Position numbers and translations under genes: made by a program. A stretch of DNA of 64,000 bases, taken from positions 304,550-368,549 of the IMG/VR virus record IMGVR_UViG_3300028676_000003, one strand, 5' to 3'. Numbering within the stretch: the first letter of the stretch is position 1; each line of letters opens with the position of its first letter. Below are positions 1 through 64,000 of the stretch, piece after piece. The DNA comes from a virus. The notes under the pieces are model-generated. The model did not search any database. It was given only the letters and a program-made list of their open reading frames with translations, and was not told the origin of the DNA.

Positions 1-215
1 GTTTTACACTAGAAAAAGGTCAGCGGTTATTGAATGAACATAAAGCTAATATTTTGAAGCTTCATAGTAACCAAAGCTACGACAATTATGTTACTGGCGG
101 TGGAACAAATGTTACTGATAAACACTACGCTAACGAAGTTGAAAAACTAAGGAACTTAGGTCTTTATTGGGAATATGTCTATGAAGAAATCGAAATTCCA
201 ATTTATTACAAATAA
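1..215 (+). CDS. Hypothetical protein, 5'-truncated by window edge
   Basis: The reading frame is already open at base 3 and runs to a stop at 213-215, so the gene begins before the window. The visible 70 residues are hydrophilic, with a short Gly-Gly-Gly stretch and a Tyr-rich acidic C-terminus. I do not recognise a family. The next gene overlaps its end by about 40 bases. Confidence 0.6.
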   Translation, partial: FTLEKGQRLLNEHKANILKLHSNQSYDNYVTGGGTNVTDKHYANEVEKLRNLGLYWEYVYEEIEIPIYYK

Positions 216-585
216 GATGAAAGAAGAACATAAAGTTAAATTGGTAGATATGCTTGGTGAGGAAAAAGCCAATCTAATCTTCAAGCAAGTAGAAGACCAA
301 GCAAAGTTAAATGAAATTCACGAAAAGGCTAAAAAAGATGAAGAAGCAAGAATGGTTAATGCCATGATTGATAAGGGTTATCTTATAAGTGGTGAATACT
401 ATTCGGGCCACAGGTTCCGTGGGAAGCACGTAGCAATGTGGGATGGTCAAGATAATTGTTTTAGAACAATCAATTTCAAAATGGGAAGTTTTTTTGTTGA
501 AAAGTTACCTTATTTTGGAGACGTTGCAGATACAAATCAAGATGGTTTTATACCATTTGATAGGATTGAAAAAAGAAAAATCTAG
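175..585 (+). CDS. Hypothetical protein, 136 aa
   Basis: Soluble, with a Lys/Glu-rich helical N-terminal third followed by a more hydrophobic, probably beta part. ATG at 175 is the first start; a second in-frame ATG at 181 would shorten the overlap with the upstream gene. No family recognised. It is followed after 5 bases by the L12-like triplet and probably belongs to the same transcript. Confidence 0.6.
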   Translation: MSMKKSKFQFITNKMKEEHKVKLVDMLGEEKANLIFKQVEDQAKLNEIHEKAKKDEEARMVNAMIDKGYLISGEYYSGHRFRGKHVAMWDGQDNCFRTINFKMGSFFVEKLPYFGDVADTNQDGFIPFDRIEKRKI

Positions 586-590
586 AAATT

Positions 591-965
591 ATGAAATATA
601 CGTGGTTAGTTAAAAGAGTTAAAGCTGTTCAAGCCGTTAGAGATTATCTAGGTGTTGGTTATATTGAAGCAGTTTCAAAATACAATGAAATAATTGAGTT
701 TTTAGATGGAACCAAAAATTTGGAGAACGAGCATAATCTACATAATTCATCATTGGGTAGTATTGCTTTTGGTTTACGATATCGAGGAATCATTTCGTTT
801 GAAACACAAGATGATGTCGAGGATAAAAAAGAACAAGAAAGACAGACGATTATTTCTCATGAAAACAAAAAAGCTAAAGAATGGTTTGATAAACAAACTG
901 AGTTTGACCAAGAAATGATTAATCGTTTAATTAGAATGAATCAAGTAGGCCCAGCAATGGGGTAA
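591..965 (+). CDS. L7/L12 C-terminal-domain-like protein, paralogue 1 of 3
   Basis: Residues about 5-32 (VKAVQAVRDYLGVGYIEA) follow the helix-loop-helix pattern of the ribosomal stalk protein bL12 C-terminal domain (Val-Ile-Lys-x-Val-Arg-x-x-x-Gly-Leu-Gly-Leu-Lys-Glu-Ala). A charged linker and a short helical tail (AKEWFDKQTEFDQEMINRL) follow, and the two downstream genes share both. The N-terminal dimerisation domain and hinge of true bL12 are absent. Of the three copies this one has diverged furthest at the Lys-Glu-Ala part. Role inferred: binding translation factors or competing for them at the ribosomal stalk. Confidence 0.5.
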   Translation: MKYTWLVKRVKAVQAVRDYLGVGYIEAVSKYNEIIEFLDGTKNLENEHNLHNSSLGSIAFGLRYRGIISFETQDDVEDKKEQERQTIISHENKKAKEWFDKQTEFDQEMINRLIRMNQVGPAMG

Positions 966-982
966 AAAGAAAAATAATTAGT

Positions 983-1366
983 ATGGGACCAAAAGTAGAT
1001 TTAAGAGATTTTAAATGGGTTTTAGAAAGAACAAAAGCAATTGTTGCTATTGGTAAAGAAGAAGGCATGGGTCTTACGGTTGCCAAAAACACCTATGAGA
1101 AGATAAATGCGATTGTTGCTGATGGAATTTATTCAGTAGATTCTAACACACCTTTTGAGGACAGAAATTATATTTGTTTTTTGGAAAGACTAAAATATAG
1201 GGGTGTTTTGTCATATACTGAATGGGACTATCATAGGGAAGAACAAGCAGAACGTTATCGACTTGAAGAAGAAACACATGCCAAGGCTGTTAAGTGGATG
1301 AAATCACTAAGCAAAGAGGAACAAGAAATGGTACAAACACTAATGAATGGAATGATTCTTAGATAA
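983..1366 (+). CDS. L7/L12 C-terminal-domain-like protein, paralogue 2 of 3
   Basis: Same architecture as the gene before it: an L12-CTD-like first helix pair (TKAIVAIGKEEGMGLTVAK), a variable middle, and a C-terminal helix (AVKWMKSLSKEEQEMVQTL). Spacing to the neighbours is 17 and 11 bases, consistent with tandem duplication inside one operon. Sequence similarity between copies is limited to these two blocks, so the duplication is old. Assignment to the L12 fold is by pattern only. Confidence 0.5.
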   Translation: MGPKVDLRDFKWVLERTKAIVAIGKEEGMGLTVAKNTYEKINAIVADGIYSVDSNTPFEDRNYICFLERLKYRGVLSYTEWDYHREEQAERYRLEEETHAKAVKWMKSLSKEEQEMVQTLMNGMILR

Positions 1367-1377
1367 AAACAAAAATT

Positions 1378-1761
1378 ATGGTAGCAATATTAATAACATA
1401 CAATAAATGGCTTACAGAGTCTAAGTTATTTGTAGTAAAAGAAGTGAAGATGTTCGCAGGAATTGGACTTAAAGAGGCCAAGGATTTTGTGGACGAAATT
1501 GATAATAACATCCGTTTGGGTAAAACTATTTCTATTGGAAAAGGGAGTGAAACACACGAAATACTAAAATTCTTAAAAGAGAAAGACTTACTTTCATTTG
1601 TGGAAGCTCATAAGACTGGGCTAAAGAAAGAAAATCATCGTGTGGTTGCTAAGCGTAGCAAGGAATATGATATAGCTAGGTCTTGGTTCGATTCTTTGCA
1701 CCCAAAGAAACAAGCTATGATTCAAACGCTAATAAACGAAGAAAATGGCATTTCAGGATAA
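1378..1761 (+). CDS. L7/L12 C-terminal-domain-like protein, paralogue 3 of 3
   Basis: The clearest of the three copies. KLFVVKEVKMFAGIGLKEAK is nearly the textbook bL12 C-terminal signature (KVAVIKAVR..TGLGLKEAK), and a later stretch (EILKFLKEKDLLSFVEA) matches the position of the domain's last helix and strand. A family-specific tail (ARSWFDSLHPKKQAMIQTL) follows. Phage-encoded bL12 homologues have been reported in very large phages. Here only the factor-binding domain is kept, which suggests recruitment of or interference with GTPase translation factors. The stop overlaps the start of the RNA ligase. Confidence 0.6.
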   Translation: MVAILITYNKWLTESKLFVVKEVKMFAGIGLKEAKDFVDEIDNNIRLGKTISIGKGSETHEILKFLKEKDLLSFVEAHKTGLKKENHRVVAKRSKEYDIARSWFDSLHPKKQAMIQTLINEENGISG

Positions 1762-2443
1762 ATACGGAAGAACCCTACATTTTGATTTTAGTCCTGGAAC
1801 TACATCGGATGATAGAATAAATACAGAATGGAGAGAGCAGGTACAGAAGTTTCCTAAGCTGATTCATACTGAGAAACTAGACGGAGAAAACTCTTGTCTA
1901 TCTCAATATGGTGTCTTTGCTAGGTCACATGCGGCACCTACACTACATCCATGGGCTAACCACTTGAAAGAGAAGCAATCAGTAATTCAACATGACCTAA
2001 AAAGCATGGATTTTGAAATATTTGGTGAAAACCTATATGCTTTACACTCAATCATTTACCCTGAACTTACAGCACATTTCTATGTGTTTGGAATTAGGGT
2101 CCTTGATAAGTGGCTTTCATGGGAAGAAACCAAGCAATGGGCTGGATTCTTTGATTTTCAAGTGGTTCCCGAATTGGGAATTCAAGATACAACTGAACCT
2201 GAACTAATAAAATCAAGGGTACTAGAATTAGGTAGTCAGCCAAGCGTATTTGGTTCACAACAAAATAATACTGACCCGCTTATTGATTGTACACGTGAAG
2301 GTATTGTAAGTAGGAATATAGACGAATACACAGTTGAAGGTTTCAAAGAGAATATCTTCAAATATGTGAGAAAAGACCACGTTCAAACGGACGTTCATTG
2401 GAGTAAAACAATAACAAGAGCAAGACTAATACACGAATACTAA
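1745..2443 (+). CDS. RNA ligase (Rnl2-like nucleotidyltransferase family)
   Basis: Nucleotidyltransferase motif I is visible as HTEKLDGENS with the candidate adenylated lysine at residue 44. An acidic motif III-like stretch (DFEIFGENLYALHSI) and a motif IV/V region (REGIVSR ... FKYVRKDHVQ) follow. At 232 residues it is short, with no room for a large C-terminal domain. Family role: ATP-dependent sealing of 3'-OH/5'-phosphate RNA nicks through ligase-AMP and RNA-AMP. The HD-kinase fusion at 4430 and the 2H phosphoesterase at 6273 could supply the matching end-healing steps, so tRNA repair after anticodon-nuclease attack is a reasonable role. Confidence 0.82.
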   Translation: MAFQDKYGRTLHFDFSPGTTSDDRINTEWREQVQKFPKLIHTEKLDGENSCLSQYGVFARSHAAPTLHPWANHLKEKQSVIQHDLKSMDFEIFGENLYALHSIIYPELTAHFYVFGIRVLDKWLSWEETKQWAGFFDFQVVPELGIQDTTEPELIKSRVLELGSQPSVFGSQQNNTDPLIDCTREGIVSRNIDEYTVEGFKENIFKYVRKDHVQTDVHWSKTITRARLIHEY

Positions 2444-2628
2444 TGTTAGAAATATTTTTAACCATTTATATGGTATTGATTTGTGGAATACTTTTAAATA
2501 TCTTAGCTGGAACAGCATTTGATAGTTATTATGATAGAAGCAAAAAAGGTTTTTTATTAGGATGTTCATTGCTAATAATAAGTTGGTTTATACATGGATT
2601 ATTAATTCTATGGGGACATGGGAATTAG
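2443..2628 (+). CDS. Small membrane protein, 61 aa
   Basis: Two hydrophobic segments (about residues 2-24 and 38-57) separated by a short charged loop (YYDRSKK). The start shares one base with the upstream stop (TAATG). No family recognised; an inner-membrane location is inferred. Confidence 0.6.
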   Translation: MLEIFLTIYMVLICGILLNILAGTAFDSYYDRSKKGFLLGCSLLIISWFIHGLLILWGHGN

Positions 2629-2851
2629 AAATCTAATTGGAGCGATTGCCTCAGCCCATCAACGAAATAAGACCAAACCAAGAGGTAAAGAGGAAAAAGA
2701 GGTTTTAGAGCCTGACCATACTGGTTTTGTCCCTTATACAAAAGGATGGAAAGAGAAGCACTTAGAATGGGCCAATGCTGGCTTATGTGGTGAGTGTGGT
2801 GAACCATCGGGTGATGAATTAGGTATTTGTAATGAATGCCGTTGGAGTTAA
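2618..2851 (+). CDS. Zinc-ribbon protein, 77 aa
   Basis: The C-terminus carries a compact CGECGE ... CNEC pair, a typical four-cysteine zinc ribbon, after a basic Lys/Arg-rich N-terminal third. It overlaps the upstream gene by 11 bases and lies directly before an HNH gene. Nucleic-acid binding is plausible; the function is not known. Confidence 0.6.
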   Translation: MGIRNLIGAIASAHQRNKTKPRGKEEKEVLEPDHTGFVPYTKGWKEKHLEWANAGLCGECGEPSGDELGICNECRWS

Positions 2852-2854
2852 ATC

Positions 2855-3181
2855 ATGGGAAAGAAAGAAATTCGTAGAGACTTCAGAAATGACGTTTTTA
2901 CAAGAGATAAAAATACCTGTAAAGTATGTGGTGAAGTCCGAGAGTTAAGTCTTTTGGATGCTCACCACATTACTGATAGAGGGGAGATGCCTAATGGTGG
3001 TTACGTCAAAGAAAATGGTATTACCGTTTGTAAGGAAGACTGCCATTTGAAGGTTGAATGGTTCCATATCACTGAAGGTAAAGAATGGGAAGAAGGACTT
3101 CACCCTGACGACTTGTATAAGATGATTGGTTCATCTAAGGAGTTGGCTATTCAAAAAAGTGAGAGATTGCTTGCGAGATAA
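2855..3181 (+). CDS. HNH endonuclease domain protein
   Basis: 108 residues. CKVCGE at about 23-28, then the LDAHHIT motif, then ENGITVCKEDCHLKVEW make the His-Asn-His core with two CxxC-type zinc half-sites. Single-domain HNH proteins in phages act as nicking or homing endonucleases or in packaging. No terminase is in view, so a free-standing homing-type or accessory nuclease is more likely. Its 3' end holds the -33 element of the next promoter. Confidence 0.8.
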   Translation: MGKKEIRRDFRNDVFTRDKNTCKVCGEVRELSLLDAHHITDRGEMPNGGYVKENGITVCKEDCHLKVEWFHITEGKEWEEGLHPDDLYKMIGSSKELAIQKSERLLAR

Positions 3182-3201
3182 CTTAATAATTTGTACCTTT
3201 G
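3171..3201 (+). promoter_or_regulatory. Bacteroidota-type promoter, leaderless output
   Basis: TTG at 3171-3173, 20-base spacer, TACCTTTG at 3194-3201. The ATG of the next gene begins 5 bases after the final G, where transcription is expected to start, so the mRNA should be leaderless. Confidence 0.8.
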
Positions 3202-3205
3202 TAAT

Positions 3206-3922
3206 ATGGAATTTAAAAAGAAAGAAATAATCGGAATGATTCACTTGGCTGGCCCTGATGTGGTTGAAAAAGCTATGGAAGAAATCAAAATATATGAGGA
3301 AGAAGGTCTTTCAGGTATCATCATTGAAAATTATCACGGTAATACCAGTGAAGTTTTGAAGGTATTATCTCGATTAGAGCATCAACCAACTAGTCTTAGT
3401 GTAGGTATTAATATTCTACCTAATGAGTTCGAATTTGCTTTTAAGCTTTGTGATGATTATGAGTTTATTGATTTCATTCAATTAGACTATATCGCTGGTG
3501 CTTATGCTATTGGAGACAAGGTAATTAAGCTTGATGCAGATAAATTTATTGAGTTATCGATGAACCACAGCAAGGTTGAGGTTTACGGTGGCGTTTGGCC
3601 TAAATATTATAAACCATTGAAAGATAGTGTTCTTAGCGTTGATTTATTTGATGCTGTTTTCCTTGGAAGTGCCGTTGTTGTAACTGGTGAAGGTACTGGT
3701 TATGAAACACCTCTTGATAAGGTGAAAGAATTTGCTACCCTAATTGATGGTAAGGCTCCGCTAATTGTTGGAGCAGGACTTACAGCTGAAAATGTTAAAG
3801 AGCAACTTGAATTTGCTCAAGGTGGTATTGTTGGTAGTGCTTTTAAACCTAACGGTCGAACTCAGCAAATGGTTGATAGAGACTTGGTTAAAGCTTTTAT
3901 GGACGAAGTAAAAAAACTATGA
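3206..3922 (+). CDS. BtpA/SgcQ-family TIM-barrel protein
   Basis: 238 residues. Opens with IIGMIHLAGPD, then EGLSGIIIENY, a middle LGSAVVVTG-type strand, and ends with VGAGLTAENV and GGIVGSAFKPNG, the strand-end loops of a (beta/alpha)8 barrel as in the BtpA/SgcQ family. The exact reaction of this family is poorly defined, and a phosphate or phosphoribosyl ligand is suggested by the last two Gly-rich loops. ATG 3206 was chosen because the in-frame TTG at 3191 lies inside the promoter. Possibly linked to the nucleotide/NAD genes further along; that link is only inferred. Confidence 0.65.
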   Translation: MEFKKKEIIGMIHLAGPDVVEKAMEEIKIYEEEGLSGIIIENYHGNTSEVLKVLSRLEHQPTSLSVGINILPNEFEFAFKLCDDYEFIDFIQLDYIAGAYAIGDKVIKLDADKFIELSMNHSKVEVYGGVWPKYYKPLKDSVLSVDLFDAVFLGSAVVVTGEGTGYETPLDKVKEFATLIDGKAPLIVGAGLTAENVKEQLEFAQGGIVGSAFKPNGRTQQMVDRDLVKAFMDEVKKL

Positions 3923-3923
3923 T

Positions 3924-4424
3924 ATGGAATGTAAAACTATTAAGTTCGTTAAAAAAAATGGTGAAGCAGTAATAGTAAATAAAGTAAAATATCCTAATTT
4001 TTTTGAAGCTGAAGCTCAAGCAAATGGAATAAATACACAATCTAAGGTATTCACTAAAAGAATGGCTTATCATTGTAGTATTTGTGGTCATTATCACGTT
4101 GGAACTTCGATTGAAGCACTAAAGAAACCGAAACCCAAAGATAAAAAAATAAAGCTTATTGGTGGTATCAAGATGCCGAAGGTAGTTGGTAGTATTGATT
4201 TACGATTGTTTAATAATCCACAACCAAGAGTCAAAAAAGTGATGAATAGCGTTTATGTTAATCGAAAAATTTATCATTATATGATAAAGATTAAGATTGT
4301 TGAAGTAATCTGCCCTGATGGAAAGAAAAAAAGACCTAAAATTGATAAAATTCTTGGACAACAAAAAAAGCTTAACCAAAAAAAGATAATTGAATACATC
4401 TCTAAAGAGATAGCAAAAAAATAG
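3924..4424 (+). CDS. Basic protein with a CxxC-HxG half zinc site
   Basis: 166 residues, strongly basic in the second half. An N-terminal module of about 65 residues starting MECKT and ending YHCSICGHYHVG recurs in the gene at 5550 (MECTT ... YKCPVCFKFHVG), so the two are paralogues over this part and differ afterwards. The Lys-rich tail suggests nucleic-acid contact. No named family recognised. Confidence 0.6.
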   Translation: MECKTIKFVKKNGEAVIVNKVKYPNFFEAEAQANGINTQSKVFTKRMAYHCSICGHYHVGTSIEALKKPKPKDKKIKLIGGIKMPKVVGSIDLRLFNNPQPRVKKVMNSVYVNRKIYHYMIKIKIVEVICPDGKKKRPKIDKILGQQKKLNQKKIIEYISKEIAKK

Positions 4425-4429
4425 AAATC

Positions 4430-5542
4430 ATGTGGAAGTTTAAGTATTACGATATAGAGAAGGGTCCTGATTGGACAGCAATTGAAAGGAATTGCGAGTG
4501 GTTTCGTGATATGAAAGACGTTCCACAAGACAAGATATGGCATGCCGAAGGTGATGTTCAAATCCATACAAAAATGGTTTGTGAAGCACTTATCCAATTG
4601 TCTGAATTTCAAGAACTTAGTGAAGAAAAGAAACACATTATGTTTACAGGTGCGCTTATGCACGACATAGAGAAACGTTCTACAACTACAACTGAGTTCA
4701 AGAATGACAGAGAGTGTATTATTGCTCCTAAGCATGCTGAAAGAGGTGAGAAAACAGCAAGAGAAATTCTTTATATGGATTTTGATTGTCCTTATCATTC
4801 TAGAGAACAAATCTGTAAGATTGTTAAGTGGCACGGGAAGCCTCTACACGATGCATCTAATAAGACACTTGCTAGACTAGCAACACAAGTTCAATTACCA
4901 TTTCTAGCAATGATTGCAAAGGCCGATATTCTTGGCCGTATTTGTACTGATGCTGAAGAACACTTGGAAAGAATTGAATTTTTCCAAATGCAAGCAGAAG
5001 ACATTGGTTGTTGGGGTCGTACAATGTACTTTCAAAATCAATTGATTGAATATGAAGCTTTAAAAACGGGTAATTTATATTCACATCGTTTTGATGATAC
5101 GAAGTTTGAGGTAATGATGATGTCCGCAATCCCAGGTTCAGGCAAAGACCACTACGTTAAGAATAACCTTCAAGGGTGGCCTGTAATCAGTCTTGACGAT
5201 ATTAGAGCTGAGCTTAAGGTTAAGCCTTTAGATAAAAAGGGTAACGGACAAGTGATTCAACTAGCTAAAAAGAGAGCTAAGGAACTAATGGCTAAGCATA
5301 CAAATTTTGTATGGAATGCCACAAATATAACTCAACAAATGAGAGGTCAGTTGATTGAGTTATTTGAAGAATATGGTGGAAAGGTAACAATTGTTTATAT
5401 TGAGGTCCCTTATAAGACTCTTATCAAGCAAAATAACGATAGAGAAGCGATAGTTCCTCAAAGTGTTATTGAAAAGATGATTAGAAAATGGGAACCACCT
5501 ATTCGTGAAGAAGCATATAGAATATTAACTTTTACAAATTAA
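4430..5542 (+). CDS. HD-domain phosphohydrolase fused to polynucleotide-kinase-like P-loop
   Basis: 370 residues in two parts. The N-terminal HD domain shows His38, His46 and the His78-Asp79 pair (ALMHDIEKRS), the metal site of HD phosphohydrolases. From about residue 225 a P-loop kinase begins with SAIPGSGKDHY, then LDDIRAEL and an Arg/Lys-rich lid, as in Pnkp-type 5'-OH polynucleotide kinases. An Asp follows the P-loop lysine where Ser/Thr is usual. HD plus kinase would remove 2',3'-cyclic phosphate and phosphorylate 5'-OH ends, preparing broken RNA for the ligase at 1745. The end-healing role is inferred. Confidence 0.72.
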   Translation: MWKFKYYDIEKGPDWTAIERNCEWFRDMKDVPQDKIWHAEGDVQIHTKMVCEALIQLSEFQELSEEKKHIMFTGALMHDIEKRSTTTTEFKNDRECIIAPKHAERGEKTAREILYMDFDCPYHSREQICKIVKWHGKPLHDASNKTLARLATQVQLPFLAMIAKADILGRICTDAEEHLERIEFFQMQAEDIGCWGRTMYFQNQLIEYEALKTGNLYSHRFDDTKFEVMMMSAIPGSGKDHYVKNNLQGWPVISLDDIRAELKVKPLDKKGNGQVIQLAKKRAKELMAKHTNFVWNATNITQQMRGQLIELFEEYGGKVTIVYIEVPYKTLIKQNNDREAIVPQSVIEKMIRKWEPPIREEAYRILTFTN

Positions 5543-5549
5543 ATATGAT

Positions 5550-5825
5550 ATGGAATGCACAACCAAACACATCAACCCTGTTAGTGGGTTAGAAGAAGAT
5601 AAACCTAAGAAACCGTTCAACACAAATGAACAAGCAATTTCACATGCTAAGTATGTAAATGGACTACCTGACAGAACCTACAAGGTTGTTGCCTATAAGT
5701 GCCCTGTTTGCTTCAAGTTTCATGTTGGACGTAATGGTAAACCACTCACCAAGAAGTATGTGGATAAAATAACAAAACCAAAGACATTCCAAGGGTTTAA
5801 AATTATTGGAAAAATTGAATTATGA
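5550..5825 (+). CDS. Small CxxC-HxG protein, paralogue of the gene at 3924
   Basis: 91 residues. Starts MECTT and carries YKCPVCFKFHVG, matching the N-terminal module of the 166-residue protein upstream. Only one cysteine pair is present, so a metal site would need dimerisation or the nearby histidine. It lacks the long basic tail of its relative. Confidence 0.6.
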   Translation: MECTTKHINPVSGLEEDKPKKPFNTNEQAISHAKYVNGLPDRTYKVVAYKCPVCFKFHVGRNGKPLTKKYVDKITKPKTFQGFKIIGKIEL

Positions 5826-6247
5826 TTGAAAAATTTAGAATTATATTTGTAACAGTTCTGTTAGTAGGACTATTTGCATATTCTATAAATGCTATACATT
5901 TCTTTATAAAGAATGACACATTTATTCATTATCAAGATTGTGGTAAGGTAGTAGGAAGTTCAAGTGAAGACAGACCAGTAAAACATGGAAGTGAAACTGA
6001 GTTTTATTTATTGATGCAATACGAAAAACAAGGCTTCAAAACTCAAGATGTTGGCGTTACAACCTATTACCAATACAAGGATGCTATCGGTAAGAAGCTA
6101 TGTTTTGAACAATCAGAACCAAATCCAGCGATATCAACGATATCCGACCACATTAAACATTTCCTAGGAGTTTTCTTTATAGTTGTTTACGTTATAGTTT
6201 TTTTGGTTATATTTATAGGATGGTGCGCAGGCGACCTGAAAATATAA
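5822..6247 (+). CDS. Membrane protein with two TM segments
   Basis: 141 residues. A hydrophobic helix at about 5-27 and a second at about 113-135 flank a polar domain of roughly 80 residues with a Cys near each end (QDCGK, KLCFEQ), which could form a disulfide in the periplasm. ATGA overlap with the gene before. No family recognised. Confidence 0.6.
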   Translation: MIEKFRIIFVTVLLVGLFAYSINAIHFFIKNDTFIHYQDCGKVVGSSSEDRPVKHGSETEFYLLMQYEKQGFKTQDVGVTTYYQYKDAIGKKLCFEQSEPNPAISTISDHIKHFLGVFFIVVYVIVFLVIFIGWCAGDLKI

Positions 6248-6272
6248 TAACGAAAAGATTTATAACATATGA

Positions 6273-6845
6273 ATGAATATTAAACAAAGACTTAGAGAGG
6301 TTTTATTAGAAGCCGAAAAAAAGGACCACAAACGAGAGTATGGTTGCCTTATGGTTTTCTTAGATGTTGACAAGAAAGCTTGGAAAGAATTACAAGATAT
6401 GATTGACAAGGACGACTTGTATACAGAAAAAGACGATGATGGTTATGGTCTAGAAGATAAACCACACGTTACAGTACTTTACGGACTTCATGGAGAGATT
6501 GAAGATAAGGAATTAGAGGTTGAAATCAATAAGATTACAGAACCTAAGATTTCTTTTAAGAATATTTCAACATTTGAGGCCGATAAGTATGATGTATTGA
6601 AATTTGATGTATCGAGTAGCGACTTGGTTAAACTTAACAAGAAATTCAAGGAATTTCCACATACTAGTACGTTCCCTAATTATCATCCTCATTGTACAAT
6701 TGCTTATCTGAAAAAGGGTGTTGCTGAAAAGTACATCAAAAAGGCTAAGGATTTGGTTAAGATGGATATGGAACCTGAAAAGGTTGTTTATTCTAAGGTT
6801 GATGGAACTGAGAAGAATTATAAAATAAATAAAAAAGAGGCTTAA
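6273..6845 (+). CDS. 2H phosphoesterase (LigT/CPDase-like)
   Basis: 190 residues with two H-x-T motifs, HVTVLYG (His65) and HCTIAYL (His140), about 75 residues apart, the signature of 2H phosphoesterases. These enzymes open 2',3'-cyclic phosphates or act on 2'-5' linkages. The order RNA ligase, HD-kinase, 2H esterase within 5 kb suggests an RNA-repair function, namely resolving the cyclic phosphate left by anticodon nucleases. The stop codon sits inside the following terminator hairpin. Confidence 0.8.
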   Translation: MNIKQRLREVLLEAEKKDHKREYGCLMVFLDVDKKAWKELQDMIDKDDLYTEKDDDGYGLEDKPHVTVLYGLHGEIEDKELEVEINKITEPKISFKNISTFEADKYDVLKFDVSSSDLVKLNKKFKEFPHTSTFPNYHPHCTIAYLKKGVAEKYIKKAKDLVKMDMEPEKVVYSKVDGTEKNYKINKKEA

Positions 6846-6858
6846 CACCTCTTTTTTT
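6831..6858. terminator. Bidirectional rho-independent terminator
   Basis: AAAAAAGAGG and CCTCTTTTTT pair around a 7-base loop between two converging genes. A-tract and T-tract make it functional on both strands. Confidence 0.8.
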
Positions 6859-7004
6859 TATTTACCTTGACCTTTGTTTTTCTTAAGATAGTTCTTAGAA
6901 CCTTTAAGTTTTGAGGCTTTTGATTTTGAGTGAACGCCTGGACGTTTCTTTCTTGTTTTGTGTACTTTTACACTTGTTGTAGTCCCTTTTGCTTTTGTTG
7001 CCAT
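6858..7004 (-). CDS. Very basic 48-residue protein
   Basis: One of only three minus-strand genes. About 40% of residues are Lys or Arg (for example VHKTRKKRPGVHSKSKASK and a GQGK end), with no acidic residue. This resembles small ribosome-associated or nucleic-acid-compacting proteins. ATG at 7004 was preferred to longer forms because upstream residues are hydrophobic and lie under the opposite promoter. No clear minus-strand promoter is visible. Function unknown; rRNA or DNA binding is a guess from charge. Confidence 0.6.
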   Translation of the reverse strand: MATKAKGTTTSVKVHKTRKKRPGVHSKSKASKLKGSKNYLKKNKGQGK

Positions 7005-7028
7005 AGTATGTGTTTTTCTTATAAATAC

Positions 7029-7059
7029 TTGCATACTTGGAAAAAAAATAGTACTTTTG
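7029..7059 (+). promoter_or_regulatory. Bacteroidota-type promoter
   Basis: TTG at 7029-7031, 20-base spacer, TACTTTTG at 7052-7059, 17 bases before the ATG at 7077. Confidence 0.75.
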
Positions 7060-7076
7060 TAAAAATAATTTAAAAT

Positions 7077-7397
7077 ATGAAAAATACAATTTACATTGAC
7101 ATTGACACAGACAGAGAACAAGTAATCCTTTTAGGAAAAGGAGCTGATTCTCCACCACCAACATCACCTGAAGAAGCCAAAGAAATGGTATTAAATGATG
7201 TTGAATGTATGACAGAAGCGTTGATATCACTGATGCATTTAGCACATGAAAATAAGTTTGGAGACAAAGAAGTTTTATTTGATGGTGTGATGAAAAAATT
7301 CTTCGATTATCGTAAAACATTCAATGTTGAAGTAGACATTGACCAACCAACAGAGCCTTCTGAAACAGAAGATAATACGAACGAAACTAATGAATAA
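7077..7397 (+). CDS. Hypothetical acidic protein
   Basis: 106 residues, with a beta-type N-terminus (MKNTIYIDID), a helical middle and a disordered Glu/Thr/Asn-rich tail. First gene of an operon that appears to run through the bestrophin and DHFR. Stop and next start overlap by one base. No family recognised. Confidence 0.6.
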   Translation: MKNTIYIDIDTDREQVILLGKGADSPPPTSPEEAKEMVLNDVECMTEALISLMHLAHENKFGDKEVLFDGVMKKFFDYRKTFNVEVDIDQPTEPSETEDNTNETNE

Positions 7398-7588
7398 TGG
7401 ACGAATCAAGAAAGAAAGTGATTGCAACCATAAATTCATGCACGCAATTACAACACTTAGGAGCAACTAGAAAATTGGTATTCTTATACCTGAACAAATT
7501 TAATGGTCCTGCTTACGACAACAACTACAATGCGCTTATGCACATTTACGAAATTAAAAAACGAGAAATAATCAAAACAAATGGATAG
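7397..7588 (+). CDS. Hypothetical protein, 63 aa
   Basis: Small, mixed charge, helical (ATRKLVFLYLNKF). Translationally coupled on both sides: TAATG with the previous gene and an 8-base overlap with the bestrophin gene. No family recognised. Confidence 0.55.
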   Translation: MDESRKKVIATINSCTQLQHLGATRKLVFLYLNKFNGPAYDNNYNALMHIYEIKKREIIKTNG

Positions 7589-8399
7589 AACTATAAAAAA
7601 GATACAGAAGAATATATTTTACATGCTATTAGCAAACCCTGCTATATATTTGAAAGTATTGATTTATAGAACCGTTGGGATTGGTATTTTTACACTTTTC
7701 ATGGGGCTGACTATAAATTGGCTTGATTGGAACATATATACAATCCCAGCGTCTATGCATAGTCTTATCGGACTAGTAATTGGTTTACTCTTGGTTTTTA
7801 GAACCAACACAGCCTATGACCGTTGGTGGGAAGGTAGAAAGATGATTAGTGGGTTATGTCACGAAATTGACATGGTTTCAGCAAGACTATATGCTATGTC
7901 AGGCACTGAAAACGCTTATTCAATAGAAGGTTTCAGGTCTTCAACAGAGATGTTCTTAAAGAAGCTTCGAGATTTCCTTACAATCAACGAAGATGGTGAA
8001 AGTTCAAGTCAGTTTCATGCTTCGCAGAAGACAACGATAAAGAACGCTATGCTTGCCCTTAATGGAATGAATCAAGATAACATTCATGTTGCTGGCCTTA
8101 TGGCTTCGCTTAACAAGATGGTTGAATATTCAAATGCCTTGGAGAGAATCAAAAATACTCCAATTCCTTTATCTTATGTGTTTCACATCAAGATTAGTAT
8201 TTTCATATACTTGTTGTCATTACCGTTCGGTATTTTCCACGATTTAGAGCTATTTGCGGTACCATTGGTTATGTTGATATATTATATCATTGCGGGTGTA
8301 GAAATCATCAGTAACGAGATTGAAAATCCGTTTGCTGACGACCCGAATGACTTACCAACAAAAAAATTATTTGGCGTAATGCTTAAAACACTAGGATAA
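7581..8399 (+). CDS. Bestrophin-family anion channel (UPF0187)
   Basis: 272 residues. The family hallmark VFRTNTAYDRWWEGRK follows the first long membrane region, and IENPFADDPNDLP appears near the C-terminus, matching bacterial bestrophins such as KpBest in both order and total length (about 280-300). Two hydrophobic blocks (about 22-70 and 190-235) give the expected four membrane helices. Bestrophins form pentameric anion or cation pores in the inner membrane. A channel of this type in a phage is unusual and could act on membrane potential or ion balance during infection. Confidence 0.85.
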   Translation: MDRTIKKIQKNIFYMLLANPAIYLKVLIYRTVGIGIFTLFMGLTINWLDWNIYTIPASMHSLIGLVIGLLLVFRTNTAYDRWWEGRKMISGLCHEIDMVSARLYAMSGTENAYSIEGFRSSTEMFLKKLRDFLTINEDGESSSQFHASQKTTIKNAMLALNGMNQDNIHVAGLMASLNKMVEYSNALERIKNTPIPLSYVFHIKISIFIYLLSLPFGIFHDLELFAVPLVMLIYYIIAGVEIISNEIENPFADDPNDLPTKKLFGVMLKTLG

Positions 8400-8584
8400 T
8401 GGGAACACTAAGAAAAGAAATACACGGAAATGAATTATATCTTTATAACGCCAAGGGCGAGTTAATCTTTAAGAGATGGCTTGACTTGGGATATTCAAAG
8501 GTATTTGATGTACAAGCGTATGGTAAAGATACACTAGTGAGTATCACTGATGAAGGAACAATTAAAAATAAACAAAATGGCTAA
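8399..8584 (+). CDS. Hypothetical protein, 61 aa
   Basis: Small, probably all-beta (GNELYLYNAKGELIFKRW, then DTLVSITDEG). Shares a TAATG junction with the bestrophin gene. No family recognised. Confidence 0.55.
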   Translation: MGTLRKEIHGNELYLYNAKGELIFKRWLDLGYSKVFDVQAYGKDTLVSITDEGTIKNKQNG

Positions 8585-8756
8585 AGAAAAAGTAACAATC
8601 AATCTTCGAGAAAAGTACAAAAAAGGCAGTGTTATCAATAAAAAGGAAATACTTCGTATGGTTACTGAGAACATTGATAAAATAACTATCGAATTGCGTG
8701 AAAGAACCGCATATTCAGATAACACAGAAGAAGTAGTAATTTCAATTAGATACTAA
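8577..8756 (+). CDS. Hypothetical protein, 59 aa
   Basis: ATG 8577 was chosen (MAKEKVTINLREK) over an in-frame ATG at 8550 because it gives the short 8-base overlap usual in this genome. Rich in Lys/Glu/Ile, with alternating beta and helical character. Directly coupled to DHFR by TAATG. No family recognised. Confidence 0.5.
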   Translation: MAKEKVTINLREKYKKGSVINKKEILRMVTENIDKITIELRERTAYSDNTEEVVISIRY

Positions 8757-9271
8757 TGATAAAAATTATCGTGGCGGCATCGTCAAACCTAGTAATCGGT
8801 AAAGAGAATGATTTACCGTGGAATCTTCCAACAGATATGAAACACTTTAAAACGGTTACATCGGGCCATACGGTCCTAATGGGTCGTAAGTGTTGGGAAA
8901 GCATTCCAGCAAAATATCGTCCATTACCTAACAGAAAAAACATCGTTCTTACACGAAATACAGAGTATGTTGCTGAGGGAGCGCAAGTTGCGCATAACTT
9001 ACAAGATGTTCTTAAAAAGTATAAGAATTCAGATGAAACCCTTTTTGTTATTGGTGGAGCAGAAATCTATGATGAGTCATTTGAAATGGCTGATTATATG
9101 TTCTTCACACACATCTTCAATGAAGTGGATGGAGATATCAAATTAAATAAGTTAGATTTCCAAGATTGGGAAATGACAGATATAGACGATTTAGTAGAGG
9201 AAAACGGACTAAAATTTAGAATTGAATTTTATCAGAAAAAAAATCTGAAATCCGCTTGCAACCAAAGATAA
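8756..9271 (+). CDS. folA: Dihydrofolate reductase
   Basis: 171 residues, normal DHFR length. Visible landmarks are IIVAASSNLVIGKENDLPW at the N-terminus (cofactor/folate loop), DMKHFK with the Met20-loop region, VLMGRKCWESIP, and FVIGGAEIYDE for NADPH binding. It reduces dihydrofolate to tetrahydrofolate, which thymidylate synthesis needs. A thymidylate synthase is not in this window and may lie elsewhere. Likely supports phage dNTP supply along with the deoxyribosyltransferases and nucleotidase further on. Confidence 0.95.
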   Translation: MIKIIVAASSNLVIGKENDLPWNLPTDMKHFKTVTSGHTVLMGRKCWESIPAKYRPLPNRKNIVLTRNTEYVAEGAQVAHNLQDVLKKYKNSDETLFVIGGAEIYDESFEMADYMFFTHIFNEVDGDIKLNKLDFQDWEMTDIDDLVEENGLKFRIEFYQKKNLKSACNQR

Positions 9272-9286
9272 TAAATCGTACTTTTG
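9256..9286 (+). promoter_or_regulatory. Bacteroidota-type promoter
   Basis: TTG at 9256-9258 inside the end of the DHFR gene, 20-base spacer, TACTTTTG at 9279-9286, 16 bases before ATG 9303. Confidence 0.75.
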
Positions 9287-9302
9287 TGTAATAGAAATTT
9301 AA

Positions 9303-9875
9303 ATGGCTAAAGAACGTAAAAGAGTCGAACCAAAGGTTGTTGAACAGCCTAAATCTAGAGCTAAGGAAAGAATCGTCCCAATTGAGACACCAAAAGCTGA
9401 ACCTAGAAAAAGGACCAAGATAGAACCGATTGAAGAAGTGATTCCAATCATTGAGGAAGAACCTATCAAACCTGAACCAAAGAAGAGGGTTAGAAAAGCA
9501 CCTGAACCAAAGCCTGAGCCTGTTAAAGAGGTTAAGCCTATTGTAAAGAAAGCTCCTAAGCCAGTGGTTAAGAAGGTTGAAGTTGTTGCTCCTGTGAAGA
9601 AGTTGACAAAGAAACAAATTGAAAAACAAATCGAGCAAGAAAAGGTTGACGTAAGCGTTCCTCAAGTAGCTCCTAAACGAAGTGATAATTTCATTATGGA
9701 TTCAACACCAAGTACCAAACGTTCGGAAGACAAATATCTAAGGATAGCAACAAATGCTCCTATGGATGAAAGAAAATTAATGTCAGATAAGGTAGCCAAA
9801 AATGAGGTAAGCCTTTCACATTATGCAATAGATGGTGAACTAGGATTTCACTATTATTTAGTAATTAAAAAATAA
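9303..9875 (+). CDS. Lys/Pro/Glu-rich low-complexity protein
   Basis: 190 residues. Residues about 5-120 are a disordered run of Lys, Pro, Glu and Val with PEPKPEPVKEV-like repeats, as in TonB linkers or histone-H1-like tails. Residues 125-190 look folded (YLRIATNAPMDERKLM ... GFHYYLVIKK). There is no signal peptide, so a cytoplasmic nucleic-acid or scaffold role is more likely than a TonB role. First gene after a strong promoter. Confidence 0.65.
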   Translation: MAKERKRVEPKVVEQPKSRAKERIVPIETPKAEPRKRTKIEPIEEVIPIIEEEPIKPEPKKRVRKAPEPKPEPVKEVKPIVKKAPKPVVKKVEVVAPVKKLTKKQIEKQIEQEKVDVSVPQVAPKRSDNFIMDSTPSTKRSEDKYLRIATNAPMDERKLMSDKVAKNEVSLSHYAIDGELGFHYYLVIKK

Positions 9876-9882
9876 AAACAAA

Positions 9883-10290
9883 ATGGGCTTAAAAGAGCAA
9901 CTTAATGCTGATTTTATTACAGCATTTAAACAAGGAGAAGCGGGAAGAGCAAAAAAGAACTTTTTAGGACTTCTTAAAGGAGAAATTCAAAACGAAGAAA
10001 CAAGAAACGGTGCAATAGTCGATTCTGATGAATTGGTTATGAGCGTTCTTAAAAGAATGGAAAAGTCTCTTAAGTTAGCTGATACTGCTCAAAATACAGA
10101 AGAATTAGGTTTCTTAGGCGCATACTTGCCAACAATGAAAACTGAAGCTGAATTGACTGAGATTATCTTGGAATACAAAGCTAGTGGTATAACAAACGTT
10201 GGTCAACTTATGGGTAAAATCAACAAAGATTACGAATGGGTGATTGATAACACAATTGTTATTAGAATTGCCCCACAACTTTTAAAATAA
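9883..10290 (+). CDS. YqeY/GatB-like domain protein
   Basis: 135 residues. The start MGLKEQLNADFITAFKQGE and the helical pattern with LGAYLPTMKTEAELTEII match the YqeY family (related to the C-terminal domain of the tRNA amidotransferase subunit GatB). The final third, which normally contains GxxMGxVM, is present as VGQLMGKINK. The cellular role is not firmly known; the GatB relation points to tRNA contact and fits the translation theme of this genome. Confidence 0.75.
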   Translation: MGLKEQLNADFITAFKQGEAGRAKKNFLGLLKGEIQNEETRNGAIVDSDELVMSVLKRMEKSLKLADTAQNTEELGFLGAYLPTMKTEAELTEIILEYKASGITNVGQLMGKINKDYEWVIDNTIVIRIAPQLLK

Positions 10291-10291
10291 A

Positions 10292-10882
10292 ATGAGAATA
10301 AAATTAGACCATCAAAACATTTGGTTCGCTTCAGACTTTCACTTTTGTCACGCTAATGTGATTAAATACGATGGGAGACCTTTCGAGAATGTTGAAGAAA
10401 TGAACCAAACCTTGATTGACAATTGGAACTCTAAGGTTAAAGATAATGATATAGTCTTCTATTTGGGAGACTTATCATTTGACCGAGATGGAGTTCGCAC
10501 ACAAGAGATTATCAAACAATTAAAAGGTAAGATTCACTTTATACTTGGGAACCATGATGATGAAAGAGTTATCCGTAAGATGGGTAGATTCGAGTCAGTT
10601 AGTGACTACATCAACTTAAGTGTTAAAGACGATGAAAACCCTAGAAAAAGACAAGACATAATGATGATGCACTACGCAATCCTTTCTTGGGATAAAGCAC
10701 ATCACGGAGCATGGCACTTACACGGCCACTCACACCAAAGTCTTGTAAAACAAACGCCTGAATACTACAAACGTAAGGTTTTGGATATGGGTTGTAACGG
10801 ATGGGATTATTCACCAGTTAGTTACGCTGAAATCAAAAAAATAATGGCTACGAAAGAAATTGAAAGCGTAGACCATCACTAA
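10292..10882 (+). CDS. Calcineurin-like metallophosphoesterase
   Basis: 196 residues with the full five-motif set in order: SDFHFCH, YLGDLSF, LGNHDDERV, MMHY, and HGHSHQS. These give the bimetal site of the phosphoesterase fold. It resembles single-domain phage and bacterial phosphoesterases of unknown substrate (cyclic nucleotides, nucleic-acid ends or phosphoproteins). One of four such genes in the window (also 29762, 48833, 50604). Confidence 0.85.
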   Translation: MRIKLDHQNIWFASDFHFCHANVIKYDGRPFENVEEMNQTLIDNWNSKVKDNDIVFYLGDLSFDRDGVRTQEIIKQLKGKIHFILGNHDDERVIRKMGRFESVSDYINLSVKDDENPRKRQDIMMMHYAILSWDKAHHGAWHLHGHSHQSLVKQTPEYYKRKVLDMGCNGWDYSPVSYAEIKKIMATKEIESVDHH

Positions 10883-10902
10883 AAAACACAATAATTAAAT
10901 AT

Positions 10903-12318
10903 ATGAGTAAAGGCGAAAAAAAGAGTATTTCTATTGGAACGGAAACTGAAGGAGAAAAACTTAGACGATTACTAGGAATTACAGCTCCTAGCGAAAAGGT
11001 ATCAGCAACAAAAGGTATGAAAAATAAAATTCTACAAGAATTAATTCATGTTGATAAATTTTCAGTTGATGGTTTACCTGCACATATCCAATTGGATATT
11101 GATGAGGCGATAGTTTATGATGCAGAAGATGATGAAGAACCATATTTGGTTAACTCTTATTCAGAAGAAATCAGTTTTATCGAGTTTGCAATCATCAACG
11201 GATTCTTCCACGATGCTTACAAAAGAAAAACAAAAGAAATCAGAGTAACTGGTTACGGAACTACTGATAACATTGGTAGAATCGATTTCGGTGGTGGGTT
11301 TGATGTAACAAATTCATATTGGTTTAATGCGGTAATCGAAGGAGACGATAATGAATACTTCTTTCAAACAAAGATGTATATCGACGGCCGTGGAGACTTA
11401 AATAACCAATTCCACATCACTGCGAAAAAAGGTGTAAATCATCCTGATATGGTTGATTTGATGAAAAAAATGAAGATTGTTGCATTCAACAATTCTGAGT
11501 ACAAAGGACAATGTATCAAAGTTAAATTGAGAGAGGGTCGTTTTAAAGCAATCGAAATCATTGATATCGGAGAAGCTGGAAATGAGTTAATCTTGAATGC
11601 TACTCAAAGAAAATACGTTGATAGTTTTATCAATCGTGTTGGTAGAGGTAACTCAGCGAGATACTTGTTTAATGGTGAGCCTGGGACGGGGAAGACAGAA
11701 AGCATCCGTGAGATTGCAAGAAGTCTTATTCCTAATGTAACATTCATTATTCCTGACTTTGCTACATCACAAGACTTAACAAGCATCATGGAAGCTTGCG
11801 AAATTTTCGAAAATTCTGTAATCATCATGGATGATATTGACTTGTACTTAGGTTCAAGAGATAACGGAAGCTACACACGCTTACTTGGTGAGTTCTTATC
11901 ATTCTTCGATGGTGTTAAGAAACGTAAAATCAGCCTTTTAGCATCTACAAATGATAAAGGACTTGTTGATAAAGCGGCCGAGAGACCAGGACGTTTCAAC
12001 TTCACCCTTGATTTCACATTCCTTGATGAAGCGCAAATCGAGAAGGTTTGTAACATTCACTTGGATGAAAAATGGAGAGTTCAAGAAGTATACGATGCCC
12101 TTAGCGGAACCATCAACGGTAAAAAAGCTAAGATTACTGGTGCATTCATTGCTAACCTTGCTGATAACATCCGTGAAATGTCAGAAGATGATGAGAATTG
12201 GGATATCGAAGATACTGTGTCATTGATTACAGAATCTTATAAAGGTTTCTATTCAAGTCAGCTTGAAAAAGAGAAGAGTAACTTAGGGTTTTCACCCCAA
12301 AACTCAGGCTTAAGATAA
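10903..12318 (+). CDS. AAA+ ATPase
   Basis: 471 residues. A partner-specific N-terminal half of about 240 residues precedes the ATPase core: Walker A GEPGTGKT, Walker B VIIMDDID, sensor-1 LLASTND, and arginine-finger region ERPGRF. This is the BCS1/proteasome-ATPase style of AAA+. A smaller ATPase at 37825 has the same tail motif (QRPGRV). The substrate is unknown; remodelling of a protein complex is the usual role. It ends shortly before a strong terminator. Confidence 0.85.
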   Translation: MSKGEKKSISIGTETEGEKLRRLLGITAPSEKVSATKGMKNKILQELIHVDKFSVDGLPAHIQLDIDEAIVYDAEDDEEPYLVNSYSEEISFIEFAIINGFFHDAYKRKTKEIRVTGYGTTDNIGRIDFGGGFDVTNSYWFNAVIEGDDNEYFFQTKMYIDGRGDLNNQFHITAKKGVNHPDMVDLMKKMKIVAFNNSEYKGQCIKVKLREGRFKAIEIIDIGEAGNELILNATQRKYVDSFINRVGRGNSARYLFNGEPGTGKTESIREIARSLIPNVTFIIPDFATSQDLTSIMEACEIFENSVIIMDDIDLYLGSRDNGSYTRLLGEFLSFFDGVKKRKISLLASTNDKGLVDKAAERPGRFNFTLDFTFLDEAQIEKVCNIHLDEKWRVQEVYDALSGTINGKKAKITGAFIANLADNIREMSEDDENWDIEDTVSLITESYKGFYSSQLEKEKSNLGFSPQNSGLR

Positions 12319-12332
12319 AATGTTAAAAAAAG

Positions 12333-12366
12333 AATCCCGATAATTTGTTTTATCGGGATTTTTTTT
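12333..12366 (+). terminator. Rho-independent terminator with promoter element in its loop
   Basis: AATCCCGATAA and TTATCGGGATT pair around a loop containing TTTG, followed by T8. The loop TTG (12345-12347) is also the -33 element of the next promoter. Confidence 0.85.
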
Positions 12367-12375
12367 ATACCTTTG
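12345..12375 (+). promoter_or_regulatory. Bacteroidota-type promoter inside terminator
   Basis: TTG at 12345-12347 in the terminator loop, 20-base spacer, TACCTTTG at 12368-12375. Drives the NadM-Nudix gene. Confidence 0.82.
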
Positions 12376-12405
12376 CTCTATAATATTAACAAAACATATA
12401 AAAAA

Positions 12406-13422
12406 ATGGAAATTAAAACAGAACATAATCCTAAAGATTTTCAAGTTGGAGCGTTGGTTGGACGCTTTCACGTAGATGAATTACACATTGGTCACAGAGA
12501 ACTTATTGACCATGTTATCCAAAACCATAAAAAAGTAATTCTATTCTTAGGAGTTGCTAAAACAGTAGGTAGAAAAAATCCATTGGATTATGCCACTCGT
12601 AAAGCTATGATTCAGTTGGAATATCCTGATATCGTTATTCTTCCACTTGAAGATAAACGTTACAATACTGCTTGGGCCAGCAACTTAGACCATGCATTAA
12701 GCATTCCTTTCGGTGAGAAAAAAGCTCTTATTTATGGTAGCCGTGACTCATTCATTCCATCTTACAAAGAAGGAAAAGGTAGAAATAAAACCGTTGAATT
12801 AGAGCCAAGTGTTGACTATTCAGGAACTGCTGTAAGAGAAAAAATTGCTAGTGAAATAATTAATCATCCATTTTTTAGAGCTGGAATTATTTATTCAGTT
12901 TATGGTGAAAGAGCCAAAACGTTTCCAACAGTAGATATTTGTGCTTACAATGAGCAAGGACAAATCCTTTTGGCTAAGAAGCCTGATGAGAAGCTTTGGA
13001 GATTTGTTGGTGGATTCGTTGATAGAAATGATGGTTCTTATGAAATTGCCGCTAAACGTGAATTCTACGAGGAAACTGGTGGTGATGCCCGTTTAGGGGA
13101 AAAATTAAAATATATTTGCAGTCAAAGCGTTGATGATTGGAGATACCGTGATACAGAAAATGGAATCATGACAACTCTTTTCTTAGGTAGATATGCATTT
13201 GGACAAGCAGTTGCTTCAGATGATTTAGCAAATGGTGGTGACCTTCAATGGGTTGATATCAAAGATTTTAGTAATTTCGATGGAATTAGAACTAAAGTGA
13301 TGCCTGAACACAGAGACCTTATGACCAAATTGATTGATGCTGTTTACGAAGAAGGACTTATTCCAAACATTGGAACTAGACTTCCTGAAAGAGAAGGAAA
13401 TATCACGTATACTCAAGAGTAA
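12406..13422 (+). CDS. Bifunctional NMN adenylyltransferase / Nudix hydrolase (NadM-Nudix)
   Basis: 338 residues. Residues 1-170 carry the nucleotidyltransferase signature GRFHVDELHIGHREL (GxFxxxHxGH) and YSGTAVREKI (SGTxxR), as in NadM-type NMN adenylyltransferases. Residues about 190-300 hold a Nudix box starting at GGFVDRNDG and ending REFYEETGG, as in ADP-ribose pyrophosphatase domains. The first half makes NAD+ from NMN and ATP; the second would split ADP-ribose to AMP and ribose-5-phosphate. With the Nampt gene 1.3 kb on, it forms a two-step salvage from nicotinamide. ATG 12406 is used since the in-frame TTG lies in the promoter. Confidence 0.9.
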   Translation: MEIKTEHNPKDFQVGALVGRFHVDELHIGHRELIDHVIQNHKKVILFLGVAKTVGRKNPLDYATRKAMIQLEYPDIVILPLEDKRYNTAWASNLDHALSIPFGEKKALIYGSRDSFIPSYKEGKGRNKTVELEPSVDYSGTAVREKIASEIINHPFFRAGIIYSVYGERAKTFPTVDICAYNEQGQILLAKKPDEKLWRFVGGFVDRNDGSYEIAAKREFYEETGGDARLGEKLKYICSQSVDDWRYRDTENGIMTTLFLGRYAFGQAVASDDLANGGDLQWVDIKDFSNFDGIRTKVMPEHRDLMTKLIDAVYEEGLIPNIGTRLPEREGNITYTQE

Positions 13423-13446
13423 ATATAAACCAACTAAAAGAATCAT

Positions 13447-14064
13447 ATGAAAGTATTAGAATTACTTGGGATTAACCCAACAAAAGGAGAATTGGTTACA
13501 CTTACTGGTAAAACAGGACATGGAAGAACAAGTATGTTAGTTAAGATTGCTTGCGACTTGGCTAACGAAGGTAAGAGTGTATTGTTTATCAGCGATGAAT
13601 TAGCAATTCATCAAATAGCTGAAAAATGTACTCCATTATTAAAAATCGAGAACCCTAGATTTAAAGCTGTTAGAAGTGATTATCCAGTTGAAATTATTAC
13701 TGATTACTTCGCAGAAGAACAAGACATTGATGTTGTAGTTCTTGATGGTTACTTCGGTAACAAGACCAATTTCAGAGTTCTAGCGCAAAAACACGATACA
13801 TTAATCATAAATACAATTCAAATGAATAAAAGCGGATTTGTTACTGGAGATACAAGACCAATGATGACTTCTGATTGTGTAATTTCGGTTACAAGAATCA
13901 ATGGTAGCTTGACTTTATTGGATAAATTGAAAAATTTCTTCTTGTTTTGGAAACCTAAAAAAGTGGCTCCAAATACACAGTTGGCTTTGATTAAAAACCG
14001 TCATGGTAAACAAACGAAAACCGATATCAACTTCGATTTTCAAAGTTTACAAATAAAAAAGTAA
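13447..14064 (+). CDS. RecA/DnaB-like P-loop ATPase, Walker A variant
   Basis: 205 residues. TLTGKTGHGRTSML is a Walker A in which the usual GKT is GRT, after a lead of only about 18 residues, followed by VLFISDE and a Walker-B-like VVVLDGY. It resembles the ATPase core of RadA/DnaB/KaiC-type proteins, trimmed to one domain. Replacing the P-loop lysine by arginine normally cripples hydrolysis, so it may be a nucleotide sensor or regulator. It lies between the two NAD salvage genes along with another ATPase. Confidence 0.6.
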   Translation: MKVLELLGINPTKGELVTLTGKTGHGRTSMLVKIACDLANEGKSVLFISDELAIHQIAEKCTPLLKIENPRFKAVRSDYPVEIITDYFAEEQDIDVVVLDGYFGNKTNFRVLAQKHDTLIINTIQMNKSGFVTGDTRPMMTSDCVISVTRINGSLTLLDKLKNFFLFWKPKKVAPNTQLALIKNRHGKQTKTDINFDFQSLQIKK

Positions 14065-14071
14065 AAAAAGC

Positions 14072-14102
14072 TTGTACGGTAAGATATTTTGTTGTACCTT
14101 TG
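14072..14102 (+). promoter_or_regulatory. Bacteroidota-type promoter
   Basis: TTG at 14072-14074, 20-base spacer, TACCTTTG at 14095-14102, 18 bases before ATG 14121. Drives the ABC-type ATPase and Nampt. Confidence 0.82.
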
Positions 14103-14120
14103 TCATCTAAATAAAAAGAA

Positions 14121-14753
14121 ATGGACGAACATATTACTAGATTAGTTGACGTGATGGACACCATCAAACATGATGAAGTCACAATCCTAACTGGCCGAAA
14201 TGCTGGTGGGAAATCACTTATCAGAAAACAACTTGTTTTCCGTATTGCCAAAGCCCTAGATAAAGAACCTAAAAATGTCTTTATCCCAAGTGCTTCACAA
14301 GAGCTAAGAACCAAGTCACAGCCAAGTATGGGAGCATTGTCTTCTATTGGTCATGACTTAGAGTGGTTAGCTACTTCTGATAGTACTGTTCACAGCTTGG
14401 AGCAAGTATTCAAGTACCATACTGAAAAGGCAGACTATGTTATCATAGATGAACCTGAAATTGGTATTGGTGAAGAATTGCAATTAGGTATTGCTGATTA
14501 CCTTAATGAGGAAATCGCTAAGTTAAAAGCAATGGGTAAGGGTTGTTTGATTATCTGCCATAGCAGACTTATTGCTAAGAATGTAGTCCATGATACTTTC
14601 ATTAACTTGGAAGGTATGACTGAAGAGGAATGGTTAAATCGTGTTCCTCAAAAGATTTCAGTTGAAGATTTTAAAGCGTTTGCTACGGGATTATTCTCAG
14701 CAATCGGAGACAGAGAAAGAGAAAATAAAGAAAAACAAAAAGAACAAAACTAA
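14121..14753 (+). CDS. ABC/SMC-type ATPase domain protein
   Basis: 210 residues. Walker A GRNAGGKS at about 28-35, Walker B YVIIDEPEIG, and a switch histidine in LIICHSR are ABC-type features. A classical signature motif is not obvious. There are no membrane segments, so it is not a transporter by itself. It sits 1 base before the Nampt gene under the same promoter, so the two are almost certainly co-expressed. Its role with Nampt is unknown. Confidence 0.7.
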   Translation: MDEHITRLVDVMDTIKHDEVTILTGRNAGGKSLIRKQLVFRIAKALDKEPKNVFIPSASQELRTKSQPSMGALSSIGHDLEWLATSDSTVHSLEQVFKYHTEKADYVIIDEPEIGIGEELQLGIADYLNEEIAKLKAMGKGCLIICHSRLIAKNVVHDTFINLEGMTEEEWLNRVPQKISVEDFKAFATGLFSAIGDRERENKEKQKEQN

Positions 14754-14754
14754 T

Positions 14755-16338
14755 ATGAGCGGACAAAGAAACCTTGCTAGAAGATTAGAAAGAGCTATCA
14801 ACACTGGGAATATGGATGCTATTAAAGCAATGCAAACTCACTTGTTGAAGGTCCTTGTAAAACCACAAAACCTTATCCTAGCCTCAGATGGTTATAAATA
14901 CTCACACCACAGATTCTATGGTGCTGAAATGACCAAAATGATTTCGTATTGCGAATCAAGAGGTGGGAAATTCTCAGAGACCGTATTCTACGGCCTACAA
15001 ATATTCCTTAAACAATACTTAGAAGGAATCGCTATCACAACAGAAGAAATTGACCAAGCACAAGAAATCCTTGGTAGTCAATTAGGTATCTTCGGCCGTG
15101 ATGATGTATTCGACAGAAGCAAATTTGACTATATCGTTGAAAAACACGGTGGTAAGCTTCCAATCGCTATAAAAGCTGTTCCTGAAGGAACGGTTGTAAA
15201 TACCAAAAATGTATTATTCGTTATTGAGAGTCTTGACGATAATTGTGCATGGTTAACCAATTTCTTAGAAAGCCTTTTGCTTCAAGTTTGGTACCCAATT
15301 ACGGTTGCTACACTTTCAAGAGAAGTGAAAAAAATCGTATTGAAAGCGTTCAATAAATGCACATCTTATGATGAAGCAACTATTGATTTCCTTGTTCAAT
15401 TCGTATTAAACGACTTCGGATTCCGTGGAACGTCAAGCGTTCAGTCTGCCAGTGTTGGTGGTTCTGCTCACTTGGTTAACTTTAGAGGTTCTGATACCGT
15501 TGTTGCTAGTGACTTGATTAGAGAAATGTACAATACCAATACCGTTTACGGCTTAAGTATTCCTGCTACAGAACACTCTATTATGACACTTAAAGGTGAA
15601 GAAGGAGAGCTTGATATGATGAGAAGAGTACTTACAACATTCCCTACAGGACTTGTTGCTTGCGTATCTGATTCATACAATATCTTTAGAGCATGTTCTC
15701 AGTATTGGGGTCAAGACTTGATTGATTTAATCTTGAGCAGACCTGCGACACCTGGAAACCAACTAGTTATCCGTCCTGATTCAGGTCACGTAATCAGAAC
15801 ACTTAAGGAAATCTTTAGTATCTTGTTTGACAAGTTCGGTTATACAGTAAATGAAAAAGGTTACAAGGTATTGCCACCACAAGTACGTGTAATTCAAGGT
15901 GATGGTGTTAACTTAAACTCAATCATTGAAATTTACCAAATGCTTGAAGACGAAAAGATTTCTCCTGAGAACTTAGCGTTAGGTATGGGTGGTAAATTGC
16001 TTCAAGCTGATATCGATAGAGATACACAAAACTTTGCTACAAAGGCTTGTTCTGCTATCGTTGACGGTAAAAAGGTTGATATTATCAAGTCACCAACAGA
16101 AATGGATGCTGATGGTAACATCAGTCAATCATTCAAAAAATCTAAAAAAGGTGAACTTAAATTGGTCTTAAATGACGATGGAAGAACATACAGAACAGTA
16201 ACGTCATTAGACGCTGAGTATGACCACGTTAAAGATGAATTGGTTCCAGTTTTCAGAATGGGTGAAATCCTTGTTGACTATGGATTTGAAGAAATCCGTG
16301 AGAGAGCAAGGGTAAAAGACTACGAATTGGTAGCATAA
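14755..16338 (+). CDS. nadV: Nicotinamide phosphoribosyltransferase (Nampt/NadV family)
   Basis: 527 residues. Landmarks follow human NAMPT in order: NLILASDGYKYSHH, LNDFGFRGTSSVQSASVGG, SAHLVNFRGSDTV, the IPATEHSIM loop (position of the catalytic histidine), VSDSYNIFRA, VIRPDSGH, VIQGDGVNLNSI and LGMGGKLLQ. It joins nicotinamide and PRPP to make NMN. PRPP could come from the synthetase-like gene at 26104 and NMN would be used by the enzyme at 12406. An extra N-terminal 40 residues are helical and basic. ATG 14755 sits 1 base after the upstream stop. Phage Nampt-type enzymes are known to restore NAD+ against NAD-depleting defence; the closely related variant using ADP-ribose pyrophosphate is an alternative. 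Confidence 0.92.
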   Translation: MSGQRNLARRLERAINTGNMDAIKAMQTHLLKVLVKPQNLILASDGYKYSHHRFYGAEMTKMISYCESRGGKFSETVFYGLQIFLKQYLEGIAITTEEIDQAQEILGSQLGIFGRDDVFDRSKFDYIVEKHGGKLPIAIKAVPEGTVVNTKNVLFVIESLDDNCAWLTNFLESLLLQVWYPITVATLSREVKKIVLKAFNKCTSYDEATIDFLVQFVLNDFGFRGTSSVQSASVGGSAHLVNFRGSDTVVASDLIREMYNTNTVYGLSIPATEHSIMTLKGEEGELDMMRRVLTTFPTGLVACVSDSYNIFRACSQYWGQDLIDLILSRPATPGNQLVIRPDSGHVIRTLKEIFSILFDKFGYTVNEKGYKVLPPQVRVIQGDGVNLNSIIEIYQMLEDEKISPENLALGMGGKLLQADIDRDTQNFATKACSAIVDGKKVDIIKSPTEMDADGNISQSFKKSKKGELKLVLNDDGRTYRTVTSLDAEYDHVKDELVPVFRMGEILVDYGFEEIRERARVKDYELVA

Positions 16339-16541
16339 TGAAAGTCGGTGAATCAACCAAGGTTTTGATTAGACTAGCATTGTTCAATACTAGGGTATTA
16401 AGGAATTATAACGACCTTAAGGTTTATTTCATACAATGCCCTAGACTAGAACAACTCTATCTAAATGAATTAACTGAGGTCATGAATGTTGTAACAGGAG
16501 TTGATTTTTCAATTGATGAAATTTTATATGAAACTAGGTAA
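16338..16541 (+). CDS. MKLG-family micro-protein
   Basis: 67 residues, starts MKVGES and ends ILYETR. A diverged member of a recurring small family here whose members begin M-K/R-L/I/V-G. It shares a base with the Nampt stop (TAATG), and its last 14 bases are also the start of the next member. Function unknown. Confidence 0.6.
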   Translation: MKVGESTKVLIRLALFNTRVLRNYNDLKVYFIQCPRLEQLYLNELTEVMNVVTGVDFSIDEILYETR

Positions 16542-16737
16542 ACAAATTAGTTGGAACAACCTTCTTAGTCATGGTAGTGTTTTCAGTTTTAAATACTCAA
16601 CGAGAGATGCTGAAGGTTATATCGCTGACTATTGGCGGTCCTGTGCTAAAAACAAGATTTATCTTGTTGAATTACCTGAAACTGATGTAGTTACAATATC
16701 TATTGAAACTTTTTTTGAAAAAAATTTGGTAGATTAA
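16528..16737 (+). CDS. MKLGK-family micro-protein
   Basis: 69 residues, begins MKLGKQISW. The start overlaps the upstream stop by 14 bases so that the same bases encode the preceding Glu-Thr-Arg-stop and this Met-Lys-Leu-Gly. The same construction recurs at 36320. Ends with a -33 TTG of the next promoter. Function unknown. Confidence 0.65.
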   Translation: MKLGKQISWNNLLSHGSVFSFKYSTRDAEGYIADYWRSCAKNKIYLVELPETDVVTISIETFFEKNLVD

Positions 16738-16756
16738 AAAATTATTTGTACCTTTG
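16726..16756 (+). promoter_or_regulatory. Bacteroidota-type promoter with long leader
   Basis: TTG at 16726-16728, 20-base spacer, TACCTTTG at 16749-16756. The leader to ATG 16815 is about 55 bases and contains a TTGGG/CCCAA hairpin (about 16782-16803), longer than other leaders in this window. Confidence 0.8.
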
Positions 16757-16814
16757 TACCTGTAATTAAAAATATAAACTCTTGGGCGAGACATAAAACC
16801 CAAATCTTAAAATT

Positions 16815-17717
16815 ATGAAGAAAATACTCTTTTTACTAGCAGTATTCACTGCGTTATTCACGTCATGTTCGACGGATGATGAAAACACATCAAGTGTTAA
16901 AACGGCAAGTGTAGCTTTGACAACTGAAACAGCTTCAGTAACAGGAAAACAAGTTAAAAAACCTGCAAGCATTCCTGCTTGGGTTGATGGGTTTTCTGTA
17001 AAAGCTAAATCAAATGTATACGCAAACTATGAAGTTTCGGATAACTATACATTTGACCAACAAAATGGTGCGACAAATATCATCTTGGACAACGTAGCAT
17101 TAGGAAGCAATACATTCACAGCTTCAACTACAACAAATTCAGCGCAATTTTATCAATTGACAAATTACACTGCAAGTGGAAATTCATTAGATGCTAAATT
17201 CTTAGCAGGATTAAACAACATTAAAGCAGACAATCCTTATGTAATCTACACAGGTCTTGTTCCAAATGCAAATGTTACTGATTCTAATGTTAATTTGGTT
17301 ACAATTCCAATGACTACAGTTTACGGTCGTATCTTATCAGTGTTTCAATTGAATCAAGCTCTTAAAAATGCAGGTTACCAAGCTAAGGTTACTGTAACTA
17401 TCACAAGTCCAGTTGCTGGTTCTAACTCAGCGTTAGATGCTACAACTAAAAATGACGAATTAGTTACATTCAAATGGAGCAATTTAAAATCTGTTGCAGG
17501 TGCCAAGGTAACTTACAAGGTTGAAGTATCTAAGATTAATTCTCAAAGTACAATTGTAAAAACTTACACATTGACTCAAGATATCTTAGCTTCTAAATCA
17601 ATCTCTTGTTACTACACTATTACAGACGATGGTATTGTGTTGAAAAATCCAAACCAAGGTTTAAGCTTAAGCTTCCAAGATTGGGAAGAAGTTAATTGTA
17701 ATGATTGCAATAACTAA
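16815..17717 (+). CDS. Surface-type lipoprotein
   Basis: 300 residues. Signal peptide MKKILFLLAVFTALFTSC with the lipidated cysteine at 18, followed by STDDE, an acidic stretch resembling the Bacteroidota lipoprotein export signal that sends lipoproteins to the cell surface. The mature part is Thr/Asn/Ser-rich beta sequence, probably Ig-like. Its own promoter and terminator make it a single-gene unit. A phage-encoded surface lipoprotein could block receptors or alter the infected cell's surface; this is inference. Confidence 0.75.
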   Translation: MKKILFLLAVFTALFTSCSTDDENTSSVKTASVALTTETASVTGKQVKKPASIPAWVDGFSVKAKSNVYANYEVSDNYTFDQQNGATNIILDNVALGSNTFTASTTTNSAQFYQLTNYTASGNSLDAKFLAGLNNIKADNPYVIYTGLVPNANVTDSNVNLVTIPMTTVYGRILSVFQLNQALKNAGYQAKVTVTITSPVAGSNSALDATTKNDELVTFKWSNLKSVAGAKVTYKVEVSKINSQSTIVKTYTLTQDILASKSISCYYTITDDGIVLKNPNQGLSLSFQDWEEVNCNDCNN

Positions 17718-17737
17718 GTAAAAAAGAAGAAATAATC

Positions 17738-17772
17738 AAAAACCCTTATCTTTAATAGGTAAGGGTTTTTTT
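17738..17772 (+). terminator. Rho-independent terminator
   Basis: AAAACCCTTA and TAAGGGTTTT pair around a short A/T-rich loop, followed by a T-tract, 20 bases after the lipoprotein stop. Confidence 0.82.
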
Positions 17773-17783
17773 AAAACTACCAA

Positions 17784-18383
17784 ATGAAAAAATTACTATT
17801 ATTTTTCGCAGTGTTGTTTTCAGTTGCGTCATTCGCACAGGGTCCTGAGTTCGAAATTTATACAGGAATCGTAAACCCTAGAGCTGATAATACAACCCTT
17901 GGATATATGATTGGTCTTAATACAACACCACACTTATATCAAGTAGACAAAAACAATCCAAAAAAACAACGTGAGTACTTGAACAAGTACCTTATTGGAT
18001 TTGAATTCTCAGGTTACCAAACTAAGCCTGTAACAACTACCGTAGTAGGTCAAACACCTACGGCTCCTGTAACTGATTGTCAGTGTACCACAACACCAAT
18101 CGGTGGATTAGAGACTGACGGTACATACGTTTCAAAACAAGATATAACAGCCTTATCGCTGAATTTTGGAGTTGAAATATATAAAGGATGGTTTCTATTA
18201 GGTGGTGTTTCAAGCTATAAGCACAGAGACATTCTAAACAATGAAACACTAGACACTTACCGTAACACTTACATTGATGCAGGAGTAAAGAAATTCTTCC
18301 ATGTAGGACGAGTATTCTTATCACCAACATTTAAATTCAATCCTGAAGTAACAAGTTTCGGAATTGGATTCTCATACTTTTAA
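17784..18383 (+). CDS. Secreted outer-membrane beta-barrel-like protein
   Basis: 199 residues. Cleavable signal peptide MKKLLLFFAVLFSVASFAQ, then alternating amphipathic strands (EFEIYTG, YLIGFEFSGY, LSLNFGVEIYKGW, FFHVGRVFLSPTFKF) and a terminal aromatic residue (GIGFSYF), the typical end signal for barrel insertion. It directly follows the surface lipoprotein gene. No separate promoter of the consensus type is visible, so read-through past the terminator may supply it. Envelope modification or superinfection exclusion is possible. Confidence 0.7.
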   Translation: MKKLLLFFAVLFSVASFAQGPEFEIYTGIVNPRADNTTLGYMIGLNTTPHLYQVDKNNPKKQREYLNKYLIGFEFSGYQTKPVTTTVVGQTPTAPVTDCQCTTTPIGGLETDGTYVSKQDITALSLNFGVEIYKGWFLLGGVSSYKHRDILNNETLDTYRNTYIDAGVKKFFHVGRVFLSPTFKFNPEVTSFGIGFSYF

Positions 18384-18385
18384 AT

Positions 18386-18583
18386 ATGAAGCTAGGAAAA
18401 CATATTGATTGGTTTTATTTCGAAGATTCTCTATTTAAAAGTCACTTCACACCTAGGCGTGAGGTATTAGATAGAGTAATGGAATATGTTAATAATAAAG
18501 ACCGTATGTCTACTCAAAGAAGACTAATGCTTGATATGGATTCTTGGCTTGATAATGAGTTTGAGTTAACCTTTAAAATATAA
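18386..18583 (+). CDS. MKLGK-family micro-protein
   Basis: 65 residues, starts MKLGKHIDWFYFED and ends ELTFKI. Soluble, rich in charged and aromatic residues. Two bases after the barrel gene. Function unknown. Confidence 0.62.
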   Translation: MKLGKHIDWFYFEDSLFKSHFTPRREVLDRVMEYVNNKDRMSTQRRLMLDMDSWLDNEFELTFKI

Positions 18584-18593
18584 ATAAAAAACT

Positions 18594-19220
18594 ATGATAA
18601 CATTTTTAACATCAGCAACATTCATTTTGTTGTTCAGTATCATTTCAGCGATAATCATAATCGTCGCTTTAGAAATGGAAAGAGAGGGAGTAGCGAGTAC
18701 TTTCTTCTCATTAGCAATTGCCTTGGTATTATACGCACACAGTGCAGAAATACTAGCATTCCTCAGCGCAAACGTCTTAAATACCGTTTACTTTGCCGTA
18801 GGATATGTTATATTAGGCTTAGGTTGGTCGTTCTTAAGATGGAACGAAAAGGTAAAATCAGTCTTTAGAAAACTGAGAGAAAAGAGAGACAAATTCACGA
18901 GCGAATTTGGAAGACTTGACTTCGAAGAAAACCAAAAGAAGTTCAATGAAAAGATTAATTACGATTTCAAAGATGGTAATAACAAGGTCATTACAATTGA
19001 AAACAAAGATTCATTTGAGAAGGTTGTAACAAAGATTACTCCAAAGGGTATTGAGCATAAAGCTCTTATTGTATCTTGGATTTCTTATTGGCCTTTATCA
19101 ATCATCGGAACACTATTGAATAACCCATTCAGAAGATTCTTCAACATGGTTTATGAGTCAGTTTCAGGTTTCTATGATGAAATTGCTAAAAGACAAAAAA
19201 ATAACATCTTAAAGGACTAA
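18594..19220 (+). CDS. Membrane protein, 208 aa
   Basis: Three hydrophobic segments in the first 85 residues, then a long Lys/Glu-rich cytoplasmic helix (RKLREKRDKF), a polar domain and a weak hydrophobic stretch (LIVSWISYWPLSIIGTLL). No family recognised; likely inner membrane. Confidence 0.62.
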   Translation: MITFLTSATFILLFSIISAIIIIVALEMEREGVASTFFSLAIALVLYAHSAEILAFLSANVLNTVYFAVGYVILGLGWSFLRWNEKVKSVFRKLREKRDKFTSEFGRLDFEENQKKFNEKINYDFKDGNNKVITIENKDSFEKVVTKITPKGIEHKALIVSWISYWPLSIIGTLLNNPFRRFFNMVYESVSGFYDEIAKRQKNNILKD

Positions 19221-19222
19221 CA

Positions 19223-19426
19223 ATGAGAACAGTAAAGAACGAATATGGCGAAGAAATCCACATCAAATATGAAAATGATGAGCTTTATATTCACCATACT
19301 GACTGTACTGAAGACTTTGTGACTTTAGGACACTTTCTTTTCAATTGCTTTATCAACAACGAAGAATTAGTTTTACTATTCAAAACGATGGCTGAAATGC
19401 AAGCGGAAAGACTTAAAAACAAATAA
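19223..19426 (+). CDS. Hypothetical protein, 67 aa
   Basis: Small acidic protein with a predicted beta start (EEIHIKYENDELYIHH) and a helical end (LLFKTMAEMQAERL). Tight spacing on both sides (2 and 1 bases). No family recognised. Confidence 0.55.
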   Translation: MRTVKNEYGEEIHIKYENDELYIHHTDCTEDFVTLGHFLFNCFINNEELVLLFKTMAEMQAERLKNK

Positions 19427-19427
19427 T

Positions 19428-19928
19428 ATGAAAGTATATCGTTACGAAGAATCAGTTGATGAAGTTTCAAACATACAAGGACCTTCTATATTTCTAGCGG
19501 GACCAACTGTTAGAGGAAATCAACCGCACTTAACGTCATGGCGTTTTGAAGCTATTGAAGAATTTAAACGACAAGGTTTCGAAGGAAGTCTTATCATCCC
19601 TGAATTTACTTCTAAGACTGAATCTGACAAAGGTAAAGAATGGATTCCGTTATGGGAGTCCAATGGTCTTAAAAAAGCTGATGTTATCTTGTTTTGGATT
19701 CCTAGAACAAGAGAATTAATTGCTTTAACAACCAATATGGAATTTGGTTTTTGGCAAGGCAAAGAGCCTCAAAAAATGGTTTATGGTAGACCTGACGATG
19801 CATATCGTATTGGTTATTTGGATGTGATGTGGAAAGCAGTCGCAAAAGAAGAAGGTACTTATGAACCGTTGATTTATAACACAATGGCCGATACTATTTC
19901 TGCCAGTATTAAAAAAGCCATGGTGTAA
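19428..19928 (+). CDS. Nucleoside 2-deoxyribosyltransferase-like protein
   Basis: 166 residues. IFLAGPTVRG, then the acidic region after IIPEF and the core DVILFWIPRTRELIALTTN and MEFGFWQG match the second nucleoside deoxyribosyltransferase-like family, in which Glu and Asp line the ribosyl pocket. Family role: exchange or hydrolysis of the base of deoxynucleosides or deoxynucleotides. A second member lies at 39158. Confidence 0.8.
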   Translation: MKVYRYEESVDEVSNIQGPSIFLAGPTVRGNQPHLTSWRFEAIEEFKRQGFEGSLIIPEFTSKTESDKGKEWIPLWESNGLKKADVILFWIPRTRELIALTTNMEFGFWQGKEPQKMVYGRPDDAYRIGYLDVMWKAVAKEEGTYEPLIYNTMADTISASIKKAMV

Positions 19929-19973
19929 ATTATTGATTTTATTAGAATCCATGATATTTATATTAAAAGATAT

Positions 19974-20510
19974 ATGGAAACTAAAAAATGTACTAAATGT
20001 GGTTTTGATAAACCAAAAGATGAATTTTTTAAACGTAAAAATTCTAAAGATGGTTGTAGGTCGCATTGTAAATTATGCGAAAAGAAATCTAATTCAGTTA
20101 GAGAGTCAAAATACTCAGAAATTCGTAAAGAATATCGTCAAGGTGAGACTTATAAGAATATAAAACGTGTTTATTATCTAAATAATAAAGATAAAATACT
20201 GAATGAAAACGCTCTATGGAGACAAACCTTCAAAGGGCGTTTATTATCATATAAACGAGCCGCAAAAAAAAGAAATATTATTTGGGGATTAACTGACGAA
20301 GAGTTTTTATCTTTTTGGCAATTATCATGTGATTATTGTGGTGATGAAATTGAAACTATTGGTATTGATAGGGTTGATAATTCTATTGGGTATAATATAG
20401 ATAATTGTAAACCTTGTTGTTCTGTTTGTAATAAAATGAAAATGGATTTAACAGAAACGGAGTTTATAAATAAAATAACAAAAATATTAAATAAATTAAA
20501 AAATGGTTAA
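19974..20510 (+). CDS. HNH endonuclease, probable homing type
   Basis: 178 residues. N-terminal zinc site CTKCGF ... CKLCEKK, Lys/Arg-rich middle, and a C-terminal HNH-type core with CDYCGDE, IGIDRVDNSIGY, and CCSVCNKMK. This two-part layout is common in phage free-standing homing endonucleases. It is more A/T-rich than its neighbours and sits between two nucleoside/ADP-ribose genes as an insertion would. ATG 19974 chosen; the open frame extends further upstream without a recognisable motif. Confidence 0.85.
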   Translation: METKKCTKCGFDKPKDEFFKRKNSKDGCRSHCKLCEKKSNSVRESKYSEIRKEYRQGETYKNIKRVYYLNNKDKILNENALWRQTFKGRLLSYKRAAKKRNIIWGLTDEEFLSFWQLSCDYCGDEIETIGIDRVDNSIGYNIDNCKPCCSVCNKMKMDLTETEFINKITKILNKLKNG

Positions 20511-20961
20511 ATTTATTGATGGTGACTTGGTAAAACAATCATCAGAATTTGATGTAATAGCACATGGCGCAAATTGTTTTTGTACAATGGGTAGTGGTAT
20601 TGCACCACAAATTAAGCATAAGTTCCCTGAAGCCTACGCAGTTGACTGTGCTACAGTTAAAGGTGATGAAGCTAAGCTTGGAACAATTACTCATACAGTT
20701 GAGCAAAACGAACCGATTGTTGTTAACATCTACAGCCAATATGGGTTTAGTCGTCAACACGGTAAGATGGACTTAGACTACGATGCTTTGCGTTCAGGTT
20801 TAAGGCTTATGAAACAGAAGTTTTCAGGTAAAACCTTTGGACTACCTAAGATTGGGGCTGGACTTGCTGGTGGAGATTGGGACGTGATTATTAAAATCAT
20901 CGAAGAGGAAATGCGTGGCGAGTATGTAACGATTGTAAATTGGGTACCTGATGTTAACTAG
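20503..20961 (+). CDS. Macro domain protein (ADP-ribose phosphatase/hydrolase-like)
   Basis: 152 residues. GDLVKQSSEFDVIAHGANCF, TMGSGIAPQIK, and LPKIGAGLAGGDWDVI are the ligand loops of a macro domain, closest to the Poa1p-like subgroup that acts on ADP-ribose-1''-phosphate. That compound arises during tRNA repair by Tpt1-type enzymes, and ADP-ribose itself from sirtuins and toxins. The role in clearing ADP-ribose derivatives is inferred from family. Eight-base overlap with the HNH gene. Confidence 0.85.
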   Translation: MVKFIDGDLVKQSSEFDVIAHGANCFCTMGSGIAPQIKHKFPEAYAVDCATVKGDEAKLGTITHTVEQNEPIVVNIYSQYGFSRQHGKMDLDYDALRSGLRLMKQKFSGKTFGLPKIGAGLAGGDWDVIIKIIEEEMRGEYVTIVNWVPDVN

Positions 20962-21709
20962 TAAAGAATTTATCTCACTAAGTCGTAAAGACTTGGTTGA
21001 TAGACTTAATAGTATTGTTAGTAATATCAAACCTAACGATAGTCCTGAAGGGATTAGACATAAGATGTTTGAATTGCTACAGAAAAATGTTGACTTCAAG
21101 ATTCGACAAGATACTTACAGCGGAAGCGAAATTAGCGGTGTTCTTGATGAACGCTTAAGATTTAGCTTGAAGGTCTCAACTAAGAAAGTTGGTGATAAGT
21201 TTGTTGTAGGTGGTTTTAAGATTTCAGAAATTACATACAGAATACCTCATTATAAGTTTAGTTTTGTTGATATCAATCAATGGACAATTAGGTTAGGCGA
21301 TAGCTTCTATACAACTGGAAAGCCAAATACAATCTATTTGACTCATTTAAGAAAACCTCTTAAAGAGTTATTAAATGTTGAGAAACTTATTGAACTTTCT
21401 GATGAACAAGAGCGAGTATTTGATAAGGATTATAAGGGTTTTTATTACTCATTATCTAAACAAATGGCCGATGGTGTAATTGAAAGACAATTCAGCAAGA
21501 TAACGGAATATGCATTTAAACGAATTAATGCTAAGAAAGAAGACTTAACGTTCTTCCCACAACCTTATCGTGATGAATTACCTGATGAAATGAATGCACT
21601 TGAAATATTTGACCAAATCTGTAAGGTTGTTGCATCAATAAATGCTAGTCTTATGGTTAAAGTCATAAAGGAAGAAATATTTAAGACACTCGATGGTGCA
21701 AGTAATTAA
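20951..21709 (+). CDS. Hypothetical protein between two macro domain genes
   Basis: 252 residues, soluble, with a helical N-terminus, a beta-rich centre (LRFSLKVSTKKVGDKF, ITYRIPHYKFSF) and a helical end. It overlaps both macro domain genes by 11 and 17 bases, so the three are translated together. I do not recognise the fold. Its place suggests a partner in ADP-ribose metabolism or defence evasion. Confidence 0.6.
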   Translation: MLTSKEFISLSRKDLVDRLNSIVSNIKPNDSPEGIRHKMFELLQKNVDFKIRQDTYSGSEISGVLDERLRFSLKVSTKKVGDKFVVGGFKISEITYRIPHYKFSFVDINQWTIRLGDSFYTTGKPNTIYLTHLRKPLKELLNVEKLIELSDEQERVFDKDYKGFYYSLSKQMADGVIERQFSKITEYAFKRINAKKEDLTFFPQPYRDELPDEMNALEIFDQICKVVASINASLMVKVIKEEIFKTLDGASN

Positions 21710-22133
21710 AGGCGATATCTTTGACTCTGATACTCAGACACTGGTTAACACTGTTAACTGCGTAGGAGTGATGGGAAAGGGTATCGCTTTGATATTTAAA
21801 CAAAAATATCCTAAGATGTTTGCCCGTTACAAAGAGCTTTGTGATAAGAAGCTGATAAAGGTTGGTAGCCTTTGGTTGTATAAAGCTGAAGCTCAGTGGG
21901 TTTTAAACTTCCCAACCAAGGACCATTGGAGAAATCCAAGTGAAATTGAATACTTGAAATTGGGCCTAAAGAGGTTTGTTGAGACTTATGAGGAAAAGGG
22001 AATAACAAGCATCTCATTTCCGTTGTTGGGAGCCAGCAATGGTGGACTTGACCCTGATGTTTCATTGAGACTTATGAAAGAATATTTAAAAGATGTAAAA
22101 ATTCCTGTTTTTATCTATGATAATCGAAAATAA
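21693..22133 (+). CDS. DarG/TARG1-like macro domain (ADP-ribosyl glycohydrolase)
   Basis: 146 residues. IKGDIFDSDTQTLVNTVNC then VGVMGKGIAL, followed by FARYKELCDKK and FPLLGASNGGLD, is the pattern of the DarG antitoxin macro domain and human TARG1, which remove ADP-ribose from DNA bases or glutamates. DarG's C-terminal DarT-binding domain is absent, and no DarT toxin is nearby. A stand-alone enzyme in a phage would reverse DNA ADP-ribosylation made by host DarTG defence. Confidence 0.85.
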   Translation: MVQVIKGDIFDSDTQTLVNTVNCVGVMGKGIALIFKQKYPKMFARYKELCDKKLIKVGSLWLYKAEAQWVLNFPTKDHWRNPSEIEYLKLGLKRFVETYEEKGITSISFPLLGASNGGLDPDVSLRLMKEYLKDVKIPVFIYDNRK

Positions 22134-22138
22134 TTTAG

Positions 22139-22146
22139 TACCTTTG
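22139..22146 (+). promoter_or_regulatory. -7 element of a promoter, weak -33
   Basis: TACCTTTG 24 bases before ATG 22171. No TTG at the expected place 20 bases upstream. Confidence 0.6.
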
Positions 22147-22170
22147 CATAATAACTCTAAAAAGAAAGAT

Positions 22171-22449
22171 ATGCAAATAGATTGTAGACAAGACTTCATT
22201 GATTTAGGTTTCAAAGAACGTGGCAAATCTGCTAACGTTTGGAGTATTGAAATAAATGACTATACAACTATGGTTTGTCATTTTAGAAATGATAGTTGGT
22301 CGGTTGAGAATTGGTTGACTATTGAATTTGAACAAGGAAGCAAAAAACTTAAAAATAAATTCATCAAGTTTAACAACTTCGTAACAACAAAAGAAGAATT
22401 ATTGTTAATTGTTAATTTAATAATGAAAACCAATAAAAAACAAATATGA
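22171..22449 (+). CDS. Hypothetical protein, 92 aa
   Basis: Small mixed alpha/beta protein with several aromatic residues (NVWSIEINDYTTMVCHF). ATG 22171 chosen because longer forms start upstream of the promoter. No family recognised. Confidence 0.55.
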   Translation: MQIDCRQDFIDLGFKERGKSANVWSIEINDYTTMVCHFRNDSWSVENWLTIEFEQGSKKLKNKFIKFNNFVTTKEELLLIVNLIMKTNKKQI

Positions 22450-22889
22450 GTATAATAAAATCGATTTTAACAAATCATTTCGACTATAAGATAAAAAGAA
22501 ATTGGGACCGAACATATTGGGCCTTTGATATTCATGGTACAATCCTAAGACCTAACTATACATACGGCAACACGCCTGATGATTTTTACCCTTGGGCCAA
22601 AGAAACACTTCAACTTATTACGAAGTTACCTGATGTTGTTACATTTCTTTATACTTGTTCTCATCCGCACGAAATAGAAGAGTATATTAAGCTCTTCGCT
22701 TCATTTGATATTAAGTTCAATTATATCAATGAAAACCCTGAAGTTGAAACTGACCTTAAAGGTTACGGAAACTACGATAAGAAACCATATATGAACGTTT
22801 TGTTTGAAGACAAAGCTGGATTTGACCCTGAGAGTGATTGGGAGTTGGTTTATGATTTATTAACTGAAAAATATGGCTCAGCTACCTAG
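22446..22889 (+). CDS. HAD-like phosphatase with altered motif I
   Basis: 147 residues. WAFDIHGTIL is a HAD motif I in which the usual second Asp (DxDGT) is replaced by His; VVTFLYTCS is a motif-II-like strand and NVLFEDKAGFDP supplies the acidic motif. The altered motif may mean changed chemistry or loss of phosphatase activity. Four-base ATGA overlap with the previous gene. Confidence 0.65.
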   Translation: MSIIKSILTNHFDYKIKRNWDRTYWAFDIHGTILRPNYTYGNTPDDFYPWAKETLQLITKLPDVVTFLYTCSHPHEIEEYIKLFASFDIKFNYINENPEVETDLKGYGNYDKKPYMNVLFEDKAGFDPESDWELVYDLLTEKYGSAT

Positions 22890-23253
22890 AATAGGCGAAT
22901 ATAATAGATTCAGACAACACCGACACGAGTTGGCAGATATGGTCAAGATTGATATGGAATCAGATGAAGTTGTTTATGTTCACAAAACTGAAATAAAAAC
23001 ATTACTTTTAGAATATATCGAAAATGACTTGGATTATTTTTCTAAGAATGCATCTGACAATATCAAAAATGAATTCAGAGAAAGACTTGATACAAAACTC
23101 AAAGACATAGAATCAAGCCTAAATAGTGAAATCAACAAACAATTTGATAGACTTGCTGAACGAATAGTAACAGCAACTACAAATAGAATAATAGAAGCAG
23201 AAGTCAATCGAAGGGTTGATGAGAAGCTTCAAAAATTAAAAGAATTATTATAA
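22873..23253 (+). CDS. Coiled-coil protein
   Basis: 126 residues, almost wholly alpha-helical and charged from residue 40 onward, with heptad-like spacing (FRERLDTKLKDIESSLNSEI). Probably oligomeric. Overlaps both neighbours. No family recognised. Confidence 0.58.
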   Translation: MAQLPRIGEYNRFRQHRHELADMVKIDMESDEVVYVHKTEIKTLLLEYIENDLDYFSKNASDNIKNEFRERLDTKLKDIESSLNSEINKQFDRLAERIVTATTNRIIEAEVNRRVDEKLQKLKELL

Positions 23254-23546
23254 TGAAAAGAATTTTAACACTAGTTGCATTTGGTATAATGTTTGCCTTG
23301 ATGCTAACAGGTTGCGCCGATGCGGCTCAAGTAACATGTACAAGCTCCACAGAACACATCTATGGATTTTGGGGTGGAACATGGCACGGAATGATAACTC
23401 TACCATCATTTATTGGTAGTCTTATTTGGGATGATGTTGCAATTTATGCAGTAAACAATAACGGTGCTTGGTACGATTTTGGATTCGTTGGTGGATTCTT
23501 CATCATGTTCAGGTTTGCAGTAGCAATATTAAAACTATTAAGATAA
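23253..23546 (+). CDS. Small lipoprotein/membrane protein
   Basis: 97 residues. Signal-like start MKRILTLVAFGIMFALMLTG with Cys21 in a lipobox, a Trp/Gly-rich periplasmic part, and a C-terminal hydrophobic helix (GFFIMFRFAVAIL). Lipidated N-terminus plus terminal helix would hold it in the envelope. Single-base overlap with both neighbours. Confidence 0.62.
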   Translation: MKRILTLVAFGIMFALMLTGCADAAQVTCTSSTEHIYGFWGGTWHGMITLPSFIGSLIWDDVAIYAVNNNGAWYDFGFVGGFFIMFRFAVAILKLLR

Positions 23547-24292
23547 TGACAAAGAAAAAAATAGCAGTATTTACTGGTGCTGGTGTTAGCAAGGAATCAG
23601 GGGTTGATACATTTAGAGATGCAAAAGACGGATTATGGGAAAACCATAAGATAGCTGATGTAGCAAGTATCACTGGTTGGTTTGCGGACCCAAGCAAGGT
23701 CTTAGGTTTCTACAATGAGAGAAGAAGACAATTACCTACAGTTCATCCAAACAAGGCCCACAGGCTTATTGCTGAACTAGAGAACTACTTTGATGTAACT
23801 GTTATCACACAAAATGTTGATGATTTACACGAAAGAGGTGGTTCAAACAATATTCTTCACTTGCATGGTGAATTAACCAAGGCGAAGAGTTCACACAGAA
23901 CTGGTAAGGCAGGTTACGATATAACTGATTCAGTTGACATTGGATATGAAGATATCAAATTAGGTGACCTTTGTGAAGAGAACAAAGCACAAATGAGACC
24001 TGACATTGTTTGGTTTGGTGAATATCCTTATATGGTAGATAGAGCTTATCAAGCAGTTAGAAATGCTGATATCTTGCTTATCATTGGAACAAGCCTTGAG
24101 ATAACATATACAATCGATATGCTACAGAATGCAAAAACTGATTGTGAAATTATCTATATCGACCCAAGTCCATCAACGATACTTGATAGATATAGCATGA
24201 ACGTTACGTATTTAAAAAAACCTGCGGTAGAAGGAGTTGGAGAAGTAGCAAATCGTTTGATGAACGAGGCTATGCTGAAAGAAGAGGAATAA
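23546..24292 (+). CDS. Sirtuin (Sir2-family NAD+-dependent deacylase)
   Basis: 248 residues with the complete catalytic layout: GAGVSKESGVDTFR, TQNVDDLHERGG, the catalytic histidine in HLHGEL, RPDIVWFGE, IGTSLE and IYIDPSPS. The zinc-ribbon cysteines usual after HLHG are missing (LTKAKSSHRTGKAG). It consumes NAD+ to remove acyl groups from lysine and produces nicotinamide, which the Nampt at 14755 can recycle. A defence-type Sir2 is less likely because the domain is the compact CobB type with no effector partner. ATG 23546 overlaps the upstream stop. Confidence 0.92.
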   Translation: MTKKKIAVFTGAGVSKESGVDTFRDAKDGLWENHKIADVASITGWFADPSKVLGFYNERRRQLPTVHPNKAHRLIAELENYFDVTVITQNVDDLHERGGSNNILHLHGELTKAKSSHRTGKAGYDITDSVDIGYEDIKLGDLCEENKAQMRPDIVWFGEYPYMVDRAYQAVRNADILLIIGTSLEITYTIDMLQNAKTDCEIIYIDPSPSTILDRYSMNVTYLKKPAVEGVGEVANRLMNEAMLKEEE

Positions 24293-24309
24293 TAACCAAA
24301 TAAATTAAT

Positions 24310-24663
24310 ATGGTTTATTTTAGAGACGGAGTATTACTATCAATTGGTAAGATACAAGACTTCGGAACATTCAAAAAAAGAGAATTTGTTCTGAAGACCC
24401 TTGATTACTACCCTGAAGAAATAAAGATGGAATTCATCAACGAAAATGTTGGAGTTCTTGATAAGTATTCAGTTGGTGAAAAGGTTACCTTAGCGTTCAC
24501 ATTAAAGGGAAACAAACATAACGGCAAACACTTCGTAAACATCAGAGCAGTCGCTATTGGCGAGTACGAAGGTGGACGAACAGAAGCCGAACTTAAGACG
24601 CTAGTCACTATGCACATTGATGTACAAGAGTTGATTAACGCAGGTAAAATAAGCGACAGATAA
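24310..24663 (+). CDS. DUF3127-like OB-fold protein
   Basis: 117 residues. GKIQDFGTFKKREFVLKTLD and YPEEIKMEFINENVGVLDKY with the VGEKVTLAFTLKG strand match the Bacteroidota-restricted DUF3127 family, an OB-fold resembling single-strand-binding proteins. A nucleic-acid-binding role is likely but unproven. Confidence 0.75.
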   Translation: MVYFRDGVLLSIGKIQDFGTFKKREFVLKTLDYYPEEIKMEFINENVGVLDKYSVGEKVTLAFTLKGNKHNGKHFVNIRAVAIGEYEGGRTEAELKTLVTMHIDVQELINAGKISDR

Positions 24664-24950
24664 TGGAAGTAACAGAAGAAGAAAGATTACAAGCTAAAGA
24701 ATTTTGGAACTCTTCGGATATAATGGCTAGAGAATACATTATTAATGAATATGCTACCTATTTGAATATCATTGGTGTTTATGAGGAAGATATAGAGATT
24801 TCTGAACATGATGCATTAGAGATAATGCAAATGGATTGGGAAACACTCATAAAATATGAAGGAGATTATCTACCTGATAGAATGCAAGCAAGTGATTTAG
24901 AAGAAAGTCTATATTATCATTTAGGACTAGCTGATTATAAAAAAGAATAA
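24663..24950 (+). CDS. Hypothetical acidic protein, 95 aa
   Basis: Helical and acidic throughout, with many aromatic residues. TAATG coupling to the OB-fold gene. No family recognised. Confidence 0.55.
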   Translation: MEVTEEERLQAKEFWNSSDIMAREYIINEYATYLNIIGVYEEDIEISEHDALEIMQMDWETLIKYEGDYLPDRMQASDLEESLYYHLGLADYKKE

Positions 24951-24952
24951 AG

Positions 24953-25081
24953 ATGAAAATAACAAAATTATTACACGACAAAAAAAATAGAATAGCGAGA
25001 TTCGGTTTTGGTTTACATGACGGAGAATGGTTTATTCGAGTTGATTTATGGTGGTGTGGTTACAGATTAAAAAGCAAATAA
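24953..25081 (+). CDS. Hypothetical micro-protein, 42 aa
   Basis: Reads MKITKLLHDKKNR and later WFIRVDLWWCGYR; basic with several Trp. It exactly fills the space between two genes (2 and 1 base gaps) in the same direction, which supports it as a real gene. Confidence 0.5.
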   Translation: MKITKLLHDKKNRIARFGFGLHDGEWFIRVDLWWCGYRLKSK

Positions 25082-25082
25082 A

Positions 25083-25436
25083 ATGTCATTAGTAAGACTA
25101 GAATTAAAAGAAGAACACATCAAGTTACTTAAGCATCTAAGATGGAGCGTAAAAGATAACTTGATTCAAGGTATTTCAAACGATGAAGATGCTGTACCGT
25201 TCGGAGAAAATAACATATACGAGGCAATTGACTTGATTCTTAATGGAATGCCACCAGCATTTGACCCATTTGAAACTGAAGAACTGCCTGAGTATTCTGA
25301 GGAACAGAAAGCAGAATGGGATAAGTTATATGCTGAATTACCTACGGCCTTGGATATTATCTTATTCAACGGAAGCTTCGAATTGGGGAAATACAAGACC
25401 AAGTATCACGACAGACATTGGAAAAAAGAAAAATAA
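25083..25436 (+). CDS. Hypothetical protein, 117 aa
   Basis: Soluble, acidic, mainly helical, with a Pro/Glu-rich centre (DPFETEELPEYSEEQ). Last gene before a terminator. No family recognised. Confidence 0.58.
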   Translation: MSLVRLELKEEHIKLLKHLRWSVKDNLIQGISNDEDAVPFGENNIYEAIDLILNGMPPAFDPFETEELPEYSEEQKAEWDKLYAELPTALDIILFNGSFELGKYKTKYHDRHWKKEK

Positions 25437-25440
25437 TTAA

Positions 25441-25477
25441 AATAACCTATCATTTATTTGGTAGGTTATTTTTTTTT
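25441..25477 (+). terminator. Rho-independent terminator overlapping a promoter
   Basis: A 12-base stem (AATAACCTATCA with TGGTAGGTTATT, one G-U pair) and 6-base loop, then T7. The loop edge holds the TTG of the next promoter. Confidence 0.85.
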
Positions 25478-25488
25478 ATGTACCTTTG
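25458..25488 (+). promoter_or_regulatory. Bacteroidota-type promoter inside terminator
   Basis: TTG at 25458-25460 within the terminator hairpin, 20-base spacer, TACCTTTG at 25481-25488, 25 bases before ATG 25514. Confidence 0.82.
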
Positions 25489-25513
25489 TAGGGTAATAAT
25501 AAAATAAGACATT

Positions 25514-25849
25514 ATGGCTTACTTAGGTGAAACACCAATAGAAATTTCAGAAACTGAATTCAAAGACTTCACACCACAAGATTGGGCGTTGTATTACATT
25601 CAAATGTATGGTGGGTTTGATGGAGCACATCACAAAGATTGGGTACTTGACCAAGTAGCTAGAATTCTTCATGGCACACCACTAACTATGGTTGAAGCCA
25701 AATGGGACGACCATGAACCTGAATTACGATTCACTACTGTTGAACCACCATCTCAAGCTTATCTTGATTGGGTTTTAGCTATGAAAGGTGAGTACGATGA
25801 GGAAAATGACGAGTATGAGTATGGATATGATGAAGGAATTGCACCATGA
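25514..25849 (+). CDS. Hypothetical protein, 111 aa
   Basis: Acidic, with Trp/Tyr-rich helices (FTPQDWALYYIQMYGG) and a very acidic tail (EENDEYEYGYDEG). First gene of an operon continuing to the PRPP synthetase-like gene. No family recognised. Confidence 0.58.
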   Translation: MAYLGETPIEISETEFKDFTPQDWALYYIQMYGGFDGAHHKDWVLDQVARILHGTPLTMVEAKWDDHEPELRFTTVEPPSQAYLDWVLAMKGEYDEENDEYEYGYDEGIAP

Positions 25850-26094
25850 CATACCTAACAGCCCTAGAAATAGCGAGTAACCATCCAAATGGTGATATCA
25901 AGATAATGGAAGGTCAAGATAAAGAAACTCTTAAATGGGCGGGTTTTATCTTCCTGATGAGAAATGGTGAGATTCATAAGCTTATGATATCTATGGAGCC
26001 AAGTGATATATGGGCGGGATTCGATACTCAAGAAGAAGCTACAACAAAAATGCAAGAGCTTATAGACTTTGCAATTAATTACGTTAACCCTTAA
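25846..26094 (+). CDS. Hypothetical protein, 82 aa
   Basis: Small alpha/beta protein (LKWAGFIFLMRNGEIHKLMI). ATGA overlap with the previous gene. No family recognised. Confidence 0.55.
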   Translation: MTYLTALEIASNHPNGDIKIMEGQDKETLKWAGFIFLMRNGEIHKLMISMEPSDIWAGFDTQEEATTKMQELIDFAINYVNP

Positions 26095-26103
26095 AACTAA
26101 ACA

Positions 26104-27078
26104 ATGTCACAATCAGTATTAGTATCACTTGACGGCCGTACAGAATTGGCCTTAAATATTATCAAAAGCGTTGCAAAACACTTTGGAGACCCAAACAATT
26201 ATGTCTTTTTAGACTTCGTTAATTCACAAAAATTCTCTGATGGAGAACTATGTGTGGATTATAAAAATTCTATTCGTGGAAAGCGAGTTTATATCCTTAC
26301 AAGTCCGAATACTTCAGACGAGATTATGAAAATGACTCTAGCGATAGATGCCGCTAAGAGAGCGGCCGCAAAGGAAATCATCGTAATTCTACCTTATTTC
26401 CCATATGCCCGTCAAGATAAAAAAGACCAAGCTCGTGGACCAATTGGAGCAACAATTATTTCAAAAATGATTCAAGTTCTTGGTGCTACAGGTATCATTA
26501 CATATGACTTACATGCTGACCAAATTCAAGGTTACTTTGATATTCCAGTAACTCACTTAGAAGGAAAGAATGTCTTTGATTCTTACATTGCTAAGATTGC
26601 TGATGAAGATACTGTTCTTTGTGGACCTGATGCAGGTTCTGCCAAGAGAGTTAAGAGAATGAAAGACCAATTACAAACATATCATAATACTTCACTTAAC
26701 ATTGTCATGTTAGACAAGAGCCGTAAAGAGGCAAATGTTATTGACGAAATGATTATCATTGGTGATGTAACTGGTAAGAACGTTATTATTGTTGATGATA
26801 TGGTTGATACCGCAGGGACACTATGTAAGGCGGCTGAGGTCCTAATGAATGCAGGTGCTAAGAGTGTAAGAGCCGTGATTAGTCATGGTGTTTTATCAGG
26901 TCCAGCTTATGATAGAATCGAAGCTAGTGTTTTAACTGAATTGGTTGTTAGTGATTCATTAGATGTTAAACCAAGTCCTAAGATTAAGGTAATTAGCGTT
27001 GAACAACAAATAGCATTTGCTATCTGTGCAATCAATAGTGATTCAAGTTATGAAGGACTAAGAAAAGAAAGATTCTAA
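26104..27078 (+). CDS. prs: Ribose-phosphate pyrophosphokinase-like enzyme (PRPP synthetase family)
   Basis: 324 residues, standard length. SQKFSDGELCV, LPYFPYARQDKKDQARGPIG (ATP and ribose-phosphate loops), TYDLHADQIQGYF, and the PRPP loop IIVDDMVDTAGTL are all present. Canonical role: ribose-5-phosphate plus ATP gives PRPP, the co-substrate of Nampt. In a recently described phage NAD+ rebuilding pathway, a PRPP-synthetase homologue instead makes ADP-ribose pyrophosphate. Sequence reading alone cannot distinguish the two. Phosphate product of the Nudix half at 12406 could feed it. Confidence 0.9.
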   Translation: MSQSVLVSLDGRTELALNIIKSVAKHFGDPNNYVFLDFVNSQKFSDGELCVDYKNSIRGKRVYILTSPNTSDEIMKMTLAIDAAKRAAAKEIIVILPYFPYARQDKKDQARGPIGATIISKMIQVLGATGIITYDLHADQIQGYFDIPVTHLEGKNVFDSYIAKIADEDTVLCGPDAGSAKRVKRMKDQLQTYHNTSLNIVMLDKSRKEANVIDEMIIIGDVTGKNVIIVDDMVDTAGTLCKAAEVLMNAGAKSVRAVISHGVLSGPAYDRIEASVLTELVVSDSLDVKPSPKIKVISVEQQIAFAICAINSDSSYEGLRKERF

Positions 27079-27416
27079 TGGACTATATTAATATAATCGC
27101 AAGACTTATCTTATACATTGAAAATAATGATTTTAAGGTAATATTCCCATCAACTACACTTTCGGATGATATTAGCGGTCAAATCAATTATATGAGGAAG
27201 GACATTCATGTAAATGAAGATTCACCCGAAGAGGTTATGTATACACTTATACATGAAGCGGGTCATATGCTTTCTTATATTAGATTATTTGAACAACAAA
27301 AACAAAGACAACCTAGTAAGGAAAGGAGAGAATTATTCGCTTTACATTATGGTTGGAAGGTTATAAAGGACCTAGAATTACCCATTACGAAAGAAATGTG
27401 GAGACAAAACTGTTAA
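27078..27416 (+). CDS. HExxH metallopeptidase-like protein
   Basis: 112 residues. TLIHEAGHMLSY carries the zinc-binding HExxH, and RRELFALHYGWKVI could supply the third ligand, as in small ImmA/IrrE-type peptidases. At this length it is a bare catalytic core. Single-base overlap with the PRPP synthetase-like gene. Substrate unknown; repressor cleavage is the usual role of ImmA relatives. Confidence 0.7.
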   Translation: MDYINIIARLILYIENNDFKVIFPSTTLSDDISGQINYMRKDIHVNEDSPEEVMYTLIHEAGHMLSYIRLFEQQKQRQPSKERRELFALHYGWKVIKDLELPITKEMWRQNC

Positions 27417-27425
27417 TAAACAACA

Positions 27426-27818
27426 ATGGAAGATAAAGAAAAAGAAAAAGTAGAAAAGATTATTTGTGTTTTAAACACACATATAGATGAGTTAACCATA
27501 TCGGGTGATATGATTACTTATAAGAATTACGAGAAAGATGTGATTGATGATATCATCATGTTTTATCCAACAACAAAAATGTTTGGTAGAATCTACAAAC
27601 CTCGTACTGTATTTGGTATTCAAGTAGGTTCGAAAATTGAAACTGAGGCTAGGGTTGAAAAATATGCTCATTTATATGCTAGAATTGATGGTTATTCATT
27701 CGATGCTGATGTTGAATGGTCAATGCTTTCTGAACTTCACGAGAAGATGAGCAAGATTAAGGAAGATAAGTTTATTGAAGATTTAAACAAATTATGTGAT
27801 GGAGAACAAAAAGTTTAA
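27426..27818 (+). CDS. Hypothetical protein, 130 aa
   Basis: Soluble alpha/beta protein with a charged helical start and end. No family recognised. Confidence 0.57.
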   Translation: MEDKEKEKVEKIICVLNTHIDELTISGDMITYKNYEKDVIDDIIMFYPTTKMFGRIYKPRTVFGIQVGSKIETEARVEKYAHLYARIDGYSFDADVEWSMLSELHEKMSKIKEDKFIEDLNKLCDGEQKV

Positions 27819-27939
27819 CTTAGAACCATCAGAGAACCAAGTTGACTTGTTCATTGTGTTATGTATCTTTTTACTAGCACTTAATGGATGTGACGGTTGG
27901 GGTTGGTTAATATTCATTTTATTCGTAAGAAACTCATGA
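27799..27939 (+). CDS. Small single-pass membrane protein, 46 aa
   Basis: A polar 17-residue start then a hydrophobic stretch (DLFIVLCIFLLALNG) and a second weak one (WLIFILFV). It overlaps the genes on either side by 20 and 4 bases, which supports translation coupling. Confidence 0.5.
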   Translation: MENKKFNLEPSENQVDLFIVLCIFLLALNGCDGWGWLIFILFVRNS

Positions 27940-28235
27940 AAAAAGTAGCTATTGTAGTATTCATTCTAGGACTAATCATTCTATTATGGAGTTGTGATAA
28001 CAGAAAGCGACCAATAAAAGGTCCAACTGAAATCAATTGGCAAATAGAAGTAGACTATCTTGACAACGTGAAAGATACAATCTATCTTACAACACCTTAT
28101 AGTGAGTGTGATTGTTCGGGTGATGAACCTGAAATTGCAACCTATAATGGAATATCAACACTAAGGCTGAATTATAAAGATATAGCGAGCTATGTCAAAA
28201 CATTCAGAGTATTGTCTAAAAATAAAGTAAAATAA
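27936..28235 (+). CDS. Lipoprotein, 99 aa
   Basis: MKKVAIVVFILGLIILLWSC gives a signal with lipid-type cysteine at 20, then a Lys/Arg-rich region and a beta-type mature domain containing a second Cys pair (SECDCSGDE). ATG 27936 makes an ATGA overlap. No family recognised. Confidence 0.62.
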   Translation: MKKVAIVVFILGLIILLWSCDNRKRPIKGPTEINWQIEVDYLDNVKDTIYLTTPYSECDCSGDEPEIATYNGISTLRLNYKDIASYVKTFRVLSKNKVK

Positions 28236-28236
28236 A

Positions 28237-28701
28237 ATGACAGAAAACGAGGAAATTCAAATATTAGAGCAAAGAATATCATTCAAAACGGCAGTCTTAT
28301 CAAAAGAACTAGGCTTCAATCAACTATGCGATACCCATTATTCTTATGGTGCTGGTGATAAAGAAGAACCTAAGACTGGAAACGTTTATCATGGTGGTTT
28401 CTACAACGCAATTACTGGATTTCCACGTCACTACAGAAATTCTGAGTTGGCTAATTGGGGGTTGCCTTATGGTGAATTTTCAAGTCCAACACAAGCATTT
28501 CTTAAAAGATGGCTTCGTGAAGTTCATAAGATAGAAATTAGTATCATTTGCTTTGATGGACAGTATCTTAAGTGTATCAAAGAAAATAGACAAAAAGCCA
28601 ATACCTATCGCCTAGACTATAAGGGAACATATGAAGAAGTTCTTGAAATGGCCTTATTTGAAGGTTTAGAATTATTGAAAAAACTATGCGAAGCAATTTA
28701 A
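28237..28701 (+). CDS. Conserved phage-type hypothetical protein
   Basis: 154 residues. The stretch FSSPTQAFLKRWLREVHKIEI resembles a motif (PTQALLQKWLREVH) seen in small proteins of many phages, whose function is not established. One base after the lipoprotein gene. Confidence 0.62.
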   Translation: MTENEEIQILEQRISFKTAVLSKELGFNQLCDTHYSYGAGDKEEPKTGNVYHGGFYNAITGFPRHYRNSELANWGLPYGEFSSPTQAFLKRWLREVHKIEISIICFDGQYLKCIKENRQKANTYRLDYKGTYEEVLEMALFEGLELLKKLCEAI

Positions 28702-28883
28702 ACGTTGGAGATGAGGTAGTTAAGAATGAGGAGACCTGGATTCCGAATGATTTTGACTCTTGGGGTCGAGGTATCGGAATAGGAATCGTAGTTGAACCAC
28801 CGTTTCCTTTAGATGATGCTGTAGATGTTCGTTGGCCTGATGGTAGATGTTTTGAAGAAATAAACCAATTAATAAAAATATAA
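28686..28883 (+). CDS. Small SH3-like/KOW-type protein
   Basis: 65 residues. LNVGDEVVKNEETWIP ... GIVVEPPF ... VDVRWPDGR is the strand pattern of small SH3-like barrels. Overlaps the previous gene by 16 bases and the next by one. The fold assignment is tentative. Confidence 0.5.
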   Translation: MRSNLNVGDEVVKNEETWIPNDFDSWGRGIGIGIVVEPPFPLDDAVDVRWPDGRCFEEINQLIKI

Positions 28884-29674
28884 TGGGAAAAGTGAAATCA
28901 TTCAGCGACAGAATGAAAGAATATGAAAGCTGTTACAGTATCAAGGTACCGAACAGGTCATATATGATTGTCCGCTTGGATGGTGTAGGATTTAGCAAAT
29001 ACACCAAACAATTCGAGAAACCATTTGATGATATCTTGTCAAATGTAATGGATGCAACAGCAATTGAGCTGAGCAAAGCATTCAACCCTAAATTTGCTTA
29101 CACTCAATCTGATGAAATCAGTCTTGTTTTTACAACACTTGATAATATCGATGCCGAAATGATTTATGACGGTAAGATTCAGAAGATTGCTAGTATCTTC
29201 GCAGGTAAAGCCACTGCGGTATTCAATAAAAAGATGCTACAAATGCTTACTACTCTTAAGTATCGTGAAGACGAAATAATCGAAAAGATTAAAACAGTAG
29301 ACTTCAACGAGTTAGACGCATTTTTCGATGCAAGAGTATTCGTAATCCCTGACTTAACAGAGGTTTACAATTATTTTACTTGGAGACAGCAAGACTGTAC
29401 TCGTAATAGTATCAGTATGGCCGCTCATGCCCTTTTAAAAGGCAATATGACTGGTGTAAACGGTAAAGAGAAACAAGAAAGGCTATTTCAAGAAGCTGGT
29501 GTTAATTGGAACGATTACAAGACCAAGTATAAAAGAGGTACCGTTATTAAAAAATACGATTATACAATTGACGTTGAGGGTAGTGAATTACCTGCCAACA
29601 GAAGTAAATGGATTCCCGACTATGAGACTCCTATTTTTACTCAAGATAAGGAATATTTGCAAGCATTAATATAA
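28883..29674 (+). CDS. Thg1-like 3'-5' nucleotide-adding enzyme (tRNA repair)
   Basis: 263 residues. IVRLDGVGFSKYTK at about 29-42 (metal-binding Asp33), YTQSDEISLVF with Asp77-Glu78, and the long signature FDARVFVIPD then NYFTWRQQDCTRNSI are diagnostic of the Thg1/TLP family, which adds nucleotides to RNA 5' ends. Bacterial-type TLPs repair 5'-truncated tRNAs by templated addition. With the RNA ligase and end-healing enzymes this supports a tRNA-repair function. A tRNA-His guanylation role is less likely in bacteria, which encode G-1. Confidence 0.92.
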   Translation: MGKVKSFSDRMKEYESCYSIKVPNRSYMIVRLDGVGFSKYTKQFEKPFDDILSNVMDATAIELSKAFNPKFAYTQSDEISLVFTTLDNIDAEMIYDGKIQKIASIFAGKATAVFNKKMLQMLTTLKYREDEIIEKIKTVDFNELDAFFDARVFVIPDLTEVYNYFTWRQQDCTRNSISMAAHALLKGNMTGVNGKEKQERLFQEAGVNWNDYKTKYKRGTVIKKYDYTIDVEGSELPANRSKWIPDYETPIFTQDKEYLQALI

Positions 29675-29699
29675 GTCTTGCAAATATATTCCATTATTT

Positions 29700-29730
29700 T
29701 TGCATTGAAACGATTAATTTCGTTCCTTTG
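29700..29730 (+). promoter_or_regulatory. Near-consensus promoter
   Basis: TTG at 29700-29702, 20-base spacer, TTCCTTTG at 29723-29730 (one mismatch to TACCTTTG), 31 bases before ATG 29762. An alternative TATTTTTG at 29695-29702 lacks a matching -33. Confidence 0.6.
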
Positions 29731-29761
29731 TACGAATAACAAAATACACACATAATACAAT

Positions 29762-31342
29762 ATGAAGTTTAAAGAAGTTACACAAGCAGACATTGATTAT
29801 GCTAGAGAGGTATACTTGAATAAAGATATGTCTTGGGATGATAGAATGAACCTGTTAATAACACACTTTGGAAAATCAGAAAGAACAGTCCGTAAATGGT
29901 GTTCTGAGAAGTTTAATTTCAAAGAAAAGTCAGAAGTTGAGCCTGAACAATACGTAAAAGCTAAAACTAAGACGCATGATGAAACAAAAAAACGTTTCAT
30001 TATAACATGGGCACAGAATAACACACCTGTCCATAAGAAGTTCCTTAAAAATATTAAGGAATACGCTAATTTTATTGATGCCGACATTCACGTTATTGCT
30101 GGTAGATATAAGAACCCAACAAGTGTTTGGACCAATAACCAAGAATCAGAAGAATTTTGGGCTGACGAAATACAAGACTATTTAGATGCCAACAGGCACG
30201 ATATTCACCAATTCGTTTCAATCCTATCTGATATCAAGGTTCAACCAACTGCTGTTAATCCAATGACTGGAATGCAAGCTCTTAGCGGTGTTAATTCATG
30301 TATCTTTGGTTCTCCGAAGGTACAGATGGAAATGATACCTGTATTGGATGGAAACAAGCCTAAGATGATGCTTACGACTGGTTCGATTACAAAAAAGAAT
30401 TATACTGATTCAAAATCAGGTAAGGTTGGAGATTTTCACCACACATTCGGATTTGCTATTGTTGAAATCAAAGATGATGAAACATTCTTTGTAAGACAAG
30501 TAACAGCCGATGATAGAAGTGGTTCATTTAGTGATTTATATAACAGAGTTGAAGACGGGAAGGTTACTAAGCTAGAGTCTATTTCTGCTATTGTTTTGGG
30601 TGATGTTCACTACGGCCACCACGACCAAAAGGTACTAGACGCTACAATGACATTTATGGATAAGCTTGTACCTGAGCATGTTATCTTGCACGATGTATTT
30701 GATGGAGATTCAATTAGTCACCACCAAATGAAAAATCCTTTTATCCAATATGGTAAAGAGATGGCAGGAACCAACGACTTGGCGAAAGAGGTTAACATAA
30801 TGATGGAAGGACTTGAAGCTTTTGAAAAGTTCAAGAACATTGTAATCGTTAGAAGTAATCACGATGATTTCTTAGACCGTTGGCTTATCAATGAAGATTG
30901 GAAAAAGCAACCAACCTATAAGAACTCTAGGTTATACATGAAGTATTCAGATATATTGTTAGAGCAATATGGTACGGATATGAATAATGTATTAGGTGTT
31001 ATTCCTAAGCTTATTAACGAGAAGTTCCCTGAGTATAAGACACTTGGAAGAAGTGCTTCTTATAAGGTTAAGGGTTGGGAATTAGGCCAACATGGAGACT
31101 TTGGAACAAACGGTAGCCGTGGTTCATTACTACAGTTCCGTAAATTGAATACAAAGATTATTGTTGGACATTATCATAGTCCTGGGAGAAAGGATGGTGC
31201 TATTGCTGTTGGAACGTCAACTCACTTACGAGTAGGTTACAACAACGGTCCAAGTTCATGGTTACAGTCACACGTAATCATACATAATGACGGTAGAGCG
31301 CAACATATCAATTTTATTGATGGAGAGTTCACCACTTTTTAA
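29762..31342 (+). CDS. HTH protein with C-terminal metallophosphoesterase domain
   Basis: 526 residues. Residues 1-60 look like a helix-turn-helix (WDDRMNLLITHFGKSERTVR). The C-terminal half from about 280 carries phosphoesterase motifs LGDVHYGHHD, DVFDGDSISHH, RSNHDDFLDRW, QHGDFGTNGS and VGHYHSPG. Large phage proteins with this catalytic domain include the T5 A1 nuclease that destroys host DNA, but I see only motif-level similarity. A DNA-directed phosphodiesterase or nuclease is the best guess. It has its own promoter and is followed by a hairpin. Confidence 0.75.
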   Translation: MKFKEVTQADIDYAREVYLNKDMSWDDRMNLLITHFGKSERTVRKWCSEKFNFKEKSEVEPEQYVKAKTKTHDETKKRFIITWAQNNTPVHKKFLKNIKEYANFIDADIHVIAGRYKNPTSVWTNNQESEEFWADEIQDYLDANRHDIHQFVSILSDIKVQPTAVNPMTGMQALSGVNSCIFGSPKVQMEMIPVLDGNKPKMMLTTGSITKKNYTDSKSGKVGDFHHTFGFAIVEIKDDETFFVRQVTADDRSGSFSDLYNRVEDGKVTKLESISAIVLGDVHYGHHDQKVLDATMTFMDKLVPEHVILHDVFDGDSISHHQMKNPFIQYGKEMAGTNDLAKEVNIMMEGLEAFEKFKNIVIVRSNHDDFLDRWLINEDWKKQPTYKNSRLYMKYSDILLEQYGTDMNNVLGVIPKLINEKFPEYKTLGRSASYKVKGWELGQHGDFGTNGSRGSLLQFRKLNTKIIVGHYHSPGRKDGAIAVGTSTHLRVGYNNGPSSWLQSHVIIHNDGRAQHINFIDGEFTTF

Positions 31343-31350
31343 TTTTAACA

Positions 31351-31383
31351 AGGATAAGCAAGTTTAATCGCTTTGCTTATCCT
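31351..31383 (+). other. Strong hairpin without T-tract
   Basis: AGGATAAGCAA and TTGCTTATCCT form an 11-base stem with an 11-base loop just after the phosphoesterase stop. No T-run follows, so it may be a 3'-end stabiliser or processing site rather than a terminator. Confidence 0.65.
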
Positions 31384-31396
31384 CTAATAACTCATT

Positions 31397-31753
31397 ATGA
31401 AAAATTTTTTTAAAAATATTATGAAAAGTACTATCAAGATTAACGGAGTGACATTTCATGGTGATAATGTTAGCATAGTCAATAGCAAAATTATTATTGA
31501 CGGAAAAGACGTAACACCCGATTCAAAAACCATATCAATTCAAGTAGAAGGGAATATCGGTAATTTAAAAGTGGATGTTTGCGACAAGGTGTCAGTAACT
31601 GGAAATGTTACAAACCTAACTACAGTAAGTGGTGACGTAAGTGTTACTGGTGATGTAGGTCAAAACGTTCAATCTGTCTCAGGTGACGTAAAATGTAGTA
31701 ATATAGCGGGTAAAGTATCAACAATATCGGGAGATATTAAAAATAAAAAATAA
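31397..31753 (+). CDS. Beta-repeat protein (adhesin/DUF4097-like)
   Basis: 118 residues. After a short basic start, repeats of about 14-17 residues with the pattern V-S-G-D-V (TVSGDVSVTGDVGQNVQSVSG) suggest a small right-handed beta-helix. No signal peptide. Starts at 31397 or the in-frame ATG 31421. Function unknown. Confidence 0.6.
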   Translation: MKNFFKNIMKSTIKINGVTFHGDNVSIVNSKIIIDGKDVTPDSKTISIQVEGNIGNLKVDVCDKVSVTGNVTNLTTVSGDVSVTGDVGQNVQSVSGDVKCSNIAGKVSTISGDIKNKK

Positions 31754-32211
31754 TGGCACAAGAAATCGAACGTAAATTTTTACTTGCAGAAGGAGCTACA
31801 AGTCCAGTATTTGGTGACTATATCAAACAAAAGCTTAGACAAGGCTACATTTCAGGGGACAAGGATAAAAACGTAAGAATCAGACTTACAGCTGATAAGG
31901 CTATCTTAGGTATCAAGTTTACCAATGAAGCAATTACAGATGAATATGAGTACGAAATCCCATACGCTGACGGTGAAGCTATCTATGCTAAAACTGAATG
32001 GAAGCTTGAAAAGAAACGTCTATCATTTGACATCAACAAGGTTCACTATGACCTAGACATTTATCCAAATGGATTACACATTGTTGAAGCTGAGTTTAAA
32101 ACTGTTGACCAAATGAACAAATGGGTTAAGCCTGATTGGATTGGTGAAGAAGTTTCAGGTCAATCAGAGTATTCAAATGTTGTATTAGCAAAAGAAAATC
32201 TTGAATTTTAA
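31753..32211 (+). CDS. CYTH-domain triphosphatase
   Basis: 152 residues. EIERKFLL at residues 4-11 is the CYTH signature; RQGYIS, VRIRL, and the later EYEYEIPY, WKLEKKRL and VEAEF strands build the eight-stranded tunnel with acidic and basic faces. Family members split inorganic triphosphate or triphosphorylated nucleotides/RNA 5' ends, or make cAMP. A triphosphatase is most likely. It may work on RNA 5' ends given the neighbouring RNA-repair genes; that is inference. Confidence 0.88.
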   Translation: MAQEIERKFLLAEGATSPVFGDYIKQKLRQGYISGDKDKNVRIRLTADKAILGIKFTNEAITDEYEYEIPYADGEAIYAKTEWKLEKKRLSFDINKVHYDLDIYPNGLHIVEAEFKTVDQMNKWVKPDWIGEEVSGQSEYSNVVLAKENLEF

Positions 32212-33002
32212 TGGAAATAGTATCGCCTAATTACGGTGTCGTAAAGGTAGAAACCAATCCAACACCTGAAAAGACAAAAGAGTTTGCTACTCTAATTAGA
32301 AAACAAGTAAGCAAACAAACATTCAAAGAAAACAAAGGTAAGTTTGCCAATGAAATGTTTCATTTTGGTCTACGCTGGGGAAGAAGAACAGGTCTTATTC
32401 ATCCAATGCCGATTCAATCATTTAGTGGAAGGGGAGATTACTACGGTTATGATACTGTAGACCAAAATGGCAATGATTTACCATCACTTGAAGTCCTTGA
32501 ACCAATCATTAAAGAAATTGAAGCTCATTTAGGTATTGATATGACTGATTATGATAGTGTTATCGGTAACATTTACTTAGATAACCAATACATTTATCCT
32601 CATAGAGATACAACAGAGAGTGCGAGTGCTAGAAACTATCCAGTTATCGTTTATACTCTTGGAAATGACTCTAGCTTAGGTATTTGGGATTACAATGAAG
32701 GTAAGATTACCTTTGCTAACACCTACGATACAACGTACTTAGGTGGTGATTTAAAAGGACTAAACCCAACCAATGAAATTCTAACTAAAAACGGTACGAT
32801 TTATACGTTCGGAATGGAAGGAAAGGGTAGATTTGAGCTGACTCATTCAACTCCTTCATTAAGCAAGAAACCAATTGATTACCCAAAGCTTGTTTTACCT
32901 AACTTAGATGTTATAAGCAAGTATACAATAACTCTTACATTTAGAAGAGCAAAGGACTTGGATGAAAATACTCCAATCCGACCAAAGAAATTAGAAATAT
33001 GA
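32211..33002 (+). CDS. AlkB-like 2-oxoglutarate/Fe(II) dioxygenase
   Basis: 263 residues. Fe-binding facial triad H131-R-D133 (NIYLDNQYIYPHRDTTES) and His212 (FELTHSTP), with the 2-oxoglutarate arginine at about 245 in TLTFRRAKD. The layout fits AlkB-type demethylases, with an N-terminal region that has LRWGRRTG. Possible substrates are methylated DNA or RNA. It may repair methylation damage or alter phage nucleic acid. Single-base and four-base overlaps link it to the CYTH and nucleotidase genes. Confidence 0.82.
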   Translation: MEIVSPNYGVVKVETNPTPEKTKEFATLIRKQVSKQTFKENKGKFANEMFHFGLRWGRRTGLIHPMPIQSFSGRGDYYGYDTVDQNGNDLPSLEVLEPIIKEIEAHLGIDMTDYDSVIGNIYLDNQYIYPHRDTTESASARNYPVIVYTLGNDSSLGIWDYNEGKITFANTYDTTYLGGDLKGLNPTNEILTKNGTIYTFGMEGKGRFELTHSTPSLSKKPIDYPKLVLPNLDVISKYTITLTFRRAKDLDENTPIRPKKLEI

Positions 33003-33433
33003 AAAAGAAATTACACGTTGATATGGATGGTGTTTTATGTAACTTTCATGGTGCATTCAGAAACAATCAATCATCAACAAATAAATTTCCTCAATCAAAA
33101 TGGGGGTTCTTCTCTACACTAGAACCAATAAAGGACGGTGTGGAAACAGTAAAGGAATTAATGGAACACTTTGATGTGTATATTCTTACAAGACCATCAG
33201 TTAAAAATCCATTATGTTATACTGAGAAAAGAATTTGGGTTGAGAATTATTTCGGATTAGAATTCTGTGAAAACCTTATCATGGCATGTGATAAAAGCAT
33301 GATTAAAGGAGACTATTTGATTGATGATACCACTGGTAACGGTCAATTGGAGTTCGAAGGTGAATTGATACAATTTGGAACACGTCAGTTCCCTGATTGG
33401 AAAACTGTTAAAGAATACTTACTAAGTAAATAA
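32999..33433 (+). CDS. 5'(3')-deoxyribonucleotidase-like HAD enzyme
   Basis: 144 residues. LHVDMDGVLCNFHGAF is the family form of HAD motif I with two aspartates, VYILTRPS gives motif II, and GDYLIDDTTGN gives the acidic motif IV. It dephosphorylates (deoxy)nucleoside monophosphates and belongs to the nucleotide-pool genes of this window. Confidence 0.85.
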   Translation: MKKKLHVDMDGVLCNFHGAFRNNQSSTNKFPQSKWGFFSTLEPIKDGVETVKELMEHFDVYILTRPSVKNPLCYTEKRIWVENYFGLEFCENLIMACDKSMIKGDYLIDDTTGNGQLEFEGELIQFGTRQFPDWKTVKEYLLSK

Positions 33434-33439
33434 ATTACT

Positions 33440-34252
33440 ATGACTGAAAAACATCCAATTATCTTAGCTAGTGAAGCTACAGATATTGAAACATTTTTAA
33501 AATTACTCTTTCCTACTCAGTGGTACCCTATCATTGCTAGGATTATTGAAAGCGGAGCCAAGTTCCACCACGGAGACTGCAAATGGCTTATAGGTTGGTC
33601 CGACATTCCAAACACCAAAAAAATTGGTAAAACGGACCTAGAAACAGCACTTAAGACTTGTATGTTTAAGGTTCACGATTGTTTCCACCAACTTTGGGGA
33701 ATACCAATCACCAAGGACTTTAGTGAAGATGAGTTTTATATCTCTAAGAGAGCGCAAATGTGCGGTGAAATCAGTGTTCTTACAATGACTGAGTTTGTAT
33801 TCGCTAAGCACTTATGGGACACGTACCCTGAACTAAGAGACTACTTAGAAAAACGTAACGCTCTTAAGATGATGTTCGGAGTTTTCAAAGGCAAGACACC
33901 AGTTGAAATTGGAATGCGTCTTGATGATGTTCTTCATAAGCAACGTAGACCAAAATGGATGCGTGATGATGAAGCTTCAATGGCCTTTGCCGACGACTAT
34001 GTTCCTATGCTTGAAAAGGATAGACAGAACATTGACCACAATTGGGAAGTAATGAAGAAAGCCAATTGGGTTCCTGAGAATGCACCAAATATTAGGTATT
34101 CACCTAATATGGACGGTCTTGAGTTAACTATATGGATGCTAACAGATTTCTTCCATATGCTTAAGACTGACGACAAGATTGACTACGCACTTGCAGAGTT
34201 TAATCATCAAAGAAGACAAGCAATTAAAATACCTGAAGGATGGGTTTACTAA
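33440..34252 (+). CDS. Hypothetical protein, 270 aa
   Basis: Soluble, helical, with His/Cys-rich stretches that could bind metal (FHHGDCKW, VHDCFHQLWG, QMCGEISVLTMTEF). I do not recognise the family. The next gene follows after 4 bases. Confidence 0.6.
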   Translation: MTEKHPIILASEATDIETFLKLLFPTQWYPIIARIIESGAKFHHGDCKWLIGWSDIPNTKKIGKTDLETALKTCMFKVHDCFHQLWGIPITKDFSEDEFYISKRAQMCGEISVLTMTEFVFAKHLWDTYPELRDYLEKRNALKMMFGVFKGKTPVEIGMRLDDVLHKQRRPKWMRDDEASMAFADDYVPMLEKDRQNIDHNWEVMKKANWVPENAPNIRYSPNMDGLELTIWMLTDFFHMLKTDDKIDYALAEFNHQRRQAIKIPEGWVY

Positions 34253-34256
34253 GATT

Positions 34257-35687
34257 ATGAGTGAATTAAAAAAATTATTACAGCAATACGTCGATAACCC
34301 TAAAAAGAAAAGCATTGCTAAAGACCATATGGGTAATCGTGGCTATATCAAAAAGGACTATTCTAGTTGGGATAAGTTACAACCAATGACCTTTGAAGAA
34401 ATGAAAGCTTATCGTACAGTAAACGGTATGGAATCAACGTTTAAACACGTTCCACCAGCTCTTTATAATAAGAGAATCAAGTTAGATGAGTTTGAATTGA
34501 TTTTTCAGAATAAATCAGAGTTCGTTGCTGATGAAAACAACAAAAATAACAAGGTTAACAATATCGGTTATAAACGTGAACACTACAATTGGAATATTCA
34601 ATGTAATGTAATACTTGTTTATCATGGGATTTATTCACGAATTGGAAGCTATTCAGATTCTATGAGTTATAGTGTTAAATATGTTGTTCCTGAACAAACA
34701 AATTGGGGTGATTGGTTAACCTTTACACCTGAAACACCGTATATTTTAGATGAAGATACATCATATCTTAGATTCAGTGAAGCTGTAGGTATTAGAGAAA
34801 TCATCAATGCAATCAATTTAGATGAAGTAGTTCTTGAAAATCAAAACATTGACTTTCAGCCTTGGTATTCATATGAATTTGATAGAGATTATAAACACTT
34901 AACCAAGTATACAGCTAAAGCTATTGATACTGAGTTCTTTATCAAATCTGAGATTAAAGATGGTATTTATAAGCCTGAACCTAAAACAATACAAGAAGTA
35001 ATTTATCCATACGGAAAATGTTTCAAGAAGGATTTATTAAATAAGTTAGGTGTTCATACAATTCAGTTGAGAACCAATGCTCATTATACTATCCAAGATT
35101 ATTTTGATATTCCAAAGGGATGTGTTATAAAGGCCGCAAAATCAGTAATTAAGGCTTATGGTTATGAGAAATATGCTGATGATACTGCTTTGGTTGAAGC
35201 TATAAACGCTGAGAAAAAAGCTGAAAAAGCTAAGCAGAAGACCCTTGAGTATAATAATCAATTTACTCTTATACAACATGGTAAGGTTATCATGGAGAAC
35301 AAGGATAAATACAAGATTATGGAATACTTGGAAAGGTTTTCAAGCAAAGATATTGATTCAACTGTTCTTGACACTATCAAACCACTATTTGATAATTTTG
35401 ATATTGAAACTTTCTATATTGGTTATTGGGGAACCTATGACAAATATGAAATGAGAGGTCATAAATGTGGATTCAATACTGAGGTTTATACCATAAACCT
35501 CAAGGAAATGGATAAAGAAGTTTTAGATGAAATTTGGGAACTTCACGATGCATCTATTCCTCATTTAGAAGACAAGGAAGTCGAATTAGCCTATGGTTGG
35601 TCCGACGATTATGTAGAATTACTAGGGGTTCGTAAGAATAAGAAGGGTAAATTAGAAACTTTTACAATTCCTTACGATTTAATGTAA
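34257..35687 (+). CDS. Hypothetical protein, 476 aa
   Basis: A large soluble protein with an acidic/aromatic alpha/beta sequence and a Lys/Ala-rich helix near residue 330. ATG 34257 (MSELKKLLQQY) was chosen over an in-frame ATG inside the upstream gene. No motif recognised. One of the largest unidentified proteins here. The next gene has its own promoter. Confidence 0.62.
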   Translation: MSELKKLLQQYVDNPKKKSIAKDHMGNRGYIKKDYSSWDKLQPMTFEEMKAYRTVNGMESTFKHVPPALYNKRIKLDEFELIFQNKSEFVADENNKNNKVNNIGYKREHYNWNIQCNVILVYHGIYSRIGSYSDSMSYSVKYVVPEQTNWGDWLTFTPETPYILDEDTSYLRFSEAVGIREIINAINLDEVVLENQNIDFQPWYSYEFDRDYKHLTKYTAKAIDTEFFIKSEIKDGIYKPEPKTIQEVIYPYGKCFKKDLLNKLGVHTIQLRTNAHYTIQDYFDIPKGCVIKAAKSVIKAYGYEKYADDTALVEAINAEKKAEKAKQKTLEYNNQFTLIQHGKVIMENKDKYKIMEYLERFSSKDIDSTVLDTIKPLFDNFDIETFYIGYWGTYDKYEMRGHKCGFNTEVYTINLKEMDKEVLDEIWELHDASIPHLEDKEVELAYGWSDDYVELLGVRKNKKGKLETFTIPYDLM

Positions 35688-35694
35688 AAAAGAC

Positions 35695-35725
35695 TTGCAA
35701 GCAAAGAAATAAGTTAGTACCTTTG
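35695..35725 (+). promoter_or_regulatory. Bacteroidota-type promoter, leaderless output
   Basis: TTG at 35695-35697, 20-base spacer, TACCTTTG at 35718-35725. ATG 35729 follows after only 3 bases. Confidence 0.82.
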
Positions 35726-35728
35726 TCT

Positions 35729-36121
35729 ATGAGTAATAAAATAGAGATTAACATCGATTTTGATGGGACATGTGTCACACATGATTATCCGAGAGTTGGA
35801 GCCGATATCGGTTCAGTTAAGGTCTTAAAGAGACTGGTAGACAAAGGACATAAGCTTATCTTATTTACAATGAGAAGCGAAAAAAATAATAGCCTTATTG
35901 ATGCTATCGAATGGTTTGGAATACATGAAATTCCCTTATATGGAATACAGTCAAATCCGACCCAAAAGCATTGGACTTCAAGTCCTAAAAGCTACGCACC
36001 ACTTATGATTGATGATTCAGCAATAGGTTGTCCGTTGAAGTATGACCCTGAGATATCACCAAGAAAATTTGTTGATTGGGAGAAGGTTGAAGCCATGCTA
36101 GAAGAACAAGGATTAATATGA
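35729..36121 (+). CDS. HAD-like hydrolase
   Basis: 130 residues. INIDFDGTCVTHDYP is motif I, LILFTMRSEKN is motif II and APLMIDDSAIG is the acidic motif. It resembles small HAD proteins common in phages and Bacteroidota, whose substrate is unknown. The mRNA should be leaderless. Confidence 0.78.
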   Translation: MSNKIEINIDFDGTCVTHDYPRVGADIGSVKVLKRLVDKGHKLILFTMRSEKNNSLIDAIEWFGIHEIPLYGIQSNPTQKHWTSSPKSYAPLMIDDSAIGCPLKYDPEISPRKFVDWEKVEAMLEEQGLI

Positions 36122-36333
36122 AACTAGGACTACATCAAACGTTAGATAACTATACGATTAAAGAAAGACATAACACTAATTTTAGTATTATGATTAGTAA
36201 ATTGAATCAAGCTGTAGATGATTATTATGATGTTTGCTGTGAATATGGATTATTCCAAAGGTTTTATTTAGATATAATTCCGTTAACTATAAGCTTCAAT
36301 ATTGAAGATTCGATGAGAAATGAAATTAGGTAA
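36118..36333 (+). CDS. MKLG-family micro-protein
   Basis: 71 residues, starts MKLGLHQTLDN and ends SMRNEIR. ATGA overlap with the HAD gene; its last 14 bases form the start of the next family member. Function unknown. Confidence 0.65.
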   Translation: MKLGLHQTLDNYTIKERHNTNFSIMISKLNQAVDDYYDVCCEYGLFQRFYLDIIPLTISFNIEDSMRNEIR

Positions 36334-36532
36334 AAGACTATTCTGTGAAGATTACATAACAACCAATACACTATTCAAGGAATTTAGAAAAGATTTAAAT
36401 AGTGATTATGAATGGTTTGATTGGCGAATTCACTATCAAGTAAGAAGAGATATCGGTCGGAGATTATACAATATGCCACTAGCTCGTTCATTTGAAAGTA
36501 TAAAAACAAATTTCAAAGGGCTTTGGTGGTAA
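36320..36532 (+). CDS. MKLGK-family micro-protein
   Basis: 70 residues, starts MKLGKRLFCED. Shares 14 bases with the upstream gene, reading Glu-Ile-Arg-stop in one frame and Met-Lys-Leu-Gly in the other, as at 16528. Basic C-terminus. Function unknown. Confidence 0.65.
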   Translation: MKLGKRLFCEDYITTNTLFKEFRKDLNSDYEWFDWRIHYQVRRDIGRRLYNMPLARSFESIKTNFKGLWW

Positions 36533-36544
36533 AAAACAAAAACA

Positions 36545-36877
36545 ATGACAACAAAAGACAAAATAGGGTTTCCTGAATTTTTGGAAATCGAAAAGAAATT
36601 AGATATTCGTTACGGCCAAATTGTGGCAGTAGAACGAATCAATAAGAAAATGTTAAAATTAAGTGTTATCTTTGGTGAAGATGAAGCCGATGAAAAGACA
36701 GTTGTTACCAATATTGGTGGACAATACGATGAAGATGAATTACTTGCAGTAATGTTTCCATTCATTGTAAATCTTGAACCAGCTACAATTTCAGGTTTTG
36801 TAAGTGAAGCTATGATTATGCTTCCTAAGACCACTGAATTACACTTAGAACCTAGAATGGGCGCAACACTATTGTAA
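36545..36877 (+). CDS. tRNA-binding domain protein (CsaA/YtpR/Arc1p-like)
   Basis: 110 residues consisting of just the OB-fold. KLDIRYGQIVAVERINKK, LKLSVIFGEDE, TVVTNIGGQYDEDELL and the end ATISGFVSEAMIML correspond to successive strands of the tRNA-binding domain found in CsaA, MetRS C-termini and Arc1p. It binds tRNA elbows in its relatives. In this phage it may help retain or deliver tRNA to the encoded TrpRS or repair enzymes. Confidence 0.85.
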   Translation: MTTKDKIGFPEFLEIEKKLDIRYGQIVAVERINKKMLKLSVIFGEDEADEKTVVTNIGGQYDEDELLAVMFPFIVNLEPATISGFVSEAMIMLPKTTELHLEPRMGATLL

Positions 36878-36878
36878 A

Positions 36879-37334
36879 ATGGCAAAGGTAGTTGCATCGG
36901 GTGTTTTTATCGTAAGAAAAGATAAGAAATTACTAATATGTCACCCAACACATCATGACAAGGACTTTTTCAGCATCCCGAAAGGAAAGGTAGAAAAAGG
37001 AGAGACATTTTTAGAAGGTGCGATACGTGAAACGTTTGAAGAAACAAACATTCAATTGAGTGGAAGTAATGATTTTCACGTATTTCCTTTAAAATCAGTG
37101 AACTATAAACATAATAAGAAGGTAATACATCCTTACTTATTTATTGAGAAGTCTTCATCTAAGATTAATTGGGATGAAGTGGAAATAAAATGTAATTCAA
37201 ATGTTCCTGAAGACCGTGGCGGTTTTCCTGAAATGGATGGTTTTAGATGGGTTGATTTAGAAGAGTCTCGTAAATTCTTGCATGATACACAAGTAGCTTG
37301 TATTGATTCAATTAACGAAATATTAAATAAATGA
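36879..37334 (+). CDS. Nudix hydrolase
   Basis: 151 residues. The complete Nudix box begins GKVEKGETFLEGAIRETFEE and continues TNI (GX5EX7REUXEEXGU with Asn at the last Gly). N-terminal strand VVASGVFIVRKDKKLLI is typical. Substrate not predictable; nucleoside diphosphate derivatives or RNA caps are possible. Confidence 0.88.
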   Translation: MAKVVASGVFIVRKDKKLLICHPTHHDKDFFSIPKGKVEKGETFLEGAIRETFEETNIQLSGSNDFHVFPLKSVNYKHNKKVIHPYLFIEKSSSKINWDEVEIKCNSNVPEDRGGFPEMDGFRWVDLEESRKFLHDTQVACIDSINEILNK

Positions 37335-37549
37335 CACTAGATTTACACGGGACCAAACACCAAGACGTTAGAGGCGTATTTGATACCTTTATGTTCACAG
37401 CAATGCAGTCTGATACTGTAGAAGTTACAATCATAACAGGCAATTCAACTTCAATGAAGAAGATTACCAATGAGTGTATCGAGGAATATGGATTTACCAT
37501 TCTTCCATTTGAACCTAATATGGGTAGCATTAAAATTGCAATTAAATGA
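37331..37549 (+). CDS. Smr domain mini-protein
   Basis: 72 residues. LDLHGTKHQDV, then IITGNSTSMKKI and EEYGF match the Smr domain (LDLHG ... TGxG). Smr proteins include nucleases that cut mRNA at collided ribosomes and MutS2 endonuclease. In the stand-alone form the TGNS variant replaces the usual TGxG. A link with the ribosome-rescue genes is suggested, not shown. ATGA overlaps on both sides. Confidence 0.75.
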   Translation: MTLDLHGTKHQDVRGVFDTFMFTAMQSDTVEVTIITGNSTSMKKITNECIEEYGFTILPFEPNMGSIKIAIK

Positions 37550-37824
37550 CGGACATAACTAAAGTAATTCCACCTTGGTTTGTTTATATGTTACAGTGTT
37601 CTGACGGAACGTATTATACTGGAATAACAAACAACATTCAAAGAAGATTTATTGAACATAATGAATCTAAAAACAAAGGTGCGAAATACACAAGAACTCG
37701 AAGACCACTTAAGATTGTTTATACAACAGTATTTTTAACAAGAAGTGAAGCGAGCAAAGAAGAATATAGAATAAAAAGGCTCACAAGAGCGCAAAAAATA
37801 GAATTAATAAATAAAAACAAATAA
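37546..37824 (+). CDS. GIY-YIG nuclease domain protein
   Basis: 92 residues. WFVYMLQCSDGTYYTGITNN is the GIY-YIG signature (VYML ... YTG), with the catalytic Arg/His/Glu in RRFIEHNE and SEASKEEYRIK. It belongs to the small UvrC/Slx1-like YhbQ type, a single-domain structure-specific or repair nuclease. Confidence 0.88.
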   Translation: MTDITKVIPPWFVYMLQCSDGTYYTGITNNIQRRFIEHNESKNKGAKYTRTRRPLKIVYTTVFLTRSEASKEEYRIKRLTRAQKIELINKNK

Positions 37825-39108
37825 ATGGCAGACGTAAAAAAAGTATGGAATGACGAAGGCGGTAGATTATACCTATCACATCCATCAAGAGAATTTCCTT
37901 TGTTGGAAAATGCAATCTACACAATTGGTGTAGACCAACACGGAAGATTTTTCCTTTCAAAATCTAGTGATGGATTCACTTTCGACTACAAAATCTATGG
38001 TCTTGAAACGAAATTGGTAGAAAGAGCGATTAAAACTTACAGAACGACAAAAGGAAACTTAGGTATCTTATTGAACGGTTTGAAAGGTACTGGTAAAACA
38101 GTAAGTTCTAAGATTATCGCTAATAAATTGGAGCAACCAATTATCCTTGTAGACACTAAGTACGATGGTGTTCAGTTCTTCTTGAACTCAATCACACAAG
38201 ACATTACTATCTTCATTGATGAGTACGAGAAGGTATTTGGTGAAGCGGCTGGAATGCTTACTATCATGGATGGTGCGTCTAACTCTCAACACCGTAGAGT
38301 ATTCTTATTAACTACAAACGAGTTGTATGTTGATAGAAACCTTATCCAAAGACCAGGACGTGTTCGTTACTTGAAAAAGTTCGACGACTTGAAACCTGAA
38401 ATCGTAGAAGAAATCATCGACGATTGCTTGATTCACAAACAATTCAAAGGTGAGTTGTTAACATTTATCTCAGCATTGGAAACAATCACTGTAGATATCG
38501 TTAAAGCGGTTATTAGTGAGGTTAACATCCACGAAGAAGGACCATCTGCATTCGAAGATATCTTTAACGTTAAGAAACTTAGCGGTAGATACAACGTTAT
38601 GATTAGAGATGAGAATAACGACATGGTTGAATTGGCTACAAGTGCCGCAATCTACCCAAGACCAACATTTGGCGACAGACACGTTGGACACCGTTTCGAG
38701 ATTGACAACCAAAACATTGGTACTATCTCAAGAGTAATCAATTGGACAACTGTTGAAGTTTCTCCTTTTGAAACATCTAAAGGTAAAAAATTAGGGTTTG
38801 ATAAACCAATCATCCTTAAAATGGTAGATGCCGATATTACAAACTCAACGTTTGCGTATGACGGTTACGGAGTTTCACTTTTGGGTGATACACCAAAACC
38901 TAAACAATCTAGCTTAGGTAAGTCTCTTTTAGAGAAGCTTGAGTCTGATAACGATGCATACTACAACGAAGATGGTGACGAAGTAGATTCTTCTCCACAA
39001 CCAGTGTCTGAAGCTTCTTATCAATTACAAGCTGAAAGTGCGGTTAAAGTAGCAAGCAACGGAGTAATCTCATTTGATTCAAGTGCAGGTACCCTTACAA
39101 AAGGATAA
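37825..39108 (+). CDS. AAA+ ATPase
   Basis: 427 residues. Walker A LNGLKGTGKT at about 90, Walker B ITIFIDEYEK, sensor-1 FLLTTNE and arginine finger RPGRV, then a C-terminal beta domain (HRFEIDNQNIGTISRVINW) and a Ser/Glu-rich tail. It shares core motif order with the ATPase at 10903. Starts directly after the GIY-YIG stop. Substrate unknown. Confidence 0.85.
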   Translation: MADVKKVWNDEGGRLYLSHPSREFPLLENAIYTIGVDQHGRFFLSKSSDGFTFDYKIYGLETKLVERAIKTYRTTKGNLGILLNGLKGTGKTVSSKIIANKLEQPIILVDTKYDGVQFFLNSITQDITIFIDEYEKVFGEAAGMLTIMDGASNSQHRRVFLLTTNELYVDRNLIQRPGRVRYLKKFDDLKPEIVEEIIDDCLIHKQFKGELLTFISALETITVDIVKAVISEVNIHEEGPSAFEDIFNVKKLSGRYNVMIRDENNDMVELATSAAIYPRPTFGDRHVGHRFEIDNQNIGTISRVINWTTVEVSPFETSKGKKLGFDKPIILKMVDADITNSTFAYDGYGVSLLGDTPKPKQSSLGKSLLEKLESDNDAYYNEDGDEVDSSPQPVSEASYQLQAESAVKVASNGVISFDSSAGTLTKG

Positions 39109-39116
39109 AACTAAAT

Positions 39117-39143
39117 GGTGTGTGGGTAAAACTACACACCGTT
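39117..39143 (+). other. Hairpin after the AAA+ gene
   Basis: GGTGTGT and ACACACC pair around a 10-base loop, flanked by AAA on one side and TTT on the other. The T-run is too short for a confident terminator. Confidence 0.55.
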
Positions 39144-39157
39144 TCTAATTTAAAGAA

Positions 39158-39634
39158 ATGAATAAAGCAATAGAAATACAAGCTCCAAATCAAGTTCCAT
39201 TGACACATGGCCTATATGTGTTCTTAGGTGGTTCTATTGAAATGGGTAAAGCTATAGAATGGCAAAAAGAGGTTATTGAAACTCTTAAGGATGAAAACAT
39301 TGTGTTTTTAAATCCTCGTAGAGATGATTGGAACTCTGAATGGACCCAAACCATAACTGACCCTAACTTTAATGAACAAGTTACTTGGGAATTAAAAAGA
39401 TTAGAAGAATCTGACTTTATTGTTATGGTTATTGACCCAAACACTATCTCACCAATTACTCTTTTAGAGATTGGACTTCACGCTAGAAGCGGAAAGATGA
39501 TTGTTTGTTGTCCTGATGGGTTTTTTAGAAAAGGAAATGTTGATGTTACTGGACATTTTTATGGATATCCAGTTGTTGAAACACTAGAAGAAGTAATAGA
39601 AGCAATTCGTGAAAAATTAAATGGCAAAAAGTAA
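39158..39634 (+). CDS. Nucleoside 2-deoxyribosyltransferase-like protein
   Basis: 158 residues. YVFLGGSIEMGKAIEWQ, FLNPRRDDWNSEW, FNEQVTWELKRLEESDFIV and ITLLEIGLHARSG give the full domain, including the Asp and Glu expected in the active site. Same family as the gene at 19428. Likely acts on phage or host deoxynucleosides. Confidence 0.87.
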   Translation: MNKAIEIQAPNQVPLTHGLYVFLGGSIEMGKAIEWQKEVIETLKDENIVFLNPRRDDWNSEWTQTITDPNFNEQVTWELKRLEESDFIVMVIDPNTISPITLLEIGLHARSGKMIVCCPDGFFRKGNVDVTGHFYGYPVVETLEEVIEAIREKLNGKK

Positions 39635-40115
39635 AAGACAACACAAATTAAACACTGAGATTACAGCTAAAGAAGTTCGTGTAACTGACTTGGGTGTAGT
39701 AGCACTGGCAGTAGCTTTAAAAGAAGCTTCATCAAAGGAAATGGACCTTGTTCTTATCAATGAGAACGCAGTTCCACCAGTTTGTAAGATTATGAACTAT
39801 GAGAAGTTCATCTATGAGCAAAGCAAGAAACCTAAGAATAAGGGTCTTGATGTGAAAGAAATCAAATTGGGTCCTAATACGTCTGAAAATGACTTGGAGT
39901 ACCGTATCAAACACATGATTGATTTCTTGAAAAAGGGTCATAAGGTAAAGATAAGTCTTCAATTCAGAGGTCGTCAAATGCAACACATCAACATAGGACA
40001 AGAACAAATCCTAAAGCTAATGGTTGCAGTTGAAGAATTTGGAACAGCCGAGGCAATGCCTAAGTTAGAAGGAAAGAAAATGTTTGCTATGATTAAGCCA
40101 AAACCTAGCAAATAA
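39621..40115 (+). CDS. infC: Translation initiation factor IF-3
   Basis: 164 residues, nearly the full bacterial length of 170-180. N-domain: LNTEITAKEVRVTD, LGVVALAVALKEA and the hallmark NAVPPVCKIMNYEKF with YEQSKK. C-domain: VKEIKLGPNTSENDLEYRI, FLKKGHKVKISLQFRGRQM, and KLEGKKMFAMIKPKP. Both domains and the lysine-rich linker are intact, so it should bind the 30S platform, block early 50S joining and monitor the start codon. A phage copy could bias initiation towards phage mRNAs, including the leaderless ones predicted here. Confidence 0.94.
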   Translation: MAKSKRQHKLNTEITAKEVRVTDLGVVALAVALKEASSKEMDLVLINENAVPPVCKIMNYEKFIYEQSKKPKNKGLDVKEIKLGPNTSENDLEYRIKHMIDFLKKGHKVKISLQFRGRQMQHINIGQEQILKLMVAVEEFGTAEAMPKLEGKKMFAMIKPKPSK

Positions 40116-40117
40116 GG

Positions 40118-40150
40118 TTGACATAAATAAAAATTATGTTTATACTTGTG
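40118..40150 (+). promoter_or_regulatory. Weak promoter-like site
   Basis: TTG at 40118-40120, 22-base spacer, TACTTGTG at 40143-40150, one base before ATG 40152. Off-consensus in spacing and -7. Confidence 0.35.
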
Positions 40151-40151
40151 T

Positions 40152-40592
40152 ATGGAAGATTACATATACAACTATTTAACAGAGAATTTTAACGTTGAAA
40201 CCAGTCAGGTTGGAAACGATGGAATATATCGTTTAGACGACAAAAATACACACAAAACACCAATAGATGGGGATAAACTCGTAGCAGAGATTATCGCCAT
40301 TTTTGGCTTACAAGTAGAAGAGGTCTTACTTTTCATACATTTATGGAGCTGTAAGATAAAAAATGATATTGACTTAGATTTCTATTGGAAAAATAATTGG
40401 GAAGTTTTTCATAATGTAGAATTCCCAGTGGTTCATAGAGTTCATGCTACAACCATAGCTTCAGACCTTGTTCCTGTACAACCAATGTCTGCACCTAGTG
40501 ATATTCTTTACCATATTGAGACCATTGAACCTAAAGATACTCTTTATATCAAATATAAAAAGATACTTGAGGGATTACAACATATTTATTAA
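40152..40592 (+). CDS. Hypothetical protein with YLTENF-type N-terminus
   Basis: 146 residues. The start (MEDYIYNYLTENFNVE) resembles the starts of the genes at 45546 (LDYLERNFIV) and 54091 (IHKFLTDNFYM), suggesting a shared N-terminal domain. The rest is aromatic-rich. ATG 40152 was preferred over the in-frame TTG at 40146, which lies in the promoter-like site. Confidence 0.57.
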   Translation: MEDYIYNYLTENFNVETSQVGNDGIYRLDDKNTHKTPIDGDKLVAEIIAIFGLQVEEVLLFIHLWSCKIKNDIDLDFYWKNNWEVFHNVEFPVVHRVHATTIASDLVPVQPMSAPSDILYHIETIEPKDTLYIKYKKILEGLQHIY

Positions 40593-40599
40593 AAGATAT

Positions 40600-40630
40600 T
40601 TGGCAAATCCAAATATTATTAATACCTTTG
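40600..40630 (+). promoter_or_regulatory. Bacteroidota-type promoter, leaderless output
   Basis: TTG at 40600-40602, 20-base spacer, TACCTTTG at 40623-40630, ATG 40634 after 3 bases. Confidence 0.82.
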
Positions 40631-40633
40631 CAA

Positions 40634-41023
40634 ATGAAATTTAGAACGTATAAAACAAGAGAAGAGAAACTAAAGCAAACGCTTAAGGGACTTCTCTTAA
40701 ATAAAACAGTAAATCAAGATAATTTAGATGGAGTAATCAAGACTATCAATGACTACGAAAAGAATAACTTAGATACAATCGAAAAATTAAAGAAAGATAA
40801 GTTACTCGAAACAAAAAGAATAAGCGGTGCTTTAAAACAAACAATCAACGCTCATGGACCTATCACTAACAATCTTATTGGAAGTGCAACAAAACGAATC
40901 TATGGAGCCTTATTACATAAGCCTGAAAAGAGAACACATATAAACCTTGATATTGGTACATTTATCCTAATACTTATTGCAACAGTATTATTAACAGTCG
41001 CCAGTATCGTAATACTAATATAA
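40634..41023 (+). CDS. Tail-anchored membrane protein
   Basis: 129 residues. A charged helical cytoplasmic part and one strong C-terminal TM helix (FILILIATVLLTVASIVILI). Its mRNA should be leaderless. The stop overlaps the RNA-repair HAD gene by one base. Confidence 0.62.
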   Translation: MKFRTYKTREEKLKQTLKGLLLNKTVNQDNLDGVIKTINDYEKNNLDTIEKLKKDKLLETKRISGALKQTINAHGPITNNLIGSATKRIYGALLHKPEKRTHINLDIGTFILILIATVLLTVASIVILI

Positions 41024-41547
41024 TGAAAAAAATAAAAAAACTTGCTATTTTCGATTTTGACGGAACACTTGTTGACACTCCACTACCTGATATTGGGAGA
41101 CTTACGTATCAAGATAAGACGGGAAAAGCCTGGCCTCATGAGGGATGGTGGGGTAGAGAATTAAGCCTTGATATGGATATCTTTGATATGCCAATTGTTC
41201 CACAAGTAATTGAAGATTACCAAAAGGAGAAGTTAGAAGACTCTACTGCTCTAATTATGCTTACTGGTCGTATGACCAAGCTAAGGGATTCAGTTGTCAA
41301 GATTCTTGATTCACATAGTCTAGAATTTCATGAATATCACTACAACCGTGGTGGAGCTACTGAAGTTGCTAAGATTAAAACAATGGAACAACTTCTTGAA
41401 AAGTACCTTCATGTTGAAGAAATCGCAATGTGGGATGATAGAGAAGCGCATATCGCCATTTTTCAAAAATGGGGTGATGAACAAATCAGACAAGGAAATA
41501 TTAAGAGTTTCCAAATAACTCATATTCCAGCAGATAGACATAAATAA
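41023..41547 (+). CDS. HAD phosphatase of the RNA-repair (Swiss Army Knife) type
   Basis: 174 residues. Motif I AIFDFDGTLVDTPLPD (Asp11, Asp13), then GWWGRELSL, motif II IMLTGRMTKLRD, and WDDREAHIAIF. The GWWG element and the LTGR/WDDR pair are characteristic of the HAD domain found in multi-domain RNA-repair proteins. It is free-standing here. A phosphatase step on RNA 3' ends or nucleotide intermediates would complement the ligase and kinase genes. Confidence 0.8.
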   Translation: MKKIKKLAIFDFDGTLVDTPLPDIGRLTYQDKTGKAWPHEGWWGRELSLDMDIFDMPIVPQVIEDYQKEKLEDSTALIMLTGRMTKLRDSVVKILDSHSLEFHEYHYNRGGATEVAKIKTMEQLLEKYLHVEEIAMWDDREAHIAIFQKWGDEQIRQGNIKSFQITHIPADRHK

Positions 41548-41550
41548 TAC

Positions 41551-41577
41551 GAAAGCCACTGTTTTAGTGGCTTTTTT
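41551..41577 (+). terminator. Rho-independent terminator
   Basis: AAAGCCACT and AGTGGCTTT pair around GTTTT, followed by T's. The next promoter's TTG begins 3 bases later. Confidence 0.85.
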
Positions 41578-41579
41578 AT

Positions 41580-41610
41580 TTGCACAGAACCTAAATAAGT
41601 TGTACCTTTG
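41580..41610 (+). promoter_or_regulatory. Bacteroidota-type promoter, leaderless output
   Basis: TTG at 41580-41582, 20-base spacer, TACCTTTG at 41603-41610, ATG 41614 after 3 bases. Confidence 0.82.
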
Positions 41611-41613
41611 TAT

Positions 41614-41919
41614 ATGGATAAATATGAAAGACTAAAAGGAGAGTTAAGTGAAGTGAAACATGGGAAGATGAAAGCCTTTGGAAATTCCATGACACCCATA
41701 ATAAAAAGTGGGTCCCTGCTTACATTTAATTCTAAAGACAAATACGAAGTCAATGACATTGTATTTTGTAAGGTTAAAGGCCGATATATCGATGCTCATA
41801 AAATTATCAAGGTTGATGAACAAAAGGGTTATCTGATTGCTAATAACAAAGGACATGAAAATGGATGGACTAGAACCATCTTCGGTTATGTTGTTGAAGT
41901 AGAAGCTCCTAAGAAATGA
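41614..41919 (+). CDS. S24/S26 peptidase-fold protein
   Basis: 101 residues. FGNSMTPIIKSGSLLTF contains the serine-containing GxSM motif of LexA/signal peptidase-type folds, followed by VNDIVFCKVKGRYIDAHKI and YLIANNKGHENGW. The region of the catalytic lysine reads DAHKIIKV, so activity is uncertain. It has no DNA-binding domain and no TM helix. Could be a regulator remnant or a small processing protease. Confidence 0.72.
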   Translation: MDKYERLKGELSEVKHGKMKAFGNSMTPIIKSGSLLTFNSKDKYEVNDIVFCKVKGRYIDAHKIIKVDEQKGYLIANNKGHENGWTRTIFGYVVEVEAPKK

Positions 41920-42074
41920 GACTAGGTAGAATAATAATCTCCTTTATTGAGACAAGAGAGATTGGTGATGATTTGAATCATCAAATCCTTGATAGAGTAA
42001 GTGTTTCTATTTGGGTTAGAAAACGAAAAAGCCTAATAGATGTAATAAAAATTAACCCAATTACTATATTATGA
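41916..42074 (+). CDS. MKLG-family micro-protein
   Basis: 52 residues, starts MRLGRIIISF and ends NPITIL. ATGA overlaps at both ends chain it to the previous gene and to the next family member. Function unknown. Confidence 0.6.
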   Translation: MRLGRIIISFIETREIGDDLNHQILDRVSVSIWVRKRKSLIDVIKINPITIL

Positions 42075-42220
42075 AAATAGGTAAAATGATTGATTCAAAC
42101 GTTTCAAAAAGATGTATGGGTTATGAGATAGAGTCTCAAATGTTTAAGGAAGCTTCATCAGAAGTTTGGGGTCCTAGGATAACACGAGTATTTGAAATAA
42201 ATCGAATTAGATTTATATGA
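42071..42220 (+). CDS. MKLG-family micro-protein
   Basis: 49 residues, starts MKIGKMIDSN and ends NRIRFI. ATGA overlaps at both ends. Second of three consecutive members. Confidence 0.6.
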   Translation: MKIGKMIDSNVSKRCMGYEIESQMFKEASSEVWGPRITRVFEINRIRFI

Positions 42221-42378
42221 AACTAGGACTTAATGTATATGAAAAGGCTTACAAGGCTAAAACAAGCATCCATGATTTACTTTTAAGTGAAAGAATTGAA
42301 ATGCCTTGCTTTGGTATCTTAGAGTGGATAGAACAAACTAGTATGTTCGTCGCTATTCCTTTGGTTAGAATATTATAA
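42217..42378 (+). CDS. MKLG-family micro-protein
   Basis: 53 residues, starts MKLGLNVYEK and ends PLVRIL. Third of three consecutive members, starting in an ATGA overlap. Confidence 0.6.
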   Translation: MKLGLNVYEKAYKAKTSIHDLLLSERIEMPCFGILEWIEQTSMFVAIPLVRIL

Positions 42379-42393
42379 TTTAAAATAAAGAAA

Positions 42394-42906
42394 ATGATTG
42401 ATAATTCAATAAGAGAAACACTATCTAAATTAGATGGTAATTATAAATTTAACGATTTGTTAACATTTATGGAAGACTCAGGTATAACCTTTTATGACAG
42501 AGGGTTAAACAATGCTTTGGGTCTTACAACACTTGATGGAATTTATTTAGATTTGAGTATGATGCGTTATTTTGGTGATAGGCTTACATTTTTTATTATC
42601 CTTCACGAAATAGCTCATTATAAGAGAATTGCGAGATACGGTGGTAATTGGTTGATTGAAAAATTAAGCGTTGCTGACTACGAAACGTTCCTAAATGGAA
42701 TTTATGAAGAAGAAATCATTGCAGATAGATATGCTTGTCAAATGTTCTATAGATTGAATAGAGATATTTATTTATGGAAACATACTCAACAATTAAACTT
42801 GGTTGAAAATCAAGAGAAGTATCAAGTTGCGGCAAATACGTATTACGGCAAGATTCAAAACGACGAAACAAAATACAGATTATTAATTGAACAGTTTATT
42901 AAATGA
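42394..42906 (+). CDS. HExxH metallopeptidase-like protein
   Basis: 170 residues. FFIILHEIAHYKR carries HExxH and YEEEIIADRYACQ provides the downstream Glu with the ADxxA pattern of the IrrE/ImmA and related zinc-peptidase families. No signal peptide. Substrate unknown; cleavage of a repressor or toxin-linked factor is possible. Overlaps the next gene (ATGA). Confidence 0.75.
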   Translation: MIDNSIRETLSKLDGNYKFNDLLTFMEDSGITFYDRGLNNALGLTTLDGIYLDLSMMRYFGDRLTFFIILHEIAHYKRIARYGGNWLIEKLSVADYETFLNGIYEEEIIADRYACQMFYRLNRDIYLWKHTQQLNLVENQEKYQVAANTYYGKIQNDETKYRLLIEQFIK

Positions 42907-43175
42907 AAAACCAACTAACGTTCTTTAAGATTATAAAAGGCATAGTTAAATTGCCAGTTTTACCAATTGTAATTATGATACCATTGTATTGTATTTACAA
43001 AATTCTGAAGAATACATCAAGAACAGAATTAGAAATAATGGCCGACAAGGGTGAGAGTTATTACACACCTGAAATGAGTAAGTATTGTAAAGATATTGTA
43101 GAGAAGTATCGAGTTGTACTAAACTGTACCGCTATAATACTTTGGTGTGTAATTTTAAATGCTGTTTTAAGATAA
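42903..43175 (+). CDS. Membrane protein, 90 aa
   Basis: Two hydrophobic helices (about 12-33 and 72-88) around a charged loop. No family recognised. Confidence 0.58.
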   Translation: MKNQLTFFKIIKGIVKLPVLPIVIMIPLYCIYKILKNTSRTELEIMADKGESYYTPEMSKYCKDIVEKYRVVLNCTAIILWCVILNAVLR

Positions 43176-43508
43176 TGAGAAATAAAGGAATTAGCTGTGG
43201 TTCAACACCGCACGTAAGCAAAACTGGAAAGTGGCAAGGAGTATTCTACGATTCATCATTAAAGAAATCTATGCATTTAGGTTTTTTTTGATAATAAGTT
43301 AGAAGCTCAAAAGGTTGTTGATGATGCTGTATTTGAGTATTATTCAACAAGAAACTATCTTTTACCAAAAGGAATCACTCTGACTAAAAGCGAGAAAGTA
43401 TTTAGGTATACCGTAACAGTTCAGAACAAGACAGTCCATGTTGGTCAAGCCAAAAGGCTTAAAGATATACTAAAAATAAGATTAGATTTTATAACAGGTT
43501 TGTTATAA
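43175..43508 (+). pseudogene. AP2-like DNA-binding protein interrupted by a frameshift in a T8 run
   Basis: The frame from ATG 43175 (MRNKGISCGSTPHVSKTGKW) stops at 43289-43291, just after eight T's at 43282-43289. Dropping one T continues as FDNKLEAQKVVDDAVFEYYS to a stop at 43506-43508, giving about 110 residues. Across the junction the text KTGKWQGVFYD ... MHLGFFDNKLEA is the AP2/ERF DNA-binding pattern common in phage HNH proteins. Either a genuine mutation, a sequencing homopolymer error, or a +1 slippage site. No nuclease domain remains. Confidence 0.7.
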
Positions 43509-43523
43509 AGAAAAAAGAAATAT

Positions 43524-45515
43524 ATGATTGAAATTAATGATATCCTACAAGGAAGAATTAGCGTTAATGCTAGTGGTTCTGCGTACTTGGTAAGCCCCGA
43601 TTTACCAAAAGACATTTATCTACACAAGTCTAACACTAACAAAGCGTTACACTTAGATACTGTAAAAATAAGAATAATTGAAGGTAAAGACAATAGTCGT
43701 AAACTTGAAGGTGAAGTAATAGAAATAGTTGAACGTTTTAGAACTGAGTTCGTTGGAGTAATCCAAATAAACGCTAAACATGCTTTCTTCATTCCTGATA
43801 GTAGAAAACTCATCAATGACTTCTTTATTCCAAAAGATAAATTGCTTGGAGCAACTGATGGACAAAAAGTAATTGTTAGACTTACTGAATGGAAAGACGA
43901 TGCCAAGAACCCTAACGGTGAAATTATCCGTATTCTTGGGAACGCTGGTGAACACGAAACTGAAATTCACGCTATCCTTGAAGAATATGGTTTACCATAT
44001 GACTTCGAAGAAGATGTACTTGCCGAAGCTAGAGCAATCCCTATTGAAATCCCACAAGCAGAAATTGACAAGCGTAGAGATATGCGTGATGTTATTACAT
44101 TCACTATCGACCCTGCTGATGCTAAGGATTTCGATGATGCTTTAAGTGTTGAATGGGTTAACGGTGAATTGTTCCTTGGTGTTCACATTGCCGATGTATC
44201 TCACTACTTAAGACCTGATACTGAATTAGATAAAGAAGCCTATGCAAGAGGAACAAGTGTTTATCTTGTTGATAGATGTGTGCCAATGCTTCCTGAGAAC
44301 TTATCAAACGGATTATGTTCGTTAAGACCACATGAAGATAAGTTATGTTTCTCAGCTGTATTCAAGTTGGACCATAACGGAAGTGTTCTTGAAGAGTGGT
44401 TTGGTAAAACAGTAATCAACTCTAATCATAGATTCTCTTATGAGCAAGCTCAAGAAATCATTGAAGCTGAAAAAGGTTCAACAACTCTTATTTACAAACC
44501 AAGAGGTAATGGTCCTTCAATAGGACCACACCACGAAGAAATTGCTAATGTTAACAAATGTTTCCAAGCAATTCGTGACTTGAACAAGATTGCTCAGAAG
44601 ATGCGTAAAGCTCGTCTTAAACATGGTGCCTTATCATTTGATAAACAAGAGGTTAAGTTTGACCTAGATGAAAACAATAAACCTATAGGTATCAAGTTTA
44701 AGACTGCTAAGGATTCTAACAAGCTTATTGAAGAATTTATGCTTCTAGCTAACAAGCATGTTGCACAATTCATCAATAAAAAGGAATTACCTAACGTAAA
44801 CAGGTCTCACGATAAACCTAACGAAGCTAAAGTAGAAGCTCTTAAGGAGTTTGTTAAGCAATTTGGGTATGAAGTGAAGAATTCTAGCCCTGAAGAGACT
44901 ACTAAGTCCCTTAATCAGTTGCTAAAAGACGTTAGAGGTACTGCCGAAGCTGATATGATTGATAATCTAGTAGTAAGAACAATGCAAAAAGCTACATATA
45001 GCACAAAAAACATTGGTCACTACGGTCTTGGGTTCAAAGATTACTCACATTTCACTTCTCCTATTAGAAGATATCCTGATGTAATCATTCATAGACTACT
45101 TGGAATGTATTTAGACACTGAAAGAGTATCTAAAACTGTTCCTAAGATAGAAAAGCTAGAAGGAAGATGCTTACATTTATCTGAAAGAGAGAAAAAAGCA
45201 CAAAAAGCGGAGCGTGATTCAATAAAATACATGCAATGTATCTATATGAGTGAGAATATTGGTAAGGTTTTCCAAGGAATTATCAGTTCTGTAACAGAAT
45301 ATGGTATTTTTGTAGAGATTTTAGAGAATAAATGCGAAGGACTTATCAAATTATCTAATATTGAAGGTGATGCTTATACAGTAGACATGAATAATTATAC
45401 TGTTAAAGGATATAACACTGGTAAAAAGCTTAGACTAGGTGATGTAGTACATGTAATTGTATCTAGTGTTGATATAGAGAAAAAAAATATCAATCTATCA
45501 TTGATTAATTTGTAG
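43524..45515 (+). CDS. rnr: RNase R-like 3'-5' exoribonuclease
   Basis: 663 residues. Two N-terminal cold-shock-type OB segments (DIYLHKSNTNKALHLDTV; FFIPKDKLLGATDGQKVIV), the RNB catalytic domain with the Asp cluster TIDPADAKDFDDAL (about 195-208), HIADVSHYL, MLPENLSNGLCSL and YSHFTSPIRRYPDVIIHR, and a C-terminal S1 domain (FQGIISSVTEYGIFVEI). It degrades structured RNA processively from the 3' end. In bacteria RNase R works with SmpB and tmRNA to remove nonstop mRNAs and all three parts appear in this window. It could also recycle host RNA. Confidence 0.94.
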   Translation: MIEINDILQGRISVNASGSAYLVSPDLPKDIYLHKSNTNKALHLDTVKIRIIEGKDNSRKLEGEVIEIVERFRTEFVGVIQINAKHAFFIPDSRKLINDFFIPKDKLLGATDGQKVIVRLTEWKDDAKNPNGEIIRILGNAGEHETEIHAILEEYGLPYDFEEDVLAEARAIPIEIPQAEIDKRRDMRDVITFTIDPADAKDFDDALSVEWVNGELFLGVHIADVSHYLRPDTELDKEAYARGTSVYLVDRCVPMLPENLSNGLCSLRPHEDKLCFSAVFKLDHNGSVLEEWFGKTVINSNHRFSYEQAQEIIEAEKGSTTLIYKPRGNGPSIGPHHEEIANVNKCFQAIRDLNKIAQKMRKARLKHGALSFDKQEVKFDLDENNKPIGIKFKTAKDSNKLIEEFMLLANKHVAQFINKKELPNVNRSHDKPNEAKVEALKEFVKQFGYEVKNSSPEETTKSLNQLLKDVRGTAEADMIDNLVVRTMQKATYSTKNIGHYGLGFKDYSHFTSPIRRYPDVIIHRLLGMYLDTERVSKTVPKIEKLEGRCLHLSEREKKAQKAERDSIKYMQCIYMSENIGKVFQGIISSVTEYGIFVEILENKCEGLIKLSNIEGDAYTVDMNNYTVKGYNTGKKLRLGDVVHVIVSSVDIEKKNINLSLINL

Positions 45516-45545
45516 AAATAGAGTATATTAGGTAAAAATTTACTT

Positions 45546-46331
45546 ATGATTACTGAAGATACATTTATACTAGATTACTTAGAAAGAAACTTTATTGTTA
45601 GTACAAGCGAATACCACTATTATGTGACTGAAGCGATACCTCAACTAGAACTAAATAAAACATATACCTTTGCTACGTTCCAACAATACTATGAAAAGTT
45701 GTTTACCAAGTCTACTATGTATGTTTTCAATACATGGTTTGAACAGAAAACTAGTGCTTTAGTAAAGGAATTAGAAGACTACGTTGATACGCTTGAAAAT
45801 ACTGATGGTGGACTAGCTATGCTTGATAAGATTATCACTAGGTTTAAAAACCCAAATGGTGTTATTAAATATCATGATAGTTTTATTATGAATTTTTTCG
45901 ATAAGTACTACAGAAAAAAATGGCTTATACCAATGCTTAATGAGCTTAAGGAAACATTTCTTTCCTCACATGGAAAGAGTGCCAGCATGCTTGCAATCGT
46001 AGATAATAAGTTAGAATTCGATACAGAGAGACATAGAGACTATGCTTTCTCATACATAAATGAATGGTATTCAGATGAGATTCTCGGACAACAAATAACT
46101 GCGTTGTTCCGAGAATTTGTCGTTACACTAGGTGAGCGAAATTGGAAGATAACTTGGGTTGGTCATGGACCTGTAACCAAGGAAATAATCGAAGCTCATT
46201 TTAAAGATGAAACTGATTTTCAAAAGAAACTTGTAATGATGAAATTCAACCAATGGTACGAACTAGCAATCATTGAAGCCTCTGAAAGACAGATAAAACA
46301 CAATTTTAATACTGGTTTGTTTGGATATTAA
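45546..46331 (+). CDS. Hypothetical protein, 261 aa
   Basis: Helical, acidic, aromatic-rich; N-terminus (TFILDYLERNFIVSTSEYHY) resembles those at 40152 and 54091. No catalytic motif seen. Its end contains the -33 element of the next promoter. Confidence 0.58.
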   Translation: MITEDTFILDYLERNFIVSTSEYHYYVTEAIPQLELNKTYTFATFQQYYEKLFTKSTMYVFNTWFEQKTSALVKELEDYVDTLENTDGGLAMLDKIITRFKNPNGVIKYHDSFIMNFFDKYYRKKWLIPMLNELKETFLSSHGKSASMLAIVDNKLEFDTERHRDYAFSYINEWYSDEILGQQITALFREFVVTLGERNWKITWVGHGPVTKEIIEAHFKDETDFQKKLVMMKFNQWYELAIIEASERQIKHNFNTGLFGY

Positions 46332-46351
46332 AAAAACATTGTGTACCTTTG
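46321..46351 (+). promoter_or_regulatory. Bacteroidota-type promoter
   Basis: TTG at 46321-46323, 20-base spacer, TACCTTTG at 46344-46351, 20 bases before ATG 46372. Confidence 0.82.
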
Positions 46352-46371
46352 TAATCTAAATACTTAATAAT

Positions 46372-47364
46372 ATGTTTAAAGAAGTTAAAACAATTCAAAG
46401 TTCAGATGAGAATGTTATGAAGCTTGTTTTTGAAAAAGACAACGCTGTAGCTGAAGCAGTATTATACAAATATCCTACCTACGAAGAAAGAACAGTTATC
46501 TGTTGCTCAACTCAAAGCGGTTGTCCTGTAGGTTGTAGATTTTGTGGTGCAGGTGATTACTTCGTAAGGTCACTAAAAGCAGATGAGATAGTTTATCAAG
46601 TAGACTATTGTCTTGAAAGTCAAGGTATTGATGCTTCAAAAATTGAAAAGTTCCAAATCATGGTTATGTCAATGGGTGAACCCCTATTAAACTTCAAGGA
46701 GCTTGAAATCGCATTTGATATTCTTTATGCGAAATACCCTAATGCTAAGTTGCTTATTAGTTCAATCGGCCCACGTGTTGATTATGAACCAATCATGAAA
46801 ATGTGTGAAAGAATCCCTACTGTTGGATTACAATTCTCGGTTCATGAAAGCACTGATGAAAGCAGAGACAAGCTTATTCCTTTTAAAGCAAAATTAACTC
46901 TTAAAGAGATTTCTGAGGTTGGTGAGGTATTCCTAATCAGAACTGGAAGAAAGCCTTACTTCAACTATTGCGCTCACGAGCATAATTCTAGTGAAGAAGA
47001 TGCTAAAAGAATTGGTGAGTTGTTTAACCCTGATGTTTTCGAAGCAACCATTAGTGTTGTGTGTGAACGTGAGGAAAGCATTGCGGCCGCTAACGTAAGA
47101 CAAAGAGAGCTTGCAAGTACCTTTATGGATAATCTAAACAACTTAGGTTTCTCAACAAGAATGTTTGACCCAGCTGGTCAAGATGATATTGGTGGTGGAT
47201 GTGGTCAATTATGGTTTGTTCAATCTTGGATGGAACAGAATCAACACTTGGCTAAGAAGTCTGTAGGTTTTGGAATGGATGTTATTCATGCTCCTACTGC
47301 AACTAATTTGCTACAACAACAAATCCAAGAAGCTATTGCTGTTACTAACTCTTTAATTCAATAA
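46372..47364 (+). CDS. RlmN/Cfr-family radical SAM RNA methyltransferase
   Basis: 330 residues. The CxxxCxxC cluster motif is SGCPVGCRFC (Cys51, 55, 58), followed by VMSMGEPLLNFKE (SAM contact) and, near the end, DDIGGGCGQLW with the conserved acceptor cysteine at about 277. These are the defining parts of enzymes that methylate 23S rRNA A2503 at C2 (RlmN, also some tRNAs at A37) or C8 (Cfr, giving resistance to peptidyl-transferase antibiotics). The two cannot be told apart by eye. A phage copy may modify the ribosome or tRNA during infection. Own promoter. Confidence 0.88.
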   Translation: MFKEVKTIQSSDENVMKLVFEKDNAVAEAVLYKYPTYEERTVICCSTQSGCPVGCRFCGAGDYFVRSLKADEIVYQVDYCLESQGIDASKIEKFQIMVMSMGEPLLNFKELEIAFDILYAKYPNAKLLISSIGPRVDYEPIMKMCERIPTVGLQFSVHESTDESRDKLIPFKAKLTLKEISEVGEVFLIRTGRKPYFNYCAHEHNSSEEDAKRIGELFNPDVFEATISVVCEREESIAAANVRQRELASTFMDNLNNLGFSTRMFDPAGQDDIGGGCGQLWFVQSWMEQNQHLAKKSVGFGMDVIHAPTATNLLQQQIQEAIAVTNSLIQ

Positions 47365-47366
47365 AA

Positions 47367-48833
47367 ATGAATTTACTAGATAAACTAAAGAATTATTTTC
47401 TTTACGCTGATAAATACAAGACTGACTCAGAAGCAGTTATTATCGCATGTTACTTCAACCCACAAAACAATCCTTACAGACTTGAAGCTTTCAATAAGTT
47501 TTATGAGTCTATCAAGCACTTGAACCATCGTATCGTTGAATGTGTGATTGGTGACGCTATGCCACAATTACCTGTTACTCCGTCGATTGCAAGGGTTAAT
47601 ACCAAGGATTTGTTATGGCACAAAGAAGCACTTTTAAATGGTATTATCAAAACTCTACCTAAGAAGTTCAAGTATGTGTTTTGGTTAGATACTGATGTAT
47701 TATTTACCAATAATGATTGGCTTATCCAAGGTGTTGAAGAATTGAAATACAACAATATCATTCAACCATTTGAGTATTGTATTCACTTGGAAGAAGGAGA
47801 AACTAAGCCTAGTTTTGATGTTGCCTTTGAACGCAAGTTTGTTTCAAACCCTGCAATCAGACACCAAAGCATTTGGAGAAGCTTCTGTGCTAATCATCGT
47901 ACAACTGATTTCTCAGATGATACAAACTACGACAAGCACGGTCACGTTGGCTTCGCTTGGGGTGCAAGACGTGAAATCCTTGACAGCATGCCACTTTATG
48001 ATAAAGCACTTATCGGTGGAGCGGACCATATCATTGCTCATGCTTCGGCAGGTCAAATTGGTCACTCTTGTCTTATGAAGTCTTTTACTGAAGATATTGA
48101 TGCTGTTAACGAATGGTGTGAAGATTTTGATTTGCTTATCAATGGTAAGATTAGCTATGTTAAAGGTGACTTGTATCACTTATGGCACGGTGACGTTGCA
48201 AAGCGTCAGTATTTAAAACGTGTTCAAGAGTTTACACCAAAGGCCAAGAAGATTACTAAGAAAGACGAAAACGGACTCTATGTTGCTGACCAATTGGAAG
48301 GTGACAAATACGTTAACGAATACTTTGACCAACGTGAACCTAAGTTTCCAAAGGTTGATACTTCATTCGGTAAGTTATATCCACATGCTCAAGGGTTGCC
48401 AAGTCCAACATTTGATGAATTGATGAGAGAAAGAACTGAGAGATTATATGGCCCAAAAGATTCAAAAATAGAAATAAATAAACCTAAGAAGGAGAAATCT
48501 ATTGGTAGTCCATTTACCCGACCAACAAAACCAACTCATCCAAGACCCATAGATGCTAATATCTCACGTCAAGAATATGTTGAGATACCACAGGATGAAT
48601 TTGGTATTGACCTTACTGACTTTGTTGAAGCAATTATCATTGAAGAGGTTATTGATGATATTTTCAGTGACCCATCAACTGAGTTTGAAAACGGACAAAA
48701 CCAAGAAACTGGATTCGAAGATGGATTTGGTGGCGGTGGTTTCAGCGGTGGTGGTTCAGGTGGAGATTGGAATGAGCCAACACAAGATAATAACGATACT
48801 CAAGACTACACAAGTAGCGACAATTTTTCATAA
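47367..48833 (+). CDS. GT-A-type glycosyltransferase with disordered Gly-rich tail
   Basis: 488 residues. Residues about 20-290 form the GT-A domain: AVIIACYFNPQNNPYRLEA, the DxD-type metal site YVFWLDTDVLFTNND, HVGFAWGARREIL and LYHLWHGDV. The remaining 200 residues are polar and Pro-rich and end with GFGGGGFSGGGSGGDW. The tail resembles a flexible linker or phase-separating segment. Acceptor unknown; phage DNA, virion protein or host surface are possible. Two bases after the RlmN/Cfr gene. Confidence 0.75.
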   Translation: MNLLDKLKNYFLYADKYKTDSEAVIIACYFNPQNNPYRLEAFNKFYESIKHLNHRIVECVIGDAMPQLPVTPSIARVNTKDLLWHKEALLNGIIKTLPKKFKYVFWLDTDVLFTNNDWLIQGVEELKYNNIIQPFEYCIHLEEGETKPSFDVAFERKFVSNPAIRHQSIWRSFCANHRTTDFSDDTNYDKHGHVGFAWGARREILDSMPLYDKALIGGADHIIAHASAGQIGHSCLMKSFTEDIDAVNEWCEDFDLLINGKISYVKGDLYHLWHGDVAKRQYLKRVQEFTPKAKKITKKDENGLYVADQLEGDKYVNEYFDQREPKFPKVDTSFGKLYPHAQGLPSPTFDELMRERTERLYGPKDSKIEINKPKKEKSIGSPFTRPTKPTHPRPIDANISRQEYVEIPQDEFGIDLTDFVEAIIIEEVIDDIFSDPSTEFENGQNQETGFEDGFGGGGFSGGGSGGDWNEPTQDNNDTQDYTSSDNFS

Positions 48834-49513
48834 TGAGAATATTAACAATTAGTGACACTCATAATAAACATAAACAAATCCCATCGGCTTATATAGATAA
48901 TGTCGATGGGAATTTTGATATGATAATACATGCAGGTGACTTTACTGTTGGCGGGTTTCAATTAGAAGCAATAGAATTCCTAGAATGGTTTAGCAAGCTA
49001 CCATTTGAACATAAGATTCTTATCGCTGGAAATCACGACTTCTATTTTGATGAAGCACCTGAATATGCGATAGAAGCCCTGCTTGCACAATACCCTCAGA
49101 TTACCTATTTAAACGACTCAGGTTGTGAGATAAATGGGTTTAAGATTTGGGGTTCACCAATAACTCTTTATTTCCATAATTACGCATTTAACAAGCTTCC
49201 TTGGGACATAAATGAACATTGGGACATGATACCTGATAATACTGATATTCTTGTCACACACGGCCCTATTTGGAGTTATTTGGATTTGATTGATGAAGGT
49301 TATAATAAGGGTTGTGATAGACTACTTGAACACTTGCCAAGGCTCAAGGACCTTAAATTGGTTGTTCACGGACATATCCATGAGGGATATGGGACCGCTG
49401 TAACACCTGAAGGAGTAATGATTGTGAATGCAAGTGTTCTTAACAGACATAACATAATGTGGAACGCACCAATAGGTGTAGAAATAACCAAAAAAGATGG
49501 AAGCGAAGACTAA
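48833..49513 (+). CDS. Calcineurin-like metallophosphoesterase
   Basis: 226 residues. Complete motif set: ISDTHNKH, IHAGDFT, AGNHDFYF, THGPIW, and VVHGHIHEGYG. It resembles the YfcE-like and metallophosphoesterase-domain proteins with unknown substrate. Overlaps the glycosyltransferase stop by one base. Confidence 0.88.
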   Translation: MRILTISDTHNKHKQIPSAYIDNVDGNFDMIIHAGDFTVGGFQLEAIEFLEWFSKLPFEHKILIAGNHDFYFDEAPEYAIEALLAQYPQITYLNDSGCEINGFKIWGSPITLYFHNYAFNKLPWDINEHWDMIPDNTDILVTHGPIWSYLDLIDEGYNKGCDRLLEHLPRLKDLKLVVHGHIHEGYGTAVTPEGVMIVNASVLNRHNIMWNAPIGVEITKKDGSED

Positions 49514-49871
49514 AAAAGAAGTAATAATAAGACTAATGATGGGTAATTATTGGGCACCAACTGAGAATTTGTTGTTCTTGCTTGAACGTGATTTATACAC
49601 CAAGTTTTTCAAGTGTCCTACAAGCATCTTTATATTTGGTATATTAGAGACTTGTCCTCATTTGAGTATTGGTGGGAAACCAGTTGAATTGAGTCTTGAG
49701 GACCTGAAAGAACTGATACCTGAAATCTTATCAGATATGAATGGTTTTGAAACTACCTTTGCTGATGAAGATTGGCAGAACCTAGAAATCATATCAAGTG
49801 TTGATGGGAACTTTGTTAAAAAGAAACTAAACACTACCAAGGCTTATATGATGGAGTTTTTTGAAGATTAA
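49497..49871 (+). CDS. Hypothetical protein, 124 aa
   Basis: Mostly helical with mixed charge (LEDLKELIPEILSDM). Overlaps the phosphoesterase gene by 17 bases. No family recognised. Confidence 0.57.
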   Translation: MEAKTKKEVIIRLMMGNYWAPTENLLFLLERDLYTKFFKCPTSIFIFGILETCPHLSIGGKPVELSLEDLKELIPEILSDMNGFETTFADEDWQNLEIISSVDGNFVKKKLNTTKAYMMEFFED

Positions 49872-49883
49872 ATACTTAAAATT

Positions 49884-50222
49884 ATGAATAGAAAAGACGC
49901 AAAGATTATTGCACAAACGATTTCACTAGCACAACTAGCTGATATGTTTAAAAACGCCAAGGCTGGAATTACAGATTGGAAACAACCAAGTAAGGTTAAC
50001 AAATCAATCACAAAAGGAACCGCTTGGAACGTTTTAACCCAAGGTTTCATTGGTGAAAGCACGATGATTACTTCACCGTCATTAATGGCTAAGAAAAACA
50101 TGATTCATGAATTTGGAGACTTCTTGCCTGAAGAAATAAAATTGGTTAAGCTTAAACCTAAAAAGGGTGATATAGCAATTGTACATCAAGAACCAAAATT
50201 TACAAAGTTTTTCGGAGAATAA
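49884..50222 (+). CDS. Hypothetical protein, 112 aa
   Basis: Basic, with a helical N-terminus (AQLADMFKNAKAGI) and a beta-type end. Last gene before the structured RNA. No family recognised. Confidence 0.57.
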   Translation: MNRKDAKIIAQTISLAQLADMFKNAKAGITDWKQPSKVNKSITKGTAWNVLTQGFIGESTMITSPSLMAKKNMIHEFGDFLPEEIKLVKLKPKKGDIAIVHQEPKFTKFFGE

Positions 50223-50223
50223 C

Positions 50224-50254
50224 TTGTATATGTGAAAAAGGTTTAGTACCTTTG
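50224..50254 (+). promoter_or_regulatory. Bacteroidota-type promoter for a structured RNA
   Basis: TTG at 50224-50226, 20-base spacer, TACCTTTG at 50247-50254. No open reading frame of useful length follows until 50604, so it drives the RNA. Confidence 0.85.
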
Positions 50255-50258
50255 TAAT

Positions 50259-50578
50259 GCGATTTTAGTCAGTTTGGGAACTGGCAGGGGCGGTGGGAGT
50301 CACGCCATTAGAAATTTACTTTTCAGATAGAAAGTTAATGATGTGGTATGCGCACTTACGGCCAGTATACGTCTGGTCGAAAAGTCCTCTGTGATTCGAT
50401 AAGCAAGGACAGACAAAACTAGTAGGTATAAAATCCTATGTACCGCAGTCTATTAGAGGACTATTTAACAACTATCCATCCATTTTGGGGTGTTCATCCA
50501 TCTAAAGATGATATGAAATGTTAGCATACACGGAAAAGGTGACTAACACGTGGGGTTCGAATCCCCACTATGCTACTA
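50259..50578 (+). ncRNA. Structured RNA with tRNA-like 3' domain; candidate tmRNA-like RNA
   Basis: About 320 bases with no credible coding frame. Hairpins include GGCG/CGCC, ACTTTT/GAAAGT, GGCCAG/CTGGTC, AGTCCTCT (50383-50390) with AGAGGACT (50455-50462), and TTCAT-CATC/GATG-ATGAA. The 3' end is a compact tRNA-like unit: acceptor TAGCATA (50522-50528) with TATGCTA (50569-50575), a T-stem GTGGGG/CCCCAC with the canonical TTCGAAT loop (50556-50562), a small CAC/GTG hairpin and no anticodon arm. TTAGTCA at 50265-50271 can pair with TGACTAA at 50540-50546, as helix P2 closes tmRNA. SmpB is encoded 1.8 kb downstream and RNase R upstream. Against a standard tmRNA: no matching acceptor strand at the 5' end and no ALAA-type tag visible. 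Confidence 0.7.
50522..50576 (+). other. tRNA-like structure lacking the anticodon arm
   Basis: A perfect 7-base acceptor stem stacks directly on a 6-base T-stem with TTCGAAT loop. CCA is not encoded (next bases CTA). RNase P could cut before 50522, separating a 5' RNA of about 260 bases, as described for tRNA-like ends of some eukaryotic long RNAs. Confidence 0.65.
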
Positions 50579-50603
50579 TAATGCGCATTAATTAACTTAA
50601 AAA

Positions 50604-51299
50604 ATGAAAATTTTAGCCCTAGGCGATACACATGGACGTGTATTATGGAAAGATATTGTTCAAAAAGAACAAGACTACGACAAAATCATCTTTATTGGTG
50701 ACTATTTTGACTCTCGTGAAGGTGTTTCACCACAAACACAACTTGAAAACTTCAGAGATATCCTTGAATTCAAGAAAAATAACATGGATAAAGTAGTTTT
50801 ATTACTAGGAAACCACGATTTTCACTACTTAAAAGAAGCGCAAGAGAAATATTCTCAGTATCAAATGCCAATGTTCAACCTTTTTAACGATGAAATACAA
50901 CCTGCGGTTGAATATTCACTTGTTCAAGTGTGTTTTGTACATGGTAATTACGTTTTTACACATGCTGGTGTTACAAAAACTTGGGCTACCGACTATAATA
51001 TCGATATAAATGACCTAGAGAACTCAATAAATACTCTTTTATTGGAGAATCCTAGTGCTTTTAGGTTCCATATGGGTACAAATTTCAGTAATAGTGGAGA
51101 TGATAAGGACCAATCACCTATATGGGTGCGTATTCCGTCCTTATTAGCAGACCCCCTACCTGAAGTAACCTATATAGTAGGACATACTACACTACTAGAG
51201 CTTACTATGATACAAAACCTTATAGGTATAGATACCCTAGGTACTACAGGGGAATACCTCATTATTGAAGACAACGTGCCAAGAGCAGAAAAATTATAA
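50604..51299 (+). CDS. Calcineurin-like metallophosphoesterase (PPP-like)
   Basis: 231 residues. ALGDTHGRVLW, FIGDYFDSREG, LLGNHDFHYLKEA, FTHAGVTKTW and YIVGHTT match the serine/threonine phosphatase-like branch, as in lambda phosphatase, with the Gly-Asp-x-x-Asp and GNHD metal motifs. It may remove phosphates from proteins or nucleotides. First gene after the structured RNA, possibly co-transcribed by read-through. Confidence 0.87.
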   Translation: MKILALGDTHGRVLWKDIVQKEQDYDKIIFIGDYFDSREGVSPQTQLENFRDILEFKKNNMDKVVLLLGNHDFHYLKEAQEKYSQYQMPMFNLFNDEIQPAVEYSLVQVCFVHGNYVFTHAGVTKTWATDYNIDINDLENSINTLLLENPSAFRFHMGTNFSNSGDDKDQSPIWVRIPSLLADPLPEVTYIVGHTTLLELTMIQNLIGIDTLGTTGEYLIIEDNVPRAEKL

Positions 51300-51301
51300 A
51301 T

Positions 51302-51490
51302 ATGGATATAGGTAAAAGGATTGACGGTGATATAGGCATAGGTAAAATTCGTAATCGTCTATCTGATGAATCAACAAGACAGGTTATTTACTCTCTTGAT
51401 ATCGATGTTTTCACTGATTTCTTTAACGAATTATACGATGTTGAAGAAATAACGTTAATTATTGAAGAATCATTTGGAATATCAATTTAA
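51302..51490 (+). CDS. MKLG-family-like micro-protein
   Basis: 62 residues, starts MDIGKRIDGDIG and ends ESFGISI. A diverged relative of the MKLGK family, 2 bases after the phosphatase gene. Function unknown. Confidence 0.52.
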   Translation: MDIGKRIDGDIGIGKIRNRLSDESTRQVIYSLDIDVFTDFFNELYDVEEITLIIEESFGISI

Positions 51491-51503
51491 TTTATTACCT
51501 TTG
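51474..51503 (+). promoter_or_regulatory. Bacteroidota-type promoter
   Basis: TTG at 51474-51476, 19-base spacer, TACCTTTG at 51496-51503, 11 bases before ATG 51515. Drives the tandem lipoproteins and probably SmpB and sigma. Confidence 0.78.
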
Positions 51504-51514
51504 TAATCTAAATA

Positions 51515-51865
51515 ATGAACAACATGAAAAAAACACTTATAATTTTAAGCATAATAGCACTTGTTAGCTGTAAAAAGGTACCTAACAATGAACAGACCCT
51601 TGTAATTACTGTTGACGAATACAATCGTCTTAAAGATGGAACAGCTGTTTCATACCCGAAGCCATTCGAATATATCGATTATGATGATTTGATTGAAAAT
51701 GGTAAGAGTGGTATTGTCTTAGGTACTGATGGACATGAATTTATTGTGAATAAAAAAGGTTTTGATAGAGAAACTTTTGTTCATTCTCCTGAGTGTCCAA
51801 AGTGCGAAGCTAAGCTTAAAGAAATCATCTATCAAATTACCAAAGAAAAAGATTCAATAAAATGA
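51515..51865 (+). CDS. Lipoprotein, tandem paralogue 1
   Basis: 116 residues. Signal MKKTLIILSIIALVSC (second ATG, at 51524) with the lipidated Cys followed by Lys-Lys. Shared blocks with the next gene: ITVDEYNRL, YPKPFEY, LGTDGHEFIVNKKGFD and CPKC near the end. The second gene has ISKEEYNQL, YPKHFDL, GSDGHEYLITRSGYN and CKKC. Small envelope lipoproteins in phages often block superinfection, which is a possible role. Confidence 0.72.
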   Translation: MNNMKKTLIILSIIALVSCKKVPNNEQTLVITVDEYNRLKDGTAVSYPKPFEYIDYDDLIENGKSGIVLGTDGHEFIVNKKGFDRETFVHSPECPKCEAKLKEIIYQITKEKDSIK

Positions 51866-52224
51866 GAAAACTATTAATCGCAGTGGCTTTATTAAGCCTT
51901 ATTGGTTGTAGAGAAGAAGATGATAGAACAACAAACAGCGTCACTATCAGCAAAGAAGAATACAATCAACTCAGAAATACAAATGCTGATTACCCTAAAC
52001 ACTTTGACCTTATTGGTTATTCAAGGTTTAATGGTTATGAAAATGCAATCATTATGGGTTCTGATGGTCATGAATACCTTATAACTAGAAGTGGTTATAA
52101 CAATGAATCTCAGAATCACTATATTGAATGTAAGAAATGCATGGCGAAAGAACAACGTATTGAAGAATTATTGATGGAGATTATCAAAAACACATCAAAA
52201 GACTCTACAAGTGTTGTTAGGTAA
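51862..52224 (+). CDS. Lipoprotein, tandem paralogue 2
   Basis: 120 residues. Signal MRKLLIAVALLSLIGC with lipidated Cys16 followed by acidic REEDD, unlike the basic residues in its neighbour; the acidic start may send it to a different envelope face. Domain shared with paralogue 1. ATGA overlap. Confidence 0.72.
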   Translation: MRKLLIAVALLSLIGCREEDDRTTNSVTISKEEYNQLRNTNADYPKHFDLIGYSRFNGYENAIIMGSDGHEYLITRSGYNNESQNHYIECKKCMAKEQRIEELLMEIIKNTSKDSTSVVR

Positions 52225-52381
52225 AGTAGTCACTACTGTAACAATCAGTCATATGCTTGATTTCATTGCAATCTTACCATCAACGGAAAGAAAGAGTCTT
52301 ACAGTTATTGCAGGTAGAGACACTTGGAAAATTGTAATCGATGCTGTTAATATAGGAATAATAACTAGAATAAAATACTAA
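52211..52381 (+). CDS. Possible small protein, 56 aa, non-ATG start
   Basis: An open frame from GTG 52211 (or TTG 52214) reads through to a stop overlapping the smpB ATG. It fills a gap that would otherwise be 156 bases in a genome with almost no gaps. Contains VVTTVTISHMLDFIAILPS and TVIAGRDTWKIVID. ATG only occurs 15 codons in. Confidence 0.4.
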   Translation: MLLGKVVTTVTISHMLDFIAILPSTERKSLTVIAGRDTWKIVIDAVNIGIITRIKY

Positions 52382-52821
52382 TGAAAAGCGTAGCTAAAAA
52401 CAAAAGAGCATATTTCGATTACGAAATTCTCGAAAAATATACAGCAGGGATTCAACTACAAGGTTCAGAAGTTAAATCAATCAAGGCTGGAAAAACATCA
52501 ATAGCTGAGGCTTATTGTTATGTCCACGAAGGTGAACTTTTCATCAAAGGAATGCATGTAACTGAACACAAAGAAGGCGGTAAGTACTATAATCACGAAC
52601 CTTTTAGAGATAAGAAGCTTCTTATGAAGAAGAAAGAAATCGCTAACTTGGACGAAAATGTTGGCCGTAAAGGCTTGACTATTGTACCACTTGACGTTAT
52701 ATTATCTAACACTGGTTTCGTAAAGATAGAAATTGGATTAGCTAAAGGAAAACATAATTATGACAAGCGTAACTCTTTGAAAGAGAAAGACTTGAAACGT
52801 GAAATTGAACGAAATTCGTAA
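52381..52821 (+). CDS. smpB: SsrA-binding protein SmpB
   Basis: 146 residues, normal length. NKRAYFDYEILEKYTAGIQL, LQGSEVKSIKAGKTSI, EAYCYVHEGELFIKGMHV, the DKKLLMKKKEI helix, KGLTIVPLDV and KIEIGLAKGKHNYDKR follow bacterial SmpB throughout, including the C-terminal KGK...DKR...KKDxKR tail (here SLKEKDLKREIERN) that reads the empty mRNA channel. SmpB delivers tmRNA to ribosomes stalled on truncated messages. A phage copy is unusual and, with RNase R and the tRNA-like RNA at 50259, suggests a phage-run rescue system. Confidence 0.95.
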   Translation: MKSVAKNKRAYFDYEILEKYTAGIQLQGSEVKSIKAGKTSIAEAYCYVHEGELFIKGMHVTEHKEGGKYYNHEPFRDKKLLMKKKEIANLDENVGRKGLTIVPLDVILSNTGFVKIEIGLAKGKHNYDKRNSLKEKDLKREIERNS

Positions 52822-52825
52822 AGCT

Positions 52826-53161
52826 ATGAAAATAAGAAGCGTTGTTACTTCAACATTACATTTTGTTGAAGCTGATGGGTTAGAGTATGTAAGAAGTCAA
52901 TTCATCAGATATGGTGAGACTGTTGTTACATGGAAAAGAAATTTTGATTGGAAAGAGGCCATTAGTGGTAAGATTCTCAGTAATGTAGAATTGGAAACAT
53001 TATTTGCAAGTCAATTCATTCAACATTTCAAAGAAGAAAGTGAGAATATGAGTGATGTAGACGACTTTACAACAAAGCCTCTACCACCTAAATCACAACT
53101 TCTTAAAGAGGGAGTACCACCACCGCCAAGAGATGGTGGAGACACAGTAGTTAAAAATTAA
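52826..53161 (+). CDS. Hypothetical protein, 111 aa
   Basis: An alpha/beta domain of about 75 residues and a Pro-rich tail (KPLPPKSQLLKEGVPPPPRD). ATG 52826 is 4 bases after the smpB stop; an in-frame GTG at 52799 would overlap smpB. Its position suggests co-translation with SmpB. No family recognised. Confidence 0.57.
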   Translation: MKIRSVVTSTLHFVEADGLEYVRSQFIRYGETVVTWKRNFDWKEAISGKILSNVELETLFASQFIQHFKEESENMSDVDDFTTKPLPPKSQLLKEGVPPPPRDGGDTVVKN

Positions 53162-53179
53162 TTTAAAATATATTATTAC

Positions 53180-54091
53180 ATGAAACAAATCAAAATTTCG
53201 CATAAACTTACTGATAGAAGTAACGAAGCTTTTAAACAATACTTAAGAGAAATTGCGGATATAGAACCTTTTACCCCTGAAGAAGAATTGGTTTGCGCTC
53301 AAAAAGCCTTTGCTGGTGATAAAAAAGCACAAAAAGAATTAGCGAAAAGAAACCTACGTTTCGTTGTGAGTGTTGCTAAGCAATACGTTACAGATTCTTT
53401 ATATCTATCTGACCTAGTGGAAGAAGGAAACATTGGAATCCTTATTGCGGCTGAAAAGTTTGACCCAAGCAAAGGATATAAGTTTATTTCGTTTGCTGTA
53501 TGGTGGATTAGAAAGATAATCCTTGAACACATTGCCAAGCATGGTAAGATTGTTCGTTTACCTGCCAATAAGCTTAACGCAATGTCAAAGCTTGATAAAC
53601 AATTTGCAGAATTGGAACAAAAGACTGGTCGTAAGGTAGATGTAATGGAAGTTATTGCCGAGTTTGGTAGCAACTCCGATGCCTACAATACCCAACAAGA
53701 CGAGTTTAAGGAGTTTATGTTCTTGGATTCATTAGGTTCAATGAACACAGATTCGCTAGACCGTCAGATTGGTAATGAAGACAACGGTGGAACTAGTACC
53801 CTTGCTGAGATGATGAGTGATGATATGTTTAAATCTACAGACCACTTAATCACAGACAAGAACATCATCGATGAAATCAATATTGCTCTTGAAACACTTA
53901 AGCCTCGTGAGAAGAGAATCATTGAATCATTCTTTGGTTTAAATGACCAAAAGGTTATGACACTTAAGGAATTAGGTGAAGATGATGGAATCAGAGTAAC
54001 ACGTGAAATGGTTCGTCAAATTAAAAATAAGACGCTTAAAGCGTTACAAAATAATCCTAGGATTAGACAAGCATATGAGTCAATGAACTAA
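53180..54091 (+). CDS. Sigma-70 family RNA polymerase sigma factor (RpoD/SigA-like)
   Basis: 303 residues, close to the Bacteroidota housekeeping sigma (about 285-290). Region 1.2 (FKQYLREIADIEPFTPEEE), region 2 (NLRFVVSVAKQYV, LVEEGNIGILIAAEKFD, FISFAVWWIRKII), region 3 (IVRLPANKL) and region 4 with its HTH (LKPREKRIIESFFGL, TREMVRQIKNKTLKAL) are all there. Such a factor would recognise the same TTG/TAnnTTTG promoters found before many genes here. It could keep host polymerase on phage promoters after the host sigma is displaced. Confidence 0.95.
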   Translation: MKQIKISHKLTDRSNEAFKQYLREIADIEPFTPEEELVCAQKAFAGDKKAQKELAKRNLRFVVSVAKQYVTDSLYLSDLVEEGNIGILIAAEKFDPSKGYKFISFAVWWIRKIILEHIAKHGKIVRLPANKLNAMSKLDKQFAELEQKTGRKVDVMEVIAEFGSNSDAYNTQQDEFKEFMFLDSLGSMNTDSLDRQIGNEDNGGTSTLAEMMSDDMFKSTDHLITDKNIIDEINIALETLKPREKRIIESFFGLNDQKVMTLKELGEDDGIRVTREMVRQIKNKTLKALQNNPRIRQAYESMN

Positions 54092-54411
54092 TGAAAGAAA
54101 TCATACACAAATTTTTAACAGATAACTTCTATATGGATTTATCTACCTTTTCTTCTTATTGCCTGAAAGAGTCAGGTAATCATAATAGTATTTATTTAAA
54201 ACTAATATACAATAAGTTAGGTAAAATATTTGGGTATGAGCCTGACAGTGATGAATTGATTGATATTGTCTCAGAATGGAACACCCAACAAATCGCTATA
54301 CTAACCCGTAAGATTAACCATATAAAGTACAGGTTGTATAGCGATACTGGTTCTGATAAGGTGGAATTAGATGAGATGTGCAAGCTTATTAAAGAATTTG
54401 AATTTGAGTAA
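54091..54411 (+). CDS. Hypothetical protein with YLTxNF-type N-terminus
   Basis: 106 residues. IIHKFLTDNFYMDLSTFSSY resembles the starts at 40152 and 45546. Helical, acidic. Overlaps the sigma stop by one base. Confidence 0.57.
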   Translation: MKEIIHKFLTDNFYMDLSTFSSYCLKESGNHNSIYLKLIYNKLGKIFGYEPDSDELIDIVSEWNTQQIAILTRKINHIKYRLYSDTGSDKVELDEMCKLIKEFEFE

Positions 54412-54418
54412 TAAGCGG

Positions 54419-54436
54419 TGTACACATTTGTGTACA
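54419..54436. promoter_or_regulatory. Perfect inverted repeat, possible operator
   Basis: TGTACACA-TT-TGTGTACA: two 8-base arms around a TT centre, in the gap between the genes at 54091 and 54490. Size and symmetry fit a dimeric regulator. It could also fold as a small hairpin; a T7 run starts 9 bases later. Confidence 0.5.
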
Positions 54437-54489
54437 TAGAGTGTTTTTTTATGCTAAACTAGATATTTATAATAAAGAAAACACATCAG

Positions 54490-54888
54490 ATGGAAAAAAA
54501 TATAATCAAAGAAAAGTTAAGAGAATCTTTATTCAGTCGTATTAAAGAGACTAACAAGACTAGCGGAGAACAACACCCGCAAGAGCATAAAGATGAAGAA
54601 GGAACAGGGAATGGAACCTTTAACGACTTAGATAAGGAAGAGAAAAAGAAAGTTCAAACCCTTACAAAGAAAATCAAGAACGCAACACAAGGACCAAGCA
54701 AGTTACTTAAGTTATCTCAAGTAATGGATGCGGCTGGTGTAGGTGATGCAGACAATGCTACTGACAGGTCAGCAATCGGTAAGGCCGTATCAGGTAAGCC
54801 TGATGCAGACGGTAAGATTAGACACTTGAATGTAAAGCAAGCTAACGCCATGGGGAAAGTCGTAGACAACCCTGTTGCATTTAAATAA
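54490..54888 (+). CDS. Hypothetical protein, 132 aa
   Basis: Polar; a disordered Lys/Glu/His-rich start and a Gly/Ala/Asp-rich second half (DAAGVGDADNATDRSAIGKA). Similar Ala/Gly-rich sequences occur in virion-packaged small proteins, but there is no direct evidence. Ends just before a terminator. Confidence 0.58.
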   Translation: MEKNIIKEKLRESLFSRIKETNKTSGEQHPQEHKDEEGTGNGTFNDLDKEEKKKVQTLTKKIKNATQGPSKLLKLSQVMDAAGVGDADNATDRSAIGKAVSGKPDADGKIRHLNVKQANAMGKVVDNPVAFK

Positions 54889-54898
54889 TACACAAAAG

Positions 54899-54923
54899 CC
54901 TCGAAGAAATTCGAGGTTTTTTT
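54899..54923. terminator. Rho-independent terminator between converging genes
   Basis: CCTCGAA and TTCGAGG pair around GAAA, followed by T7. Serves the + gene; the - gene ends just beyond it. Confidence 0.85.
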
Positions 54924-55098
54924 ATACATCTATTTTATGTGTGTTGGGAATTTTTGAATATACTGTAGTCCACATATCTTTTATTTTATATCTAACTAAT
55001 ACATGAATGATTTTATTGACTTCAACCCTAACTTCTTTACAAACAACGTTATCAACAGCGTCTGAGAAATCATCATATAATTCTTTACCTAAATCCAT
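54922..55098 (-). CDS. Hypothetical protein, 58 aa
   Basis: Minus-strand gene reading MDLGKELYDDFSDAV at the start and VYSKIPNTHKIDV at the end, with a beta-type centre (EVRVEVNKIIHVLVRYKI). ATG 55098 is used, since the in-frame TTG further up lies in its promoter. Its promoter and a convergent terminator support it as real. No family recognised. Confidence 0.62.
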   Translation of the reverse strand: MDLGKELYDDFSDAVDNVVCKEVRVEVNKIIHVLVRYKIKDMWTTVYSKIPNTHKIDV

Positions 55099-55116
55099 AT
55101 TAATAAGTTTAAGTTG

Positions 55117-55124
55117 CAAAGGTA
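55117..55124 (-). promoter_or_regulatory. -7 element for the minus-strand gene
   Basis: TACCTTTG on the minus strand, 18 bases before its ATG. No TTG at the usual distance. Divergent from the trpS promoter. Confidence 0.6.
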
Positions 55125-55180
55125 CTACTTTATTTTGGAAATAAAAACTAAAAAGGTTTTTTTATTCGAAAAAGTTTTCA

Positions 55181-55188
55181 TACCTTTG
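55181..55188 (+). promoter_or_regulatory. -7 element of the trpS promoter
   Basis: TACCTTTG, 23 bases before ATG 55212. The expected -33 position is T-rich without TTG. Confidence 0.65.
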
Positions 55189-55211
55189 TTGTCTAATTAA
55201 TATAAAACGAT

Positions 55212-56186
55212 ATGGCAAAGATACTTACTGGTATTCAAAGTACTGGAACACCACACTTAGGCAATCTATTAGGTGCTATTATTCCCGCTATTGAACTATC
55301 GAATAACCCTGATAATGAATCTTATTTATTCATTGCTGATTTACACTCAGTTACACAAATTAAAGATGGTGAAACCCTTAGAGAAAATACCTTTAGTACT
55401 GCCTGTGCTTGGTTAGCTTGTGGTTTGGACCCAAATAATGTTACCTTTTACAGACAATCAGATGTTCCTCAAACTACTGAACTAAATTGGTATTTGAATT
55501 GTTTCTTTCCATATCAACGATTAAGACTAGCTCATTCATTTAAAGACAAATCTGATAGGCTTGAAGATGTTAACGCTGGATTATTCACATATCCAATGCT
55601 TATGTCAGCTGATATCCTTTTATATGATGCTGAGATTGTTCCTGTTGGTAAGGACCAATTACAACATTTAGAGTTTACACGTGATGTAGCTACCAAGTTT
55701 AACCATCAAATGGGTGAAACTTTTGTTATACCTAGACCTAATGTTCAAGGAGAGACACAGACAATCATAGGTATAAATGGTTCTAAAATGAGTAAATCAG
55801 CCAACAATACTATCAACATATTCGCCAGTGATAAGGATTTATATAAACAAATCATGAGTATTGAAACTGATAGTACACCACTTGAAGAACCTAAGAACCC
55901 TGATACTTGTAATGTATTTAAATTATGCTCATACCTTGCAAGTGAGGAAGAACTTGAATCGCTTAGATTCAAATATTTAGCAGGTGATTATGGTTATGGG
56001 CATGCAAAAAAATATTTATACATTCTTATACTTATGAAATTTGAATCAGAAAGAGAAAAGTATAATTATTATATCAATAATCCTGATGTTGTTAATAATT
56101 TGTTATTAGAAGGAGCTGAAAAAGCTAAGCTAGTTGCCAATACTACACTAGGAAGAGTTAGAGAAAAATTAGGTTTTAACAAATAA
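55212..56186 (+). CDS. trpS: Tryptophanyl-tRNA synthetase
   Basis: 324 residues, full bacterial length. The HIGH equivalent is GTPHLGN at about 12-18, then FIADLHSVTQ, TYPMLMSADILLYDA, VPVGKDQLQHLEFTRD, and the KMSKS loop GSKMSKSANNTI at about 190. The C-terminal helices that bind the anticodon end are present. It charges tRNA-Trp. Full-length synthetases are rare in phages. It may secure Trp-tRNA supply or resist host synthetase inactivation. Own promoter; probably leads a short operon. Confidence 0.96.
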   Translation: MAKILTGIQSTGTPHLGNLLGAIIPAIELSNNPDNESYLFIADLHSVTQIKDGETLRENTFSTACAWLACGLDPNNVTFYRQSDVPQTTELNWYLNCFFPYQRLRLAHSFKDKSDRLEDVNAGLFTYPMLMSADILLYDAEIVPVGKDQLQHLEFTRDVATKFNHQMGETFVIPRPNVQGETQTIIGINGSKMSKSANNTINIFASDKDLYKQIMSIETDSTPLEEPKNPDTCNVFKLCSYLASEEELESLRFKYLAGDYGYGHAKKYLYILILMKFESEREKYNYYINNPDVVNNLLLEGAEKAKLVANTTLGRVREKLGFNK

Positions 56187-56193
56187 TAAAAAC

Positions 56194-56403
56194 ATGAAAA
56201 AAGTAACAATAGCATTTTATTTATTAGCAGTATTATCATTCTTTGTATCAGTATTCTTTGCTGTTCTTGATAATGATAAGTACTCACTAATTGCATTAGG
56301 TGCATCTATCCTATTAGGTGGAATTAGCACCATTCTTACAAGTATATTCAAGTTGAATAAGATTGTAACCATAATCCGAAATCAAGATGAAAAATCAAAG
56401 TAA
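56194..56403 (+). CDS. Membrane protein, 69 aa
   Basis: Two TM helices (about 5-26 and 31-50) and a short charged tail. Seven bases after trpS. No family recognised. Confidence 0.6.
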   Translation: MKKVTIAFYLLAVLSFFVSVFFAVLDNDKYSLIALGASILLGGISTILTSIFKLNKIVTIIRNQDEKSK

Positions 56404-56593
56404 TACACTAGAGAGACAAAGAAAACTCTATCGGGTCCTGACACTTATATTATGTATTCAGTTCTTTGTCTTTTTCACTTTAGGGTGCTTAACCAACAAT
56501 GATGTGTTTTTATACATTAGCTTTGCAGTAACCTTTGTTATTGCTGTCTTTATCGGAATCATTCACTTAACAACCAAATACGATGAAATCTAA
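56387..56593 (+). CDS. Membrane protein, 68 aa
   Basis: Two hydrophobic helices (about 17-36, 44-60). Overlaps the previous membrane protein by 17 bases and the next gene by 11, so the three are coupled. Possibly a duplicated pair. Confidence 0.58.
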   Translation: MKNQSNTLERQRKLYRVLTLILCIQFFVFFTLGCLTNNDVFLYISFAVTFVIAVFIGIIHLTTKYDEI

Positions 56594-56912
56594 CAAAATA
56601 ACTCCATCAATGATACTTCTTACTGACTCATATAAAGTGAGTCATTATATGTTCCATGAGCCTAAAATTGAAACAGAAATTACTGTTGAAGCTCGACAGA
56701 CCATAGAAGAACTTAGTGAACGTTTTCAACAAGAAGCTCAAAGACGAATGGGTTTCATTCATTTTACTGATGAACAGATTTTTGCTAATCTAACAGAAAG
56801 ACCCTTGATGATTATTCCTGATTTAGGACAAATTCATGATAAGATGGAAGAGTCCAAAGGACCAGGTTTAACTGGCCTTGACGAGCTTTTAGACTTTCTT
56901 GACGGTAGATAA
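56583..56912 (+). CDS. Short protein beginning like Nampt
   Basis: 109 residues. SMILLTDSYKVSHYMF matches the N-terminal substrate loop of nicotinamide phosphoribosyltransferases (ILLATDSYKVTHY) better than the phage's own Nampt does. After this the sequence is acidic and helical without Nampt motifs. Either a truncated relic of another Nampt copy or a decoy/regulatory fragment. Confidence 0.6.
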   Translation: MKSNKITPSMILLTDSYKVSHYMFHEPKIETEITVEARQTIEELSERFQQEAQRRMGFIHFTDEQIFANLTERPLMIIPDLGQIHDKMEESKGPGLTGLDELLDFLDGR

Positions 56913-56946
56913 GTGAAAAAAATTCCTGGATTTTAACAGAAAATGT

Positions 56947-56977
56947 TTGGTGGTTTCATTTATTCTTTTTACCTTTG
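56947..56977 (+). promoter_or_regulatory. Bacteroidota-type promoter
   Basis: TTG at 56947-56949, 20-base spacer, TACCTTTG at 56970-56977, 28 bases before ATG 57006. Confidence 0.8.
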
Positions 56978-57005
56978 TACTATAATAATTCTAAAACATT
57001 TAATT

Positions 57006-57392
57006 ATGGTAGTAAATATTAATGATGTAACTCTTACTAACGAGTTACTTGAAAAACATGAAGTAACTCTAAGTAGTGGTGCTTCATTAAAGAGTATTCG
57101 TAATAAGTTTTATGATAAGTATACACTAATTGATTTTAGTGGTGTTGACCCAAGCAAGATTGACCTTACTGGACTTGATAAAAGACTAGTTCAAAATATT
57201 ATTAACAATGGATTAGATAAGATTGACAATCGTGAATTCTTCGGAATGGTTTTTAAGTATATTGAATATCCTAACGAAGAACTTTTATGGAACTACCTAG
57301 TTGATTGTCATTTGATTTCAGATAGTGTTTACCAAAACAACACTTATGATGAAAACTTAGATATCTTATTTAAAAACCGTAAAAAAGACTAA
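57006..57392 (+). CDS. Hypothetical protein, 128 aa
   Basis: Acidic alpha/beta protein (DVTLTNELLEKHEVTLSSG). ATG 57006 chosen because longer frames pass through the promoter. No family recognised. Confidence 0.58.
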   Translation: MVVNINDVTLTNELLEKHEVTLSSGASLKSIRNKFYDKYTLIDFSGVDPSKIDLTGLDKRLVQNIINNGLDKIDNREFFGMVFKYIEYPNEELLWNYLVDCHLISDSVYQNNTYDENLDILFKNRKKD

Positions 57393-57394
57393 TT

Positions 57395-57598
57395 ATGGCA
57401 AATCATACAATTGAATTGAACTTTCTGATTGATTATCAATCAACAGAAAAAGTCTTATATGCCAGTTCTTCAACTGAAAAGAAAAAGCTTTATATTACTC
57501 TTAGAGGTAGTTATGAGGTTTGGCATAAAGGAGAATTGATTTTAGAAACAATACAACCTTTTATGGCCGTTGAAAAATATAACGAAATAGAAAAGTAA
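57395..57598 (+). CDS. Hypothetical protein, 67 aa
   Basis: Mainly beta (KKLYITLRGSYEVWHKGEL). Spaced 2 bases and 1 base from neighbours. No family recognised. Confidence 0.55.
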   Translation: MANHTIELNFLIDYQSTEKVLYASSSTEKKKLYITLRGSYEVWHKGELILETIQPFMAVEKYNEIEK

Positions 57599-57599
57599 C

Positions 57600-58346
57600 A
57601 TGGGAACAGTAGTAGAAAAGATTCACGATTTAGAATACGACGAATTAACAACTCTTGGAGTTGTTGAACAAGATGCTGATTTAACAGCAGTCTTTAGAAC
57701 TGAAATCGGAATGCCTTTTAGCGTTCTTTATACAATACAAAAGAAAGGTCAATTCAACGATGAAACCAAGGAAATCCTAAGACTTATCTTTGAAAAAATC
57801 ATTCTTACAAAACAAGACCTTATCAACAAATACATCAAACTTGGCGGTTTCGAACCAATTCCAAGCAAGGAAGTTGACGAGCAGTTGCTTGAAGGTTTCG
57901 ATGATGCTGTAGAAGAAGTAGAAGAAGTTCTTCAAGAAGAGAAAGTTGTGGAATATAAGAATCCATCAAGTGAAATGGTAAAGGATGCTGAGAAACCAGT
58001 AATGGTTAAATTCAAGGTAACCAAATCAACACCAAAACAGCCTTCTAAAGCAAAAACTACACCAAAGGTAGAGGAAGATATCAAAATAGAAATTCCTCGC
58101 AGATACGGTAAGAAAAACATCCTTGCTGATATCGAAGCACAAGGTGGAAAACCTACGCTATGTCAAACTGCGTTATTGCAGTTGAATGACCTTAAAAATA
58201 TCGTTGTTATCTTAAATAATAAAGGTATCAAAGACATTCACACTAAAGATAAGGACCTATTGACTAGTGAAGAGTATAGAGAAATAATCGGAACAATCAA
58301 ACTTCTGAAAAGAAGACTTGACCCAATAATCAAAAAACGAGTATGA
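57600..58346 (+). CDS. Hypothetical protein with acidic/basic linker
   Basis: 248 residues: a folded start, a Glu/Val-rich acidic segment (DAVEEVEEVLQEEKVVEY), a Lys/Thr/Pro linker, and a helical end. Layout suggests two domains joined by a flexible charged linker. No family recognised. Confidence 0.58.
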   Translation: MGTVVEKIHDLEYDELTTLGVVEQDADLTAVFRTEIGMPFSVLYTIQKKGQFNDETKEILRLIFEKIILTKQDLINKYIKLGGFEPIPSKEVDEQLLEGFDDAVEEVEEVLQEEKVVEYKNPSSEMVKDAEKPVMVKFKVTKSTPKQPSKAKTTPKVEEDIKIEIPRRYGKKNILADIEAQGGKPTLCQTALLQLNDLKNIVVILNNKGIKDIHTKDKDLLTSEEYREIIGTIKLLKRRLDPIIKKRV

Positions 58347-58498
58347 TGGAAAACATGATGAAGTTTAGAATGTACCTTTTAGGTATCATTTGTGGTGTAT
58401 GTTTGCCAAGTGTAATACGTGGAAACTATGGTTATCCATTGGGTATCTTGATTCTGACACTTATTGTTGTAATCCTTAATTTTAAATCAGAAGACTAA
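58343..58498 (+). CDS. Small membrane protein, 51 aa
   Basis: Starts in an ATGA overlap (MMENMMKFRMYLLG); hydrophobic stretches YLLGIICGVCLPSV and PLGILILTLIVVIL. Coupled to the next micro-gene by one shared base. Confidence 0.52.
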   Translation: MMENMMKFRMYLLGIICGVCLPSVIRGNYGYPLGILILTLIVVILNFKSED

Positions 58499-58617
58499 TG
58501 GAGTATTTCGCAATACCACTAGCAATTCTTGCACTATTTGTAGGTCTTGCCTTATTGTTACATGGGTTTCCAAGTATCAAAATCACAAAAAAATATTATA
58601 ACAAAGATAAAAAGTAA
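58498..58617 (+). CDS. Small single-pass membrane protein, 39 aa
   Basis: MEYFAIPLAILALFVGLALL followed by LHGF and a Lys-rich cytoplasmic tail. Among the shortest genes here; supported by its exact coupling to the upstream stop. Confidence 0.5.
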   Translation: MEYFAIPLAILALFVGLALLLHGFPSIKITKKYYNKDKK

Positions 58618-58620
58618 ATT

Positions 58621-58833
58621 ATGAAAACAGCTGACGGTTACGTTGTAGATGGATTTAGAAGATTACCTAATCCAAAATTTAATGTTAATGGTGAACAAAT
58701 TTTTGAAGGAACAATTATCGATGTTCCAATGAAGGACGGGTCCGTTGTGGACCAATACACGACTTGGGATAAATATGGTCGATGCGCTTCGCATGACCGA
58801 GTAGACTGCTACGTTGATGTATCAGGACTCTAA
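58621..58833 (+). CDS. Hypothetical protein, 70 aa
   Basis: Beta-rich, Gly/Asp-rich (YVVDGFRRLPNPKF, GTIIDVPMKDGSVV). Last gene before a terminator. No family recognised. Confidence 0.57.
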   Translation: MKTADGYVVDGFRRLPNPKFNVNGEQIFEGTIIDVPMKDGSVVDQYTTWDKYGRCASHDRVDCYVDVSGL

Positions 58834-58839
58834 AACGTA

Positions 58840-58876
58840 AAATCCATATAATCATTAGGTTATATGGATTTTTTTA
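58840..58876 (+). terminator. Rho-independent terminator
   Basis: AAATCCATATAA and TTATATGGATTT form a 12-base stem with an 8-base loop and a T-tract, directly before the next -7 element. Confidence 0.87.
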
Positions 58877-58878
58877 TT

Positions 58879-58886
58879 TACCTTTG
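58879..58886 (+). promoter_or_regulatory. -7 element immediately after a terminator
   Basis: TACCTTTG starting 3 bases after the T-tract. The expected -33 position falls in the terminator loop and reads TTAG rather than TTG. Confidence 0.68.
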
Positions 58887-58908
58887 TTGCAATATAAAAA
58901 TATTGATT

Positions 58909-59109
58909 ATGAAACAAGATTTATTCCTTTGGTTAATAATGGTAGTTCTTATGCATGTCTATAGATTTGCTGAACTATGTCAGTATACTGATATTAAAAC
59001 ATTTAAGGATTATGTAAACTTAAATGGTAAAACAGTATTCTACCTAATCGTAGCAACTCAAATACTTGCGTTCGCTGGATTTGAACTATTAAAAACAACA
59101 TCTAAATAA
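58909..59109 (+). CDS. Membrane protein, 66 aa
   Basis: Two hydrophobic helices (LFLWLIMVVLMHVY; VFYLIVATQILAFAGF) around a charged loop. ATG 58909 lies 23 bases after the -7 element. No family recognised. Confidence 0.58.
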   Translation: MKQDLFLWLIMVVLMHVYRFAELCQYTDIKTFKDYVNLNGKTVFYLIVATQILAFAGFELLKTTSK

Positions 59110-59115
59110 AATAAT

Positions 59116-59439
59116 ATGGATAAATTAACAAACTTAGAAAAGGTAAACGCTTATACTGTAAACATATCAGTTGATGAATATGATTGTAAAGATACTGGCC
59201 TATATAACACCCACGCTATTGCTACTGAAAAAGCTAAACGTGCAGGTTGGTATGGAAGTGACGGAACTGTTAAGCAACTAGAGAATATCTACGTTGATGA
59301 TGAAGGGATTCTTTATAGTGTTAACAAGCTAGGAATGTTTACTGACGTAAAAGAAGCCAAAGATAAGGAGCTTCTTGAATCTATTCAATCCAAGCTAACC
59401 CCTGAAGAATTGGAGTTTGCGAAAAAAGTTTTAAAATAA
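59116..59439 (+). CDS. Hypothetical protein, 107 aa
   Basis: Acidic alpha/beta protein ending in a helical segment (LLESIQSKLTPEELEFA). No family recognised. Confidence 0.57.
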   Translation: MDKLTNLEKVNAYTVNISVDEYDCKDTGLYNTHAIATEKAKRAGWYGSDGTVKQLENIYVDDEGILYSVNKLGMFTDVKEAKDKELLESIQSKLTPEELEFAKKVLK

Positions 59440-59451
59440 TTCCAGGAAAAC

Positions 59452-59482
59452 TTGCAGGAACCAGGATTTATCCCTACCTTTG
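59452..59482 (+). promoter_or_regulatory. Bacteroidota-type promoter
   Basis: TTG at 59452-59454, 20-base spacer, TACCTTTG at 59475-59482, 24 bases before ATG 59507. Confidence 0.82.
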
Positions 59483-59506
59483 TACTATCAAATTAAAACA
59501 AGTATT

Positions 59507-59794
59507 ATGAAAAACTTATATATTACAAAACAGAGATTCTTAGAGTGGTATTACGAAGATGGTGAAGGTACTACTGAATATGAGTCACTACGTCTTGAAT
59601 TAGCTGAAAAGGTAATTGAAAGACTTAAAGAAGGGAATTCGGCTACCATAACAACAGAAGAAATCTTCAACGATATGTGTAACCAAAAAGCAATAAGACT
59701 TTATTTTTGTGTTGGTTACGATGAAGATACTGACAGAAACGATTTTGAATTGCAAGATTGTGGGTTTGAATATACATTAACTTTAATTGACTAA
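59507..59794 (+). CDS. Hypothetical protein, 95 aa
   Basis: Acidic; starts MKNLYITKQRFLEWYYEDGE and has a helical middle. The same start pattern is seen in small proteins of Bacteroidota but I cannot name a family. Confidence 0.57.
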   Translation: MKNLYITKQRFLEWYYEDGEGTTEYESLRLELAEKVIERLKEGNSATITTEEIFNDMCNQKAIRLYFCVGYDEDTDRNDFELQDCGFEYTLTLID

Positions 59795-59797
59795 ATC

Positions 59798-60328
59798 ATG
59801 GAAAATACTAGACAAATAGAAATCGCAGATTTAACTAACTTACTTTTACAACGTGACGTGGTATTTGCTGAGAATAAAAGCAGATTGGACTACGGAATGA
59901 TTGGGTTAGTAACCAACAAAAAAGGTACTGCCTTGGTAATCTATCAAAAAACATTTTATGTATACGATAGTAACTTTGCCTTGAATCCTGATGCTTTAAG
60001 AATGATTAGTCTTATTCAAAGCCTTTTCAAAGAAATCACTAGAGACGAAAAGAATCGTCCAACACCAGTAATAATTGGTAGTTATGATACATCAACACCA
60101 TACTTAGACATTTATGCCAGTGTTGATGCTGAGACTTACGGAAAGAGTATTGGTGATATTATGTCCTATTCAGTTGATGGTGTTAATCATTCAGATAATG
60201 AACACCGTATGACTGATGAAGATGATTACAATGTCAACATTAGAATCTTAAAAAGAGACTTTGAAGAATTTGTTAAATACACAAATTTTTGTGACACTAA
60301 ATCAGTAATTTTCGATAAAGAAAACTAA
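59798..60328 (+). CDS. Hypothetical protein, 176 aa
   Basis: Soluble alpha/beta protein (GTALVIYQKTFYVYDSNF). Three bases after the previous gene. No family recognised. Confidence 0.57.
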   Translation: MENTRQIEIADLTNLLLQRDVVFAENKSRLDYGMIGLVTNKKGTALVIYQKTFYVYDSNFALNPDALRMISLIQSLFKEITRDEKNRPTPVIIGSYDTSTPYLDIYASVDAETYGKSIGDIMSYSVDGVNHSDNEHRMTDEDDYNVNIRILKRDFEEFVKYTNFCDTKSVIFDKEN

Positions 60329-60338
60329 ATAAAACAAT

Positions 60339-60755
60339 ATGAATGATGCCTTAATAAAATTAGCAGAATATCTAAAGACTGATGAAGGTAAAGCTTCAAC
60401 AAAAGCCTATGGAGAAAAGCTTAAGCGTGAATACGATAACAAACAGAAATGGATTAACAAGTTCAAAGCGTATTTTGAAACGCTTAGCGACGACGAATTC
60501 AATGCGTTTATCGACCGTTTTGCAGTTTGGGATAAGAAGATAACCGATTACTATTACGATGTTAAGCATTGTGAAACCAATACAAGACTATTCTATATTC
60601 TTTTCAAGCTTGCTGAGGAACATGGAACTGAGAATGACGAACAAGGAGACTTCTTGGCAGGTTCATTCAAATACCGAACAGTTGACTTCAAATTGTATTG
60701 TGGTCAAGGTTGTTACTACACGTTAACTCGTGATGGAAAAAGTGTCTATAAATAA
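60339..60755 (+). CDS. Hypothetical protein, 138 aa
   Basis: Helical N-terminal half with a Lys-rich stretch, beta-type end with aromatic residues (YKLYCGQG-like pattern near the C-terminus). No family recognised. Confidence 0.57.
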   Translation: MNDALIKLAEYLKTDEGKASTKAYGEKLKREYDNKQKWINKFKAYFETLSDDEFNAFIDRFAVWDKKITDYYYDVKHCETNTRLFYILFKLAEEHGTENDEQGDFLAGSFKYRTVDFKLYCGQGCYYTLTRDGKSVYK

Positions 60756-60767
60756 ATGTTAAATAAC

Positions 60768-60798
60768 TTGCAAGGTCCAGGTTTTCTACCTACCTTTG
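60768..60798 (+). promoter_or_regulatory. Bacteroidota-type promoter
   Basis: TTG at 60768-60770, 20-base spacer, TACCTTTG at 60791-60798, 20 bases before ATG 60819. Confidence 0.82.
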
Positions 60799-60818
60799 TA
60801 CTCTAAATAAAATATATC

Positions 60819-61076
60819 ATGCAAAACTTTGAACACATATCAAAAGAAAGAAAAGGTGTTAGACTTACAGTAACACCAACAAGGATTACTCTTAAGACAC
60901 CAATTGAGTTTACCCAAGCTGAGGTTGAACAAGCTAAGAAAATAGCGTTGAATGTCGCTGAAAAGATGGGTAGCATTACTCAATCATGGAGAGGTGAACT
61001 TCAAGCTTCTAGTGTACGTTTACACACTGATGCTAAGGGTAAAAATAGAAGATATCAAACAATAAGATTCGAATAA
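60819..61076 (+). CDS. Hypothetical basic protein, 85 aa
   Basis: Alternating beta (GVRLTVTPTRITLKTP) and helix (EVEQAKKIALNVAEKM), basic overall. Overlaps the next start by one base. No family recognised. Confidence 0.57.
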   Translation: MQNFEHISKERKGVRLTVTPTRITLKTPIEFTQAEVEQAKKIALNVAEKMGSITQSWRGELQASSVRLHTDAKGKNRRYQTIRFE

Positions 61077-61423
61077 TGAATAAAGTACAGATGATTGAGC
61101 TTTTGAAATTCAGAGGAATTACGGAGCTAAATAAAGGAGAAAGCGTTGCTGACGCTATTGCTCGTTCAGGCGGTGAGCCAACTCTACAAGAAATGGTTAT
61201 TGCTAATGAGAACGCAATGAAGTTCTACATTGGAAAATATCAAGTTGAAGAGAACTTGGGGAGACACCTGGCCTCTTCGTTGGAGATTGCAAATGCTAGA
61301 ATTGAGAAATTGGAAGACGATAATCTATTCTTACAATGCTTAAGAGAAGCAGGTGTTGACAATTGGAGTGGATATTCTCACGCACAAGACCTTAAGGATG
61401 AATATGATAGCTCAGAAGAATAA
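61076..61423 (+). CDS. Hypothetical protein, 115 aa
   Basis: Helical, acidic, with a coiled-coil-like stretch (LASSLEIANARIEKLEDDNL). No family recognised. Confidence 0.57.
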   Translation: MNKVQMIELLKFRGITELNKGESVADAIARSGGEPTLQEMVIANENAMKFYIGKYQVEENLGRHLASSLEIANARIEKLEDDNLFLQCLREAGVDNWSGYSHAQDLKDEYDSSEE

Positions 61424-61441
61424 AAAACTTTATTTATTTAC

Positions 61442-61472
61442 TTGCAAATGTCGAAAAAAATCCGTACCTTTG
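61442..61472 (+). promoter_or_regulatory. Bacteroidota-type promoter (distal of two)
   Basis: TTG at 61442-61444, 20-base spacer, TACCTTTG at 61465-61472, about 100 bases before ATG 61574. Confidence 0.8.
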
Positions 61473-61518
61473 TATATAATATAAAATTAATAATATTAAA
61501 AAATAATTTATAATATAT

Positions 61519-61549
61519 TTGTTTATTATAATAAAATATATTATCTTTG
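61519..61549 (+). promoter_or_regulatory. Bacteroidota-type promoter (proximal of two)
   Basis: TTG at 61519-61521, 20-base spacer, TATCTTTG at 61542-61549, 24 bases before ATG 61574. The stretch between the two promoters is almost pure A/T. Confidence 0.78.
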
Positions 61550-61573
61550 TACTTTAATTTAACAACAAATATT

Positions 61574-61885
61574 ATGAAAACTACTTCAAGAAAATTATAT
61601 ACAGTGAGCGGGTTATACTCTATACTCAACCATGCGAAAACGCTAGAGTTACTTTGTGAGTTAACAGATATCAACTACGAACTTGAATTAGTTAAAAGAA
61701 AGTTGATGTATGAGTTCAAAGAAAATGATGTTCAAGCTCAACAACTAATTGATGATGTTGAATTAAAACAATACTACGTTGGTAAAAACATCGAAACTGC
61801 AAAAGATGTTCTATTAATCCACGAATCAAAGCTTATTCAACGCAGAGTATGTTTCGGTTTAAATGTTGAAATTCCATTGAACTAA
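61574..61885 (+). CDS. Hypothetical protein, 103 aa
   Basis: Helical, mixed charge (SILNHAKTLELLCELTDI). The only gene here preceded by two tandem consensus promoters, suggesting high or time-spread expression. No family recognised. Confidence 0.57.
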   Translation: MKTTSRKLYTVSGLYSILNHAKTLELLCELTDINYELELVKRKLMYEFKENDVQAQQLIDDVELKQYYVGKNIETAKDVLLIHESKLIQRRVCFGLNVEIPLN

Positions 61886-62193
61886 TGGAAGACTCAACTA
61901 AAATAAAAGTTAAGGATTTTTGGTCCTGTGAATCATGTAATATCAACTCCAATACTAAAGGTAGAATGATACCTTGTCCTAGAGGCGGGTGTGATGCTGA
62001 GGTAGCAGGACAGATAACCATAACAACAGAACTTAAGTTGTTCGAGGTTCCTAAAAAGGAAGTTACACCTGAATCAATGCTTCAAGACATTATGAAAATA
62101 ACAGGTTTAACCCGTGAAGAAGCATTTGAAAAAACAATTGAAATGGGTAAGTTGCTAGATGCAATGAAGGATATGGACTCTAACTCTATTTAA
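61885..62193 (+). CDS. Zinc-finger protein, 102 aa
   Basis: FWSCESCNINSNTKGRMIPC then PRGGCDAEV gives four cysteines in a likely zinc site (CxxC ... CxxxxxC), followed by a strand and a helical end (ITGLTREEAFEKTIEM). Nucleic-acid or protein binding possible. One-base overlap with the previous gene. Confidence 0.6.
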   Translation: MEDSTKIKVKDFWSCESCNINSNTKGRMIPCPRGGCDAEVAGQITITTELKLFEVPKKEVTPESMLQDIMKITGLTREEAFEKTIEMGKLLDAMKDMDSNSI

Positions 62194-62204
62194 AATAATA
62201 AATT

Positions 62205-62489
62205 ATGGAACAGCACGTAGAAAATAAAAACGAGGTAGAAATTGCAATTTCTTTGATAACTACAATAATTAATTCAGCAACTAAATTAGATAGTATGTTG
62301 TCAGATAGCTTAAAATTAGCTGTTGACCACCACAACAAAAACACTAGTGATACTGAATTTAAAACACCACATTTAGAATCAAACAAAGACTTGCAAAAAG
62401 CATTAGGTGAATTATTTAACAATGCAAGTTTAAAACATATTGTTGTTGCAGGTATTAAATATTCAGGTATCGATAAAATAGAAATTTAA
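62205..62489 (+). CDS. Hypothetical protein, 94 aa
   Basis: Helical, with Asn/Lys/Ser-rich sequence. It converges on a minus-strand gene only 3 bases away, with no terminator between. No family recognised. Confidence 0.55.
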   Translation: MEQHVENKNEVEIAISLITTIINSATKLDSMLSDSLKLAVDHHNKNTSDTEFKTPHLESNKDLQKALGELFNNASLKHIVVAGIKYSGIDKIEI

Positions 62490-62492
62490 AAA

Positions 62493-62732
62493 CTATTTAA
62501 AGTAAGGTTTAAGGACCAATTCTAAAGCATTATGCAAGTTATCTTCAAGGAGCTTAGCTTCTTTTTCATCAAGGTTTAAATCAAAAGGAATCTCAACGGT
62601 AATTGAAACCTTATTATCACTTATTTTCGTATCATAGATAGCACCATCAGTTTGACACTCAGTCTTTACTGCTTCGTTGACTACTTTAAAGTTCTTAAAC
62701 ATATCTATGTGTTCTCTAATTGAATTTCTCAT
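62493..62732 (-). CDS. Hypothetical protein, 79 aa
   Basis: Minus-strand gene. Starts MRNSIREHIDMFKNFKV, a beta hairpin (ISDNKVSITVEIPFDL) and a helical end (KLLEDNLHNALELVL). The frame is free of + strand overlap, which supports it. No consensus promoter on its side; the gap to the divergent gene is only 28 bases. Confidence 0.6.
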   Translation of the reverse strand: MRNSIREHIDMFKNFKVVNEAVKTECQTDGAIYDTKISDNKVSITVEIPFDLNLDEKEAKLLEDNLHNALELVLKPYFK

Positions 62733-62760
62733 ATCTTTTTAATTATAAATATCAAACATT

Positions 62761-62943
62761 ATGACAAAATTACAAGCGTATGCCTCATTAGTATTAGTTT
62801 TATTCGGTGGATTCAATATTGGCCTTAAGGTAGCTATGTTACATTATGGTGACCATGTAGAGCCGTTCAGTTGGGTATTAGCTATCACATTTACAGCGTT
62901 ATTTTGTGTTGTTGCGGTAGAGAATATTAAAAAATTAAAATAA
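62761..62943 (+). CDS. Membrane protein, 60 aa
   Basis: Two hydrophobic helices (SLVLVLFGGFNIGLKVAML; VLAITFTALFCVVAV) with a short His-containing loop. Divergent from the gene before. No family recognised. Confidence 0.57.
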   Translation: MTKLQAYASLVLVLFGGFNIGLKVAMLHYGDHVEPFSWVLAITFTALFCVVAVENIKKLK

Positions 62944-62966
62944 ATTGAAAAAACCTGGTCTAAAAT

Positions 62967-62997
62967 TTGGTAGATTAGAATATATGTGTTACCTTTG
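62967..62997 (+). promoter_or_regulatory. Bacteroidota-type promoter
   Basis: TTG at 62967-62969, 20-base spacer, TACCTTTG at 62990-62997, 31 bases before ATG 63029. Confidence 0.82.
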
Positions 62998-63028
62998 TAC
63001 TATCAAATAATCTAAAACACATTTCAAG

Positions 63029-63529
63029 ATGAAAAAGAATACAGCAATATTAGACACACATACTAAATTAATCAAATTTGATTTCAACGGTACCGAATAT
63101 ACTGTTGACTTAAAAGAAGGAGACTTAGAAGATAATTGGAATTCTATCGTAGACAAAAATCAAGTAATATGGGATTTCAATTTTACATGGGAACATGAAG
63201 TTGGTGAGAAACCTTATTTGACAATTCATAGTCTTGAGTTTGTTAATGGTAATTATCAAAAAGACTACAAGAATGATACCAGTATCAAAATCGTTGAAAC
63301 CGTTGGTAACAGAAGCTTTTATTTCGATGATAAAGACTTCGTATATAACTACAAGTTGAAAGCGTATTTTGAAGTATTCAACGGAAAGGATGAAGTAGTT
63401 CTTAAAACGAAGAGTCTTAACAGAGCTTCGGATGAAACAGTAAATCTTAAGACGTTCAAGCAAGACCCAAATGGTTATGTTATCGCAACGGACTTAGAAG
63501 GAGCAAAACTTAATTTATCATCTAAATAA
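63029..63529 (+). CDS. Hypothetical protein, 166 aa
   Basis: Beta-rich soluble protein (TKLIKFDFNGTEYTVDL) with many Asp/Lys. No family recognised. Confidence 0.57.
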   Translation: MKKNTAILDTHTKLIKFDFNGTEYTVDLKEGDLEDNWNSIVDKNQVIWDFNFTWEHEVGEKPYLTIHSLEFVNGNYQKDYKNDTSIKIVETVGNRSFYFDDKDFVYNYKLKAYFEVFNGKDEVVLKTKSLNRASDETVNLKTFKQDPNGYVIATDLEGAKLNLSSK

Positions 63530-63535
63530 TCAGTC

Positions 63536-64000
63536 ATGAAAATCGAATTAAAGAATATCAAGGTTAACTTAGCATTTAGTGAAGAAACAACTTGTTTTAC
63601 TGCCGACATTTATGTAAATGGAAAGAAAGCAGGATATGCCAAGAATAGTGGACATGGTGGTTGTACTGATTACAGACCATACGATGCTCAACACGGAATT
63701 TTAAACGATGCAAACGATTACTTGAAAACACTTCCAAGTACTCCTTATACATTCGGTGGAACAACTATCGAAATTGAAAGCAATCTTGAAAACTTCATTG
63801 ATAATGCTGTTGAAGCTTATCTTGAAAAGAAAGAAGATACCAAGGTTAAAAAGAAAATTGAAAAGCTTTGCCTAACACACCTTGTTTTTGGTGACCTTGA
63901 AAAAGGAACATACAGAAAGATAGGTTATGCAAACACCTCAATTGAGGACCTTAAGAAACGTCCTGACGCTGATAAGCACATTCAAAAGCTTATTGATACT
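63536..64000 (+). CDS. Hypothetical protein, 3'-truncated by window edge
   Basis: 155 codons visible, still open at the window end. ELKNIKVNLAFSEETTCF, then AGYAKNSGHGGCTDYRPYD, a Gly/His/Cys loop followed by a helical domain. I cannot name a family. Confidence 0.58.
   Translation, partial: MKIELKNIKVNLAFSEETTCFTADIYVNGKKAGYAKNSGHGGCTDYRPYDAQHGILNDANDYLKTLPSTPYTFGGTTIEIESNLENFIDNAVEAYLEKKEDTKVKKKIEKLCLTHLVFGDLEKGTYRKIGYANTSIEDLKKRPDADKHIQKLIDT

What the first reader, a model, noticed from the sequence alone, without database searches (positions are those of the whole stretch)
46372..47364. Phage-encoded RlmN/Cfr homologue
All radical-SAM and acceptor cysteines are conserved. Methylating A2503 of 23S rRNA, or tRNA A37, during infection would change ribosome behaviour, and a Cfr-type activity would also give antibiotic resistance.
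Basis: partly seen in the sequence, partly recalled or inferred. Interest (0 to 1): 0.75.

Follow-up and report, generated by a model that had tools for sequence, protein, structure and literature searches.

The report
NAD-linked RlmN-like phage radical enzyme
A giant phage carries a cut-down cousin of the ribosome-modifying enzymes RlmN and Cfr that keeps their chemistry but lost their N-terminal domain, and its relatives repeatedly sit inside NAD-making gene clusters, so it probably modifies an NAD-type small molecule rather than ribosomal or transfer RNA.

Summary
The ORF at 46372-47364 (330 aa) is real, intact and phage-borne. It keeps all the catalytic residues of the class A radical-SAM methylases RlmN and Cfr (CxxxCxxC, both relay cysteines, the general-base Glu). 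It is neither RlmN nor Cfr. It scores far below both curated cut-offs, falls outside the RlmN+Cfr clade with full support, lacks the whole N-terminal helical domain (E. coli residues 1-78), and is acidic. Of 17 bacterial genomes with a homologue, 16 also have a true RlmN. The family (here "F1"; at least 172 viral and 30 bacterial loci) is genomically tied to NAD metabolism. NAMPT/NadV lies within 5 kb in 14 of 26 virus records (2.4 expected; control gene 2 vs 1.7). NAPRTase and NUDIX lead an unbiased neighbour scan. In bacteria F1 lies in operons such as NAPRT-PncA-F1-NrtR and in a chromosomal cluster NadD-NadE-F1-NrtR-PnuC-NAPRT. The window's own phage carries NAMPT, NMNAT-Nudix and PRPP synthetase. 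Best explanation: a Cys-relay C-methylase of an NAD-family metabolite, probably part of phage NAD-based counter-defence. The substrate is inferred, not shown. RNA methylation is not excluded. Cfr-type resistance has no support.

The parts
46372..47364 (+). F1 gene: RlmN/Cfr-like class A radical-SAM enzyme without N-terminal helical domain (330 aa)
46453..46455 (+). E28, equivalent of E. coli RlmN E105 (general base for the methyl-carrier Cys)
   Evidence: alignment; invariant; role from PMC9692996
46501..46503 (+). C44, equivalent of resolving Cys C118 of RlmN / C105 of Cfr
   Evidence: alignment; invariant
46522..46545 (+). CxxxCxxC [4Fe-4S]-binding motif (C51, C55, C58)
46969..46971 (+). C200 in F1-specific NYC motif (E-Y-V in E. 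coli RlmN)
47062..47070 (+). C231-E232-R233: F1-specific VCE motif; R233 aligns with N312, the Asn shared by RlmN and Cfr, and is R, S, A or K in relatives
47200..47202 (+). C277, equivalent of methyl-carrier Cys C355 of RlmN / C338 of Cfr, in GQDDIGGGCGQL
   Evidence: alignment; invariant
12373..13422 (+). NMNAT-Nudix (NadM-type) gene of the same phage: second step of NAD salvage
   Evidence: NUDIX E 1e-14; CTP_transf_like E 0.0016, 19.1 bits against a cut-off of 21
14641..16338 (+). NAMPT/NadV gene of the same phage: first step of NAD salvage
   Evidence: NAPRTase E 7e-41 and NAMPT_N E 1e-26
26104..27078 (+). PRPP synthetase: supplies the NAMPT co-substrate
   Evidence: Pribosyltran_N E 2e-29
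39158..39634 (+). Nuc_deoxyri_tr2 protein; same family recurs beside F1 in other phages

Best explanation
The gene encodes a member of a distinct phage-centred family (F1) of class A radical-SAM enzymes. Proposed mechanism, carried over from RlmN: one SAM methylates C277, a second SAM is cleaved at the 4Fe-4S cluster, the methyl-Cys becomes a CH2 radical, it adds to an sp2 carbon of a substrate ring, and C44 deprotonates the adduct to release the C-methylated product. The substrate is most likely a free NAD-family molecule (adenine of NAD+/ADP-ribose or of a precursor, or the pyridine ring), not rRNA or tRNA, so F1 works as an accessory of phage and bacterial NAD salvage. The likely benefit is a chemically altered NAD pool or derivative that defence NADases or their signals handle poorly. 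SHOWN here: gene, catalytic residues, missing N-terminal domain, separate clade, strong linkage to NAD genes. INFERRED: methylation itself, the exact substrate, and the counter-defence benefit.
For: Relay residues E28, C44, C51/C55/C58 and C277 are invariant. AF2 model (pLDDT 87, pTM 0.85) matches RlmN 5hr6 at Z 28.2 over 278 residues, starting at E. coli residue 79. NadV/NAMPT is within 5 kb of F1 in 14 of 26 virus records having both (2.4 expected), all 14 on the same strand; ribonucleotide reductase control is 2 of 23 (1.7 expected). NadV is in 14 of 15 F1-bearing records of at least 200 kb against 33% of jumbo phages in a published survey (PMC9503650). Neighbour scan of 227 proteins: NAPRTase 13, NAMPT_N 11, NUDIX 10, CTP_transf_like 5; no unrelated family shown above 2 in either half. 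19 of 65 groups have an NAD-biosynthesis gene within 4.5 kb, in differing gene orders and at scattered places in the F1 tree. Operons: L041 NAPRT-PncA-F1-NrtR with 1-base overlaps; L081 Nudix-NadE-F1-NMNAT-isochorismatase/PncA-like; L050/L168 chromosomal cluster NadD-NadE-F1-NrtR...PnuC...NAPRT.
Against: Neighbourhood only; no biochemistry. 44 of 65 groups show no NAD-related gene within 4.5 kb, many of them in temperate-phage early regions. In the window itself F1 is 30 kb from NAMPT. In Stenotrophomonas phages F1 lies among tRNA genes. NAD genes are common in jumbo phages, so a shared 'metabolic island' could add to the linkage. The charge argument is weak, as the Cfr core is also acidic.
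Confidence: 0.5

Rival explanations
1. F1 is a phage RNA methylase after all: it makes m2A (or m8A) in tRNA A37, 23S A2503 or a phage RNA, and the NAD neighbours reflect a shared counter-defence or metabolic island.
For: The nearest characterised relatives all act on RNA adenines. F1 sits among tRNA genes in ANB28 and BUCTxx99. The catalytic core is conserved.
Against: The N-terminal helical domain is lost in all members compared. 16 of 17 genomes already have RlmN. Translation genes are not enriched next to F1, while NAD genes are. RlmN/Cfr-shared N312 is not kept.
Confidence: 0.2
2. F1 acts on an NAD-derived group attached to a macromolecule (NAD-capped RNA, or ADP-ribosylated RNA, DNA or protein), working with PARP, macro and NADAR proteins.
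For: L068 carries WGR-PARP, F1 and NADAR, with a macro-like protein directly after F1; macro or NADAR genes occur in 5 groups.
Against: NAD biosynthesis genes are far more frequent neighbours than ADP-ribosyl erasers (19 groups against 5).
Confidence: 0.12
3. F1 does non-methylating radical chemistry on an NAD-pathway molecule (for example rearrangement, adduct repair or ring modification).
For: F1-specific conserved residues (C200, C231, N198, Q154) differ from RlmN/Cfr.
Against: Both methyl-relay cysteines and the general-base Glu are strictly kept, which a non-methylating enzyme would not need.
Confidence: 0.12

Closest known systems
RlmN (dual-specificity 23S A2503 / tRNA A37 C2-methyltransferase), class A radical-SAM methylase
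   Same: Radical-SAM core, CxxxCxxC, C118/C355/E105 equivalents, DIxxxCGQL motif; AF2 model Z 28.2 to 5hr6
   Different: No N-terminal helical domain (E. coli 1-78), 101 of 290 bits, separate clade, N312 not conserved, acidic, NAD gene context
Cfr (23S A2503 C8-methyltransferase, antibiotic resistance)
   Same: Same catalytic relay; best PDB sequence hit 9p0p (E 1e-20); model Z 20.2
   Different: About 85-90 bits against cut-offs of 468-550; Cfr groups with RlmN and away from F1; no N-terminal domain; Cfr-conserved Asn missing
Phage NAD+ salvage / reconstitution (NadV + NadM; NARP2)
   Same: The window's phage encodes NAMPT, NMNAT-Nudix and PRPP synthetase; F1 is a frequent neighbour of this pathway in other phages
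   Different: No radical-SAM component is mentioned in the papers read; F1 is not needed for the known route nicotinamide to NMN to NAD+
F2: short phage RlmN-like proteins (Moorella MTATph1, Vibrio D479, crAss-like tikkala, Pectobacterium Arno162)
   Same: Radical-SAM motif and GE motif, no N-terminal domain
   Different: F2 lacks both relay cysteines, so cannot use the RlmN mechanism; F1 keeps both

Membership tests
Class A radical-SAM methylases (RlmN/Cfr superfamily) | CxxxCxxC radical-SAM motif | tested here: met
   C51/C55/C58 invariant; Pfam Radical_SAM over cut-off
Class A radical-SAM methylases (RlmN/Cfr superfamily) | Two relay cysteines (C118 and C355 equivalents) and general-base Glu (E105) | tested here: met
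   C44, C277, E28 invariant in 35 relatives
Class A radical-SAM methylases (RlmN/Cfr superfamily) | Methyl transfer to an sp2 carbon through methyl-Cys | not testable with these tools
   needs biochemistry
RlmN | Curated equivalog score (TIGR00048, cut-off 290 bits) | tested here: not met
   101.4 bits
RlmN | N-terminal helical domain (PF21016) | tested here: not met
   no match in the whole record; upstream ORF ends 40 bases before the start; model residue 1 aligns with E. coli 79
RlmN | Phylogenetic placement with RlmN | tested here: not met
   F1 separated from RlmN+Cfr by a 100/100 branch
RlmN | Methylates 23S A2503 / tRNA A37 at C2 | not testable with these tools
   needs mass spectrometry
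Cfr | Curated Cfr scores (cut-offs 468-550 bits) | tested here: not met
   85-90 bits
Cfr | Groups with Cfr in a tree | tested here: not met
Phage NAD+ salvage (NadV/NadM, NARP2) | NAMPT/NadV and NMNAT (NadM) genes in the same phage | tested here: met
   window 14641-16338, and 12373-13422 whose NUDIX is over cut-off while its NMNAT domain is just under
Phage NAD+ salvage (NadV/NadM, NARP2) | F1 as a working component of the pathway | tested here: inconclusive
   strong linkage across relatives, but 30 kb apart in this phage; no assay

The most novel reading that the evidence does not exclude
F1 C-methylates NAD+ itself (adenine C2 or C8, or the nicotinamide ring), giving phages and some bacteria a chemically disguised NAD that defence NADases (TIR, SIR2) or their ADP-ribose signals cannot use. 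It would be the first class A radical-SAM methylase acting on a free cofactor and a new chemical layer of NAD-based counter-defence.
Probability: 0.28. Interest if true: 0.93.

Novelty: new variant of a known kind. Interest (0 to 1): 0.72.

Why it matters
The only class A radical-SAM methylases characterised in the papers read, RlmN and Cfr, act on RNA. A widespread family that keeps the full relay, drops the N-terminal domain and lives in NAD operons predicts an unknown modified NAD metabolite and a new step in the NAD arms race between bacteria and phages. It also warns against annotating such phage genes as RlmN or Cfr, or as resistance genes.

Tried and rejected
Cfr-type resistance: rejected on family scores and tree. 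Chance or pseudogene: rejected on purifying selection and conserved catalytic residues. A missing N-terminal domain encoded elsewhere in the record: PF21016 found nothing. F1 as a replacement for a host lacking RlmN: 16 of 17 F1-bearing bacterial genomes have RlmN; the exception is a 1.0 Mb Saccharibacteria genome that may be incomplete. A general metabolic-island effect: the ribonucleotide reductase control shows no excess, though only one control gene was run. An early reading that E. coli N312 corresponds to E232 was corrected from alignment A2: it is R233. A reading of F2 as methylases was dropped, as F2 lacks both relay cysteines. Isochorismatase over whole virus records was nearly absent (2 of 37), so PncA linkage rests mainly on bacterial loci and L081. 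The literature searches found no paper linking a radical-SAM or RlmN-like protein to NAD salvage. The library holds only open-licence papers, so a report elsewhere is possible.

Full report
WHAT IS THERE. The ORF at 46372-47364 (+) is 330 codons with an ATG start and no in-frame interruption. The window is the last 64 kb of a 368,549-base virus record. The protein matches Pfam Radical_SAM (E 7e-9). Its nearest curated families are RlmN (101 bits) and Cfr (85-90 bits), far under their cut-offs of 290 and 468-550. It is under purifying selection.

CATALYTIC PARTS. Aligned with E. coli RlmN and two Cfr proteins, it keeps the CxxxCxxC motif (C51, C55, C58), the resolving cysteine (C44 = C118), the methyl-carrier cysteine (C277 = C355) in a DIxxxCGQL setting, and the general-base glutamate (E28 = E105). 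All are invariant over 35 diverse relatives. The roles of these residues in RlmN are taken from the review PMC9692996. F1 adds its own invariant residues (N198-Y199-C200, C231, Q154). It does not keep the asparagine that RlmN and Cfr share (N312): the window has R233, and relatives have R, S, A or K.

WHAT IS MISSING. The N-terminal helical domain is absent. RlmN_N (PF21016) has no match in the whole record, the upstream gene ends 40 bases before the start, and the AlphaFold2 model (pLDDT 86.9, pTM 0.85) aligns with RlmN 5hr6 (Z 28.2, rmsd 3.0 over 278 residues) from E. coli residue 79 on. F1 proteins are acidic (window pI 4.9, median 5.6), while RlmN proteins here range from 6.3 to 8.8; the Cfr core is also acidic, so this is weak evidence.

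PLACEMENT. A tree of 62 F1 representatives, 18 RlmN or RlmN-like, 2 Cfr and 4 short F2 proteins puts RlmN and Cfr together and F1 (with F2) on the other side of a fully supported branch; Cfr sits nearer RlmN than F1 does (some long branches meet, so the F1-F2 join is unsure). Of 17 bacterial genomes with F1, 16 also carry a true RlmN. So the protein is not an RlmN or a Cfr; it is a third lineage with the same relay.

DISTRIBUTION. In phage records F1 occurs in Stenotrophomonas, Vibrio, Salmonella and Aeromonas phages and a 462-kb uncultured phage. Scans gave 172 viral stretches that encode relatives (80 kept) and 30 loci in bacterial assemblies, several of them prophage-like (RecT, YqaJ-type exonuclease and phage replication genes as neighbours). 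The 128 loci fall into 65 groups at 80% identity.

NAD CONTEXT, STATISTICS. In 37 representative records with F1, NAPRTase/NadV is present in 26. It lies within 5 kb of F1 in 14 of these (2.4 expected under random placement), all 14 on the same strand; the control, ribonucleotide reductase, lies within 5 kb in 2 of 23 (1.7 expected). Among records of at least 200 kb, 14 of 15 have NadV, against 33% of jumbo phages in a systematic survey (PMC9503650; binomial p 2e-6, a comparison across different data sets). An unbiased Pfam scan of the two genes on either side of F1 in the groups with enough flank (227 proteins) returned NAPRTase 13, NAMPT_N 11, NUDIX 10 and CTP_transf_like 5 as the leading families, with NAD_synthase, NrtR and NADAR also present. 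With profiles made from these neighbours, 19 of 65 groups have an NAD-biosynthesis gene within 4.5 kb, and 21 if macro and NADAR are counted.

NAD CONTEXT, EXAMPLES. Orders differ, which argues against one inherited cassette: NMNAT-F1-NAMPT (L108, L098, L064), NMNAT-NAMPT-F1 (L078, L113), NadA-NMNAT-NAMPT-F1 (L072), Nudix-NadE-F1-NMNAT-isochorismatase (L081), PARP...F1-macro-like...NADAR (L068). In bacteria: NAPRT-PncA-F1-NrtR with one-base overlaps in Ornithinimicrobium (L041), NAPRT and PncA divergent to F1 in a Saccharibacteria assembly (L030), and a Clostridiaceae contig carrying RNase E/G, Hsp33 and peptidyl-tRNA hydrolase genes, with NadD, NadE, F1, NrtR, PnuC and NAPRT in about 13 kb (L168). 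The window's own phage has NMNAT-Nudix (12373-13422), NAMPT (14641-16338) and PRPP synthetase (26104-27078), with NAMPT 30 kb from F1.

INTERPRETATION. Retained relay plus lost N-terminal domain plus NAD operons suggest a class A C-methylase of a free NAD-family molecule. Adenine of NAD+ or ADP-ribose is the natural analogue of the RNA adenine; an electron-poor pyridine ring is an equally plausible radical acceptor in principle. NAD depletion is a common phage defence and NAD reconstitution a known phage answer (PMC12774641), so a modified NAD pool that escapes NADases is the most attractive benefit; this step is inference. RNA methylation remains possible: the known relatives act on RNA, and in two Stenotrophomonas phages F1 lies among tRNA genes.

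VERDICT ON THE FINDING. Observation confirmed. 'RlmN/Cfr homologue' is right at superfamily level; A2503/A37 methylation is not supported and Cfr-type resistance has no support. The NAD linkage appears new in the literature that could be searched, and trapping the substrate on a C44A mutant would decide the question.

Noticed in passing
L018:2830-3651, L019:2830-3672, L020:2854-3639, L021:2890-3762: A second phage RlmN-like family (F2; Moorella, Vibrio D479, crAss-like and Pectobacterium phages) keeps the radical-SAM motif but lacks both relay cysteines, so it must do different chemistry.
   Followed up: partly
window 12373-16338: Phage NAD salvage pair: NMNAT-Nudix fusion and NAMPT, with a PRPP synthetase at 26104-27078.
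   Followed up: yes
window 43524-45515: Phage RNase R-like protein (RNB, cold-shock and S1 domains, 663 aa), two genes upstream of F1; matches phrog_13933.
   Followed up: no
window 28883-29674, 52381-52821, 55212-56186: Translation/RNA genes in the same phage: Thg1-like tRNA guanylyltransferase, SmpB and a class I (W/Y) tRNA synthetase, while ARAGORN finds no tRNA or tmRNA in the window.
   Followed up: no
window 53180-54091: Sigma-70 family factor (regions 1.2, 2 and 4) encoded by the phage.
   Followed up: no
window 47367-48833: 488-aa protein starting 2 bases after F1, no Pfam or PHROGs match; its N-terminal part looks glycosyltransferase-like by eye.
   Followed up: no
L068:1472-6207: Phage cassette with a WGR-PARP, F1, a macro-like protein and NADAR: both writer and erasers of ADP-ribose next to F1.
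   Followed up: partly
one neighbour in alignment A4, locus not resolved: A gene within two of an F1 matches Tad6, a type I Thoeris inhibitor, hinting at a counter-defence setting.
   Followed up: no
window 46326-46371: A/T-rich stretch before F1 with no Shine-Dalgarno-like sequence; together with the low GC (34%) this could suggest a Bacteroidota host.
   Followed up: no
OR529408.1 (L017:2992-3951): The F1 gene of phage BUCTxx99 is annotated 'prohibitin family protein', apparently a misannotation.
   Followed up: no
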